DNA from: Actinospica acidithermotolerans
GTDB taxonomy: Bacteria > Actinomycetota > Actinomycetes > Streptomycetales > Catenulisporaceae
DNA length: 47,454 bases
NCBI RefSeq assembly: GCF_018139625.1
Contig: NZ_JAGSOH010000051.1
Coordinates: 1 to 47,454 of the forward strand
Direction of reading: 5' to 3'
Part shown: piece after piece, positions 1-47,454 of the stretch
Numbering within the stretch: position 1 is the stretch's first letter
Layout: every line of letters begins with the position of its first letter
Translations under genes and position numbers: made by a program
The notes under the pieces: model-generated
Database searches by the model: none
Told to the model about the DNA's origin: nothing
Seen by the model: only the letters and a program-made list of their open reading frames with translations

Positions 1-628
1 GGAGCTTCGCGATCTCGTCCAGCTCCAGGCCGAACGTGCGCTTCTTGAGCCGGTGCGCGAGCAGCCAGGACGCGGCGGCGCCGATCAGCAGCGCGACGGC
101 GAACCACTCGGCGTAGACCGGGAGCACCGACCACAGCGCGGAGGTGACCGAGCTCTCCAGGATGCCGGCCGAGACCTCCCCGACTTGCGTCTTACCGTCC
201 AGGGCGTATACCGGCGTCTTGCCGTTCGCCGAGCGCCCGAGGCTGCCCGGGTCGATGTCCACGGACGGCTTCGTCACCAGGGGCTCTGTGACCTTCTGGC
301 CGATCTCCGCGGGGTCCGGATGCGAGTGCCGCACCCGGTCCATGTCGATGACCACGATGTACGTCGCGCCCGTGTTGCGCTGCATCTCCGAGGCGATCTG
401 CTGCACGAGGCTACCGCAGGGCTCCGCGCCGGGGGTGAGGCACTCGCGGATCTCGGTGTCGGCCGCCGCGGCCTGCGCGACCGTGAGCGCCCGGTCCTCA
501 TACTGCACGTCGAGCTGCGTCCGCTGCTCCTTCGCGAACAGGGCGAAGCCCACCAGCATCGTCGCGACCAGGATCAACACCTGGCCGATGAAGATCTGGC
601 TGGACAGCCTCCGCATGCCACGTCGCAT
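1..628 (-). CDS. CitA/DcuS-type sensor histidine kinase, N-terminal part (cut by window edge)
   Basis: The reverse strand reads 209 codons from an ATG at 628 to the window edge without a stop. The order is a first membrane helix (about residues 11-32), an extracytoplasmic single-Cache/PAS-like domain with the family-typical RHSHPDP at 100-106, a second helix (about 170-192), and the beginning of the cytoplasmic part. This architecture is that of CitA/DcuS/DpiB kinases, which sense small carboxylates and signal to a partner response regulator. The kinase domain and regulator would lie to the left of the window. The gene is divergent from an ABC importer starting at 821, so it may control that importer; that link is inference. 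A second in-frame ATG at 616 follows a poor ribosome site, and the true start could be either. Confidence 0.85.
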   Translation of the reverse strand, partial: MRRGMRRLSSQIFIGQVLILVATMLVGFALFAKEQRTQLDVQYEDRALTVAQAAAADTEIRECLTPGAEPCGSLVQQIASEMQRNTGATYIVVIDMDRVRHSHPDPAEIGQKVTEPLVTKPSVDIDPGSLGRSANGKTPVYALDGKTQVGEVSAGILESSVTSALWSVLPVYAEWFAVALLIGAAASWLLAHRLKKRTFGLELDEIAKL

Positions 629-820
629 ATTCCGGATTCTGCGTGGCGGACATCCTCGGCGGCAAGTTTTGACCGTATATCCGACTCCTCGCACGTACGC
701 AATGCACAAAACGCTGCGGAATGACAAAAACGCGGGTTATCGCCGAAAGCGAGACCGCCGCGGGGCGCGCTGCCTAGCGTGGGCCTCCCCAGATCAATGG
801 AGAGAAGGAGGCGATCCGCG

Positions 821-1654
821 ATGGCAACGCAGCCCGTGACCGGCGTACCCGGCGCCCGGATCGAGATTTCCGGGGTGACGAAACGGTTCCTCACCCCGAG
901 CGGCGAGGTGTTCACCGCGATCAAGGACGTCGACTTCGAGGTCGAGCCCGGCCAGTTCTGCGCCGTCGTCGGACCGACCGGCTGCGGCAAGTCCACCACC
1001 CTCGGCCTGGTCTCCGGGCTCGACAAGCCCAGCGAGGGCGAGGTGCGCGTCGCCGGCAAGAAGGTCGACGGCATCTCCGACGGCGTCAGCTTCATGTTCC
1101 AGGCCGACGCGCTGCTGCCCTGGAAGACCGTGCTCGGCAACGTCGCGCTCGGCCCGAGCTTTCGCGGGGTCAAGAAGAAGGAGGCCGAGGCGCAGGCCCG
1201 CGACTGGCTGCGCCGGGTGGGCCTCGCGGGCTTCGAGGACCGGCACCCGCACCAGCTGTCCGGCGGCATGCGCAAGCGCGTGGCGATGGCCGCGGCGCTG
1301 ATCAACGAGCCGCGGATCCTGCTGATGGACGAGCCCTTCGGCGCGCTCGACGTGCAGACGAAGGCGATCATGCAGACCGAGCTGATCGGCCTGTGGGAGC
1401 AGTTGCGCCCCTCAGTGCTTTTCATCACGCACGACCTGGAGGAGGCCGTCGCGCTCGCAGACCGGGTCGTGGTTATGACCTCGAGCCCCGGCACGATCAA
1501 GGCCGTCTTCGACATCGACCTGCCGCGGCCGCGCGGCGCCATCCAGGACATCCGCTTCCAGCCGGAGTTCCTCGAGCTGCACCGGCAGATCTGGGAGTCG
1601 CTGCGCGAGGAAGTCGAGACCGCGTACGCCCGCACCGCAGGAGTAGCAGCATGA
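821..1654 (+). CDS. NitT/TauT-type ABC transporter ATP-binding protein
   Basis: This 277-aa protein is the ATPase of an importer in the nitrate/sulfonate/taurine class. Visible motifs are Walker A GPTGCGKST (51-59), Q-loop FMFQ followed by the class-typical DALLPW (91-101), signature LSGGM (146-150), Walker B LLMDEP (167-172), D-loop GALD and the H-loop histidine in FITHD (H204). The ATG at 821 is chosen over an upstream in-frame ATG at 779 because AAGGAGG (805-811) lies 9 bases before it. Its stop overlaps the permease start (ATGA at 1651-1654), implying translational coupling. Substrate cannot be read from the sequence; nitrate, sulfonates, pyrimidine precursors or others are possible. Confidence 0.93.
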   Translation: MATQPVTGVPGARIEISGVTKRFLTPSGEVFTAIKDVDFEVEPGQFCAVVGPTGCGKSTTLGLVSGLDKPSEGEVRVAGKKVDGISDGVSFMFQADALLPWKTVLGNVALGPSFRGVKKKEAEAQARDWLRRVGLAGFEDRHPHQLSGGMRKRVAMAAALINEPRILLMDEPFGALDVQTKAIMQTELIGLWEQLRPSVLFITHDLEEAVALADRVVVMTSSPGTIKAVFDIDLPRPRGAIQDIRFQPEFLELHRQIWESLREEVETAYARTAGVAA

Positions 1655-2610
1655 ACACCTCGCACGATGCCGGCGCGGCGCAGCCCGTGCAGCACAACGG
1701 CACGTACATGATGCCGGTCGAAAGCCCGATGCGGACCGCGCAGGACGCCGCCCGGCTCGAGGGAGGCGACGCAAAGCGCGGCGCGAACCCCGGCCGCCGC
1801 ATGGCCCGGGTCCGGCGCCTGCGCGTCGTAGCTGCCCAGATCGTCCTCGCCGTGGTGCTGATCGGCTCCTGGCAACTGCTGACGACCTGGAAGGTCGTCG
1901 ACCCGTTCTTCTTCGGCCAGCCCAGCGGCATCGCGAAGCAACTGAAGGACTACTTCACCCAGGGCGACCAGGCGACCGAGTTCGGCTCCTACTGGTCCCA
2001 GATCTTCACGACGATGCGCGAAGCCGTGTTCGGCTTCCTGCTCGGCACCGCGGGCGGCATCGTGCTCGGCATCGGCCTGGGCGTGAGCCCTTTCATGGCC
2101 AAGGTGATCGGCCCCTACATCAAGATCTTCAACGCCATCCCGCGCATCGTGCTCGGCTCGATCTTCCTGGTCGCCTTCGGTCTCGGCCCGACCCCGAAGA
2201 TCCTGCTGGCAGCCGTCCTGGTGTTCTTCGTGGTCTTCTTCAACGCCTTCCAGGGCGTGCGCGAGGTGGACCGCAACGTGCTCAACAACGCGCGGGTGCT
2301 CGGCGCCTCGAAGCTGCGCATCGTCAAGGACGTGACCCTGCCCTCGGCGCTCACCTGGATCATCGCGAGCCTGCACACCGCCTTCGGCTTCGCCATCGTC
2401 GGCGCCATCGTCGGCGAGGTGCTCGGTGCGCAGTCCGGGCTCGGCCTGGTCATCGCCACCGCGCAGAACCAGTTCAACCCGGACGGGGTGTTCGCCACGA
2501 TGTTCGTCATCGCCGTGATCACTCTGTGCGTCGAGTTCATTCTCACCCGCGTCGAGCGGCGCCTGCTGTCCTGGCGACCGCCGTCCCAGTCCGAGGCCGC
2601 GGCGATCTGA
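1651..2610 (+). CDS. NitT/TauT-type ABC transporter permease
   Basis: This 319-aa BPD_transp_1-type permease has a 50-residue hydrophilic N-terminus, then about six hydrophobic helices. The first is around 62-78, and the helix-rich core includes the family-typical IFNAIPRIVLGSIFLVAFG stretch. The coupling (EAA) loop is recognisable around LNNARVLGASKLRIVKDV. The ATG overlaps the ATPase stop codon, with GCAGGAG just upstream. It forms the membrane channel with the preceding ATPase and is followed 63 bases later by the binding protein, so the three form one operon. Confidence 0.92.
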   Translation: MNTSHDAGAAQPVQHNGTYMMPVESPMRTAQDAARLEGGDAKRGANPGRRMARVRRLRVVAAQIVLAVVLIGSWQLLTTWKVVDPFFFGQPSGIAKQLKDYFTQGDQATEFGSYWSQIFTTMREAVFGFLLGTAGGIVLGIGLGVSPFMAKVIGPYIKIFNAIPRIVLGSIFLVAFGLGPTPKILLAAVLVFFVVFFNAFQGVREVDRNVLNNARVLGASKLRIVKDVTLPSALTWIIASLHTAFGFAIVGAIVGEVLGAQSGLGLVIATAQNQFNPDGVFATMFVIAVITLCVEFILTRVERRLLSWRPPSQSEAAAI

Positions 2611-2673
2611 CGTCGGCCTCCGCACCAAACGCACGAAAACCGTTCGTCAACGAAGACACGGAAGGGTCCTGCC

Positions 2674-3774
2674 ATGCTCAAGAAGACAACCATCGGCGCG
2701 GTCACCGCCTCCCTCATGCTGGCCGGCGGCCTCACCGCCTGCTCCAGCTCCAGCTCGAGCAACAGCGGCGGCTCGGGCTCCGGCTCAAGCTCGCTGCCCA
2801 CGGTGACCATGATGGTCGGCGGCATCGACAAGCAGATCTACCTGCCGTATGAGCTCGCCCAGCAGCTCGGCTACTACAAGAAGTACGGCGTCAACATGGT
2901 GCTCAGCACCGAGACGCAGGGCGGCATCGGCGCCGAGGACGCGATGGCCTCCGGCCAGGTGGACCTGGCCGGTGCGTGGTACATCCACACCATCGACTTC
3001 CAGACCAAGGGCAAGTCGGTCGTGAGCCTCGCGCAGCTGTCCGGCGCGCCGGGCGAGCGGGAGATGTGCGCCACCAACAGCGGCATCCACTCGCCGTCGC
3101 AGTGGAGCGGCAAGACCCTCGGCGTGACGGACCTGGGTTCCGGCACCGACGAGCTGACCCAGCTGATGGCCACCAAGGCCGGCCTCACTACGCACCAGTA
3201 CAGCCGCATCGGCGTCAGCGACGGCGCCACCGCCATCGCCGCGCTGCAGACCGGCAAGGTCCAGTGCCTGATGACGACGCAGCCGACCGTGCTGCAGATC
3301 GAGCAGAAGGGCTTGGGCTACTCGGCGATGGACCTGGCCACCTCGTCCGGCATCACCGCGACGCTCGGCGGCACCTGGCCGGCGGCCGGCGTGCTCACCA
3401 CCACCGCGTGGGTCAGCGCGCACCAGACCGAGGCCCAGGACGTCGTCGACGCGCTGGTCGCCACGATGCACTGGATCGCCAACCACTCGGCCGCCGACAT
3501 CGCCAACGCGCTGCCCGCGTCGTACACGTCGAGCAACGGCTTCACCAAGGCCGAGTACATTACGGCCCTGACCCAGGACAAGGGCCAGTTCCTGCCCGAC
3601 GGCATCATGCCCAAGGGCGGCCCGGAGACCATCCTGGCGACGGAGAAGACGATCGGCGTGAACACCTCCTCGGTCAACCTCGACGCGACGTTCACCAACA
3701 AGTACGCCGAGGCCGCGAACAAGCTCGAAGGCTTCACGACCACGACCACACCGGAGCCGAACTCCTCCAACTGA
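2674..3774 (+). CDS. ABC transporter substrate-binding lipoprotein (NitT/TauT/SsuA-like)
   Basis: This 366-aa secreted lipoprotein has a KK-containing N-region, a hydrophobic core, a lipobox ending in LTAC (Cys23) and a Ser/Gly-rich linker. The mature part resembles SsuA/NMT1-like periplasmic binding proteins: MMVGGIDKQIYLP, then LGYYKKYGVNM, then a second lobe with SGKTLGVTDLGSGTDEL. GGAAGGG lies about 10 bases before the ATG. It delivers an unknown substrate to the permease and ATPase encoded upstream. A strong inverted repeat follows its stop, so transcription of the operon probably ends there. Confidence 0.92.
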   Translation: MLKKTTIGAVTASLMLAGGLTACSSSSSSNSGGSGSGSSSLPTVTMMVGGIDKQIYLPYELAQQLGYYKKYGVNMVLSTETQGGIGAEDAMASGQVDLAGAWYIHTIDFQTKGKSVVSLAQLSGAPGEREMCATNSGIHSPSQWSGKTLGVTDLGSGTDELTQLMATKAGLTTHQYSRIGVSDGATAIAALQTGKVQCLMTTQPTVLQIEQKGLGYSAMDLATSSGITATLGGTWPAAGVLTTTAWVSAHQTEAQDVVDALVATMHWIANHSAADIANALPASYTSSNGFTKAEYITALTQDKGQFLPDGIMPKGGPETILATEKTIGVNTSSVNLDATFTNKYAEAANKLEGFTTTTTPEPNSSN

Positions 3775-3788
3775 CAATCAGGTGAACC

Positions 3789-3848
3789 GAACGACATCGA
3801 GTTCCCCCGGCGACGACCAGTCATCGCCGGGGGAACTCGATGTCGTTC
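3789..3848 (+). terminator. Perfect 25-bp inverted repeat (factor-independent terminator-like)
   Basis: Arms 3789-3813 and 3824-3848 are perfectly complementary over 25 bp, with a 10-base loop (CGACCAGTCA). It starts 15 bases after the binding-protein stop. There is no T-tract, as is usual for actinobacterial terminators. The stem is unusually long and mismatch-free. Confidence 0.85.
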
Positions 3849-3876
3849 AAGCGTAAGACGCTGTGTGTGCCGTAAA

Positions 3877-3908
3877 CCCCTGCGACGTGGGATGATCGGC
3901 GTTCGTGG
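3877..3908 (+). repeat. 32-bp direct repeat, copy 1
   Basis: Bases 3877-3908 (CCCCTGCGACGTGGGATGAT then CGGCGTTCGTGG) recur exactly at 5281-5312. In this copy the repeat runs into the start codon of an integrase-like remnant (GTG at 3905), so it is probably the 5' flank of that element family. Confidence 0.85.
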
Positions 3909-4025
3909 CGCTGAAGTTGATCTACCTGGTCGTCCGACACATGCCCGGCTGGGCGCGGCTGTCGCGCCACGAAGCGCTAGCCAAGGACATCGAGACACTG
4001 ATCCTCCGCCATCGCGCAAACATCC
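3905..4025 (+). pseudogene. Truncated integrase-core-type transposase, N-terminus only
   Basis: From the GTG at 3905 the frame begins (G/M)ALKLIYLVVRHMPGWARLS and continues to DIETLILRHR. I recognise this as the N-terminus of the actinobacterial rve/integrase-core transposases, which usually read ALKLIYLLV and, further on, AEILILRHQLAVL. Similarity stops near codon 40. The frame then runs on to 4249 with unrelated residues. The catalytic DDE domain is missing, so this is a dead fragment. Confidence 0.6.
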
Positions 4026-4056
4026 CAGGCGATCGCCCACCCGTCGCGACCCGGCG

Positions 4057-4314
4057 CTATGGGGGGACCATAACCAAGGGGCCCCGAATCAGTTCCACTT
4101 TTTCCTCGTCAGCCAGAGGATCGGCCTGTCCCAGGTCGGCGTGTGCACGGTGCTGTATGTCGGTTGCGACCTCGGTGAGCCAGTGCAGGATCGCACCTGC
4201 GTGGCGTATGCCGACGGAGACCATGGCCCGGTTGTTGGACCTGCCGTAGGATCGAGCGAGGCTGGCGTCGAATGCGCGGACATTGATGGACGCCGTCGTT
4301 GCGTGCTTGGGCAT
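4057..4314 (-). CDS. Hypothetical 85-aa ORF inside the IS graveyard
   Basis: An open frame from ATG 4314 gives MPKHATTASINVRAFDASLA and onward, with a balanced composition (ADLGQADPLADEEKVELIRG near the end). It lacks the Arg/Pro/His bias of the surrounding shadow frames. I do not recognise a family. It sits between transposase fragments and could be a fragment or a small cargo gene. No clear ribosome site is visible. Confidence 0.25.
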   Translation of the reverse strand: MPKHATTASINVRAFDASLARSYGRSNNRAMVSVGIRHAGAILHWLTEVATDIQHRAHADLGQADPLADEEKVELIRGPLVMVPP

Positions 4315-4439
4315 CGGCCGACCGCGGATCGTGCCTCGCTGCCTCCGCCGGGAACGGCGCCTCGCTTTGACTGGGCGTTCGAATATGTCATTTCGCCCTA
4401 CGACGGGTATCCCGGATGGGCGGTTCGCCCTGATCACGA

Positions 4440-4631
4440 CTAGACATCCGGGTAGCCGCGTTTCTGGAACAACGCTGCGGCCAGCAGCACGTACACCGTC
4501 ACACGGGCGGGGAGTTTGCGCAGCCGCTGTTGCACCGCCCCACACTCGGCCAGTACCGCGTCGACCGTCTCGAACGGGGTGATCCGGGTCAGCTAACCCA
4601 GGTGCCCGGGCGCGAAGACGCCCTCGGCCAT
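4440..4631 (-). pseudogene. IS4-type transposase N-terminal fragment with in-frame amber
   Basis: From ATG 4631 the frame reads through APGHLG, hits TAG, then continues LTRITPFETVDAVLAECGAV and on to VYVLLAAALFQKRGYPDV before a second TAG at 4442-4440. GHLGxLT..PF..VDAVL and the hydrophobic VYVLLAA segment are characteristic of the N-terminus of IS4-family transposases. It has an internal stop and no catalytic part. Confidence 0.6.
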
Positions 4632-4867
4632 CGTGGCCGTGCGCGTGATGACAGAATGACCAGACAGCGGAGCTCCCGGGAAAAACGACTCGTCTTGGCG
4701 GACAAGCCGTTCTGCCGGAGCTTCGTCTTCCGTGCCTGGTGGGCCGTCAGATCCCACACAGTTGACGAGCGCCGCCAACCCCAAACTTCACCGAGCTCGG
4801 GCTCGACTCGGCCGACGAGGCGCAGATCAGGCCGTTCTGGGCAGCCCTGCTCGACTTGGGACCGTTT

Positions 4868-5266
4868 GAATAGTGCTCTCGTAGCCAGTCACTGATGGCT
4901 GCAATCTGCGCGGTGGCTCCGTGGCGGACGGCGAGTTTGTCGTACCTGGTCGCGACGGCTCGGTTTCGTTTAAAGCGGTTGATCCCGCATTCTACGGCGT
5001 GACGGAGTTTGTACAGCTCCCGGTCGAAGCCGTGCCCACGCACGCCGCGTGAGCCCTTCTTCTCCCGGTTCGCCCTCTGGTCGTCCTTGACCGGGATCAC
5101 AGCCTCGATCCTGCGCTCGACCCAGCAGTTTCCGATTGGCCCGGGACGAGTACGCCTTGTCGGCCAGTGCCCGGTTCGGGCGGGTGCGCGGGCGTCCCGG
5201 GCCGGTCCTCGGCACGCGGATGGGCGCGAGGTCGACAGGGTTATCTCTACCTGGCAGGACAGTCAT
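4868..5266 (-). pseudogene. IS5-type transposase C-terminal half, frameshifted
   Basis: Two overlapping reverse frames are needed. 5266 to about 5100 reads [20 protein letters not shown]. About 5100 to 4868 reads [18 protein letters not shown], then [20 protein letters not shown]. These are the C-terminal landmarks of IS5/IS1182-type DDE transposases: the ADKAYSSR aspartate region and the E...N.K...R...RY region with the catalytic Glu. A frameshift near 5100 and loss of the N-terminal half make it inactive. Confidence 0.7.
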
Positions 5267-5280
5267 AATCGCTCCTGGAC

Positions 5281-5312
5281 CCCCTGCGACGTGGGATGAT
5301 CGGCGTTCGTGG
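5281..5312 (+). repeat. 32-bp direct repeat, copy 2
   Basis: Exact copy of 3877-3908. Here the homology ends two codons after the equivalent of the integrase GTG, so only the upstream flank of that element survives. Together the copies bracket the 1.4-kb block of transposase fragments. Confidence 0.85.
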
Positions 5313-5346
5313 TGCCGTCATGCGGTGCCGCCCCTGACCGACGGCT

Positions 5347-5388
5347 GTGCGCCGACAGGGACTCGAAACCTTGAACCTGTTGATTACG
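5347..5388 (-). repeat. tRNA 3'-end-like sequence (possible att site remnant)
   Basis: The reverse strand reads CGTAATCAACAGG, then a T-arm-like TTCAAGGTTTCGAGTCCCTG, then TCGGCGCA. The layout matches a tRNA from a CGT (Thr) anticodon to the acceptor stem, with T-arm defects (CAAGG opposite CCCTG). The 5' half and the expected T33 are absent, so it is not a functional tRNA. Such 3'-end fragments are typically left at attachment sites of elements using tyrosine integrases. Confidence 0.4.
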
Positions 5389-5513
5389 GGTTGGACTGTG
5401 CCGTCACGCGGCGTACTGATTGACAAGCATAGAAAAGCTTGGCTGGCTAGCATGGCGATGCGTCAGTTGCCGGATTTTGGGCAATTCATCCGGGTTTTCG
5501 TGGAGAGGCTGTC

Positions 5514-6308
5514 ATGGGCGTTCGGGGGCCGTTGCTCAACTGGGAGCTTCCGTGGCGGCCGCCGGATCTGCCGCGTTTCGCGCGTACCGCGCAGTTTCGC
5601 GATCTGCACGCCGCGGCCGAAGGCTGGATCGAGGACCAGTTCGAGTCCATCGGTGGCGGCGGGGCGCTGGTTCCCGCCGCGAGGCTGGTGAGCGACTTCG
5701 GCGCGCTCACCGGCACGAACAGTCGGCGCCAGCGGGACATCGGGATCCTGCGGATCCGCTCCGGGGTCTTCGCCACGATGAGCTTTCAACGGCAGGTCGC
5801 CGTGGCCTACGGACTCGACGGCCCCGTCGGCGACCGTGTCCTCGATCTGGTCAAAGCACTCGAGAGCGCGGGCTGGAATCTGAGCCTGCACAATAGCCGG
5901 CACGCGATCGACCCTGGTCCCATCTCCGCGATCCGCGATCCGGTCGGTGCGGCGAGCGGCGGCTGGCACGGGTTCGGAGGTCCACCGCACCTTCGGCAGC
6001 CCGCGGCGGACCCCACGGGCTCCGCGAACTGCCTCATCCGGGTCGTGTGGACCTCACGCACCGAGCAGAGCCCCATCGTGGTCGACGTCGTGCGCCCTGC
6101 CCATCCGGAGATTCGCACACCGTCCGCGTATCTACCGCTGGAGATGAACGGTCCTGTTCCACCCGTCGACATCCGGGCTTTCGCGGCTCCGGCGTTCGAG
6201 TGGCACGAGAGCGCCGTCGCTGTGCTGATCGAGGTGTTCTACTACCGCATCCTGCCGGGTGCGACTCGTCCACGTGACGTACCGCGGCGGTTCGCCCTCA
6301 AGCTCTGA
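5514..6308 (+). CDS. Hypothetical protein (264 aa), no recognised domain
   Basis: An intact frame with good actinomycete codon use, an ATG at 5514 and GGAGAGG 7-13 bases upstream. The product looks soluble: no signal peptide or membrane segment, a WELPWRPPDLP N-terminus, a basic TGTNSRRQRD segment near residue 67, and a C-terminal part with two hydrophobic strands around LIRVVW and VAVLIEVFYYRI. I do not recognise the family. It is flanked by a tRNA-like fragment upstream and a strong hairpin downstream. It is the only healthy gene in a block of decayed mobile DNA, so it may be cargo of a former integrative element. Confidence 0.75.
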   Translation: MGVRGPLLNWELPWRPPDLPRFARTAQFRDLHAAAEGWIEDQFESIGGGGALVPAARLVSDFGALTGTNSRRQRDIGILRIRSGVFATMSFQRQVAVAYGLDGPVGDRVLDLVKALESAGWNLSLHNSRHAIDPGPISAIRDPVGAASGGWHGFGGPPHLRQPAADPTGSANCLIRVVWTSRTEQSPIVVDVVRPAHPEIRTPSAYLPLEMNGPVPPVDIRAFAAPAFEWHESAVAVLIEVFYYRILPGATRPRDVPRRFALKL

Positions 6309-6331
6309 TGACGATCCACAGCGCCACGACT

Positions 6332-6364
6332 GTGGGGTCGCCGACGACCTGTCGGCGACCCCAC
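6332..6364 (+). terminator. Perfect 14-bp hairpin terminator
   Basis: GTGGGGTCGCCGAC (6332-6345) pairs with GTCGGCGACCCCAC (6351-6364) across a 5-base loop. It starts 24 bases after the stop of the 264-aa gene. Confidence 0.8.
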
Positions 6365-6502
6365 GATTCTCGCGACTCGGTTGTTGCTCTTCGTCAGCAC
6401 TTCAGCATGCTGGCGATGCCCCTGGCCCACCGCACTGCCATGGCCCATCCGATCAGCGGCGGTCGAGCACGCCGTCGACTGAGATCGAGCCTGGGGCGTT
6501 CG

Positions 6503-6745
6503 ATGGTGCTACTGGCCGACGCCTACTACGACGCGCACGACTTCCTGCAGCAGGTCACGCAGACGCGCGCCGCGCGCTGCGCTCGAACCGCAAACGGCGC
6601 CCCGCGGTACGCCGCGCGCTGCCGGGCGGTTCCTACCTGACCATCATCCAGCGGAGGGAAGTACAAGCACGGCACCGGTTGCGGGCGGATGGAGGTGCGC
6701 ATCGTCGAGGCCTGGATGTCCGCGACGCTGGCCGACGGCACCTGA
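6503..6745 (+). pseudogene. IS4-type transposase central fragment, frameshifted
   Basis: The segment begins MVLLADAYYDAHDFLQQV, shifts frame to RRPAVRRALPGGSYLTII, and shifts again to KYKHGTGCGRMEVRIVEAWM. This is the order of motifs around the second catalytic Asp of IS4 transposases (LLADR.FDA..., RRP.VLR.LPDGSYL..., VR.IEA). At least two frameshifts are present. The surrounding bases 6365-6842 hold no other recognisable gene. Confidence 0.5.
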
Positions 6746-6842
6746 CGCACCCAACTGTGAAGGCTGATGACCAGCCTGCCCCGATGCCGAACACTGCCCT
6801 GCCGAGGAACTGGCCTGTCCCGACCAGCGAAGCGAGAGCGCC

Positions 6843-7402
6843 ATGTCCTACGGAACCGCAATCATCCTTGCGCGTCCGCATGCCGAAGTCTTCGAGCTTG
6901 AGATCGGCACTGGCAAGGAGGGACGCGCCCTGACCGAAGTACGTCACAAGCTCGGCGCGCAGGAACCCGCACCAATCGGCCTCGATGTCTCCCGGGGGAT
7001 GCTCGCCCTCGCGGCAGCGCGCACTCGCGACAGCCATGCACAGCCGCGAGCGGAACTGATCGCCGCGGACGCCGCGCGTCTTCCGATCGCCGCGGCCTCG
7101 ATCGACGCTGTCGTCTCCACGCTCACGCTCTGCGCGATGCCCGACCCGCTCACAAGTCCTGACCAAGGTTCGCCGGGTCCTGCGACCCAGCGGGCGTCTC
7201 GTACCGATCGAGCGCTCCACATCCTCCTGGCGCGCCATCGCGGCGCTGCAACGACTCCTCGGGCGCTGGAGCGCGGCCCGCTCCGGCGAATCCTCACGTG
7301 CGCCAGCCGGAAGCACTCGCCATAGAGGCAGAGTTCACGATCACCGACGCCGAGACACTGCGCGGCGGCATCGTCCGCCGCGTCATTGCGCATCCGCGCT
7401 GA
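6843..7402 (+). pseudogene. Class I SAM-dependent methyltransferase, two frameshifts
   Basis: Three frames must be joined. The first has FELEIGTG (SAM-binding motif I), IGLDVSRGMLALAAARTRD (motif II) and IDAVVSTLTLCAMPDPLT. The second, from about 7158, has VLTKVRRVLRPSGRLVPIER (the family-typical VLRPGGRL motif). The third, ending at TGA 7400-7402, has EFTITDAETLRGGIVRRVIA. Together they make a full small methyltransferase of the Methyltransf_11 class, but it cannot be translated as one product. Motif I is also altered at its start (EIGTGKEGRAL in place of EIGTGTGLNL). Confidence 0.7.
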
Positions 7403-7546
7403 TCCAGAGCGGACTCTGCGGCCGTGGCGCCCTCACGGGAACAAGGACTCTCCCGGTACGCGCTCGACGATTGTTCACCTCCGCGGCATACGGGTTCTAA
7501 CTGTTTGCGGGGCCTGTTTCACGCCGGGCTTCTTAGCTCGGGTTCC

Positions 7547-8059
7547 ATGGAGACCCCTTATGGTGAGATCCCGGAACGCTTCGTCAAGGACATGTCAGCG
7601 CAGGAGATGCACGACTACCTCCGGAAGCGCTACTCGCGCCGCCGCTTCCTGAAGACCGCCGTCGGCGCCGGAGCTCTCGCGGCGGCGGGGCCGACGTTCT
7701 GGCAGCGCGCCTACGCCGACTCCTCGGCGGCGGGCAGCCCGACCGGCCCGCAGTGGATTGCTCTGGGACCCGACCCGGCGAGGGAGATGCACGTCTCCTG
7801 GTCGGTCGGCGCCTACCGGACCGCGGCCAACGTGCCGGCGCCCGCCGTGCGCTTCGGCCGGAGCCGTGAGTACGGCAGCATCGTGAGCGCGTCGAAGCGA
7901 CCTCGTGCCCACCCCGACGAACGCGCCGGCTCAGAACCTCGACCCCGTCACCGGACCGACGCCGGGTCACGGCGGCCTGCCGCGTTAGGCTCGACGCTGC
8001 CCCGGGAAAGGGGCGTACTCGCGACGCCTGACGGGCCGTATCGCCCGCCACACTCGTGA
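7547..8059 (+). pseudogene. Purple acid phosphatase / metallophosphoesterase, truncated after N-terminal domain
   Basis: From ATG 7547 the protein starts METPYGEIPERFVKDMSAQE, has a Tat signal (RRRFLKTAVGAGALAAA, about residues 29-45), then the Fn3-like N-terminal domain of secreted purple acid phosphatases (QWIALGPDPAREMHVSWSVG, VRFGRSREYGS). After about residue 120 the frame turns Arg/Pro-rich. A second frame (VPTPTNAPAQNLDP...) follows briefly and stops. The metal-binding catalytic domain, about 300 residues, is absent, so it cannot be an active phosphatase. It fits the phosphate-scavenging theme of the window. Confidence 0.65.
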
Positions 8060-8102
8060 CGCTCGGAGGCCCGGGGACTCGACCCCGGGCCTCCGAGCGT
8101 CA
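8057..8102. terminator. Perfect 20-bp hairpin between convergent genes
   Basis: 8057-8076 pairs perfectly with 8083-8102 around the loop ACTCGA. It lies between the phosphatase remnant on the plus strand and the PBP operon end on the minus strand, so it can serve both directions. Confidence 0.85.
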
Positions 8103-8166
8103 GCAGGCGGGTGCCGAAGCGCCAGCGGATGCGCGTGCGAAAACGCCTCAGCGCACACGCACAGTA

Positions 8167-10284
8167 CTACTGCAGGGCCTTGAGGACGGATGCCTCCTCG
8201 GGTCCGGCGACAGAGGCGCCGTAGCCGGCGTCGAGGGCGACGCAGCCGATGGCGAGGTCGAGGGTCGGGTCGAACACGACCATCCAGCTGTTCGGCTTGG
8301 CTTGGGCGGCGGTGCTTCCTCCGCCGCCGACGTCCGCGGTTCCTGTCTTGCCGTAGACCTGGGAGTTGACGCCGGTGAAGACGTTGTAGGCGGTGCCGTC
8401 CGACTCGGTGGTCACGGCCTTCATCAGCTGCCACAGGTCTTGTTTCACGTTCGCGGGCAGCGGGGTCGCGGTGATCTGCGCTTGGCCGGGTATGACGATC
8501 GGCTGTTTGAAGTCGCCGGTGTCGACGGTCGCGGCGACGGAGGCCATGGCGAGCGGTGAGGCTTCGATCTGGCCTTGGCCGAACAGTTCCTGGGCCAGTT
8601 CCCCGTTGGAGGCGCTGGCGGGGAGGGTGTAGTAGGGGCCTGCTTCGCCGGTGCCGAAGTTCCACTGTTCGTTCAGGCCGTAGTACTTCTGCGCGGTCTG
8701 GGCGAGGGTGGTCGAACCGACCTTGCTGTACCACTTGGCGAACGCGTCGTTGCAGGAGACGGCGAAGTCGGTCAGGAACGGGGTGGTGGCCGGTTCGCTC
8801 ATCCCGGTGTCGTTGTGGAACACGGTGCCGTTGACCGTGAGCGAGGCGGGGCATTCGTCTGGGGTGGACGGGGAGGCGATCAGGCTGTTCGCGAGCAGCG
8901 CGGTCGAGGTGATGATCTTGTTGGTGGATCCGGGGGCGACCCTTGCGGTGAGGGCGAAGTCGTTCTGGCCGTCGTTGTTGGCCACGGCGAGGATCGCTCC
9001 GGTCGACGGGCGGATGACCACCATGGAACTGTCGGAGTGGGTGGCGGCGGCGGCTTGGGCGGCCGCCTCGACCTTCGGGTCGATCGTCGTGGTGACCACG
9101 CCGGTGTCGACCGGCTTCACCAGCACGTCGGCCGTGCCCGGGATCACCGTACCGTCGGCCTTCTCCAACTCGACCTCGACCCCGTCGGTGCCCTGACCGG
9201 CCGGCGCGTCCTTCTTCAGCGCCGCAGCGATGTTCCTCACCCCGGGATCGGTGGCGGTGGAAAGGTCGTCACCGGAGGCGTCGACCACCTTGGACGCGGT
9301 CGGCGGCACCGCGGCGCTGACCACCTTCTCGCCCGCGGTCAGGTTCGGCGCGATCAGAGAGTTGTCCCACTTGACCCACCAGCCGCCGTTCTTCTGATAG
9401 GCGGTCAGCTTCGACGTATACGACCACGTGGCGGTGACCCCGGAGCCCGGACTCGCGCCGGACGCGGCGGCGGACGCCGAAGACGGGGCTGCGGTGGACG
9501 AGGCCGTTATCCCGACGGTCGCGGCCACCGAGAATGTCACGGTGCCGCTCGGGTTCGCGCCAGCCGATGCGCTTGCCGATGCACTCGCCTGGGCACTTGC
9601 CTTGTTCGCCGGAGTGCTCGTGCCGGTTGTTGCCAGGTGCAGTCCGTGCAGGTTCAGGCCGTTCGCGTAGGAGGTCAGTGCGCTTTGCGCGGTCGCGGCA
9701 TCGTCGGTGTAGGCGGCGGCCTGCTGGAAGTTGCCGCTCTGCCAGGCGGCGAGGAACGCCGCGGCCGTCTGCTGCGCGTCTCCGGCGATGGTGGTCGCGG
9801 TGGGTTGGAAGCCGCTGGTCGCGGTGCCCGCGCGGTTCCTGCGGCTCAGCCCCGTCTGGTGGACGATCAGGACGGCGGCGAGCGCGACGATCCCGGCCGC
9901 GCCGATCCCGCCGGCAAGAGCGAGTCTCCTGCGCGACCGGGGGCGTTCGGCATCGGATGGGATCACCGGGACAGACAGCCGCTGCACGCCGCCCGTCCCC
10001 AGGTTCCAACCGGTCGGCTGCTGGTACGGCGCGGCCGATGTGCCCGGAATCGCGCCGTTGCCCGGGAACGCCTGCGGGGGCGCCGCGGCCGGCGCGGCGA
10101 ACGACGGCTGTGCCGCCTCGGATCCTTGGTCCGGCGATGCGGGCCGCGGGTTTCCGGCTTGAGGTGGAGCTGTCCACGGCTGTGCGGGCTGAGTTCCCGA
10201 TCCCGCTGCCGGTTGCGCCGGTATGCCGTAGCCGCGGCGGGGTTTGTGCCCTGAATTCTCGTCCATGTGCCTATCCCGGTCCAT
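8167..10284 (-). CDS. Penicillin-binding protein with MecA_N/NTF2-like domain (class B PBP)
   Basis: This 705-aa peptidoglycan transpeptidase has a Pro/Gln/Ala-rich cytoplasmic N-terminus, one membrane anchor (about 121-142), an NTF2-like MecA_N domain (DAQQTAAAFLAAWQSGNFQQAA), a linker and a C-terminal transpeptidase domain. The catalytic triad motifs are SxxK as PGSTNK, SxN as SCN, and KTG as YGKTGTAD. Domain order resembles PBP2a-type class B enzymes, which can have low beta-lactam affinity; that property is not visible here. ATG 10284 is preceded by AGGGA; another ATG at 10266 is possible. The longer frame to 10572 is rejected because it overlaps the upstream gene and is Arg/Pro-rich. It follows the PBP1A-type gene by 70 bases. 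Confidence 0.92.
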   Translation of the reverse strand: MDRDRHMDENSGHKPRRGYGIPAQPAAGSGTQPAQPWTAPPQAGNPRPASPDQGSEAAQPSFAAPAAAPPQAFPGNGAIPGTSAAPYQQPTGWNLGTGGVQRLSVPVIPSDAERPRSRRRLALAGGIGAAGIVALAAVLIVHQTGLSRRNRAGTATSGFQPTATTIAGDAQQTAAAFLAAWQSGNFQQAAAYTDDAATAQSALTSYANGLNLHGLHLATTGTSTPANKASAQASASASASAGANPSGTVTFSVAATVGITASSTAAPSSASAAASGASPGSGVTATWSYTSKLTAYQKNGGWWVKWDNSLIAPNLTAGEKVVSAAVPPTASKVVDASGDDLSTATDPGVRNIAAALKKDAPAGQGTDGVEVELEKADGTVIPGTADVLVKPVDTGVVTTTIDPKVEAAAQAAAATHSDSSMVVIRPSTGAILAVANNDGQNDFALTARVAPGSTNKIITSTALLANSLIASPSTPDECPASLTVNGTVFHNDTGMSEPATTPFLTDFAVSCNDAFAKWYSKVGSTTLAQTAQKYYGLNEQWNFGTGEAGPYYTLPASASNGELAQELFGQGQIEASPLAMASVAATVDTGDFKQPIVIPGQAQITATPLPANVKQDLWQLMKAVTTESDGTAYNVFTGVNSQVYGKTGTADVGGGGSTAAQAKPNSWMVVFDPTLDLAIGCVALDAGYGASVAGPEEASVLKALQ

Positions 10285-10354
10285 GCTTCGATCCCTGTTT
10301 GGTCGTTCATAGGTGCATCGGTGGTCGTGCGCTGCGTTCGGCACCGTGTTCGGC

Positions 10355-13336
10355 TCAGCCGGCGCCGGTCGCCGTCGGGGTGCTGGTGCTCGCCGTTGTC
10401 TGTCCCGAGGGACCGGTGGTGCTCGGGGTCGGGCTGGTGCAGAAGGTGAGCAGGCCCGGAGTGCACGAGCCGGTCGGTGCGGTGGGCGTCTCGGACGGGG
10501 TCTGCCCGGTTGTGGCGGCCGCGGTCGTCGACGGTGTCGCCGGTGTCGTGCTCGGGCTCGCGGTGCCGGCACTTGCGCTCGGGGTGGCCGACGGGGTGCC
10601 GAGCACGGTGTCGCTGGGGTTGATGACGGGGGTGGCGAACGGCTGGTCGCCGCCGTAGGGCGTGGACTGCATCCGGTTCATGAACTCGGCCCAGGCGGCG
10701 AAGGGGAATTGGGCGCCGTAGGCTGCGCCGGTGCCGTCGATGTCGTCGACGGGGATCTGCACGTTCTCCTGCTTGCCGCCAACGGTGATGGTCTGCCAGC
10801 GGCTGATCCCGACGGAGACGGCGAGTTTGCTGCTGTATCCGTCGAACCAGACGCCGCCGGTGCCGCACGGGCCGTTGCAGGCGTCCGGGTTGAAGCCGGC
10901 GGCGTGCATGGCCTGGTCGGTGGTGGAGGTGATGTCCATGGTGCCGGTGCCGGTCTTGCCGGCGATGTTGGTCATCCGCAGGCTGCTGTTGTCATAGGCC
11001 TGATGTGCTGTTCCGTCAGAGTCGTGGATGACGCCGGTGAACATTCCGGTGACCTCGGCGGCGGTGTTCGGGTCGATGGCCTGGGCGGTGGTCTCGGTCG
11101 GGGTGTAGACCTGGCCGGTGCTGTTGTTGATGATCTTCAGGATCTCGGTGAGTGGATGGTAGGTGCCGTCGGCGGCGAGCACGGCGTAGGCGTCGGCCAT
11201 GCGGGCGGGGTCGGTAAAGCAGATCCCGAGGGTGAAGCGGACGTTGTCGCAGCCTCCGGCGCTGCTGTCCCATTGGCTGCCCATGTCGGCGGTGTCGAGC
11301 CCGAACTTCTCGGCCGTGGCGTGCACGGCGTTGTACCCGCCGTTGACGGATTCCTCGAGGCGGATGAACGCGGTGTTGACCGATGCGTCGGTGGCCGCCT
11401 GCAGTGTGATGGATTTTCCGGCGGGGCTGTCGTTGTGGATCGGCGCGCCGCCGGCGCCTTCGGCGACCTCGGTCGGGTTCGACGGATCGGGCCACGGTTC
11501 GGTGCCGCTGATGTGGCTGTCGGGGGAGATGCCCTGGGCGAAGGCCGTGGAGAGCGTGAAGATCTTGAAGGTGGAGCCGGCCTGGGTAGTGACCTGGGTG
11601 GCGGTGTTCTCGTACGTCGGGCCGCCGTAGAACGCCACGAGGTCGCCGGTCGCGGGGTCGACTGCGGCGAGCCCGGCTTGGAGGGTGGCTTTGTCGACGC
11701 TGTTCTCATGGCCGACGAGCGCGTTCTGCATGGCTTGGGCGGCATCGGCCATGTACGTCTTGTTGAAGGTGGTCACCACGGTGTAGCCGCCCTGCGCGAT
11801 CTGGTCGACGGTGGGCAGGCCGGAGTTCGGGTTCTGTGACTCGTAGGTGCCGAGCCAGTCGATGGCGGCCTGCTTCATCTGCGCGTCGACGATCGAGACT
11901 CCCTGCGCCTGGCCGAGCGGCACCGGCTGCGGCGGGTGGCTCACGGCGTACTGGTAGTCGGCGGCGGACAAGTGCCCGTACGCTTTCATGTTGGTCAGGG
12001 TGTCTCTCCACCGTGCCAGCGCGGCGGCCTTGTCCGCGGCCTGGGCAGCGGGCGGCAGGGTCGGATCCCAGCCTCCGGAGTAGGTGGTGGGGGAGTTGAG
12101 CATGGCGGTGAGCAGTGCGGCCTGGGAGGCCTGCTCGCCAGTCGGTTCGGCGTTCATCTGGGCCAGGCTCAGGCCGAACCAGGCCTTGGCCGCGGCGGCT
12201 ATCCCGTTGCTGTCGCGCCCGAAGTAGCAGGTGTTGAGGTAGTCGGTCAGGATCGTCTGCTTGTCCACGCGCTGGGCGAGCTTGAGCGAGATGAAGATCT
12301 CGTCGATCTTCCGGGAGTAGGTCTGCGCCTGGGTCAGGTACGCGTTCTTCACGTACTGCTGGGTGATGGTCGAGCCGCCTTCGGTGCTGCCGCCGGTCAG
12401 GTCGACCAGCAGCGAGCGCAGGGTGCCGGTGTAGGAGACGCCCGGGTTGGTCCAGAAGGTCTTGTCCTCCTGGGAGATCACGGCGTTCTGCACGGTGGCG
12501 GGGATCTGCGCGAAGTCCACGATGGTGCGGTTCGTCGAGCCGTCGTAGGCGAAGGCGGTCTTGCCGCCGTCGTAGGTGAACGTCGACTGCTGCGCGAAGG
12601 CGGCCGAATGCGGGTCGGGGATCTGCACCGTCTCGTACTCGAAGGCGATCAGGCCCAGGATGAGAAACACCCCGGCCAGGCTCGCCCCGCACACCTGCTT
12701 GATCGACGGGACCCACGCCCGCCACCCGCGCTTGCCGGAGCGCGGATAGTCGAAATACCGCCGGTACCCCGTCCTGGCACGCGGCCGCGCGCCGTGCCCG
12801 TTCCCGGCCGCCCGAGATCCCGCGCGGGTCCGGGCGGCCGCGCCGTTGCGGGTCGAGCGGCCCTCGAGAGCACTCGGCGGGTACTGCTCGGACCGGGAGT
12901 GTCCCGGCGGCCGGGTCCCGTGCCGGCCCGCCCGCGCCGCGCGGCGCTCCTCGACCCGACTCGGCCGCGACGCGTGCCGATCCGACCGCTCGCCGTCGTC
13001 GCCGCGGGTGTGACCGGGCCCCGCCCGGTACCAGCCATCAGTATCCTTATCCCCAGCCACGTCTTCGGCAGTACCGCGTCGGTGTCCGGCACCGCGTCCC
13101 GCCGCGTCACGGCCGTACGGCGCGGGGCCGCGCCGGGCTTCTGGAATTCCGCTGCGATGATCGGCAGCGCCCTGCTCAGACCAGGGAGCGCCCCTCCGGG
13201 CCGAGGAGCCGTAGCCGCGCGCTGGCCCACCGGCCGGTTCGGTGCCGCCGTAGCCGCGGTACCCGCGGGAACCTTCCGCAGGGTACTCTCCGCCGTTTCC
13301 GCTCATCTCGTTGCCCGACTGCGGATAGCCGTCCAT
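10355..13336 (-). CDS. Bifunctional PBP1A-type glycosyltransferase/transpeptidase
   Basis: This 993-aa class A PBP has about 210 residues of disordered, Arg/Gly-rich cytoplasmic N-terminus and a membrane anchor (about 216-234). The GT51 domain carries the catalytic-Glu region SQEDKTFWTNPGVSYTG and GGSTITQQYVKNAYL. The transpeptidase domain has SxxK in AGSTFK, SxN in ASVNTAF and KTG in AGKTGTGT. The C-terminal tail is Thr/Ser/Pro-rich. AAGGAG lies 11 bases before the ATG. It polymerises and cross-links peptidoglycan at the outer face of the membrane. It is first in an operon with the MecA_N-type PBP. Confidence 0.95.
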   Translation of the reverse strand: MDGYPQSGNEMSGNGGEYPAEGSRGYRGYGGTEPAGGPARGYGSSARRGAPWSEQGAADHRSGIPEARRGPAPYGRDAAGRGAGHRRGTAEDVAGDKDTDGWYRAGPGHTRGDDGERSDRHASRPSRVEERRAARAGRHGTRPPGHSRSEQYPPSALEGRSTRNGAAARTRAGSRAAGNGHGARPRARTGYRRYFDYPRSGKRGWRAWVPSIKQVCGASLAGVFLILGLIAFEYETVQIPDPHSAAFAQQSTFTYDGGKTAFAYDGSTNRTIVDFAQIPATVQNAVISQEDKTFWTNPGVSYTGTLRSLLVDLTGGSTEGGSTITQQYVKNAYLTQAQTYSRKIDEIFISLKLAQRVDKQTILTDYLNTCYFGRDSNGIAAAAKAWFGLSLAQMNAEPTGEQASQAALLTAMLNSPTTYSGGWDPTLPPAAQAADKAAALARWRDTLTNMKAYGHLSAADYQYAVSHPPQPVPLGQAQGVSIVDAQMKQAAIDWLGTYESQNPNSGLPTVDQIAQGGYTVVTTFNKTYMADAAQAMQNALVGHENSVDKATLQAGLAAVDPATGDLVAFYGGPTYENTATQVTTQAGSTFKIFTLSTAFAQGISPDSHISGTEPWPDPSNPTEVAEGAGGAPIHNDSPAGKSITLQAATDASVNTAFIRLEESVNGGYNAVHATAEKFGLDTADMGSQWDSSAGGCDNVRFTLGICFTDPARMADAYAVLAADGTYHPLTEILKIINNSTGQVYTPTETTAQAIDPNTAAEVTGMFTGVIHDSDGTAHQAYDNSSLRMTNIAGKTGTGTMDITSTTDQAMHAAGFNPDACNGPCGTGGVWFDGYSSKLAVSVGISRWQTITVGGKQENVQIPVDDIDGTGAAYGAQFPFAAWAEFMNRMQSTPYGGDQPFATPVINPSDTVLGTPSATPSASAGTASPSTTPATPSTTAAATTGQTPSETPTAPTGSCTPGLLTFCTSPTPSTTGPSGQTTASTSTPTATGAG

Positions 13337-13408
13337 CCGTGTGTGTACTCCTTGACGTGTTCCGTGCCGTGCGCTGGCGAAGACGGCTGGCAGAATGCAG
13401 CCAGCCCC

Positions 13409-13663
13409 TTAGCGCATCTGTGCGATCGTGGGTGTGGCGGGCCGTGACCGGCCGCCGATCAGGCCTGCGGGTACGCCCCAGATCGCCATCTCCTCCACCG
13501 GTGCCGGGTCGCCGCCGGTCGCGGCCCGGCACCGGTGGAGGAGGACCGCGAGTGCGATGCCCACGATGTACGCGATCGCGCAGGCGTGGATGAGCCGCGG
13601 TCCCAGGTGGACCCCGTTCACGCCCGGCGACGGTATTTCGGTGTGCAACATATTCGGAAGCAT
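13409..13663 (-). pseudogene. Truncated 5' copy of lgt
   Basis: The frame starts MLPNMLHTEIPSPGVNGVHL and stays close to the intact Lgt at 30729-31616 for about 72 residues, up to PAGLIGGR. It then ends in unrelated residues at a stop (13409). Nucleotide similarity spans about 13448-13667 against 31398-31620, with scattered substitutions and one small indel, and breaks off on both sides. It lacks the catalytic GRIGN region and nearly all membrane helices, so it cannot be an active prolipoprotein diacylglyceryl transferase. Confidence 0.85.
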
Positions 13664-13667
13664 AGCC

Positions 13668-14050
13668 CTGCGCCCAGCCGCCGTGCGCCGAGCGTGCACA
13701 GGAGAGCGCCAAGGCCTCACGCGACACCCGCTCGGCCTCGCTAGCGCGATCCCATCGCAGGTGGGCGAGGGTGTCTCGCGTTAGCGCGAGGGCGGCTGCA
13801 CGTTCCGGACGAGCAGGGGCCGGCCGAGTGCCCATGCTTCCGACGAGCGGCTTTCCGCGCACACCGCGCCATCGAGCGGCGTGATCATGCGGATTCCCGA
13901 TAGTTTCTGTATCCAAATTATTGATGAGGGGCAGGTGCCAGTGCCGACCTCAGGGCACCTGCAGGAGGCGGCCGGGACGGACCTGTGACCTGAGCGCCGC
14001 AGCCGCCGGTGTGCCCGGCAGGGGCGCGCCGAAGCCGCACGGCGCAGTGC
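13668..14050. other. No recognisable gene; AT-rich patch
   Basis: Bases 13668-13900 hold a reverse frame with HLRWDRASEAERVSREAL that I cannot assign and that merges into the lgt fragment in another frame. At 13908-13925 lies an AT-rich patch containing ATCCAAATTATT, a 12-mer that recurs at 14587-14598 in the promoter region of the MarR/MFS pair. Confidence 0.4.
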
Positions 14051-14550
14051 TCACCCCCGGTGGGCTACGACAGCCAACTGCTCGGCCAGCTGCGCGAGGG
14101 CCGGGAGCGCATGGTCGATCGAGGAGCGCTCGGTCGGCGCGAGCGCTTCCAGGGCCGCGGTGATCCTGCGATGGTGTGCGTCGTTCCACGCGGCGAGTTG
14201 CCCGCGCCCGGCGTCGCCGAGCGCGACCACCGCCACCCGCCGGTCGCGCGAGTCCGTTCCGCGCTCCACGAGTCCGGAGGTGATCATCTGGGTGAGCAGG
14301 CCGCTGACCGTCGAGGGGGCCAGGCGCGCAGCCGTTCGGCCAGGTCCCGGGCGCGCTGTGGAGAGTGCTCGGCGAGCGACTGCAGGACCTCGACCTGCGC
14401 CATCGGCAGCGACTCCCATGCGTAGTCGGTCCTCATGCTCGCCCGCAGCGCACGGCACAGACGGGCGACCACCTCGGTCAGTTCGGCACGCCCCCACTCC
14501 TCCGAACGCACCGCGTCGCCGGCAGGCGAACCCTCCACCTTCCCGTCCAT
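14051..14550 (-). pseudogene. MarR-family regulator, frameshifted
   Basis: The N-terminal half from ATG 14550 reads SMRTDYAWESLPMAQVEVLQ and RARDLAERLR. The C-terminal half, in another frame to TGA at 14051, reads LAPSTVSGLLTQMITSGLVE and RGTDSRDRRVAVV. Joined, they align along their whole length with the intact MarR at 21596-22099. The break lies in a GCGCGC run at 14324-14329, where two extra bases (GC) restore the frame if removed. The winged HTH is split by the shift, so the gene is inactive unless this is an assembly error. It is divergent from the MFS exporter at 14679. Confidence 0.8.
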
Positions 14551-14605
14551 GGGCTCACCTTAGCGTCCGGCGCAGCAAAACGACGGATCCAAATTATTTC
14601 GCATA

Positions 14606-14618
14606 CCGAACGATTCGG
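14606..14618. promoter_or_regulatory. Palindrome CCGAA-N3-TTCGG in MarR/MFS divergent promoter
   Basis: CCGAACGATTCGG lies inside an AT-richer stretch (14585-14625) between the divergent MarR and MFS starts. Position and symmetry suit a MarR-type operator. The match to any known operator is not established. Confidence 0.4.
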
Positions 14619-14678
14619 CTACCATGGGATTGTCAGCCCGGCGCCGGTCGGGTGCCGCAGCAGGAGAGGGGAAAGGGG

Positions 14679-16154
14679 ATGGCCACCGACACCGCCCGGT
14701 CGAGCCCCGTCGGGGCGCACCGGCATGATTGGATCATGATCTTGCGGAGCGAGCGTGCCCGCCCGGAGCGGATCCGCGCGATGCCGCGCGGATGGTGGTT
14801 CGCGATCGCCACCGTGTGCTTCGGCGCGTTCATGGGCCAGCTCGACGCCTCGATCGCGACGCTGACCTATCCGGCGCTGCGCACGCAGTTCCATGCAGGC
14901 CTGGCTGCGGTCTCCTGGGTCTCGCTGTCGTATCTGCTCACCCTGGTCGCGCTGCTCGTGCCGGTCGGGCGGCTGTCGGATGTGTACGGGCGCAAGCTTC
15001 TCTACCTCTACGGGTTCATCGTCTTCACGGCGGCGTCCGCGGCCTGCGGGCTCGCTCCCAGCCTTACGGCCCTGATCGCGTTCCGCGTCGTCCAGGCCGT
15101 CGGTGCAGCGCTGCTGCAGGCCAACAGCGTCGCCCTGGTCACCACGAGCGCGCCGCGCGAGCGGATGCGCGCGGCCCTGGGAGTGCAGGCCGGGGCGCAG
15201 GCGCTGGGTCTCGCCCTCGGGCCGACCCTCGGCGGGCTGATCGTCTCCGGCCTCGGGTGGCGCTGGGTGTTCTACGTCAACCTGCCGGTCGGGGTGATCG
15301 CCGTGATAGCCGGCCACTACCTGCTGCCGCGCACCCGCGCCAAGACCCCGCCTGGCCGGTTCGACTGGTCCGGCCTGGCGCTTCTCGCCACTGCGAGCAC
15401 GAACTTGCTCCTGGGCATCTCCGCGGCCTCCGGGCTGAACCTGCCGCCCGCCGCGACCGCCTGCCTGTTCGCCGCCGCACTCGGCGCCGGCTACGGATTC
15501 TGGCGCAGGATCAGCCGCGCCCTGGCGCCGCTGGTCGACCCGGCCCTGCTGCGCACCCGTCAGATCGCCGCCGGCCTGGCCGGTGCGCTCGGCGGCTACC
15601 TGGTGCTGTTCGGCCCGCTGGTCCTGGTACCCGTGGTGCTGACCGAGACCGGAACCAGCCTCGCGGGAGCCGGAGCCATCCTCACCGCCCTGCCCGCCGG
15701 CTTCGCCGCGGCCGCACTCGGCGCCAACCGCGTGCTGCCGGCCGCCTGGAGCGACCGGACCAGGGCGCTGGCAGGCTCCGCGCTCGCGACCGCCGCCATG
15801 ATCGCGATGGTGCCCGCGCCCTTCACCCCCGCCTATCTCGGCCCCCTGCTGGCCGTGCTCGGTCTCGGCCTCGGCGCCTTCACCCCCGCCAACAACACCC
15901 TTGTCATGGGTGCGATCCCGGCACGCTCCGCCGGGACCGGCGGCGGCCTGCTCAACATGACCCGTGGCCTGGGCACGGCACTTGGCGTCGCCCTGGTCGC
16001 TCTCGTCCTGCACGTCGTGCCCGGTACCCGCCACGCGACGATGGCCGCGACCGGCCTGCTGGCCCTGGTCACGCTCGCGGTCTGCGCCAGCAATCTGCTC
16101 CACCCCCGGCACCACGCGAGCGACCACGCCGCCGCCGAACCTCTGGAGCTTTGA
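14679..16154 (+). CDS. MFS drug exporter, DHA2-like (copy 1)
   Basis: This 491-aa multi-pass protein has the 14-helix drug:H+ antiporter-2 layout. The first helix contains FGAFMGQLDASIATLTYPAL (motif D1-like), followed by PVGRLSDVYGRKLLYLYGF (motif A), a motif C-like GPTLGGLIV, and paired helices to the C-terminus. AGGAGAGGGGAAAGGGG immediately precedes ATG 14679. It should pump a hydrophobic compound out across the cytoplasmic membrane. It is divergent from a broken MarR gene, and a close paralogue sits at 22104-23600. Substrate unknown. Confidence 0.92.
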   Translation: MATDTARSSPVGAHRHDWIMILRSERARPERIRAMPRGWWFAIATVCFGAFMGQLDASIATLTYPALRTQFHAGLAAVSWVSLSYLLTLVALLVPVGRLSDVYGRKLLYLYGFIVFTAASAACGLAPSLTALIAFRVVQAVGAALLQANSVALVTTSAPRERMRAALGVQAGAQALGLALGPTLGGLIVSGLGWRWVFYVNLPVGVIAVIAGHYLLPRTRAKTPPGRFDWSGLALLATASTNLLLGISAASGLNLPPAATACLFAAALGAGYGFWRRISRALAPLVDPALLRTRQIAAGLAGALGGYLVLFGPLVLVPVVLTETGTSLAGAGAILTALPAGFAAAALGANRVLPAAWSDRTRALAGSALATAAMIAMVPAPFTPAYLGPLLAVLGLGLGAFTPANNTLVMGAIPARSAGTGGGLLNMTRGLGTALGVALVALVLHVVPGTRHATMAATGLLALVTLAVCASNLLHPRHHASDHAAAEPLEL

Positions 16155-16300
16155 GCCGCCGGCGGCCGACGTCCACACGACACGGTCCGCGGCCGCGCCC
16201 GGGTGGCCGCGGGCGTGCGCTCGTCACGGCCCGATTCCGGCACCACAGGCGAACCTCCGTCCGGTCGCGTGCCGCGGCCGGACGTCGTCGAGGTCGACGA

Positions 16301-17047
16301 TCATCGGACTCGAAGTGTGCGGCCCGGATCCCAGACCGCCACCGAGTTCGCAGCGACACAGCCGACCAACTGGTGCTGCGCGTACAGGTGTGAGCCGCGG
16401 TGGGGGCGGTGCGTCCGTCCTCGTTCGTGCCTGGTGGGGGAGTGGCGCTGATGACCGATCCGGTGCTTACGGTAGATCACTCGGCACTGTGGCTGGTGCC
16501 GCATCCGGCTTTGGTGCGCGCGTCGGTGCACGCCGAGCATGCGTACAGCGGAGACGGCGTGCGCGGGGGACTGTCGGGCGGAGCGAGGACGCGCTGTGTA
16601 TTGACGGGCGGGTGGATGCGGCGGACCTGGCGGTGCTGCGGCCTCGAGACGCGGCGCGCGCCGCGAGAGGTGTCGTTGCATGTGCGGGCGACCCGCGGCG
16701 CCGGTGAGGGTGAGCGCGTGCAGGACCGGCAACGCCAGTGCGCAAGCGAGCAGCGCGCTGGTCGCCAGGCCCACGGCCCGGGGGCGCAGGGTGTGTCGTC
16801 TGCGGTGCTGCGCGGCCAGCCCGAGTCGGCGCACGCGGCGGACGAGGAGCATCGCACCGGTCGCGGCGGTGGTGGTGGCCAGCGAGAACACGGCCGCGTC
16901 CTGCCCGCGCTCGCATGTCGAGCGCATCGTGACGATCAGGCCCCCGGCGTAGGCGAGCCACGTGCGCTGCCGTGCCAGGCGGGTGGTGCGCACCGGCATT
17001 GGGGTCAGATCCATGCGATCGCCTCGCACGGAGCGGGGACGCGTCAT
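16301..17047 (-). CDS. DUF202-like small membrane protein with abnormal C-terminus
   Basis: ATG 17047 overlaps the stop of the upstream DUF202 gene (ATGA). The first 115 residues contain RTTRLARQRTWLAY, similar to the RT.LAWQRT motif of DUF202, and three hydrophobic segments (about 30-41, 52-68, 91-115). After about residue 118 the sequence becomes Arg/His/Pro-rich and looks non-coding down to the stop at 16301. The normal stop has probably been lost, or a frameshift extends the frame. Function of DUF202/YidH proteins is unknown. Confidence 0.6.
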   Translation of the reverse strand: MTRPRSVRGDRMDLTPMPVRTTRLARQRTWLAYAGGLIVTMRSTCERGQDAAVFSLATTTAATGAMLLVRRVRRLGLAAQHRRRHTLRPRAVGLATSALLACALALPVLHALTLTGAAGRPHMQRHLSRRAPRLEAAAPPGPPHPPARQYTARPRSARQSPAHAVSAVRMLGVHRRAHQSRMRHQPQCRVIYRKHRIGHQRHSPTRHERGRTHRPHRGSHLYAQHQLVGCVAANSVAVWDPGRTLRVR

Positions 17048-17409
17048 CGCAGCACCATCAGCACCGTGGCGAGCATCGCGATCGCCAGCATCCCTAATGT
17101 CAGGAGCCCGACGACTCCGGCGGGGGGCAGCGGAGCGGCCTTCACCATCGCGTGGTGGGAGGCACGCCAACGCTGGTAGGCGAGCACCACGAGTGCCACG
17201 GCGAGGCCGAGGCAGAGGTCTGACAAAAGACCCCTGCCATGGCGCAGCCCGAAAGGCAGTGCGAGCTGCCGCACGGCCACACCCGCGGCCAGCAGTGCGA
17301 GTGCGGTGCGGACCCAGGCCAGGAACGTGCGCTCGTTGGCCAGGACATAGCGGTAATCGACCTCGGTGGCCTCGAGCTTGTGCCGGGTACCGGAAAACAC
17401 GCCCTGCAT
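17044..17409 (-). CDS. DUF202 (YidH-like) membrane protein
   Basis: This 121-aa protein has the DUF202 hallmark DYRYVLANERTFLAWVRTAL, followed by three membrane helices (GVAVRQLALPFG region, LGLAVALVVLAYQRW, VVGLLTLGMLAIAML). ATG 17409 is preferred to ATG 17427 because GGGAAAGG precedes it by about 10 bases. It is translationally coupled to a second DUF202-like gene by an ATGA overlap. Role unknown. Confidence 0.85.
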   Translation of the reverse strand: MQGVFSGTRHKLEATEVDYRYVLANERTFLAWVRTALALLAAGVAVRQLALPFGLRHGRGLLSDLCLGLAVALVVLAYQRWRASHHAMVKAAPLPPAGVVGLLTLGMLAIAMLATVLMVLR

Positions 17410-17427
17410 GGACCGCACCTTTCCCAT

Positions 17428-18572
17428 AGCGCCGACTTTGCGGCGTTTCGCGCCGCCGATGCTAGCGATCGCGGGGCTGGCGTTCGGACCACTGAGCGTC
17501 GAAGATCACCCGAACCGGGGAGCGGGCGCGGGTTTCAGGAGCCGGGGCCCCGCGGCCCCTGGCCTCCCAGATCCGATGGTAGGCAAGTATTTCTGTAACC
17601 GATATAGTATTCGCTGCTGCGCGCGGCGACCGGAATGGCTCTTCGGAAGGGGAGCGCTGGCTGGACACACCTTCTCGGCAGGGGATGACCAGGCCGCCTT
17701 CCGCGAGTACGTCGCGACTCGGCTCGGGGAGTTGACGTTCGCCTTCTCCGACTCCGTGCTGCCCGCTGACTGCATCGTCGGCTCGAGCGCCGAATCGAGC
17801 GCCTTCCACGGATACGTCGCGATGCATCTCGCTGCACTTGTTCGGGTGTTCGAAGCCGCGGAGACCTCCGGCGGCTCTTCCCGCACAACCGGGCCTTGCG
17901 GCAATCCGCCTGGCCGAGGCCGTGGTCCCCGATCGATGACGTAGGGATCGGCGCTCAGGCGACTACGGTGTCTGCGTCCGCGCTTGTCGGGCAGTTCGAG
18001 TAATCGTCGCGGTGCGCGGTTCGCCGTAGCATGCGGATGGCACCGTTCGGTGTACCGGGGGCCGGGGAGGGAGGGGAGGCGTATGGCTGAGCATATGCCG
18101 GAGAGGATGGACGTGCCGGGAGGATTGGTCGCCGCCCTGGTGTCGCGGATGCTCGATGAAGCGGTGCGGACGGCCGCACCGCGCGGACCATCGAGCGTGT
18201 TCAGCCTGCGGGCACCCTCCACGTACGCTACCGACGCCATCACTCAATCGTGTCGCATACCAAGCATTTAGGCTGCCAAGCTATCCATAGAGGCTAAGAG
18301 GCGATATGAATAGGCGACGAGGCGATGGGCGTCGGAGTACGACCCACGGGCGCTCCGGCGCCCCAGAGGAAGACCGATGACCAGGACCAGGACCGCGGCA
18401 GCCGCCAAGGCCGCATCCCGGGCGGCCGTGCCGCGCTGACCCTCGCGGCCGCGGCCTCGCCGGCACTGGCCGAGGAGTGTCCTGACCCGTGAGCCGGTCG
18501 GCGCCGCGGCGGTGTTCATCCATCCGGCGCCGCGGCGCCGACCTTCAAAGTCTGCACAACCGGCGTGCCCAC
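17428..18572. other. 1.1 kb without a recognisable complete gene
   Basis: A plus frame around 17680-17890 holds two imperfectly repeated phrases (AAFREYVATRLGEL and SAFHGYVAMHLAAL) vaguely like the N-terminus of SigE-type ECF sigma factors, but no sigma domain follows. A short frame 18083-18271 (62 codons, MAEHMPERMDVPGGL...) has a very strong ribosome site (GGAGGGAGGGGAGG) but no recognised family. AT-rich promoter-like motifs lie at 17574-17600 and 18255-18280. The region looks like remnants. Confidence 0.4.
18083..18271 (+). CDS. Possible small ORF (62 aa) with strong RBS
   Basis: ATG 18083 follows a purine run GGAGGGAGGGGAGG at the right spacing. The product (MAEHMPERMDVPGGLVAALV...) has a short amphipathic segment and no recognised domain. 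It may be the 5' stub of a deleted gene. Confidence 0.3.
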   Translation: MAEHMPERMDVPGGLVAALVSRMLDEAVRTAAPRGPSSVFSLRAPSTYATDAITQSCRIPSI

Positions 18573-18750
18573 ATGGACTCTTCGGTCTCAGTCGTCCTCG
18601 GACTCGGCATCCTGTGCGTCTGCCTGGTGCTCAAGGTCCTGCATCTGCTCACCGCCGCGCTCTTCGGCTTCTACCTCGCCTCGACCGGGCTGGCGCCGCA
18701 GATCACCGCGTTCTCGCACGCGATCGGCTCACTGGGCGCGTTCGTCCGAC
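18573..18750 (+). pseudogene. Small membrane protein stub, C-terminus replaced
   Basis: From ATG 18573: MDSSVSVVLGLGILCVCLVL, then KVLHLLTAALFGFYLASTGL, then APQITAFSHAIGSLGAF. It resembles small plasmid/integrative-element-associated actinobacterial membrane proteins that read ...LLT..LFGFFLASTG.AP.I. After GAFV the frame enters the antisense of the convergent oxygenase gene and runs to 19499, so the natural end is lost. The last 22 bases overlap that gene's 3' end. Confidence 0.4.
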
Positions 18751-19502
18751 CCTGGCCACTGCGCGATGCCGAACTGCGGAACTTGGGCCTGGATCCAGTC
18801 GTTGAGCGCGGGGCTCGACTCGAAGCTCGCGATCAGCGCGTACCGGGTGTGCGTGCCCGAGTGCGCGCCGCCGTGCCAGAGCCGCTCCGAGTCGACCACG
18901 GCCTGCTGACCGGCCGGAAGCGGGATCTGGTACTCGGTCTTCTTGTTGAACCGCTCCGAGCGCACCAGCAGCCGCGAGGTCGCGTCGTTGGTGAACTCGT
19001 GCCACACCCGCACGATCCAGCCGTTCGAGTCCGGGTTCTTCATGTTGTTGTTGTCCTGGTGCAGGCCCCAGCGCGCCTCGCGGATCGTGTTCGGCTTCAT
19101 CCGCAGCAGCTGCACCCGGCCGTAGTTCGCGCCGATCGAGTCCAGCCACGCCATGATCGTCGGGCACTTCTCCGCGTTCGGCGTCGGCACGCACTCCAGC
19201 TCCTCCTTGCCCACCTCGGCGGCGCCGATCATCTCGATCTTGCCGGTCGGCGAGGTGATCGGAGCGAAGAAGGTGAACGGGTCGCTCTTGTACGTGGTGT
19301 ACTCCAGCGACTCCCATTCCGAGGCGGGGATCTCCGGACCCGCGTACTTCTTCAGCTGCACGTAACCGCCGCCGGCCTCCACCAGCGGGGCACGGTAGTG
19401 CTTCGTGTTCAGATCCGGCACGAACGGCGGCTTGCGCACACCCGTGAGGTCCAACAGCTTCCCGGTGTACTCGTTCTTCAGAACGTCGCTGAGACCTGAC
19501 AT
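18729..19502 (-). CDS. Putative Fe(II)/2-oxoglutarate-dependent oxygenase-like protein
   Basis: This is a 257-aa soluble protein. I infer a double-stranded beta-helix oxygenase from the pattern RVQLLRMKPNT, then GLHQD (His148, Asp150), then SERLWHGGAH (His210, with His214 nearby) and THTRYAL (Arg220). An HxD, a distal His about 60 residues later and an Arg 10 residues after it match the iron-binding triad and 2-oxoglutarate-binding Arg of aspartyl/prolyl-hydroxylase-like enzymes. Substrate unknown. ATG 19502 has GGGGAG about 7 bases upstream; earlier ATGs at 19517 and 19568 are possible. It is divergent from a secreted phosphoesterase at 19744. Confidence 0.7.
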   Translation of the reverse strand: MSGLSDVLKNEYTGKLLDLTGVRKPPFVPDLNTKHYRAPLVEAGGGYVQLKKYAGPEIPASEWESLEYTTYKSDPFTFFAPITSPTGKIEMIGAAEVGKEELECVPTPNAEKCPTIMAWLDSIGANYGRVQLLRMKPNTIREARWGLHQDNNNMKNPDSNGWIVRVWHEFTNDATSRLLVRSERFNKKTEYQIPLPAGQQAVVDSERLWHGGAHSGTHTRYALIASFESSPALNDWIQAQVPQFGIAQWPGSDERAQ

Positions 19503-19633
19503 TCCTTCGCTCCCCATGCCATCTGTGCTCGCGCTCCACGAGCCGTCTACTCGATAGACATCCAGCAAGGCATCTCGGTTCCCGAAAGGTTCGGAGCCCT
19601 GGCATCAGCCGTTGGGGTGCTCTTCCCGACGAT

Positions 19634-19666
19634 GTTCACCCACCCGTCAGTTCCCATTCGCCGCAC
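19634..19666 (+). promoter_or_regulatory. PHO-box-like direct repeats upstream of phosphoesterase
   Basis: GTTCACCCACC (19634-19644) matches the 11-base PhoP repeat unit (GTTCACC plus 4). Units in phase after it, CGTCAGT and ATTCGCC, match less well. It lies about 80-110 bases upstream of the start codon. PhoP control is inference. Confidence 0.4.
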
Positions 19667-19743
19667 CGGCCCTAGCGGCGCCGATAACTTTGGAAGCCAA
19701 GCATTTCGTCTGCCATGGCTTCAGTTTCCGGAGGGAATCCCTG

Positions 19744-21384
19744 ATGCACCCCAAGACCAAGCGGCGCGCGGCGGTAACCGCCGCGGCCGGTGCGGTCGCG
19801 CTCGGCCTGTCCTTCGCGGTCGCCCAACCCAGCTTCGGCTCGCAGAATGCCGGCACGGTCGCCCCCGAATCGTCGGGGGCTTCGGTCATGCTCACCGGCG
19901 CGCACCTCGGTACCGCGACGCCGATCCAGCACGTGGTGGTGATCTACGACGAGAACGTCTCGTTCGACCACTACTTCGGCACCTACCCGAACGCGGCGAA
20001 CACCGACGGCACCACGTTCCGCGCCGCCGCGAACACCCCGGCCGTCAACGGCCTGACGCCTGGTCTCCTGGAGAACAACCCGAACGGGGCCAACCCGACC
20101 CGGCTGAACCCGTCCCAGGCGCTGACCTGCGACCAGGACCACGACATGACGCCGGAGCAAAAGGCCTACGACAAGGGCCTGGCCGACAAGTTCCCGCAGT
20201 ACACGGGTGTGGCCAACTGCTCCTCGCCGGACACCGGCCTGCCCGGCCTGGTGATGGACTACTACGACGGCAACACCGTCACCGGCCTGTGGAACTACGC
20301 GCAGCACTACGCGATGAGCGATGACAACTACGGCTCGGTCTACGGCCCGTCCACCCCGGGCGCGCTCAACCTGATCTCCGGTCAGACCTACGGCGCTCAG
20401 ATCATCGACTCCGCCACCGGCAAGACGGTCATCGACGCCTCGACCGTCGCCTCCCCGAACTCCTCCGGCGTCGGCACGGACATCCGGGACATGGACCCGT
20501 ACTACGACGACTGCTCCAAGGCCGGCGACCAGCTGAAGATGTCCGGTACGAACGTCGGCGACCTGCTCAACGCCAAGCACGTGACCTGGGGCTGGTTCGA
20601 GGGCGGGTTCGCCCCGACCGCGAAGGCGACCGCGAGTGCGAAGGCCGTGTGCGGCGCGTCGCACACCAACGTCGGCGGCGCGTCGATCAGCGACTACATC
20701 GCACACCACGAGCCGTTCCAGTACTACGCTTCCACGGCCAACCCGCACCACGTCGCCCCGAAGAACGAGGCCGAGGTCGGCCACAACGGGCAGGCCAACC
20801 ACCAGTACGACCTGTCGTACTTCTACGACTCGCTCAAGGACGGCAACCTGCCGTCGGTCTCGTTCGTCAAGCAGGCCGGATACCAGGACGGGCACGCCGG
20901 GTACTCCGACCCGATCGACGAGCAGGCCGGCGTGGTCAACCTGGTCAACACGATCGAGTCCTCGAAGTACTGGAGTTCGACCGCGATCTACATCACCTAC
21001 GACGACTCGGACGGCTGGTACGACCACCAGGCCCCGCCGAACGTCAACTCCTCCTCCGACCCGGCCATGGACGCGCTCGACGGCACCGGGACGTGCAACT
21101 CGACCGCCCGCACTCCGCTGGCCGGGGAGCAGGACCGCTGCGGCTACGGCCCGCGGATCCCGCTACTGGTGATCTCCCCGTATGCCAAGACGAACTACGT
21201 CAACCACTCGGTGACCGACCAGAGTTCGATCCTGGCGTTCGTCGAGCAGAACTGGAGCACCGGCACCATCTCGGGTTCCTTCGACCAGGTCGCCGGGTCG
21301 CTCGACCCGTTCTTCGACTTCGGCAAGCGCAGCGCGCGCCGGATCCTGCTCAGCCCGACCTCGGGTGCCGTGCTGCGCGACTGA
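19744..21384 (+). CDS. Secreted phosphoesterase (phospholipase C / AcpA-type acid phosphatase family)
   Basis: This 546-aa exported protein has a basic N-terminus, a hydrophobic core and an Ala-rich cleavage region (about 1-33). The phosphoesterase-family signature IQHVVVIYDENVSFDHYFGT is at about 61-80. The nucleophile region is YGPSTPGALNLISGQ, and late metal-site segments include YDDSDGWYDH and GPRIPLLVISPYAK. Members hydrolyse phospholipids or phosphomonoesters outside the cell and often serve phosphate scavenging. GGAGGGAA precedes ATG 19744 by about 8 bases. A PHO-box-like repeat upstream and the nearby pst operon support that role. Substrate preference cannot be read. Confidence 0.92.
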   Translation: MHPKTKRRAAVTAAAGAVALGLSFAVAQPSFGSQNAGTVAPESSGASVMLTGAHLGTATPIQHVVVIYDENVSFDHYFGTYPNAANTDGTTFRAAANTPAVNGLTPGLLENNPNGANPTRLNPSQALTCDQDHDMTPEQKAYDKGLADKFPQYTGVANCSSPDTGLPGLVMDYYDGNTVTGLWNYAQHYAMSDDNYGSVYGPSTPGALNLISGQTYGAQIIDSATGKTVIDASTVASPNSSGVGTDIRDMDPYYDDCSKAGDQLKMSGTNVGDLLNAKHVTWGWFEGGFAPTAKATASAKAVCGASHTNVGGASISDYIAHHEPFQYYASTANPHHVAPKNEAEVGHNGQANHQYDLSYFYDSLKDGNLPSVSFVKQAGYQDGHAGYSDPIDEQAGVVNLVNTIESSKYWSSTAIYITYDDSDGWYDHQAPPNVNSSSDPAMDALDGTGTCNSTARTPLAGEQDRCGYGPRIPLLVISPYAKTNYVNHSVTDQSSILAFVEQNWSTGTISGSFDQVAGSLDPFFDFGKRSARRILLSPTSGAVLRD

Positions 21385-21595
21385 CACGCGTTTCGGCGTG
21401 GACGGGACTCCACGGGCGCTGGGTGCGCTGGTCACGCGCTGCCCTCGGAGCGCGTCGGCGGTCGGGCTTCTCCCAGGTCGTGGAGGGGGCCGGCCGCCGA
21501 CGCGTGCAATCGCGGGCTGCCGCCCGGGCAGCCGTGTCGGCTCGGGGGCTCGCGGCGCTCGACCGCCGGGGCGTTCGTGCCGGTAGAGTACGTGC

Positions 21596-22099
21596 ATGAC
21601 TGCAGCTCAGCCCGCCTCCGCACGCTCCGCCGCTCAGCCGGGGGATGCGCGTGCCCTGACGGACACGGTCGCCCGGCTGCGCCGGGTGCTGCGCAGCAGC
21701 ATCCGCACGGACTATCCGTGGGAGGCGCTGCCGATGGCGCAGGTCGAGGTGATGCAACTGCTGCAGGAGGTCGCCCCGGCCCGCGTCGGTGACCTCGCGA
21801 ACCGGCTGCGGCTGTCTCCGTCCACCGTCAGCGGCCTGATCGGTCAGCTGATGACCGCGGGGCTCGTCGAGCGCGGCACCGATCCCAAGGACCGGCGGAT
21901 GTCGGTGGTGGAGCTGACCGAGGCGGGCTCCGCGCAACTGGCCGAGTGGACCAGTGCGCACGAGCGGCGGATCGCCGCCGCCCTGGACAGGCTCGGCGTC
22001 GTCGAACGCTACGCGATCGCCGCGGCGCTTCCGGCGCTCGGGCAACTGGTGGAGTACCTGAGCGACCAGCAGTCCGACGAGCAGGCCGCCACCTCCTGA
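21596..22099 (+). CDS. MarR-family transcriptional regulator (intact copy)
   Basis: This is a 167-aa protein. A helical N-terminus with SSIRTDYPWEALPMAQVEVM is followed by the winged HTH (ARVGDLANRLRLSPSTVSGL) and the wing RGTDPKDRRMSVVELT, then C-terminal dimerisation helices. It is a close paralogue of the frameshifted gene at 14051-14550. It is convergent with an MFS exporter whose stop lies 4 bases away, so it does not share a divergent promoter with it, unlike the other pair. Ligand unknown. Confidence 0.92.
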   Translation: MTAAQPASARSAAQPGDARALTDTVARLRRVLRSSIRTDYPWEALPMAQVEVMQLLQEVAPARVGDLANRLRLSPSTVSGLIGQLMTAGLVERGTDPKDRRMSVVELTEAGSAQLAEWTSAHERRIAAALDRLGVVERYAIAAALPALGQLVEYLSDQQSDEQAATS

Positions 22100-22103
22100 C
22101 CCA

Positions 22104-23600
22104 TCAGCATTCGAAGCTCGCGCCGCGAGCCTCGACGGCTGTCGGCGTGCCCTGCGGCCCGGATGGCTGGAGCGCGGTCACAGCCCAGGTCGCAAGCGCG
22201 GCGAGCGCGAGCAACCCGCCGGCGAGACGGTTGCCGAGCACGCGGTCGGCCGAACCCGCCGCGTGCAGGGCGAGGGTGACCAGCGCCACGCCCAGTGCGG
22301 TGCCCAGGGCCCGGGTCATGTTCACCAGTCCTCCGCCGGTCCCGGCCGCCGAGACGGGTATGGCGGACATGACCAGGGCGTTGTTCGCGGGCATGAAGAC
22401 CCCGAGCCCGAGCCCGGCCACCGCCAGCGCACCGGGTACCACGAGCGGGGTCGGCGGCACGGCGGCGAGCGCGCACAGTCCCGCGCACGCGATTCCCGCA
22501 CCGAGCAGCGCCCGGCCGCGATCGGAGAGCGCCGCCGGCAGCACACGTTCGGCCGCCAATGCCGCGACGGCGAATCCGACCGGCAGCGCGCTGCCGGCGA
22601 GACCCGCCGCGGTGAGCGACGCGCCGCGGGCGGTGAGCACGACCGGGACGAGAACCAGCGGCCCGAACAGCACCAGGTAGCCGCCCAACGCCCCGGCCAG
22701 CCCCGTGGATATGCGGCGCCGGCGCAGCAGCATCGGGTCGACGAGCGGGTCGGACGCCGTGCGCAGATGGTGCGCGAATCCGGCCGCTGCGGCGACGGCC
22801 GCGGTGAAGCAGCACACCAGCGCCCAGACCGGCAGATCGAGCCCGGAGATCGCGGAGATTCCGAGCAGCAGCGCGCTACTCGCCGTGGCCAGCAGCGCCA
22901 GGCCTGTCCGGTCGAAGTCGCCGGTCGGCATCCGGGTGCGGGTGCGGGGGAGCAGGTAGTGCCCGGCGGGCAGGGCGATCAGTCCGATCGGGACGTTGAC
23001 CAGGAAGATCCAGCGCCAGCCGACGGCCGTGACGATCAGGCCGCCGAGCGTCGGACCGAGCGCGAGGCCGAGGGCCTGGGCGCCGGCCTGCATGCCGAGG
23101 GCCGCGCGCATCCGCCCGGGCGGTGCGCTGGTGGTGACCAGGGCGACGCTGTTGGCCTGCAGCAACGCCGCGCCCGCCGCTTGCACCGCGCGCATCGCGA
23201 TCAGGACCGGCAAGTCCGGGGCAAGGCCGCAGGCCGCCGATGCCGCGGTGAACACCAGGAAGCCGTAGAGGTACATCAGCTTCCTGCCGTGCGCGTCCGA
23301 GAGGCGCCCGACCGGGACGAGCAGGGCGGCGAGGGCGAGCAGGTAGGCGAGGGAGACCCACTCGACGGCGGCGAGCGAGGAGTGGAACTCGGTGCGCAGA
23401 GCGGGGTAGGCGAGGGTGACCACGGAGGCGTCGAGCTGTCCCATGAACGCGCCGAAGCACACCGTGGCCACCGCCAAGCGCCATCCCGCGGGATGTGTGC
23501 GCACCACTTCGGGCCTCGGCCGTTCCGTCACCAGTAGTCGCGGCCACGCGCGCGGCTCGACACGGGACAGGACGGCGCTGTCGTTCTCGCTTCGGCTCAT
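22104..23600 (-). CDS. MFS drug exporter, DHA2-like (copy 2)
   Basis: This 498-aa paralogue of 14679-16154 has the same landmarks: FGAFMGQLDASVVTLAYPAL, VGRLSDAHGRKLMYLYGF, then LLQANSVALVTTSAP and AQALGLALGPTLGGLIV. It has about 14 membrane helices. ATG 23600 has GCGAGGA 7 bases upstream; the frame extends to 23750 but that part lacks coding character. It probably exports a toxic hydrophobic compound. It is tail-to-tail with the intact MarR gene. Confidence 0.92.
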   Translation of the reverse strand: MSRSENDSAVLSRVEPRAWPRLLVTERPRPEVVRTHPAGWRLAVATVCFGAFMGQLDASVVTLAYPALRTEFHSSLAAVEWVSLAYLLALAALLVPVGRLSDAHGRKLMYLYGFLVFTAASAACGLAPDLPVLIAMRAVQAAGAALLQANSVALVTTSAPPGRMRAALGMQAGAQALGLALGPTLGGLIVTAVGWRWIFLVNVPIGLIALPAGHYLLPRTRTRMPTGDFDRTGLALLATASSALLLGISAISGLDLPVWALVCCFTAAVAAAAGFAHHLRTASDPLVDPMLLRRRRISTGLAGALGGYLVLFGPLVLVPVVLTARGASLTAAGLAGSALPVGFAVAALAAERVLPAALSDRGRALLGAGIACAGLCALAAVPPTPLVVPGALAVAGLGLGVFMPANNALVMSAIPVSAAGTGGGLVNMTRALGTALGVALVTLALHAAGSADRVLGNRLAGGLLALAALATWAVTALQPSGPQGTPTAVEARGASFEC

Positions 23601-23744
23601 CACGTCCTCGCTTCGGTCCTGCTCACTATGACGCCAGGCAGAGATGCTTGGTTCACGAAACTCTTGGCGACGCGCGGTGAACATGGTGCCAACATACGTC
23701 ATCCGGCTGCCGGGCAGGACGACGCCATTAGCGCGCAAGGCAGT

Positions 23745-23766
23745 ATTCACTTACGCGTCACCATGC
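23745..23766 (+). promoter_or_regulatory. PHO-box-like repeat upstream of pst operon
   Basis: ATTCACTTACG followed in phase by CGTCACCATGC approximates two 11-base PhoP repeats (GTTCACC plus 4). It is 105 bases upstream of the pstB start. The surrounding 270 bases hold no gene. Confidence 0.5.
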
Positions 23767-23871
23767 CGCTGCCCAGGCCTCACCAGGCTGGATCTAAGGT
23801 TCTAGCGAAACTTACGGTTCCCGAAATGATTGGAATGAGATGGATCTTGGCGCCATACCGAGGGGCGCGCG

Positions 23872-24651
23872 ATGACCGGGTCCGTCCCCGACGGCGTACG
23901 GCCCGCACTCGAGTCGATCGAGCTCTCGCTCGGGTTCGGCGCGGTGACGGTGCTGCGCTCGGTGAGCCTGCGCATCGAGCGCGGCGGGATCTTCGCGCTG
24001 CTCGGGCCGACCGGATCGGGTAAGAGCACGTTCCTGCGCTCGCTGAACCGGATGAACGACAAGATCCCGGGTTTCCGCCGCGAGGGGCAGGTGCTGCTCG
24101 AGGGTGAGAGCATCTACGGCCAGCGCGGCGATTTGATGGACCTGCGCCGCAGGGTCGGGATGCTCTTCCAGCGCCCGAACCCTTTCCCGATGTCGATCGC
24201 GCAGAACGTGGTCGCCGGAGTGCGCGCGCACAAGATGGCCCCGCGCCGTGAGCTGTCCGCGATCGCGCAGCGGCGTCTGGAGCAGGTCGGCTTGTGGGGG
24301 GCGGTCAAAGACCGCCTCGGCGAGTCGCCGTTCCGGCTCTCGGGCGGCCAGCAGCAGCTGCTGTGCCTGGCCCGCGCCCTCGCGGTCGAGCCGGAGGTGC
24401 TGCTGCTGGATGAGCCGACCTCCTCGCTCGACCCGGTCAGCACTGAGGCGATCGAGGCGCTGATCCGCTCCCTCGCGCCTGAGCTGACGGTCGTGATCGT
24501 CACCCACAACCTCGGCCAGGCCAAGCGGGTGGCCGACCACACCGCGTTCTTCCACGACGGGCACCTGGTCGAGCACGGTCCGACCGCCCGGCTCTTCGAC
24601 TCTCCGGCCGAGGCCGAGACCGCCCGGTACATCGCCAGCGCCCTCGGCTAG
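23872..24651 (+). CDS. pstB: Phosphate ABC transporter ATP-binding protein
   Basis: This 259-aa ATPase has Walker A GPTGSGKST (45-53) and the PstB-typical LNRMNDKIPGFRREGQVLL. The Q-loop reads LFQRPNPFPMSIAQNV, a strong family marker. It also has signature LSGGQ (156-160), Walker B LLLDEPTSSLDP (177-188) and H-loop H212. It energises phosphate uptake through PstC/PstA. GAGGGG precedes ATG 23872. Unusually it is the first gene of the cluster instead of the last, and no phoU follows the transporter. Confidence 0.92.
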   Translation: MTGSVPDGVRPALESIELSLGFGAVTVLRSVSLRIERGGIFALLGPTGSGKSTFLRSLNRMNDKIPGFRREGQVLLEGESIYGQRGDLMDLRRRVGMLFQRPNPFPMSIAQNVVAGVRAHKMAPRRELSAIAQRRLEQVGLWGAVKDRLGESPFRLSGGQQQLLCLARALAVEPEVLLLDEPTSSLDPVSTEAIEALIRSLAPELTVVIVTHNLGQAKRVADHTAFFHDGHLVEHGPTARLFDSPAEAETARYIASALG

Positions 24652-24703
24652 CGCGCACCACCAGTCCGCTTACGAACCCTTATCCAGCAAGGAGACCGCT
24701 CCC

Positions 24704-25840
24704 GTGCGTCTGAAAGTCCTCGCTCCCGCTGCCCTGATAGCCGTATCGGCGCTCACCCAGGCCGGCTGCGGCAACAGCTCGACCACCGCGACCACCTCCA
24801 CGACCAGCGCCGCGGCGGCCACCGGCTCGGCCGCGGCGCTGCCGACCGCGCCGCCGGCGGGCCAGGTCTCCCTGGCCGAGACCGGCAGCACCCTGCTCTA
24901 CCCGCTGTTCAACCTCTGGGACCCGGCCTACCACACGCAGTACTCGAACGTGACGATCACGGCGCAGGGCACCGGTTCGGGCACCGGTATCTCGCAGGCC
25001 TCCGCCGGCGCCGTCAACATCGGCGCCTCCGACGCGTACCTGTCCTCGGGCCAGGTCGCCAAGACCCCGAGCCTGCTGAACATCCCGCTGGCGATCTCCG
25101 CGCAGCAGATCAATTACAACATCCCGAACTTCTCCGGCACGCTCAAGCTCAACGGCATGCTGCTGTCCGAGATCTACCAGGGCAAGATCACCAACTGGGA
25201 CGCTCCGCAGATCGCCGCGGTCAACCCGGGCGCGAAGCTGCCGAACCTCAAGATCGTGCCGGTGCACCGCTCGGACGGCTCCGGTGACACATTCCTGTTC
25301 ACCCAGTACCTCTCGAAGCAGGACGCGAGCGGCTGGGGCAACTCGATCAGCTACGGCACCACCGTCAGCTTCCCGGCCGTGGCCGGAGCGCTGGCCGAGA
25401 ACGGCAACGGCGGCATGGTCTCCGGCTGCGCGGCCACCCCGGGCTGCGTCGCCTACATCGGCATCAGCTACCTGAAGCAGACCCAGTCCAAGCACTTGGG
25501 CGAGGCGGAGATCGCCAACGCCTCCGGCAACTACGAACTGCCGACCGCCACCACGATCGGGGCCGAGGCCTCGGCGATGACCGCGCAGACCCCGGCGAAC
25601 GAGACGCTCTCGATGATCGACGGCCCGGCCCCGCAGGGCTACCCGATCATCAACTACGAGTACGCGATCGTCAACAGCAAGCAGTCCAGCGCGACCACGG
25701 CCACCGCGCTGCAGGCCTTCCTCGGCTGGGCGCTGACCGCGGGCAACGCGAGCAGCTACCTGGACCAGGTCGACTTCCAGCCGCTGCCGGCGGCGATCGT
25801 CAAGCTCTCCGACGACCAGCTCGCGAAGATCACGGGCTGA
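24704..25840 (+). CDS. pstS: Phosphate-binding lipoprotein
   Basis: This 378-aa protein starts at GTG 24704 behind AAGGAG. The signal peptide ends in a lipobox QAGC (Cys22) and is followed by a Thr/Ser/Ala-rich linker. The mature protein has PstS landmarks: [17 protein letters not shown], then [20 protein letters not shown] with IGASDAYLS (phosphate-contact loop), [15 protein letters not shown] and [11 protein letters not shown]. It captures inorganic phosphate outside the membrane and hands it to PstCA. Confidence 0.94.
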
Positions 25841-25844
25841 TCCG

Positions 25845-26912
25845 ATGCCCGCACCGACCACCCCGTCGGCGCCCGAGCGGGCGGCAGCCGTGCCGCCCGT
25901 TCCCCGGGCCCGGCGCCGCGCGGCGGCCTCGCGGCTGCTGCGCGGCGTCGGCGCGGCCGGCTCCTCGATCCCGCTGCTGGCGCTGATCTTCGTGCTCGCC
26001 GTGCTGCTCGCCCAGGCGCTGCCCGCCATCGAATACAACGGCTGGGGCTTTTTCACCGGCACGGCCTGGCGGCCCGGCAACTTCTACGCCGACGGCGTCA
26101 CCACGAACGGCGTCGCGCACCCGCCCGGCGCCGACTACAGCGTCTGGCCGCTGATCGTCGGCACCCTCGCCAGCTCCCTGATCGCGATGATCGTCGCCGT
26201 TCCGGTCTCCATCGGCGCGGCGCTGGTGATCGTCGAACGGCTGCCCCGCCGGGTCGCCGACGCGGTCGGCATGCTGCTGGAACTGCTCGCCGGGATCCCC
26301 AGCGTCATCATCGGCCTGTGGGGCGCGCTGACCTTCGGGCCGTTCATCGCCCGCGACATCGCCCCGATCCTCGCCAACCACATGCCCAACGTGCCGGTCC
26401 TGAACTTCTTCCGCGGCCCCACCGGCTACGGCGAGGGACTGCTGACCTCGGGTCTCATCCTCGCCGTGATGATCATCCCGATCGTCGCGGCCACCACCCG
26501 CGACCTGCTGCGCCAGGTCCCGCTGCTCCCGCGCGAAGGCGCGCTCGCCCTCGGCATGAGCGAATGGGAAACCGCGCGCAAGGTGACACTCCCGTGGATC
26601 CGCTCCGGCATCATCGGCGCCGTAGTCCTCGGCCTCGGTCGCGCCCTCGGCGAGACCATGGCGATAGCGATGGTCTCGGGGGCGGTCACCGGAACCCTGC
26701 CGACCAACCTCTACGCCACCATGTCCACCATCTCCGCCACGATCGTCTCCCAGCTCGACTCCGCCCTGACGGACGCCACCGGCTTCGCCGTGCGCACCCT
26801 CGCCGAGGCCGGACTCGTCCTGATGGTGATCACCCTGGCGGCCAACATCGCCGCGCGCATCCTGGTCCGGCGCACCTCGGGCACCGCGCTGCCGGTAGGA
26901 AGGGGAATCTGA
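25845..26912 (+). CDS. pstC: Phosphate ABC transporter permease
   Basis: This 355-aa protein with about six membrane helices starts 5 bases after the pstS stop. Family landmarks are [18 protein letters not shown] in the extracytoplasmic loop, [21 protein letters not shown], and the EAA-like loop [20 protein letters not shown], then [13 protein letters not shown]. It forms the phosphate channel with PstA. Confidence 0.94.
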
Positions 26913-26915
26913 CCC

Positions 26916-27800
26916 GTGACCCAGCCCACCGACCGCACTCGGGCAGGACGCGCCTCGCGCGCATCCCGGCGCCGGCGCGCGGCGAACCTCGTGTTCTGGA
27001 CCGGCTGCTTCCTCGCCCTGGCCCTGGTCGCGGCCCCCACGCTGTGGCTGCTGATCGGCGTGATCGCCAGAGCCGCCCCCGTCTTCCGCTTCTCCGTGCT
27101 GACCACCAGCACCCAGGGCAACGGCGGGGGACTGGCCAACGCGATCGTCGGCACCTTCGTGATCGCCGCGGGCGTTCTCGTGATCGCCGGCACCATCAGC
27201 GTGCTGACCGGCGTGTACCTGTCCGAATTCGCCCCCCGCCGTGCCCGCGGCGTGCTGCGCGGAGCCTACGAGGTGCTCTCCGGCATCCCCTCGATCGTGC
27301 TCGGCTACGTCGGGTACATCGCCCTGGTCGTCCAGTTCCACTGGGGCTTCTCCCTGCTCGCCGGCGTCCTGGTGCTCTCGGTGATGGCGATCCCGTACAT
27401 CGCCAAGGCCACCGAGGCCGCCCTCGCCCAGGTGCCGACCTCCTACCGCGAAGGCGCCGAAGCCCTCGGCGCCCCCTCGGGGTGGATCGTGCGCCGCATC
27501 CTGCTCAAATCCGCCCTGCCCGGCATCGTCACCGGCCTGCTCGTGGCGGTCGCGATCTCTATCGGCGAGACCGCGCCGCTGCTGTACACCGCCGGATGGT
27601 CCGACACCATGCCCACCGGGCAACTGACCTCCTCCCCAGTCGGCTACCTCACCTATCCGATCTGGACCTTCTACAACCAGCCGTCGACCACCGCCCAGGA
27701 CCTCTCGTACGACGCCGCGCTGCTGCTGCTCGTGTTCGTACTGCTGCTGATCCTGGCCGGCCGCCTGATCGTGGCCCGCGCCCGCCGCCACGCCGAATAG
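26916..27800 (+). CDS. pstA: Phosphate ABC transporter permease
   Basis: This 294-aa permease starts at GTG 26916, 3 bases after the pstC stop, with AGGAAGGGG upstream. It shows [20 protein letters not shown], then [20 protein letters not shown], the coupling loop [20 protein letters not shown] and [12 protein letters not shown]. About six helices. It completes the phosphate importer. Confidence 0.94.
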
Positions 27801-27808
27801 GACCGCAC

Positions 27809-28573
27809 GTGACCGCGGCCCACGACCGACCTGAGGACCCCTGGCCACAGCGGAAACTGACCTACCGGCAGTCCGGACTGGTGGAGTTGATCGCCGCCTA
27901 CGCCCAGGCCCACGCGCCCGGCAGCTACCTGCTCACGGCCCCGCAGATCGCCCGCCGCTTCCGCGCCTCCGAAAAGGACGCGGAAGCGGCCCTGCGCCAC
28001 CTGGTCGACCACCAACTCCTCGACTCCCGGACCAAGGGCAATGTCCGCAGGGGCGAGAGCCACGTCGACATGCGCGCCTCGGGCAGTTGCGTACGCATCG
28101 AACGGCGCGAGATCGGCGCCGAACTCGAATGCGCCACCTACCGGCGCTCCCACGAACGGGTCATCCCGTGGATCGCGCGCGCCCTCGAGGTCCCGGAGGG
28201 CACCACGTTGACGGTCATCCACCGCCTGCTCACCTTCGACGGCGCCCTGGCCGCCCACACCGCCACCATCCTGCATCCGGCCACCGGCGCGATCCTGCCG
28301 CGCCGCCCCTGGCTCGCGGCCTCGCCCCCGGAAGTGTTCGCCCGCCACGGGCTGACCGTGCGCACCGCGGCCGTCAGTGCCCAGATACGCCCGGCGACCA
28401 CCGAGGCCGCCCACGCCCTCGGCCTCGAACCCGGGACACCCGCCATCGACCACCGGGAACTGCTCGAACTCGCCCGAGGCCGCCAGCCCATCGCGGTGAC
28501 CACCTCCTGGCTGCACCCCGCGCACTACCGCGTCACCCTCCAGCAAGACACCGTACTCAACTCCCGCGGTTAA
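27809..28573 (+). CDS. GntR-family regulator with UTRA domain
   Basis: This 254-aa protein begins at GTG 27809, 8 bases after pstA. The N-terminal winged HTH (about 15-80) contains LTAPQIARRFRASEKDAEAALRHLVD. A UTRA effector domain follows (about 90-250), with VIPWIARALEVPEGTTLTVI, LLTFDGALAAHTATI and a C-terminal IAVTTSWLHP. Such regulators respond to small phosphorylated or sugar ligands. Close spacing places it in the pst operon, where PhoU would usually be expected. It may link phosphate uptake to another metabolite; that is inference. Confidence 0.88.
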   Translation: MTAAHDRPEDPWPQRKLTYRQSGLVELIAAYAQAHAPGSYLLTAPQIARRFRASEKDAEAALRHLVDHQLLDSRTKGNVRRGESHVDMRASGSCVRIERREIGAELECATYRRSHERVIPWIARALEVPEGTTLTVIHRLLTFDGALAAHTATILHPATGAILPRRPWLAASPPEVFARHGLTVRTAAVSAQIRPATTEAAHALGLEPGTPAIDHRELLELARGRQPIAVTTSWLHPAHYRVTLQQDTVLNSRG

Positions 28574-28621
28574 ACTCAGACAACGAAGTTAAGCTTGTTG
28601 GTACTCTATGCATTTTGAGTT
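28573..28621 (+). terminator. Weak AT-rich hairpin after pst/GntR operon
   Basis: CAAC-AAG (28581-28588, bulged G) pairs with CTT-GTTG (28594-28600). An outer AACTCA (28573-28578) can pair with TGAGTT (28616-28621). The local composition is strikingly AT-rich for this genome. Confidence 0.35.
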
Positions 28622-28836
28622 GTAGTGTCGGCATCGTCGAGGATCGATGCGCCGGACAACGGGATGTGCAGGTCCGGTGCCGGATGACGCAAGAACCGGA
28701 GCAGCCAATCGGCTGCCGTGCCGATGGTGCCCGCATTAGCGGCACCGGACGGCACCAGGAAGTCTGCAGGTGCCCGCGCCCGGAACCGGGTTTGCACGGC
28801 CCGCAAGCCGGGCGTCAGTCGCTCGTCGAGCCACAC
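28606..28836 (-). pseudogene. N-terminal fragment of an actinobacterial hypothetical protein
   Basis: From ATG 28836: MWLDERLTPGLRAVQTRFRA, then SGAANAGTIGTAADWLLRFL and HPAPDLHIPLSGA. This resembles the N-terminus of a widespread actinobacterial family of unknown function (…TPSIRAFL…PGGANPGTVGTAFDYLLRF…HP.PDLHLA…). It stops after 76 residues where family members are much longer. The rest of 28622-29007 shows nothing recognisable. Confidence 0.4.
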
Positions 28837-29007
28837 GCCCGGCGGGAACGCGGGTTGTCCACCTCGCGGCTAAGCGCATGCCCTATGTACGTGGTCTGTG
28901 TGATGCGCCCGGTGTACGACCGCCCGCCCATACCTTGCGCTACCGCAGTCGGGGGCGAACGGAGATCAGATAACGACGAGCCGGCACGGACCCAGGCGCG
29001 CCGGCGA

Positions 29008-30369
29008 TCAGAGCCGTCGGCGGCGACTCGCAGCCCGTAGCCGTGCGCAGGCGCCGGCTTGCCTTCTGCGCACGGCGTAGAAGGCCAGAATCGTGATGGC
29101 CACCCAGACGTAGCTGCTACCGACGACCTGCTCCCACAGCGCCCAGCCGAGTTCGCGGTTGCCCGAGTGCGGGAACCAGATCTGCGGTTCGGCGAGGAAC
29201 ACGGCGGTGACGCAGGCGGTGACGAGCAGGTATCGCAGTCCTGAGGAAGCTCGCAGCCGCCAGCCCCTGACGAGCGCGCACACGAGTACGGGGGCGGCCC
29301 AAACCCAGTGGTGCGACCAGGAGATGGGGGAGACGAGCAGTTCGGCGCACGCGGTGAGCGCAAGCCCGGTGACGGGACTGCCCTGCTTGAAGGCCGTCCG
29401 CAGGGCGATCAAGGCGGCCACGGCGACGAGCGCGCTCGCGGCGAACCAGAGGGCTGTTTCTGCCGTCCCGGTCAGGTGCGCCCGGCAGAGGACTCCGGTG
29501 ATCGACTGGTTGGCGGCGAGGTAGGGGGTGCCGATCCGGCCGGTATGGAAGACGGTGGAGGTCCAGTAGCGCAGGGAGTTGGTCGGGCTGACCGCGAAGC
29601 CGATCGCCGTGACGGCCAGGAAGGTACCGGTCAGGCTCGCCGCGCCACGCCAGTCGCCGCGTGCGATGAAGTAGAGCAGGAACACGAGCGGGGTGAGTTT
29701 GAGCGCCGCGGCGACGCCGGTCAGTGCGCCGCGCGGCCAGCCGATCGTGCGCCCGTCCACGGTGAACCACGTGCCCGGGAGCAGGATGTCCAGGCTCACC
29801 AGCGCCATGAGCACGATATTGATCTGGCCGTAGGCGAGCGTCGAGCGTATCGGCTCGATGAGGACCGCGAACGGCAGTGCGGCGACGGCCAGCTTCCACG
29901 AGCCGCGTCCGGTGGCCAGCTTCGCAGCGCGCAGGAAGAGCGCGAGAACGCACAGGAGCAGGCTCAGGCTCACTGCGGTCATCAGCACGCCCGCGACCGT
30001 GTTCGACACCAGCGCCAGAGGGGCCATCACCACCGCTGAGATCGGCGGGTAGGTGAACGGCTCGCGCATGCCGTTGGCGATCGGCGGCAGCGGACCGTAG
30101 AGCGCGCGGCCGTGCATCCACGCTTTCGCACCGACGCGGTAGACGTTCAGGTCTAGGCGGTAGACACTGAGGTTGAACGAGCCGTGCTGGTAGGTGAGCA
30201 GACTCGCCAGGAACACCACGAGGGCCAGCGAGGTGAGCGCGGCACGGTGTCGGCGTGCCGGGCCGAGGGCGGTTTCGCTCAGCACCACCCTCGGCCCTCG
30301 GGCCTGTTCAGGCGCTCGGCCGGGTTTGCGGTCCGCGACCGATCCATCGTGTCGGGCGTAGCCATGCAT
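29008..30369 (-). CDS. GT87/DUF2029 polyprenyl-phosphate-mannose-dependent mannosyltransferase
   Basis: This 453-aa polytopic protein has about ten helices. Family landmarks are the acidic extracytoplasmic motif LDLNVYRVGAKAWMHGRALY after the first helix (about 73-92), FTYPPISAVVMAPLAL, LAYGQINIVLMALV, GALTGVAAALKLTPLVFLLY and SPISWSHHWVW. GT87 enzymes such as PimE transfer mannose from polyprenyl-phosphate-mannose to glycolipids or lipoglycans on the outer face of the membrane. GGGGAG lies just before ATG 30369. A recurrent AT-rich motif lies 18-41 bases upstream. Acceptor unknown. Confidence 0.9.
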   Translation of the reverse strand: MHGYARHDGSVADRKPGRAPEQARGPRVVLSETALGPARRHRAALTSLALVVFLASLLTYQHGSFNLSVYRLDLNVYRVGAKAWMHGRALYGPLPPIANGMREPFTYPPISAVVMAPLALVSNTVAGVLMTAVSLSLLLCVLALFLRAAKLATGRGSWKLAVAALPFAVLIEPIRSTLAYGQINIVLMALVSLDILLPGTWFTVDGRTIGWPRGALTGVAAALKLTPLVFLLYFIARGDWRGAASLTGTFLAVTAIGFAVSPTNSLRYWTSTVFHTGRIGTPYLAANQSITGVLCRAHLTGTAETALWFAASALVAVAALIALRTAFKQGSPVTGLALTACAELLVSPISWSHHWVWAAPVLVCALVRGWRLRASSGLRYLLVTACVTAVFLAEPQIWFPHSGNRELGWALWEQVVGSSYVWVAITILAFYAVRRRQAGACARLRAASRRRRL

Positions 30370-30728
30370 CCGCTCCCCGCGATTCGGTGGTAGGCAAATA
30401 TTTCGGTGGCCGAGACACCGAGCATAGTCGAGAGCGGATCATTGGAGCACGATCCACGTGCCAGGACGACGTGGTGCGTGAGCGTGGAGGGCGCTGGGGG
30501 CATTGAGGCCGGTGCGCGCTGCCTGGGCGTGCTGCCTTCGCTCACGCAGACACGTGCGCCGCTACGCCAGCCGGGTGATGCGCCATGGGCGACGAGCCCG
30601 GCAGCGGGCGGCGGCGTGAATCGGCGGACGGGCACACCGGGCGCCAACGGAGTGAAGGCGATACGGATCCAAGCCCGGAAGACACGCTGGTTCGCCAGGG
30701 CAGAGCGGGAGGCATCGTCACGCCGAGG
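30370..30728. other. Intergenic, promoter-like motif at left, otherwise nothing recognised
   Basis: 30387-30410 carries the recurrent motif (reverse: CCACCGAAATATTTGCC, then TACCACC) just upstream of the mannosyltransferase. The remainder has only low-quality shadow frames on both strands. Confidence 0.4.
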
Positions 30729-31616
30729 CTAGCGATCACCGTGTGCCTTCCCGGGTTCCTGAGCGTCGAGGACCCCCCGATCCGCAGAAGGCTCGGTGGG
30801 ATCCGCGTCCTGATCGCGTCGTGGCCGCCATTGGTTGATCGCGAACCAGGCGAGGCCGGCGAGGGTGAGGGCGGTGGCGATGTAGAAGTTGAGGCGTAGC
30901 CCGAGGATGTGCTGGGAGTAGTCGATGCGGATGGTTTCTTCGAAGATGCGGTAGGCGGAGTATCCGGCGACGTAGAGCGGGAAGAGGCCGCCGGGGCGCA
31001 GTCTGCCGGTGCGTTCGAGCTGGATTAGCAGCAGGGCGAAGGCGAAGTCCCAGATCAGTTCGTACAGGAAGGAGGGCTGGAAGGTGGTGTACTGGGCGTA
31101 GCCGGGCGGCCGGTACTGCGGGGCGATCTCCAGGCCCCAGGGCAGCGTGGTGGGCTTGCCGAACAGTTCCTGGTTGAAGTAGTTGCCGATCCGGCCGATG
31201 CCCTGGGCCATGAGGATGCAGGGGGCGAGAGCGTCCATCATCAGCGGCACGCTCGCGCCGTGGCGGCGCAGCCGCCAGATGCACACGGGTACGGCGAGGG
31301 CCACGCCGCCCCAGATGCCCATGCCGCCGTCCCACATGGCGAGCACCCCGTACCAGACGTGGGGGATGGCGGCGGGGGTGGTGACATCGAAGTAGATCCG
31401 GCCGCCGATCAGGCCTGCGGGCACGCCCCAGATCGCCATCTCCTCCACCAGTGCCGGGTCGCCGCCGGTGGCGGCCCAGCGGCGCCGGCCGAGGAGGACC
31501 GCGAGTGCGATGCCCACGATGTACGCGATCGCGTAGGCGTGGATGAACAGCGGTCCGAGGTGGAACCCGTTCACACTCGGCGACGGTATTTCGGTGTGCA
31601 ACATATTCGGAAGCAT
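30729..31616 (-). CDS. lgt: Prolipoprotein diacylglyceryl transferase (complete copy)
   Basis: This 295-aa protein has about seven membrane helices. It starts MLPNMLHTEIPSPSVNGFHL with the Lgt-typical IPSPS..G.HLGP, then IYFDVTTP, WDGGMGIWGG and the signature GRIGNYFNQELFG (141-153, catalytic-region Arg142). It transfers diacylglycerol from phosphatidylglycerol to the lipobox Cys of exported prolipoproteins, such as the two binding lipoproteins in this window. It begins 9 bases after the class V aminotransferase stop and is the last gene of that operon. An alternative start at 31604 is possible; neither has a strong ribosome site. An operon setting like this suggests it may be a second, specialised Lgt. 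Confidence 0.95.
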   Translation of the reverse strand: MLPNMLHTEIPSPSVNGFHLGPLFIHAYAIAYIVGIALAVLLGRRRWAATGGDPALVEEMAIWGVPAGLIGGRIYFDVTTPAAIPHVWYGVLAMWDGGMGIWGGVALAVPVCIWRLRRHGASVPLMMDALAPCILMAQGIGRIGNYFNQELFGKPTTLPWGLEIAPQYRPPGYAQYTTFQPSFLYELIWDFAFALLLIQLERTGRLRPGGLFPLYVAGYSAYRIFEETIRIDYSQHILGLRLNFYIATALTLAGLAWFAINQWRPRRDQDADPTEPSADRGVLDAQEPGKAHGDR

Positions 31617-31625
31617 AGCCGTGCT

Positions 31626-33374
31626 TCAGCCGGTGCTCGTCTCGGAGGCCTCGAGGCACCGGGCGGGTAGCGGGAACCAGCGCAACGTCTCGAATTCGGC
31701 GGGTAGGCCGTTCGGCCCGTCTGCCGCGGTGTCCGGGAGGGCCTCGATCAGTCGGCGCGCGACGTCGAGTTGCTCGGGCAGGACGTGCTCGTCGGCGGTG
31801 GCCGGGGGCGAGACGGGCGAGGAGATGCCCTGCGGGGTGAAGCGCACGTCGGTGAGGTCGAGGCTAGGGGCGGACGCGGGCTCGCGATGCTGCCACAGGC
31901 CGGTGGCCGGGTCGAACCGGTAGGCCGGGAGCAGCCGGTGTCCGTGCCGGGCGAGCAGGTCGACGGCGTCGATCAGGTAGTCGCGGACGGTGTCGGTGAT
32001 GAAGTAGTTGAAGTTGATCCGGACCCAGCCGGGTTTGATGCCCTCGCAGCCGAGGCTGATCTCGTGCTCGAAGGCGTGCGAGTGTTCTGCGTCGATGGCC
32101 AGTAGCCGGTGGCCGTAGGGTCCGGCGCACGAGCAGCCGCCGCGGGCCTGGATGCCGAACAGGTCGCTGAGGACAGCGACGACGAAGTTGTGGTGCAGGA
32201 ACTTGCCCAGCTGCGGTGCGCGCAGCCGGAAGGAGACGATGGACAGTCGCCGGGCCCGCGGGTTGCCGAGGATCTCGATGCGCGGATTGGCGTTCCACCG
32301 CGTGATCGCCTCGCCCCACAGCTGCTCCTCGCGAGCCTGGATGAGATCGATGCCGACGGCTTGCTTGAGAGCGAAGACGAGGCCGGCGCGGATGGATTCG
32401 ACGATCGCCGGGGTGCCGCCCTCCTCGCGGGCGACCGGGTCGTCGAGGTAGCGGTGCCCGAGCGGGTCGACGAACAGCACCGTGCCTCCGCCGGGAACCG
32501 TCGGCACCCGGTTGCGCACGAGATCGCGGTGCACCACCAGCACACCGGGGGTCTGCGGTCCGCCAGGGAACTTGTGCGGGGACAGGAAGATCGCGTCCTT
32601 GTGGTCGCCGCGGCCTGGCGCCGATTCGCGCATCCGGATCGGCACGTACGGCCCGGCTGCGGCGTAGTCCCAGAACGACAGGGCGCCGTGCGCGTGCAGC
32701 AGCGCCGCGATGGCGTCGGCGTCGGTGACCACGCCGGTGACGTTGGAGGCGGCGGAGAAGCTGCCGATGCGCAGCGGACGGTCGGCGTAGTGCGTGAGCC
32801 GTTCGGCGAGGAAGGCCTGGTCGATGTGTCCGTCGCGGTCCTCGGGTACGACCACGACCTCGGCGATCGATTCGCGCCAGGGCAGTTCGTTCGAGTGGTG
32901 CTCGTAGGGGCCGACGAACACGACCGGGCGCTCGTCAGGCGGAATGCCCGCTTCCAGCTGGTAGCGGTCGGCGAGCGCGGCGGGCAGCCGCAGCTCGAGG
33001 ATCCCGACCAGCTTGTTGACCGCGCCGGTCGCCCCGGAACCGGTGAAGATCACCAGATGGTCACCGGTGCCGCCGACCGCCTCCCAGATGATCCGCCGCG
33101 ACTGCTCGCGCAGATGCGTCGTGGCGCGTCCGGTGCTCGAGCTCTCGGTGTGCGTGTTGGCGTAGCGCGGCAGGACCTGGTCCCGGATGAACTCCTCGAT
33201 GAAATCGAGCGAGCGGCCCGAGGCGGTGTAGTCGGCGTAGACCACGCGGCGCGGTCCCAACGGCCCGTCGAGCACCGCGCCGTCGCCAATCAGCCCGGAG
33301 CGTATCCGGTCGATCAGCGGCGAGTTCGGTGAACCGCAGGACATGTCGTCCACGATACGTCCGGTGTCACCCAC
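31626..33374 (-). CDS. Class V PLP-dependent aminotransferase (cysteine-desulfurase-like)
   Basis: This 582-aa protein has VVYADYTASGRSLDFIEEFI near the N-terminus (SufS/CsdA-like YLDYAAT region), TRATTHLRE, a PLP Asp236 (SFWDYAAAGPY) and the Schiff-base lysine K268 in LSPHKFPGGPQTPG. A late segment, RGGCSCAGPYGHR, has Cys414 and Cys416 where desulfurases have a catalytic Cys loop. It is about 150 residues longer than SufS, with an extra C-terminal region. Sulfur mobilisation from cysteine is likely but not proven. GTG 33374 or ATG 33344 may be the start. It lies 33 bases after the AhpD-like gene and 9 bases before lgt. Confidence 0.85.
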   Translation of the reverse strand: MGDTGRIVDDMSCGSPNSPLIDRIRSGLIGDGAVLDGPLGPRRVVYADYTASGRSLDFIEEFIRDQVLPRYANTHTESSSTGRATTHLREQSRRIIWEAVGGTGDHLVIFTGSGATGAVNKLVGILELRLPAALADRYQLEAGIPPDERPVVFVGPYEHHSNELPWRESIAEVVVVPEDRDGHIDQAFLAERLTHYADRPLRIGSFSAASNVTGVVTDADAIAALLHAHGALSFWDYAAAGPYVPIRMRESAPGRGDHKDAIFLSPHKFPGGPQTPGVLVVHRDLVRNRVPTVPGGGTVLFVDPLGHRYLDDPVAREEGGTPAIVESIRAGLVFALKQAVGIDLIQAREEQLWGEAITRWNANPRIEILGNPRARRLSIVSFRLRAPQLGKFLHHNFVVAVLSDLFGIQARGGCSCAGPYGHRLLAIDAEHSHAFEHEISLGCEGIKPGWVRINFNYFITDTVRDYLIDAVDLLARHGHRLLPAYRFDPATGLWQHREPASAPSLDLTDVRFTPQGISSPVSPPATADEHVLPEQLDVARRLIEALPDTAADGPNGLPAEFETLRWFPLPARCLEASETSTG

Positions 33375-33407
33375 GCGTAAGAAGCTTCACACGGAGCGCG
33401 CATGGCG

Positions 33408-33794
33408 TCAGTGATGGGCGTGTTCCGCTGCGCCTACTGGCACGACGCCGTCCGACTCGAGGAACTCGCGGACCGCGGCGAAGGCACGCGGACCGTAGAC
33501 GGTGCCGGGACCGCCGTTCATCAGGATCGCCACGCCGATGGCCTCGGCCGCCTCCTGCGCGGTGACGCCGTGCTGCACCGCGGCGTGCGCGTGTGCGGCG
33601 ATGCAGCCGTCGCACTCGCGGGTGACGGCGATCGCCAGCGCGATCAGCTCCTTCGTCTTCACGTCCACTGCGCCCTCGGCGAGCGCGGAGTCGTGCAGCT
33701 GCTTGTAGCCGGCGTAGACCTCCGGGATCGCACGACGCAGCTCGCGCGTGGGTTCGCGCAGCGCATCGCGCACGTCGGATCCATAGTTGCTCAT
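33408..33794 (-). CDS. AhpD-like / carboxymuconolactone decarboxylase-family protein
   Basis: This 128-aa all-helical protein has the AhpD redox motif CDGCIAAH (Cys61, Cys64, His68, CxxC-x3-H), preceded by KTKELIALAIAVTRE. Such proteins act as thiol-disulfide reductases in peroxide defence or as related CMD enzymes. It sits between the 81-aa Cys protein (77 bases upstream) and the class V aminotransferase (33 bases downstream) on the same strand. Confidence 0.9.
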   Translation of the reverse strand: MSNYGSDVRDALREPTRELRRAIPEVYAGYKQLHDSALAEGAVDVKTKELIALAIAVTRECDGCIAAHAHAAVQHGVTAQEAAEAIGVAILMNGGPGTVYGPRAFAAVREFLESDGVVPVGAAEHAHH

Positions 33795-33871
33795 GATTCG
33801 CTCCTTACAAGCGTGAACTGGTTAATCGATGATGAACGGTCATACGGGCCTTGTCCTGGGCCTTTCGGCCC

Positions 33872-34117
33872 TCACCGTGCCAGTCGGCGGTCACGTGGCG
33901 CGGCCGCGGCATCGTCCGCCGCGTCGGCGTGGGCGATCAGCAGCTCCGCGAGGCGGCGTGCTTCCAGAGGTGTGAAGCTGGCCCAGAGCTCGTCACGGTC
34001 TTGCCGGAGCCGTTGGGTCCTCAGCGATACGCGGGCCGCCGGATGGGCGAGGTGCTCCAGGCAGAGATCTCCGACCATGAACTCCCGGCCGCACACGGTG
34101 CGCACGATGTCCGTCAT
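33872..34117 (-). CDS. Small Cys-containing hypothetical protein, first gene of CsoR-operator operon
   Basis: This 81-aa protein begins MTDIVRTVCGREFMVGDLCL. Cys9, Cys19 and His22 could bind a metal or take part in thiol chemistry. The rest is helical (SFTPLEARRLAELLIAHADA). A very strong ribosome site (GGGAGGAGG) precedes ATG 34117. An 18-base CsoR-like palindrome lies 19 bases upstream of the start, so repression would block its promoter directly. I do not recognise a characterised family. Confidence 0.8.
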   Translation of the reverse strand: MTDIVRTVCGREFMVGDLCLEHLAHPAARVSLRTQRLRQDRDELWASFTPLEARRLAELLIAHADAADDAAAAPRDRRLAR

Positions 34118-34135
34118 CACGCGCCTCCTCCCATA

Positions 34136-34153
34136 GATACCCCGTGGGGTATC
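34136..34153. promoter_or_regulatory. CsoR/CstR-like operator 1
   Basis: GATACCCCGTGGGGTATC is a perfect 8-2-8 inverted repeat. The form ATACCCC-NN-GGGGTAT is that of actinobacterial CsoR-family (copper or persulfide sensor) operators. It lies just upstream of the leftward gene at 34117. Confidence 0.8.
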
Positions 34154-34222
34154 TCGGACAACGCCGCCCCGGCTTTGCGCATTCCCTCCGGGCTCGGGAA
34201 TAGACCGCCCGAGCCCGGCGAT

Positions 34223-34238
34223 ATACCCCATGGGGTAT
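34223..34238. promoter_or_regulatory. CsoR/CstR-like operator 2
   Basis: ATACCCCATGGGGTAT is a perfect 16-base palindrome sharing the ATACCCC/GGGGTAT half-sites with operator 1. It ends 23 bases before the thioredoxin ATG, mirroring operator 1 on the other side of the 144-base divergent promoter region. Confidence 0.82.
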
Positions 34239-34261
34239 CTGGTCGAGCGGAAGGAACTGTC

Positions 34262-34645
34262 ATGAGCGGCAGCGATGTGAAGCACACGGTGGAGTTGACG
34301 AAGGAGAACTTCGACGAGAAGGTCGGCGGCGACGGGATGGTACTGGTGGACTTCTGGGCGTCGTGGTGCGGGCCGTGCCGGATGTTCGCACCGATCTTCG
34401 AGCGCGCAGCGCGGCGCAACCCGGATCTCGTGTTCGGGAAGGTCGACACCGAGGCGCAGCCGGAGCTGGCCGGCGCGTTCGAGATCACCTCGATCCCGAC
34501 GCTGGTGATCGTGCGCGACGGGATCGTCGTCTACGCGCAGCCGGGTGCGCTGCCCGAGGCCGCGCTCGACGAGTTGATCGGCAAGGCGCGCGCCCTGGAC
34601 ATGGACGAAGTGCGCGGCAAGATCGCCGCGCAGCGCGAGGCGTAG
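34262..34645 (+). CDS. trx: Thioredoxin
   Basis: This 127-aa thioredoxin-fold protein has the active site WCGPC (35-39) within VLVDFWASWCGPC, the cis-Pro loop SIPT (Pro79) and a C-terminal helix. GAAGGA precedes ATG 34262. It reduces disulfides, or persulfides, in the cytoplasm. Immediately upstream is CsoR/CstR-like operator 2, suggesting induction by persulfide or copper stress. A PIG-L gene follows by 23 bases (ATG 34669). Confidence 0.95.
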   Translation: MSGSDVKHTVELTKENFDEKVGGDGMVLVDFWASWCGPCRMFAPIFERAARRNPDLVFGKVDTEAQPELAGAFEITSIPTLVIVRDGIVVYAQPGALPEAALDELIGKARALDMDEVRGKIAAQREA

Positions 34646-34776
34646 GCAGCCAAGGTGCGGGAGCCGTCATGTCCGAGGTCGATGCGGACGCACAACGCCG
34701 GCCACCGCGTCATCAGACGGTAGGCGATGCGGGCCGACGCCGAGGGTCGCTGCCGCGATAGGGTGCCGTCCTGGTC

Positions 34777-35424
34777 GTGGTGGCCCACCCCGACGACGAG
34801 ACCTTCGGCCTCGGCGCGGTCATCAGCCACCTGGTCGGGCAGGGCACGCGGGTCCACGTGCTCTGCTTCACCCATGGCGAGGCCTCGACCCTCGGCGAGG
34901 GCGGGGACCTCTCCACGGTGCGCGAGAAGGAACTGCGCGACGCGGCTCGCGCACTGGGCGTGCGATCGGTCACCATGCTGGAGTTCGCCGACGGGCACCT
35001 CGCCCAGGCGCCCGTCACCGACCCGGTAGTGGAGGTCACGCGCGAGGTGGCGGCGCATCGTCCCGATGCGCTGCTGGTCTTCGACGAGTCCGGAGTGACC
35101 GGGCACCTGGACCACCAGGCGGCGACCCGCGCCGCTGTGCTCGCGGACACGGGTCTGCCGATCCTGGCCTGGGGACTGCCGTCGGTCGTCGCCGATACGC
35201 TGCGCGGCGAGACCGGCGCGCCGTTCGCCGGGCGCTCGCCCGAGCAGTTCGACATCTGTGTGCGGGTACGGCGAACCATGCAACGCCGCGCCGCGCTCGC
35301 GCACGCGAGCCAGGTCTCGCCCACCGCGGTGTTCTGGCGACGCCTGCAACTACAGGGCGAGTGCGAGCATCTGCGGTGGCTAAAGGCCCCGGGCACGCAC
35401 GATCCGGTGAGCGCGCCGCGGTAG
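34777..35424 (+). CDS. PIG-L family deacetylase (5' end interrupted by an in-frame amber)
   Basis: The product has the LmbE/PIG-L zinc signature VVVAHPDDETFGLGAVISHL (AHPDDE) and the downstream metal/active-site segment GVTGHLDHQAATRAA (HxxxH-like HLDH). The family hydrolyses N-acetyl groups of GlcNAc conjugates, as in mycothiol synthesis or antibiotic pathways. An ATG at 34669 with GGGAG ahead starts the same frame but meets TAG at 34759-34761, directly before GAVLVVVAHPDDE. Either translation starts at GTG 34777/34780, which leaves little N-terminus and no clear ribosome site, or the gene carries a nonsense mutation. It is in line with thioredoxin. Confidence 0.75.
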   Translation: MVAHPDDETFGLGAVISHLVGQGTRVHVLCFTHGEASTLGEGGDLSTVREKELRDAARALGVRSVTMLEFADGHLAQAPVTDPVVEVTREVAAHRPDALLVFDESGVTGHLDHQAATRAAVLADTGLPILAWGLPSVVADTLRGETGAPFAGRSPEQFDICVRVRRTMQRRAALAHASQVSPTAVFWRRLQLQGECEHLRWLKAPGTHDPVSAPR

Positions 35425-35441
35425 CGGACTCGGCCGCGCTG

Positions 35442-35619
35442 TCAGGCCTTGCGGGATCCGAGCAGTCGTGCGAGCAGCCCGCCGCCGGCGCCGCGTTCGC
35501 GGGGGGCGTACTGGCACCGCTGGGAGCGCGGTACGCCCGCGAGGACCTGTTCGACGTGGTTGCCCGCAGCCGCGGTAGGTGGCCTTGCCGCAGTTCTTGC
35601 ACGTGGCGCGTTGGCACAT
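35442..35619 (-). pseudogene. Small zinc-ribbon protein, +1 frameshift
   Basis: From ATG 35619: MCQRATCKNCGKATYRGCG, then in the next frame NHVEQVLAGVPRSQRCQYAP to the stop at 35442. I know this combination (MC...C..CGK.TY.GCG.HVE..L..VP...RC.C) as a small actinobacterial zinc-ribbon family of about 60 residues. One surplus G in the TGCGGGC run around 35563 breaks the frame; removing it gives a normal protein. It is convergent with the PIG-L gene, 17 bases apart. Confidence 0.65.
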
Positions 35620-35794
35620 GTTCGTTCTGGTCGACCAAGGGGAGCGCTCGTCAAGCCAGCTCACACACCCCCTGGTGTTTGCGTATTCGCGACCATCGGC
35701 CCGGGTCCGCCGGGGCCGATGACCCTGTTCGCGGGGCGAGGACCGATCGACGATCAGAGTGACACCAGTGGCATGAGATCGTGAGGAGGCCGCT

Positions 35795-36691
35795 ATGACG
35801 AGGCCGATCGTGATCGGTGTGGACGGCTCGCGGCGCAGCCTGCACGCCCTCGAGTGGGCCGCGCGAACCGCCGACGTGCATGACTGCCCGCTGAAGATCG
35901 TGCACGTGCTGCCGCGCTGGGTGGAGGACATTCCCTTCTTCCCGCCCGGCCGCTTCGAGGAGGCGCGCAAACGAGGTCGGCGCATCGTCGCCGAGGCCGC
36001 GGAGTTCGTCCGCGAGGAATACCCAGGACTCGAAGTGAGCTCGGCACTGCCGTACGGCGTGGCGCCGGCGAAAGTGTTTCTCGACGAAGCCGAGAAGGCG
36101 CGGGCGATCGTGCTCGGTGCCAAGGGCAGCGCACTGGGCAACCTGGCGCTCGGTTCAGTCAGCCTTCAGACGGTCGGCTACGCGGCGAGCCCGGTCGTCA
36201 TCGTCAACCGCGCCGTGGACGGCAACCACCGCATCGTCGTCGGCACGGACCTGTCGAGAAGTTCAAGCGCCTCGCTGGACTACGCCTTCGAGGAGGCCTC
36301 GAGGCGCAGGGCCCGGCTCCAGGTGATGTACGTGTGGAAGATGCCTTATCCGCCCAAGCCGCCGCTGCTGTTTGATCCAGATCCGAAAGTGGTCGCACGC
36401 GGGTACGAGGGCGTGGTGGAGGAGCAGATCAGCGCGTTACGCGAACACTATCCCGAGGTCGATGCCGTCATCGACGTGCAGGTACGCACCACCCCGATCG
36501 AGGCTCTGACCGCCGCCTCGGCGCGGGCCGACCTGCTCGTGCTCGGCTCCCGCCTCCACGGCGGGTTCCGCGGACTGGCCATCGGCTCTGTCAGCCACTA
36601 CCTGCTGCACAACTCGGCGTGCCCCGTCGCCGTCGTGCGCCCCGCTGAGACCTCGGCCAGACCGCTTGTCTCGCCCTTCCGCGCCAACTGA
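35795..36691 (+). CDS. Universal stress protein, two tandem Usp domains
   Basis: This 298-aa protein is made of two UspA domains: 1-143 starting RPIVIGVDGS, and 147-285 starting NHRIVVGTDLS. Each ends with the ATP-binding pattern G-x2-G-x9-G-S: GAKGSALGNLALGSVS in domain 1 and GSRLHGGFRGLAIGSVS in domain 2. GTGAGGAGG lies just upstream of the ATG. Actinobacterial tandem Usp proteins bind ATP and are induced under hypoxia or stationary stress. Its neighbours do not tie it to a specific pathway. Confidence 0.94.
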   Translation: MTRPIVIGVDGSRRSLHALEWAARTADVHDCPLKIVHVLPRWVEDIPFFPPGRFEEARKRGRRIVAEAAEFVREEYPGLEVSSALPYGVAPAKVFLDEAEKARAIVLGAKGSALGNLALGSVSLQTVGYAASPVVIVNRAVDGNHRIVVGTDLSRSSSASLDYAFEEASRRRARLQVMYVWKMPYPPKPPLLFDPDPKVVARGYEGVVEEQISALREHYPEVDAVIDVQVRTTPIEALTAASARADLLVLGSRLHGGFRGLAIGSVSHYLLHNSACPVAVVRPAETSARPLVSPFRAN

Positions 36692-36738
36692 AGACTTTCT
36701 GAAATCGAGTCAACCATACGCCGGGGGCGGGCGTCGTC

Positions 36739-37716
36739 ATGGGTGTGAGTAGCGAGGAGAACCAGTGGTGGCGTCCTTCGGCTGATCCCGAGTCGCAGAC
36801 GCAAGCGTACGAGCGCCCGGGCGCGACTGAGCCCGGCGCCGATTCGGTACAGGGGCCCGCACGGCCCACCAGACGTCGAGTGCTTTTCGCCGCGGGCGGT
36901 CTGACGCTGCTGGGCTCGGGGGTGGCCGCCGCTGCCGCCGCCATGGAAGGAGGCCGGAGCGCCAGCCACCCTGCATCATTGGAGTCGGGCCCGGCCGCGT
37001 CGAGTGCCACGCCCTCCGGCATTGCCTCGTCGCCTTCGACCTCGGCGGCGGCCAGCGGCGCGCCATCGGCTCATCCCTCTGCGTCGGCGTCAGGATCACT
37101 CCCTCCGGCTAGTGTCGTTGCGACCGCCCCGCAGTACTACATTGATGACGCCGGGCCGATGGCGATCGCGCTCAGCCTCGACGACGGCCCCCACCCCGTC
37201 TACACCCCGCAGGTCCTCGCGGTCCTGGCGCACTACGGAATCACCGCGACGTTCAACATGATCGGCCAGCAGGTCGGCCCGAACCTCTCCCTGGTGCGCG
37301 AGGTGGCAGCCGCCGGGCACACCATCACCAACCACACCTGGAACCACGACGAGCACCTTCCCCACCGCACCTACGCCCAGGTATGCGCGCAGATCGATAG
37401 ATGCAACGACGCCCTAGCCGAGGCCGGGCAGCACCCGACGATCTTCAGGGCGCCGGGCGGTAACTGGGGGCCGGTGGTCTACCGGGCATGCGCCGCGCGC
37501 GGACTGCGACCGGTCGACTGGACGGTGGACCCGCGCGACTGGGATCAACCCCGCGTCACCACCGAAGAGATCGTCAGCAACGTGCTGACCCACACCAAGG
37601 CGCACGACATCATCCTCGACCATGACGGGGGCGGCGACCGGTCCCGCACCGTCGCCGCGCTGAAGATCTACATACCGAAGCTGCTGGACAAGGGATTCAC
37701 CTTCGCCGCCATGTGA
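36739..37716 (+). CDS. Secreted polysaccharide deacetylase (NodB fold)
   Basis: This 325-aa protein has a cytoplasmic N-terminus of about 47 residues, then a signal/anchor (RRRVLFAAGGLTLLGSGVAA, possibly Tat-like) and a Ser/Ala/Pro linker. The NodB domain (about 135-325) has motif 1 SLDDGP, motif 2 NHTWNHDEH (metal His residues), motif 3 RAPGG, motif 4 region DWTVDPRDWDQP and motif 5 ILDHDGGGDRS. It removes acetyl groups from peptidoglycan or another extracellular glycan. A T-tailed terminator follows. Confidence 0.94.
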   Translation: MGVSSEENQWWRPSADPESQTQAYERPGATEPGADSVQGPARPTRRRVLFAAGGLTLLGSGVAAAAAAMEGGRSASHPASLESGPAASSATPSGIASSPSTSAAASGAPSAHPSASASGSLPPASVVATAPQYYIDDAGPMAIALSLDDGPHPVYTPQVLAVLAHYGITATFNMIGQQVGPNLSLVREVAAAGHTITNHTWNHDEHLPHRTYAQVCAQIDRCNDALAEAGQHPTIFRAPGGNWGPVVYRACAARGLRPVDWTVDPRDWDQPRVTTEEIVSNVLTHTKAHDIILDHDGGGDRSRTVAALKIYIPKLLDKGFTFAAM

Positions 37717-37725
37717 AGCACGCGG

Positions 37726-37762
37726 CGCGTCGTCGGTCCTGGCACGGCCGACGACGCGTTTT
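37726..37762 (+). terminator. Hairpin with T-tract
   Basis: CGCGTCGTCGG (37726-37736) pairs with CCGACGACGCG (37748-37758) over an 11-base loop and is followed by TTTT. It starts 10 bases after the deacetylase stop. Bases 37763-38023 contain no recognisable gene. Confidence 0.85.
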
Positions 37763-38023
37763 CAATCCTGCCGGGGTCCGGCACGCGGCAAGGATCGGCC
37801 GACAGGCCTGCTCTGGCCGCGCCGATGTGGAACGCCGGACGACGATACGCCGTTGACTCTTTTCGGGAAGGCTCCATCCCTCTCCGACGTGTGGTGACGC
37901 AGGCGGATCACGGTCGGTTTCCGCCCAGTCCGCACAACCGGATCCAGGAATTCAACGCCGCAACACCCGACCGTTGATTGCGACCGTGGGCCGACCGCGC
38001 CGGCTCTGGCAGACTGGCCGACC

Positions 38024-38632
38024 GTGACCGAGACGAGCGCCGTACCTGACCGCCCCGCGCTGCTGCGCCGAGGATTCCTGCTGGAGTACACCACCCTGGG
38101 CTGGAACGTCGTGGGGATCGTCGTGCTCGCCTTCGCCGCACTCGGCGCGCGGTCGGTGGCCCTGGCCGGGTTCGGGCTGGACTCGCTCATCGAGATCGGC
38201 GCTTCGACCGTGGTGGTCTGGGAGCTCTCCGGCACCGGCGAGCAGCGCCAGCGCACCGCACTCCGGCTCATCGGGGCGGGCTTCACCGCTCTCGCGCTTT
38301 ATCTGCTGGTCCAGTCGACGTGGGTCCTGGCCGCCGGATTCCACCCGCGCCACTCCCCGCTGGGCATCGCCTGGACCGCGATCACGGCGGCGGCGATGTT
38401 CGCCCTCGCCTACGGCAAGGCTCACACCGGCGCCGCCCTGGACAACCCGGTCCTCAAGACCGAGGGCAGAGTCACCCTCGTCGACGGGATCCTCGCCTCG
38501 GCCGTCCTGCTCGGGCTGATCCTCAACGCCGCCGCCGGATGGTGGTGGGCGGACCCACTCGCCGGATACGTCCTCGTCTACTACGCACTGCGCGAAACCC
38601 GGGAGATCTTCTCCGGCCACCACGACGGTTGA
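38024..38632 (+). CDS. Cation-diffusion-facilitator-like transporter
   Basis: This 202-aa membrane protein starts at GTG 38024. About six helices; the CDF-type acidic site is visible as GFGLDSLIEIGAS (TM2, Asp/Glu) and LVDGILASAVLLGL (TM5, Asp). It ends after the sixth helix and lacks the usual cytoplasmic C-terminal domain, like a subgroup of short CDF-related proteins. Substrate may be a divalent metal, but the incomplete metal motif makes this uncertain. Confidence 0.8.
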   Translation: MTETSAVPDRPALLRRGFLLEYTTLGWNVVGIVVLAFAALGARSVALAGFGLDSLIEIGASTVVVWELSGTGEQRQRTALRLIGAGFTALALYLLVQSTWVLAAGFHPRHSPLGIAWTAITAAAMFALAYGKAHTGAALDNPVLKTEGRVTLVDGILASAVLLGLILNAAAGWWWADPLAGYVLVYYALRETREIFSGHHDG

Positions 38633-39329
38633 ACGCCCCGGGTATCGGATCGAGTGAAGGTCGGCTTCAGTCGGCGTTGCCTTGCTCCCGCGTGAGCAGG
38701 CTCGATGCCCCGATGCATTCGTCGGCTGCTGCCAGCGGGTACGGGAGCAGGCGTGGGCGCAGGCTCCAGAAATAGCGGTTTTGTGGCTGGCGCAGTAGCC
38801 GCATTCGCCCAGCCTGCCGGGTCGGAGCGACTGACGGTCTCGCGAGAGCGGCCGCGTTCCCCCGGGGTGGAATCCGTGTCGGCAGCGGTAAGCGGCACCG
38901 CGGCTGTTCCAGGTTCCTCCTGTGAGTTCGAGATACATCGCGCCCTCGGACAGCCGATCGGGCAGCAATGCAAATCCGCGACTCGACAAGCTCGGGAGGG
39001 CGGGCGGCCGGCGGAGGAGGTTCTCCGGGGCCGTCTGGCGTGCGCGGGAGAAGGCCGAGGCGAACCGGGGCGCGGCCGAGGCATTCTCGCGCCGGGTTCG
39101 ACCTGTTGCATCCGCGGGTCCTGCCGGCGACCAGGGCCGGGCCCTGCTCACCATCGGTGGCCGCCTTCGAAAGCGTGTACGCGGCGCTCGCGGGTGGCCG
39201 TGCCCACCCGCACGGGCTTCCTTCGCCCCTGCAATCCCACCTGCCGCCTGTAGGTCGTCCTGCCTACGTTGATCACGGACCGTCTTCGGTCCGTTGCAGA
39301 GATGGCATAGAGCTTCAGGAGGGCATGCT
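38633..39329. other. 700 bases without a confident gene; possible recombinase remnant and leader hairpins
   Basis: The reverse frame near 38938-38857 contains MYLELTGGTWNSRGAAYRCR, faintly like the zinc-ribbon end of serine recombinases, but no recombinase domain is found. Just before the next gene, 39191-39210 and 39198-39215 can form two mutually exclusive hairpins (CGGGTGG/CCACCCG or CCGTGC/GCACGG), and 39275-39294 forms an 8-bp hairpin with a TCTT loop. Confidence 0.35.
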
Positions 39330-40817
39330 GTGATCAGACGCTCAGCTACAACCACCCCGCCGGCGGTGCCGCGGTGGCTGGCGGCGCTCATCGCGTTCGC
39401 GCTCGGGCTGGCCGGGTTCGTCGTCGCCGTGGCCGAAGCCGCCCCGGCCGCGGCCTCCGGCGCGGGCCTGCAGGTCTACGTCGGCTATGCCGACAACCTG
39501 CGCGCGGACGCGGGCGACTTCCCGACGCCGTGGTCCGGCTCGTCCGGTGTCACGTTCGAGGGCTGCACCGGCTCGTGCACCTTCGATGCCGGCGCGGTGC
39601 GTTTCGTCAACGACTCGACCACGCCGCAGACCATCTCGTCGATCTCGGTCTCGCTGAGCACCTGCACCTTCGCGATGTGGCCCGACGCCACGCTCGCGGT
39701 CGGCCAGCAGCTGATCATCACTCAGACGGCCAGCGGCGCGGTCGGCGGCTGCATCACCGACCAGGGCTACTTCGACACGTCGGACATCGGCCCGAACGGC
39801 GCGAACTGGGCGGGCGACTGCAATCAGTCGGGTGTGATCCCTGTCGTCAACGCCACGATCGACGGCTCTCCGGAGAGCTTCAAGGACACGGGCCAGGTGC
39901 TCAACACCGGAGGGGTCGACCGCGCCAGTTGCCCGCCGCCGGGTGGCAACGAGTCAACCCAGTGGTCGCAGATCGGCACCAGTTGCAACGGCGCGACGCT
40001 GACGCTCGCTCCCGCGACCCAGACCCATCAGGTCGGAGACACCGCCGCGGTCGACGCCACCCTGGCGAACAGTTGCGGCCAGGGCCTGCAGGGCTCGAAC
40101 GTCGACTTCACCATCCCCTCCGGCCCGAACTCTGGGCAAACCCGCACAGCGTTCACCGACGCCAGCGGTGTAGCAGCGTTCGACTATTCGAGCGGTAAGG
40201 CGGGCACGGACACGGTCGACGCCTCGGTGACCAACGCCGTCGGCGTAATCAACGCGCAGAGTCCCGTGACGGTCGACTGGGTGTCCTACCTGACCGGTCG
40301 AGCGTACGGACTTTCAGCCTCCGGACTCGCCTCGATCCCCGCGACACCGGACACCGGATACGTCAAGACGGACATCGCGGAGAACGTCCAACCGCCGTGT
40401 GTCGTGACCATCACCGGCCTCGTCAGCGCAGGCACCCTGTGCACTGACGTGACCACCGCACTCAACCCGGGCACCTCGACGGCGAAGGCGTCCGTGCAGC
40501 ACGTCGGCATCGATGCTCTCGGTGTTCCGGCGATCCAGATCGGCGCGGTCGACTCCTCGTCGCAGACCTCGTGCTCCGGATCGACCGGCGATGCGACGAT
40601 CGCGTCGGTGACCGTCGGCGGGATCCCCGTGAACGTCAACCTCCACCCAGGACCGAACACGACCGTGAACGTGCTCGGCGTCAAGATCACGTTCAACGAG
40701 CAGATCCCGGTCACCGGTACCGACAAGGGCCTGACGGTGAACGCCGTGCACATCGACGCCCTCGGCCTGCTCAACGTCGTCGTCGCCTCGTCGACCAGCG
40801 ATATCGCAGGCTGCTGA
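39330..40817 (+). CDS. Secreted Ig-like (Big) / choice-of-anchor P-like protein
   Basis: This 495-aa exported protein starts at GTG 39330, 7 bases after AGGAGG. A signal peptide (WLAALIAFALGLAGFVVAVA, then AEAAPAAASG) is followed by a beta-rich Cys-containing region (about 35-200). A bacterial Ig-like domain follows (LTLAPATQTHQVGDTAAVDA, then GVAAFDYSSGKAGTDTVDAS). The C-terminal region (AYGLSASGLASIPATPDTGY onward) resembles the choice-of-anchor P repeat. Cys pairs suggest extracellular disulfides. Probably a surface or spore-associated adhesive protein; no enzymatic motif is seen. Confidence 0.85.
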   Translation: MIRRSATTTPPAVPRWLAALIAFALGLAGFVVAVAEAAPAAASGAGLQVYVGYADNLRADAGDFPTPWSGSSGVTFEGCTGSCTFDAGAVRFVNDSTTPQTISSISVSLSTCTFAMWPDATLAVGQQLIITQTASGAVGGCITDQGYFDTSDIGPNGANWAGDCNQSGVIPVVNATIDGSPESFKDTGQVLNTGGVDRASCPPPGGNESTQWSQIGTSCNGATLTLAPATQTHQVGDTAAVDATLANSCGQGLQGSNVDFTIPSGPNSGQTRTAFTDASGVAAFDYSSGKAGTDTVDASVTNAVGVINAQSPVTVDWVSYLTGRAYGLSASGLASIPATPDTGYVKTDIAENVQPPCVVTITGLVSAGTLCTDVTTALNPGTSTAKASVQHVGIDALGVPAIQIGAVDSSSQTSCSGSTGDATIASVTVGGIPVNVNLHPGPNTTVNVLGVKITFNEQIPVTGTDKGLTVNAVHIDALGLLNVVVASSTSDIAGC

Positions 40818-40850
40818 ACTGGAGCTTGGAGGAAGATTCTCGAAAGCGGC

Positions 40851-40875
40851 GGGGCCGGGGTGTATCCCCGGCCCC
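40851..40875 (+). terminator. Perfect 10-bp GC hairpin
   Basis: GGGGCCGGGG (40851-40860), loop TGTAT, CCCCGGCCCC (40866-40875). It lies 34 bases after the secreted-protein stop. Confidence 0.85.
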
Positions 40876-41005
40876 GTAGTCGAGGATCGACCAGTGCGCA
40901 AAGGGCCTCTGCCCGTCGTCGGGGGATGCACCATGAAACTGGCGTTCTCCCATGTATATGGACACCTGGATAATGGGTCGGTAGGTCCGGGAAGAATGGA
41001 ACCAG

Positions 41006-41288
41006 GTGAGCAATCCGTACGGGAATCAGTACACGGCGGAGTTCAAGCGTGACCCGGTCGCGCTGGTGAACGCCTCGCCGGGCAGGACGGCCAACGAGAT
41101 CGCCCGGGAGCTGGGGGTGAGCCCGGAAGGGCTGCGCGGCTGGGTCAAGCAGGCGCGTATGGACGTCGACGGCGGCACGCCGGGTTCGTTGGACCTCGGC
41201 CGAGCGCGAGGAGCTGGCGGCGCTGCGCCGCCGGGCGCGGGAGCAGCACCAGGTGATTGACATCCTGAAAGAAGCCGCGCCGGCCCGG
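41006..41288 (+). pseudogene. IS3-family OrfA, frameshifted
   Basis: From GTG 41006: MSNPYGNQYTAEFKRDPVAL, then SPGRTANEIARELGVSPEGL (HTH of IS3 OrfA), RGWVKQARMD. One surplus G near 41200 (TTGGACCTCGGCC) shifts the frame. The following residues SAEREELAALRRRAREQHQV (another frame) are the OrfA leucine-zipper/coiled-coil region. Decayed. Confidence 0.85.
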
Positions 41289-41788
41289 GATGAGGGTCGT
41301 CAGCGACATCACCTACGTGCCCACCGAGGAAGGCTGGCTGTATGGCCTGTTGGATTGACCTGGCCACCTGGGAGATCGACGGCTGGTCGATGGCCGAGCA
41401 CCACCGAGCCGAGCTCGTGGTGGACGCGCTGAAGATGGCCCTCGGCCACGGCCCGCTCGAGCCGGGTTGCATAGCGCCCTCGGACAGGGGCGGCGGAGTA
41501 CACATCAGTAGAGTTCAGGGACGTATTGAAGGAGTTTGGGCTATGGCAGTTGATAGGCAGGACAGGCTCCTGCTGCGATAACGCCGCGTGCGAGAGCCTG
41601 CGGGCGGTGCTCAAGGCCGAGGTCGGCGCGCGGATCTGGCCGGACCGGGCCACCGCACGAGCGCAGTCTTCGAGTTCATCGAGGTCTTCTACAACCGCAG
41701 GCGGCTACGCCGGCACCCCGAGTTCGGCCACCTCACCGCGGCAGAGACGCGAGAGCGGCTCCGGGATGAGCACACGTTGACAGCGTGA
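41289..41788 (+). pseudogene. IS3-family OrfB (rve integrase), internally deleted and frameshifted
   Basis: Pieces in several frames read VSDITYVPTEEGWLYGLLD, DLATWEIDGWSMAEHHRAEL, then TSVEFRDVLKEFGLWQLIGR, CDNAACESLRAVLKAEVGAR and VFEFIEVFYNRRRLRRHPEF to a stop at 41788. These contain the D, D and E of the IS3 DDE domain (DITY, SDRG, CESL). The HTH_21 part and the start of the catalytic domain between OrfA and OrfB are deleted, and at least three frameshifts occur. Confidence 0.85.
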
Positions 41789-42129
41789 GAAGAACGTGTC
41801 CAGCTCAGTGGGGAACTTCACTCGGAGGCTTGCCCGTTGCAAGCGACCAGGACGCGTGCGGCGACCATGCGACCCGCAGTGGCGCGCCACGCGCGAGCGC
41901 CGGGAATATTCGTGGTCACGGTGAGCCCCAGGGCCTTCTGAGTGAGTTTCAGCGTGTCGAGGCAGTGATCCGCGATCGCCGCCGGTATCGTCAGCTTTGC
42001 ATAGTGCAAGTGATCTCGACATTGCTGACCGCGTCTCGACACATGCCGTGCGGTCTGTCCTGTCAGGTTCAGCGGAGATGCTGGAACGACCCGTGGCTTC
42101 CCCGCGAGGCGGCGGAATCGGAGTGGCCC
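41789..42129. other. 340 bases without a recognisable gene
   Basis: A reverse frame (ending TGA at 41818) contains AKLTIPAAIADHCLDTLKLT, which has some coding character but no recognised family. It may be another mobile-element remnant next to the IS3 fragment. Confidence 0.35.
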
Positions 42130-44340
42130 ATGTACCGCAGTCGTCTGCTCGATACCTCGCGTGCCCGGATGGGCGTGATTCAGGTCATGGTGCTCGCGCT
42201 GATGGCGACGCTCGGCGGCCGGCTGTGGTACCTGCAGGTGCGCTCCGGGCCGCACTACCGGGCCGCCGCCGCGGCCAACGACCTGCGTACTGTGGCCACC
42301 CCGGCGGTGCGCGGCGCCATTCTGGACGATCAGGGCCATCCACTGGTCGACAACCGCACCACCCTCGAGGTCACCGTCGATCTCGACACCCTGCGGGGAG
42401 AACCGAACGGCGGGGCGGTGGTGCTGGGCCGGCTGGCGACCCTGCTCGGGCAGAGCGAGCAGCAACTCGCCGAGAAGCTCCGTCTGTGCTCACCCACCGT
42501 GACCCAGCCGTGCTGGGCCGGCTCTCCCTACCAGCCGGTGCCCGTGGCCACCGACGTACCCGCCGGTGTCGGCCTGGAGATCCTCGAGGAGGGCGAGAAG
42601 TTCCCCGGGGTCACGGCGCAGCCGGCGGCGCTGCGCACCTACCCGGCGCCGTTCGGCGCGAACGCGGCGCAGATCCTGGGCTACCTCTCCCCGGTCACCC
42701 CGGCCGAGCTATCCAAGCCCGGCAGCGACCTGCAGCCGACGGACATGGTCGGGCGCGCCGGGCTCGAGCAGCAGTACGACGCGGTGCTGCGCGGCAGACC
42801 GGGCGTGGCCGAGGTCGCGGTCGACAGCCTGGGACGCGCGGTACGCACCGTCTCGCGGCGCGCCGCGGTACCGGGCGACGATGTGGTCACCACCATCGAC
42901 GCGCACATCCAGGCGATCGCCGAGAAGGCACTGGCCGACGCGGTGAACGCCACGCACGGGGTATGGGACTCAAACACCGGCAGCTACGGCAAGGCGAACT
43001 CCGGCGCGGTCGTGGTGCTCGACGTGAACACCGGCGCCGTGGTCGCCATGGCCAGCTACCCGACCTACGACCCGAACGTGTGGACCGGAGGGATCAGCTC
43101 CGCCGCCTACGCGAGACTCGCCGGCGCAAACCCCACACCGCTGCTCGACCGGGCCTACCAGGGCGAGTACCCGCCGGGCTCCACCTTCAAGGCCGTGACC
43201 ACCTCCGCGATGCTGAACGACGGCTTCCCCGCGGGCGGCAGCTACGACTGCTCGCCGGACTTCGCGATCGGCAGGCAGGACTTCCACAACTTCGAGGGCG
43301 AGGCCTACGGCCCGATCAGCCTTAAACGCGCCATCGAGGTCTCCTGCGACACCGTCTTCTACCGGGTTGCCTACCAGATGTGGCTCAAGGACGGCGGCAA
43401 CAACCCCGTCGCCCACCCGCTGGATCCGGTCCAGACCATGGCCCTGGACTTCGGGCTCGGCAGCAAGACCGGCCTGGACCTGCCCGGAGAGGCCACCGGG
43501 CTGATCCAGGACCGGGCCGAGAAGCTCTCCTCCTGGCAGGCGAACAAGGCCGACTGGTGCGCCCACGCGCAATCCGGCTACCCGGACGTCGCCGCGCACG
43601 ACCCGACCCGCGCCGCCTATCTGAAGGAACTCGCCCGGGAGAACTGTCTGGACGGATTCCAGTTCCGCGGCGGCGACGCGGTGCTCGAGGCGATCGGCCA
43701 GGGCGGGGTCGAGGTCACCCCGCTGCAGCTTGCCCGCATCTACGCCACTGTCGCCAACGGCGGCACCCTCTACCGGCCGCATCTGCTCAAGGCGGTGCTC
43801 GCCCCGAACGGCAAAGTCATCAGCACCTACAAACCGCAGGTGGTCGCCCACGTGCCGATCTCCCCGGCCGCCCGGGCCTTCATGATCAACGCGTTTGAGG
43901 GTGTCTCCCAGGCCGGCACCGCCTCCGGGGTCTACAGCGCCTGGCCGCAGAACCAGATCCCGGTCGGGGCGAAGACCGGCACCGCGGACGTCTACGGGCA
44001 GAACCCCACCTCCGTGTTCGCCTCCTTCCTGCCCGCCGACCACCCCGAGTACGCCGTCGCGATGATGGTTCCGCAAGGCGGGCAGGGCGCACAGATCTCC
44101 GGCCCCGCCATCGAGAAGATCGAAGAAGCGATGTTCGGCGTCCAGAACGGGAAGGCCGTACCGGCCACCGCCCTACTACCAACGCCTCCGGCGAGACTTC
44201 CGGCGATCACCCCGGGCGGACGACTGCCTGTCACCTTCCCGTACCCGCAGCAGTGGCCCCCTGCGCCTCCGACTCCCCAAGCCGCCGCGCTCCCGTCGGC
44301 CACCGACACCACCCCGTCGCCCGGCCGGAGCCGACGATGA
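42130..44340 (+). CDS. Penicillin-binding protein 2 (class B transpeptidase)
   Basis: This 736-aa elongation-type PBP starts at ATG 42130 behind GGAGTGGCCC. One membrane anchor (about 14-32), then the MrdA-type pedestal with DLRTVATPAVRGAILDDQGH (R1 motif RG.I.DR.G) and NAAQILGYLSPVTPAEL. Transpeptidase motifs are SxxK in YPPGSTFK, SxD in EVSCDTVFY and KTG in GAKTGTADVYG. The C-terminal tail is Pro-rich. It cross-links lateral-wall or tip peptidoglycan; RodA/FtsW-type partners are not in the window. A small HTH gene starts 22 bases after the stop. Confidence 0.94.
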   Translation: MYRSRLLDTSRARMGVIQVMVLALMATLGGRLWYLQVRSGPHYRAAAAANDLRTVATPAVRGAILDDQGHPLVDNRTTLEVTVDLDTLRGEPNGGAVVLGRLATLLGQSEQQLAEKLRLCSPTVTQPCWAGSPYQPVPVATDVPAGVGLEILEEGEKFPGVTAQPAALRTYPAPFGANAAQILGYLSPVTPAELSKPGSDLQPTDMVGRAGLEQQYDAVLRGRPGVAEVAVDSLGRAVRTVSRRAAVPGDDVVTTIDAHIQAIAEKALADAVNATHGVWDSNTGSYGKANSGAVVVLDVNTGAVVAMASYPTYDPNVWTGGISSAAYARLAGANPTPLLDRAYQGEYPPGSTFKAVTTSAMLNDGFPAGGSYDCSPDFAIGRQDFHNFEGEAYGPISLKRAIEVSCDTVFYRVAYQMWLKDGGNNPVAHPLDPVQTMALDFGLGSKTGLDLPGEATGLIQDRAEKLSSWQANKADWCAHAQSGYPDVAAHDPTRAAYLKELARENCLDGFQFRGGDAVLEAIGQGGVEVTPLQLARIYATVANGGTLYRPHLLKAVLAPNGKVISTYKPQVVAHVPISPAARAFMINAFEGVSQAGTASGVYSAWPQNQIPVGAKTGTADVYGQNPTSVFASFLPADHPEYAVAMMVPQGGQGAQISGPAIEKIEEAMFGVQNGKAVPATALLPTPPARLPAITPGGRLPVTFPYPQQWPPAPPTPQAAALPSATDTTPSPGRSRR

Positions 44341-44362
44341 CCCGGCAGCCGGCGGTCAACGC

Positions 44363-44560
44363 ATGAGCAGCAGGCCCTGGGACGAGGTGCCGCCCGCCGA
44401 TCGGCTGACGGCCGGTGAGGCGGCGGCTTATCTCGGCCTGTCGATCACGACCCTGCAAGACTGGCGCTACCGGGGGATCGGCGTGGCGAGCCGCAAGGAA
44501 GGCCGACGTGTGTACTACGACCGCGCCGATCTCGAGCACTGGATGGCCATGCGCCGATAG
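44363..44560 (+). CDS. Small MerR/excisionase-type HTH protein (BldC-like)
   Basis: This 65-aa protein consists almost entirely of a helix-turn-helix_17 domain: LTAGEAAAYLGLSITTLQDW, RYRGIGVASRKEGRRVYYDR (wing), ADLEHWMAM. This is the size and motif of excisionase/BldC-like DNA-binding proteins. It follows PBP2 by 22 bases on the same strand, so cotranscription is likely. It may regulate cell-wall or developmental genes; that is inference. Confidence 0.88.
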   Translation: MSSRPWDEVPPADRLTAGEAAAYLGLSITTLQDWRYRGIGVASRKEGRRVYYDRADLEHWMAMRR

Positions 44561-44910
44561 GTTTGCTTGGCGAGCCTCGCACGCGCTCCGCCGCCGGCCG
44601 GGCCGAGGATCGGTGTGATTGATTCGGTCCTACCCGTCATTCGCGCGGGGGCCGGCGGAGCGCGTCGAGTTGGCAGTGATCGACTCGTGTCGGCTCCGAT
44701 GCTGGTATCGCAAAATGGACAGCTCGGGCGGTCGCCTGAGGCCAGGGCGTCTACGCTGGTGGTCATAGCGGCACACCAGAGCAGATACGCGAGAGCGAAC
44801 GGGTCGTCACCTGGGACGAAGACGACGATTCCTGCGGTGGCCGGAACCAGACAGCTATCGTCGGCGCGTACGTGCGCCCCGGCGTATACCGCTGAACCGT
44901 CACGCAGAGC

Positions 44911-45072
44911 GAGGGCGGACTGGGCCTGGGCACCTGTTGGCCGAACCTCGCGTTCCTCACCGTGAGCCTCCTGGCGGTCGCGTACCTGAGCAACACGAAG
45001 ATCGACCGGACCGAGGGCCGCGACGAGGATACGCCTGCCCACCCCGTCTTCCTCGTCCCCGAGGAGGCCTGA
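44911..45072 (+). pseudogene. COG4705-type membrane protein, C-terminal remnant
   Basis: The frame reads EGGLGLGTCWPNLAFLTVSL, then LAVAYLSNTKIDRTE and stops at 45070-45072. (G)GLGLGT followed by a last helix ending YL..T..D is the C-terminus of the COG4705 membrane-protein family, whose full-length member begins at 45218. The 5' part of this copy is missing; 44561-44910 has nothing recognisable. Confidence 0.6.
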
Positions 45073-45217
45073 GCCGAAATCCCGCCGCTTCCACGGTGCG
45101 GTACGGCGTTGTGCGCGCGAGCGTGGTAGGGCTGGCGGAACTGGAAAGTCCAGGGCCGCGTCTTGTCGCTCGGCAGGATTTACACGCGTGTAGTAGCCAG
45201 TCGGGAGGGCGCGCATA

Positions 45218-46243
45218 GTGGAGCGAGACGGATGGTGGCAGGCGGAACCAAGCGGGCCATTGCGCGCGAACCGGGACTCGTTCGAGCCCGACGTCCGCGA
45301 TGCCAGCGAGATCGTGTGGCTGCCAGAACTCGACTATGACCTTGCCGGTTGCGCCGGTGCGCGCGGCACCGGCTCGGCGAACGCCCCGGCGATCAAGGAA
45401 CCGGCCGCTCGGCCTCCGATCCACCGCGCTCGGCGCGGCGAGGTCGAGCGCAGCCCGCGGCGTGAAGCGCGCTCGGCGGGCGGTTCGCCGCCGGGCGACA
45501 CCGGTCGAGGCGCCCTGCGCGTGCCCGAGGTGGCACTCGCCTTCTGGAGTGTCAAGGCGTTGTCGACTGCGATGGGCGAGTCCACCTCGGACGCGCTGGT
45601 CAACTCCTCGCTCGGTGCCCAAGTCGCGGTCGTCGTCGGATTCCTCGCGTTTTTGGCCGCGCTCGCCTTCCAGTTCAGGCAGGGGCACTACCGGGCCTGG
45701 CCCTACTGGCTCTCGGTTTGCGGGGTCGGGGTGTTCGGAACGATGGTGGCCGACGTGATGCACGTCGCGCTGCGCGTGCCGTACACCGCCTCGAGCATCT
45801 TCTACGCGTTCGTGCTCGCGGCGGTGTTCATCGCTTGGAGGCGCACCGAGCACACCCTGGACATCCACAGCATCGACACGTCCCGGCGCGAGGCGTTCTA
45901 CTGGGCCGCAGTCGTGGCGACCTTCGCGATGGGCACCGCAGTGGGCGACTTCACCGCGGTCACGCTCAGGCTCGGCTACTGGTCCTCGGCCGCGATGTTC
46001 GCAGGCCTCATCCTGATCCCGCTGGTCGGCTGGCGTGTCCTGCGTTGGAACCCGGTGGCCTGCTTCTGGTCGGCGTACGTGCTCACCCGACCGCTTGGCG
46101 CCTCGATCGCCGACGGCCTTGCGAAACCGAAGAACATCAGCGGCATGAACTTCGGCGATGCACCGGTCGCGGGCGTGCTGGCCGCGCTCATCATCGTCCT
46201 CGTGACCTATCTCGCCACCACGAAGAAGGACGTGCAACGCTAG
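45218..46243 (+). CDS. COG4705 multi-pass membrane protein with 100-residue N-terminal extension
   Basis: This is a 341-aa protein. Residues 101-341 are a typical COG4705 protein: VPEVALAFWSVKALSTAMGE (TM1), GTMVADVMHVALRVPYT, SIDTSRREAFYWAAVVATFA, MGTAVGDFTAVTLRLGY, SAYVLTRPLGASIADGL, ending LVTYLATTKKDVQR. Function is unknown. Family members normally start near VPEV; here GTG 45218 has a strong GGGAGGG site, and the frame adds about 100 polar residues rich in Arg, Pro and Ala. The extension may be real or a consequence of a rearrangement with the truncated copy upstream. Confidence 0.85.
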   Translation: MERDGWWQAEPSGPLRANRDSFEPDVRDASEIVWLPELDYDLAGCAGARGTGSANAPAIKEPAARPPIHRARRGEVERSPRREARSAGGSPPGDTGRGALRVPEVALAFWSVKALSTAMGESTSDALVNSSLGAQVAVVVGFLAFLAALAFQFRQGHYRAWPYWLSVCGVGVFGTMVADVMHVALRVPYTASSIFYAFVLAAVFIAWRRTEHTLDIHSIDTSRREAFYWAAVVATFAMGTAVGDFTAVTLRLGYWSSAAMFAGLILIPLVGWRVLRWNPVACFWSAYVLTRPLGASIADGLAKPKNISGMNFGDAPVAGVLAALIIVLVTYLATTKKDVQR

Positions 46244-46264
46244 CACGATGCCGACGAGGGCGCG

Positions 46265-46759
46265 TCACCGCGCACTGAGGAGCGAGAGAAGCGGCGGATG
46301 CCTGTCGTGATGCCGCACCGGTGGACCGTGACCGCCGCCGCCTGGTCGCGAACACCCGCCGAGCAAGATCGATGCGGGCGCCTGCCGGGTGCGACCCGGA
46401 CAGCGCGCGGCGGCCTTGGGCCTGTTTTGGACACCGTGGGTTGCGGATGTGTTGGTCGTTAGCTGCGGTTGCGGATCTGCCATCCAGATCGTGAGGTCTT
46501 TGACGATTCGGCCGATGTTCTGTTCGACCGTGAGGTCGTGGACGTGGCGGCGCGTGTCGCACAGTACGACTTCGCAGCCGCCTTCATCCAGCGTGGCGAT
46601 GGAGGCGAACCAGGCCGGATCGTCCGAGTCCGGCTGGACGACGACGAACGTGTTGTCGGCGTGGTCGAGGTCCTCGATCAGCATGAAAAGCGCTTCCTCG
46701 AACGAGTCGTCGATGCCGTCGCCGTTCTCGCTATCGGCCCAGTAATACGAAGCGGGCAT
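46265..46759 (-). CDS. Hypothetical small acidic protein
   Basis: From ATG 46759: MPASYYWADSENGDGIDDSF, then EEALFMLIEDLDHADNTFVV and VKDLTIWMADPQPQL near residue 110. The first 110 residues are acidic and balanced, with a compact alpha/beta look. The C-terminal 50 residues become Arg/Pro/Gly-rich, suggesting the original stop was lost or the frame shifted. GGGGAT precedes the ATG. I recognise it only as an actinobacterial protein of unknown function. Confidence 0.65.
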   Translation of the reverse strand: MPASYYWADSENGDGIDDSFEEALFMLIEDLDHADNTFVVVQPDSDDPAWFASIATLDEGGCEVVLCDTRRHVHDLTVEQNIGRIVKDLTIWMADPQPQLTTNTSATHGVQNRPKAAARCPGRTRQAPASILLGGCSRPGGGGHGPPVRHHDRHPPLLSLLSAR

Positions 46760-46980
46760 TCGAGGATCCCCGTGGTGTGAGACGACACCAGCATGGCAGG
46801 TCACAGCCACTCGGCCAACGTGGCGACGGTGACCACGGCCAGGAACCGGACGGCGAGTTTGATGCCCCTATGGCTGCCAGGCGGCGTTATGTGAGTTCTT
46901 GGCGGTTTGCCCTCGCTCGGTGGCGTGATGGCGACGCGGTTCGGGCCGGCGCTGTGCCGTCGGCATGCTGAGCTGAGCCG

Positions 46981-47145
46981 GTGCGATATGACGAGGTGCG
47001 CTACCCGAGCGATCTCTCTCCGATGAGCAGTGGGAGCTGATCCGGCCGCTGATCGAGGCGTGGAAGGCCGGGCATCCGTCGGTCTCGGGGCATCGGGGCA
47101 TCGGGGCCGGTACGGGATGCGCGAGATGAAGGCCAGTGGCGCAGG
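46981..47145 (+). pseudogene. IS5-type transposase N-terminal fragment, frameshifted
   Basis: VRYPSDLS, then (after two surplus bases, a doubled TC near 47016) DEQWELIRPLIEAWKAGHPS, then GRYGMREM in a further frame. RYPSDLSDEQWELI.P.I is the N-terminus of IS5-family transposases. No catalytic domain follows. Bases 46811-46980 hold nothing recognisable. Confidence 0.65.
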
Positions 47146-47205
47146 CTGGCGTGGGGGGTCGCATGCGGTGCCGGGGCAGATCGGCGCTTCTGGCAGCTTC
47201 GTTCC

Positions 47206-47454
47206 TCACCAGGTGATCGGCAGGTTCGGAGAGGCCGTGCCTGTGGGAGGGATGCGCTGCTCCTGCAGGGCGAAGGTCATCACTTTCTTGAACACCGGTG
47301 CTGCAACCGTTCCGCCGTAGTAGTTGCCGCCCTGCGGCCCTTCCACGAAGACCCCTATCACCAACTGCGGATTGTCCGCGGGCGCGTATCCGATGAACGA
47401 GGCGGTGTATCCGCAGTATCCGCCGCAGCTGGCCACGTAGCGGTTCGCGGTGCC
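47206..47454 (-). CDS. FtsI/PBP3-type penicillin-binding protein, C-terminus (cut by window edge)
   Basis: 82 codons are visible, entering from the right edge: GTANRYVAS (the residues directly after the KTG motif), GYTASFIGYAPADNPQLVIG, VFVEGPQGGNYYGGTVAAPV, FKKVMTFALQEQRIPPTGTA and the stop at 47206. (Y)TASF.G.APADNP..V..V and YYGG.VAAPVF are characteristic of the end of class B PBPs of the FtsI group. The septal transpeptidase domain lies outside the window. Confidence 0.9.
   Translation of the reverse strand, partial: GTANRYVASCGGYCGYTASFIGYAPADNPQLVIGVFVEGPQGGNYYGGTVAAPVFKKVMTFALQEQRIPPTGTASPNLPITW

Follow-up and report, generated by a model that had tools for sequence, protein, structure and literature searches.

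A divergent gene cluster of Actinospica acidithermotolerans, very probably a second, dispersed part of a CstR/ScCsoR-type sulfane-sulfur regulon

In Streptomyces coelicolor, according to the available text of the published work, ScCsoR (SCO0620) binds the sequence ATACCn6GGTAT until sulfane sulfur releases it, and the circuit consists of four genes (csoR, pdo, rhodanese and tauE), the adjoining sco0622-0623 having been tested there and found not to be controlled (PMC7533328). CstR of Staphylococcus aureus and YrkD of Bacillus licheniformis are likewise CstR-like repressors sensing sulfane sulfur; in the accessible part of its report, YrkD belongs to a single cluster of 11 genes, among them those for SQR, NreBC, PDO, rhodanese, TauE and a thioredoxin-like protein, YdfQ, so that finding a thioredoxin in a regulon of this type has a precedent (PMC9918477). 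The copper sensor CsoR of Streptomyces lividans is of the same protein family and has sites of similar half-site make-up (TAC/GTA with a G-tract), spaced, in the text available, as TAC-X9-GTA, with two of three upstream of copZA operons (PMC3902906).

The window analysed here is a stretch of 47,454 nucleotides of the Actinospica acidithermotolerans genome (contig NZ_JAGSOH010000051.1). With the ScCsoR circuit, as far as its accessible description goes, this genome shares the operator class ATACCn6GGTAT, a two-Cys CsoR-like sensor and rhodanese/PDO regulation, such a locus being found on another contig, C59. Unlike the four genes of that circuit, the cluster in the window comprises thioredoxin, AhpD-like, class V, PIG-L, p81 and mini-protein genes without a regulator of its own, and, unlike the single YrkD cluster, it is dispersed and carries other enzymes. 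On the strength of its sequence and neighbours, it is very probably a second, dispersed part of a sulfane-sulfur (CstR/ScCsoR) regulon with extra members.

The two arms of the cluster diverge from an intergenic region of 144 bases, a length claimed in the earlier note and upheld when the coordinates were rechecked. Both operators have the form ATACCCC-NN-GGGGTAT, are of the gap-6 ATACC/GGTAT type, are assigned to no strand and lie just ahead of the divergent start codons. Operator 1, ATACCCCGTGGGGTAT (34137..34152), is 19 bases before the p81 start of the left arm and operator 2, ATACCCCATGGGGTAT (34223..34238), 23 bases before the thioredoxin start of the right arm, in keeping with the "about 20 bases" proposed. 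The description of both as perfect palindromes holds for operator 2 (16 of 16 positions); operator 1 is symmetrical at 16 of 18 positions, a central GT being the sole break. A pattern search for ATACCCC-N0-6-GGGGTAT gave two matches in the window and none in 100 shuffles.

Leftward on the minus strand follow p81, an 81-residue protein with one conserved Cys in a CGR motif (33872..34117); an AhpD-like CMD protein with an ECDGC motif (33408..33794; PF02627, TIGR00778); a cysteine-desulfurase-like class V PLP enzyme (31626..33344; PF00266; alternative GTG start at 33374); and an lgt paralogue (30729..31616; PF01790). The gaps of 77, 33 and 9 bases reported earlier were recovered, that of 33 with the class V GTG start (63 from the ATG). 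Rightward on the plus strand are a WCGPC thioredoxin (34262..34645; PF00085 and, over cut-off, TIGR01068) and a PIG-L/LmbE deacetylase read from a GTG (34777..35424; PF02585), followed on the minus strand by a frameshifted copy of a Cys-rich mini-protein (35442..35619), whose family is linked to CstR operators. Pfam thus bore out the identities given beforehand to lgt, class V, CMD, thioredoxin and PIG-L. AhpD, class V and lgt would come under operator 1 only through an assumed read-through from p81.

The genome search for the palindrome that had been proposed beforehand was carried out with the exact 16-mer, which occurs seven times in 7.89 Mb (0.02 expected from base composition alone; none in the reversed control). 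These seven copies are in the window, on C59 beside CstR-like, MMPL and rhodanese-PDO genes, and on C233 at an MMPL start and a broken cstR, a distribution that argues for CstR over CsoR and supports the CsoR-family operator type originally suggested. The C59 site at 2008 adjoins rhodanese-PDO; no TauE gene was seen there. In a survey of the family, 18 exact sites were found in 7 of 14 genomes (control, none), and every one adjoins a CstR, MMPL, DUF302, rhodanese/PDO, thioredoxin, p81-AhpD or mini-protein gene. We also compared 59 CstR loci, chosen as the best-scoring places outside this genome instead of at random, and therefore biased towards C59-like sensors. They held 70 gap-6 sites, one gap-5 and one gap-7 (reversed control, none), the strict site being absent from 12 of the 59.

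The presence of a CsoR-family gene in the genome had been named beforehand as a test, and three PF02583 matches over cut-off were found: one copper-type (C398), one intact CstR-like (C59) and one CstR-like with an internal stop (C7). The C59 sensor has Cys35, Cys64 and a Gly at the His position of the copper sensor; 68 of 73 aligned rows have two Cys at a distance of 29 and a Gly in place of the C398 His. This two-Cys/no-His rule is based on the 73-row alignment, the PDB-match alignment and the available text of PMC7533328. The formaldehyde sensor FrmR was rejected as an identity for the C59 protein, which reaches 29.9 bits with that model where the cut-off is 133. The C398 protein bears the His, adjoins an HMA-domain gene and reaches 160.6 bits with NCBIfam RicR (cut-off, 175).

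The window sites could instead belong to a copper CsoR or another metal sensor, the genes then forming a metal/thiol stress response. The shared protein family, the half-sites resembling those in the accessible S. lividans report (PMC3902906) and the three PF02583 genes are compatible with this, and metal-transport genes do lie near some sites in relatives, namely an FTR1 iron permease gene in G002 that diverges from the site there and, in G003 and G008, P-type ATPases at a distance of 2-3 kb from sites. In the PDB the C59 sensor has its best match in 7mq1 (47 bits), an entry deposited as the copper-sensing repressor csoR; we take it to be a CstR. Against a metal sensor, the copper-type CsoR gene of this very genome has a 17-mer, gap-7 site, TAC-X9-GTA, like that of S. 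lividans (PMC3902906, text available), whereas the window sites are TAC-X8-GTA. A Pfam search of the window arms found no copper efflux genes, and no copZ/copA-type gene was recognized, by reading, directly at 16-mer sites in this genome or the family loci. Metal control is therefore unlikely. Of the alternatives "Cu(I) or persulfides" offered in the earlier note, the persulfide type is favoured by neighbours, spacing and the missing His, and copper control of these sites is improbable on the same three grounds. In this genome, gap 6 versus gap 7 provides a simple rule by which CsoR-family sites of persulfide type and of copper type can be told apart.

Quite probably, then, the operators belong to a CstR/ScCsoR-type persulfide sensor encoded in trans on C59 and controlling both arms. 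A CstR tetramer from C59 would occupy both operators ahead of the start codons, where they are expected to overlap the promoters, silencing both arms. Accumulating persulfides or polysulfides would modify the two cysteines of CstR and release it, and both arms would be co-expressed with the genes for rhodanese, persulfide dioxygenase and MMPL on C59 and C233. Thioredoxin would then release sulfane sulfur as H2S by reduction. Low-molecular persulfides or protein thiols would be the substrates of the AhpD-like CxxC protein, of the desulfurase-like class V enzyme and, if intact, of the PIG-L amidase; p81 would be a putative small partner, and lgt is presumably carried along in this strain.

The sulfane-sulfur theme drawn from gene content was strengthened by the relatives, in which thioredoxin, AhpD, class V, p81 and PIG-L repeatedly accompany CstR genes or operators. 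Thioredoxin is present in 12 of the 59 CstR loci, and in 8 of the 12 a site precedes it by 350 bases or less (control, none). The same operator type as operator 2 stands upstream of thioredoxin in relatives, and the order operator-thioredoxin-CstR is found in a genus member. A second thioredoxin gene in this genome (C221), about 80% identical to that of the window, has a gap-6 site 36 bases ahead; a third paralogue (64%) has no site before the gene.

On the left arm, p81 has no match in Pfam or NCBIfam, and single-sequence AlphaFold2 models of it had mean pLDDT values of 55.5 to 75.8 over five models (pTM 0.38 for the best). A p81 homologue lies behind an operator in locus L047 of G001, a family member that repeats the order operator-p81-AhpD (AhpD homologue, 78%); in L055, L056 and L058 one lies about 140 bases downstream of a site. 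Cys406 of the class V enzyme aligns with the catalytic Cys of SufS (GCSCAGP versus HHCAQP), and the PLP lysine motif SPHK is likewise shared with SufS-type desulfurases; unlike these, the protein has 572 residues and a C-terminal extension, and it misses the SufS family cut-off (TIGR01979, 107.3 versus 475.1 bits). In the class V tree, cst-linked rows make up 16 of 28 in its clade (window included) versus 2 of 62 outside, with 7 cst-label changes versus 16.6 in shuffles; L073 and L076, as duplicates of G020/G363, were excluded from the tree and the neighbour counts, and G265, a partial class V match with stops, from the neighbourhood comparison. Sites at 350 bases or less from class V itself occur in only 3 of 10 and 2 of 12 loci, and the nearest relative (G001, 78%) adjoins a fur-like gene and katG without an operator; the fur, katG, gltB, transposase, ESX and KdpD-like labels come from reading translations, without a Pfam call. 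Class V and thioredoxin occur within cst loci of Streptomyces, and PIG-L homologues adjoin class V in Amycolatopsis and Gordonia. Among the 59 CstR loci these partners are rare (AhpD in 3; PIG-L, class V and p81 in 1 each), the loci being up to 16.5 kb long with 16 under 15 kb, so that a missing neighbour is weaker evidence in the short ones.

Of the synteny that the earlier note proposed to look for in other actinomycetes, AhpD-class V-lgt next to thioredoxin, a part was found: AhpD, PIG-L, class V, CstR and thioredoxin occur together in two Amycolatopsis, and lgt is in none of the 59 CstR loci. The proposal that sulfane-sulfur stress is coupled to lipoprotein maturation, with lgt as a functional member of the regulon, draws on the same-strand start of lgt 9 bases behind class V and on a second lgt flanked by DUF302 and PDO in Streptomyces aureus (L073); this last is closer to the C367 copy, and no site immediately precedes it. 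The window lgt scores 142.9 bits with TIGR00544 (cut-off, 118.9) and misses the longer PRK13108 model (215.8 versus 636), and the genome has two other full lgt genes, three in all over cut-off. There are no cst genes around its close paralogue (83%) or around the next relative found (66%). A duplicate lgt fragment matches up to the class V/lgt junction, sharing lgt and not class V. As a general feature, conserved coupling to Cys diacylation by Lgt was accordingly rejected, and functional membership is very unlikely; lgt may be co-transcribed with the left arm in this strain.

Two genes of the window, those of PIG-L and the mini-protein, may be damaged. An in-frame TAG (34759-34761) precedes VLVVVAHPDD of PIG-L by two codons, leaving GTG 34777 as the first common start codon, and intact copies of the mini-protein family (MCxxxxCxxC) are on C59 and C7. 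The right arm could thus be a dying, decaying second cst copy of which only thioredoxin still matters, as the internal stop in cstR on C7, the deleted cstR on C233 and a thioredoxin remnant on C59 would also allow. Yet p81, AhpD, class V and thioredoxin are open frames of conserved sequence and both operators are intact; in L189, too, a stop lies 11 codons before the PIG-L motif, so that a short N-terminus may be tolerated. We regard such decay as highly improbable; it concerns two genes and is compatible with control of both arms by the C59 sensor.

Among the literature matches listed, seen as titles and abstract openings with subscription journals sparsely covered, none placed AhpD, class V, PIG-L, p81 or the mini-protein in a CstR regulon. 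We tentatively suggest, as a possibility, that thioredoxin, AhpD-like reductase, class V, PIG-L, p81 and mini-protein make up an actinomycete reductive/salvage persulfide branch under one 16-mer operator, complementing oxidative PDO/rhodanese/TauE. Within such a branch the PIG-L amidase would possibly act on mycothiol persulfides, and p81 and the mini-protein may carry or sense sulfane sulfur, making these two small unannotated families candidates for sulfane-sulfur chemistry. If true, the four genes tested in S. coelicolor would widen to a regulon recurring in several actinomycete families. Sulfane sulfur promotes actinorhodin production in S. coelicolor, as stated in the available text, so the added members are testable in laboratory strains (PMC7533328).

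A looser operator pattern gave 12 matches in the genome versus 2 in the reversed control, and its gap-6 matches numbered 10 against about 1.5 expected from base composition, so that one or two of the ten may be chance. One site with a single mismatch (C22:89476) lies across the stop codon of one gene, 46 bases ahead of another; further genomic sites are at C329:60796, C53:105 and C99:42209.

The divergent intergenic region between p81, the gene for an 81-aa protein, and the thioredoxin gene is 144 bases long and carries one site near each start codon, as the earlier note had described. Operator 1 (ATACCCCGTGGGGTAT, 34137-34152) is located 19 bases from the p81 start codon, leftward, and operator 2 (ATACCCCATGGGGTAT, 34223-34238) 23 bases from that of thioredoxin, rightward; 100 shuffles of the window gave no match to the operator pattern. 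Both sites had been taken for perfect palindromes, which held for operator 2 but not for operator 1, where two central bases break the symmetry. The left-arm gene spacings of 77, 33 and 9 bases could be reproduced (33 only with a GTG start), and the gene content was as claimed: lgt (PF01790), a cysteine-desulfurase-like class V enzyme (PF00266), an AhpD-like protein (PF02627), thioredoxin (PF00085) and PIG-L (PF02585). No family match was found for p81 in Pfam and NCBIfam profile searches. The PIG-L frame contains an in-frame TAG at 34759-34761, two codons ahead of VLVVVAHPDD; 59 to 151 open codons precede this motif in four relatives, and in a fifth (locus L189) a stop lies 11 codons ahead.

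CsoR-family genes, whose absence from the genome had been named in advance as speaking against the regulon, are present, with three matches to PF02583. The protein on contig C398 has Cys-His-Cys. Its gene adjoins one for an HMA-domain protein, and the site there is a 17-mer, ATACCCCTGTAGGGTAT, spaced TAC-X9-GTA, as given for the S. lividans CsoR site in PMC3902906. The sensor on contig C59 has Cys35 and Cys64, with Gly at the position of the C398 His, a pattern kept in 68 of 73 rows compared. ATACC-GGTAT gap lengths of 3 to 10 were tried in 59 neighbourhoods of CstR, the persulfide-type repressor, drawn from across the class; the gap was 6 in 70 cases, 5 in 1 and 7 in 1 (reversed control 0), and 47/59 neighbourhoods held at least one gap-6 site. 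PMC7533328 gives the ScCsoR site as ATACCn6GGTAT, and states that Cys37 is modified by sulfane sulfur and that both cysteines are indispensable. The window sites also have gap 6. Because of this spacing, the ScCsoR site and a two-Cys sensor lacking His, set against the 17-mer of C398, a persulfide sensor fits the window sites better than a copper sensor. One result points the other way, towards a copper sensor: the PDB sequence nearest the C59 sensor (7mq1, 47 bits) was deposited as copper-sensing repressor csoR, but its aligned stretch is also without His. A further 17-mer with copper-type spacing was noted at C74:210-226 (L238), 40 bases ahead of an ArsP_1-family permease gene (PF03773).

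Judging by the operator, its position and the sensor signature, a CstR tetramer sitting in front of the start codon would repress, and persulfides would release it. We regard the window as a real satellite cluster of a predicted persulfide regulon of known type, with a passenger lgt; in breadth, the window regulon exceeds the published four-gene circuit. Thioredoxins of S. coelicolor reduce sulfane sulfur to H2S, according to PMC9952706, which names AdpA as activator and allows for further regulators; the YrkD cluster of B. licheniformis also includes a thioredoxin-like gene (PMC9918477). The roles of AhpD, PIG-L, p81 and a Cys-rich mini-protein, deduced from fold and company, are guesses.

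The whole genome (7.89 Mb, 422 contigs) was searched for the operator. The exact 16-mer occurs seven times, with two copies in the window, three on C59 and two at the end of C233 (reversed control 0). The order on C59 (L008) is MMPL-like start, site, site, CstR-like, DUF302 and methyltransferase genes, site, then rhodanese and a metallo-beta-lactamase-fold protein that, with two rhodanese stretches, resembles the persulfide dioxygenase (PDO)-rhodanese protein of the published circuit. A thioredoxin remnant resembling the window gene lies close to these CstR-linked (cst) genes (L008 5160-5393, minus strand). A second start of the C59 MMPL-like gene is on C233, with two sites; adjoining these is an apparent cstR remnant, its middle missing (L009 7875-8480). 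On C7, a cstR-DUF302 pair has a site with one mismatch and a stop codon within cstR, a TAG before the second Cys (L010 ~7667). The looser ATACC-n6-GGTAT pattern adds two places, C329:60796 and C221:17063, the latter 36 bases ahead of the first ATG of a second thioredoxin (~80% identity to that of the window); a third close thioredoxin (C404, 64%) is without a site. A one-mismatch 16-mer at C22:89476-89491 (L012 7477) lies 46 bases ahead of a gene reading as KdpD/DUF4118-like.

Across the family, 18 exact sites were found in 7 of 14 genomes, each adjoining a CstR, MMPL, DUF302, rhodanese/PDO, thioredoxin, p81-AhpD or mini-protein gene. Genome G001 has a site, a p81 homologue and AhpD (78%), i.e. 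a left arm that lacks class V and lgt, and G003, of the same genus, has a site, thioredoxin (69%) and cstR, i.e. the right arm plus an attached sensor gene. Thioredoxin is the most general member, present in 12/59 CstR loci, with a site no more than 350 bases upstream in 8 of the 12 (reversed control 0). AhpD (3), PIG-L, class V and p81 (1 each) are rare in the 59 loci; these four are lineage-specific members. Among metal-transport neighbours, G003 and G008 have P-type ATPases at 2-3 kb from sites. In G002, an FTR1 iron permease gene (L048 1-893, minus strand) runs divergently from the CstR-type site. These metal-related neighbours leave the evidence from spacing and sensor as it is.

The class V protein carries the PLP lysine motif and, at the position of the SufS catalytic residue, a Cys; its profile score is far under the SufS cut-off. 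Relatives occur in 11/391 genomes of the order, own genome counted, and 7/10 of the order's class V neighbourhoods (window left out) have cst markers or a site. In a tree built from 90 class V protein sequences, 16/28 in the window clade (window counted) were cst-linked versus 2/62 outside; the label changed 7 times against a shuffle mean of 16.6, and 0/500 shuffles were as low. Against this link, class V itself had a site no more than 350 bases away in only 3/10, 2/12 and, for the distant group, 1/66 loci. In three Streptomyces loci (L055, L056, L058), class V, thioredoxin, rhodanese, CstR, TauE and PDO adjoin one another, and p81 lies ~140 bases past a site, some 3-4 kb from the class V group. 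A wider scan gave at least 80 class V loci among the matches listed. Among these matches, AhpD, PIG-L, class V, CstR and thioredoxin share a single locus in Amycolatopsis alkalitolerans (L142) and Amycolatopsis sp. 2-2 (L070), A. acididurans (L064) has four of the five, Gordonia amicalis (L066) has class V-AhpD-PIG-L, and Kutzneria, Lentzea and Micromonospora have partial sets. Two further findings also count against the link. Close relatives in Phytohabitans (L069), Nonomuraea (L072), Jiangella (L074) and Lentzea (L075) showed no cst genes in the stretches examined. The nearest relative (G001, 78%; L021 644-2900) has a fur-like gene in divergent orientation with katG behind it, neighbours that hint at a peroxide linkage there, and no site was found within the 12 kb read.

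A coupling of the regulon to lipoprotein diacylation through Lgt, as had been proposed, was not borne out: lgt is in 0/59 CstR loci, and the next relative (G376, 66%) showed no cst genes in 19.5 kb of surrounding sequence. The gene is treated as a passenger of the cluster. Three lgt genes in the genome score above cut-off, together with one fragment: the window copy, one on C367 preceding a gltB-like gene, and one on C377 (83% identity to that of the window) with transposon-like and ESX-like genes nearby, these neighbours being labelled by reading. Among the matches listed, 1/80 class V loci includes lgt (Streptomyces aureus L073, between DUF302 and PDO); this copy is closer to the C367 type and has no site directly ahead. 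A truncated 5' duplicate of lgt lies at 13409-13720 (minus strand) of the window, with 13448-13671 92.5% identical to 31398-31624. The match stops at the class V/lgt junction, which is consistent with rearrangement.

The mini-protein (~60 aa, MCxxxxCxxCxKxTxxGCGxHVxxVxxxVPxxxRC) is a probable further member of the regulon. It occurs in 13/59 CstR loci and 3/10 family operator loci, and in 3/14 close, 0/10 order and 0/66 distant class V loci. With the 16-mer ends left free, it lies 50-120 bases from a site in L045 (G001), L064, L068, L070, L179, L202, L219 and L223. The C59 copy, which matched no Pfam or NCBIfam family, is intact and 2.7 kb from a site (L008 4695). The window copy (35442-35619, minus strand) is frameshifted, and the C7 copy (L010 7072, minus strand) is intact, 0.8 kb from a site.
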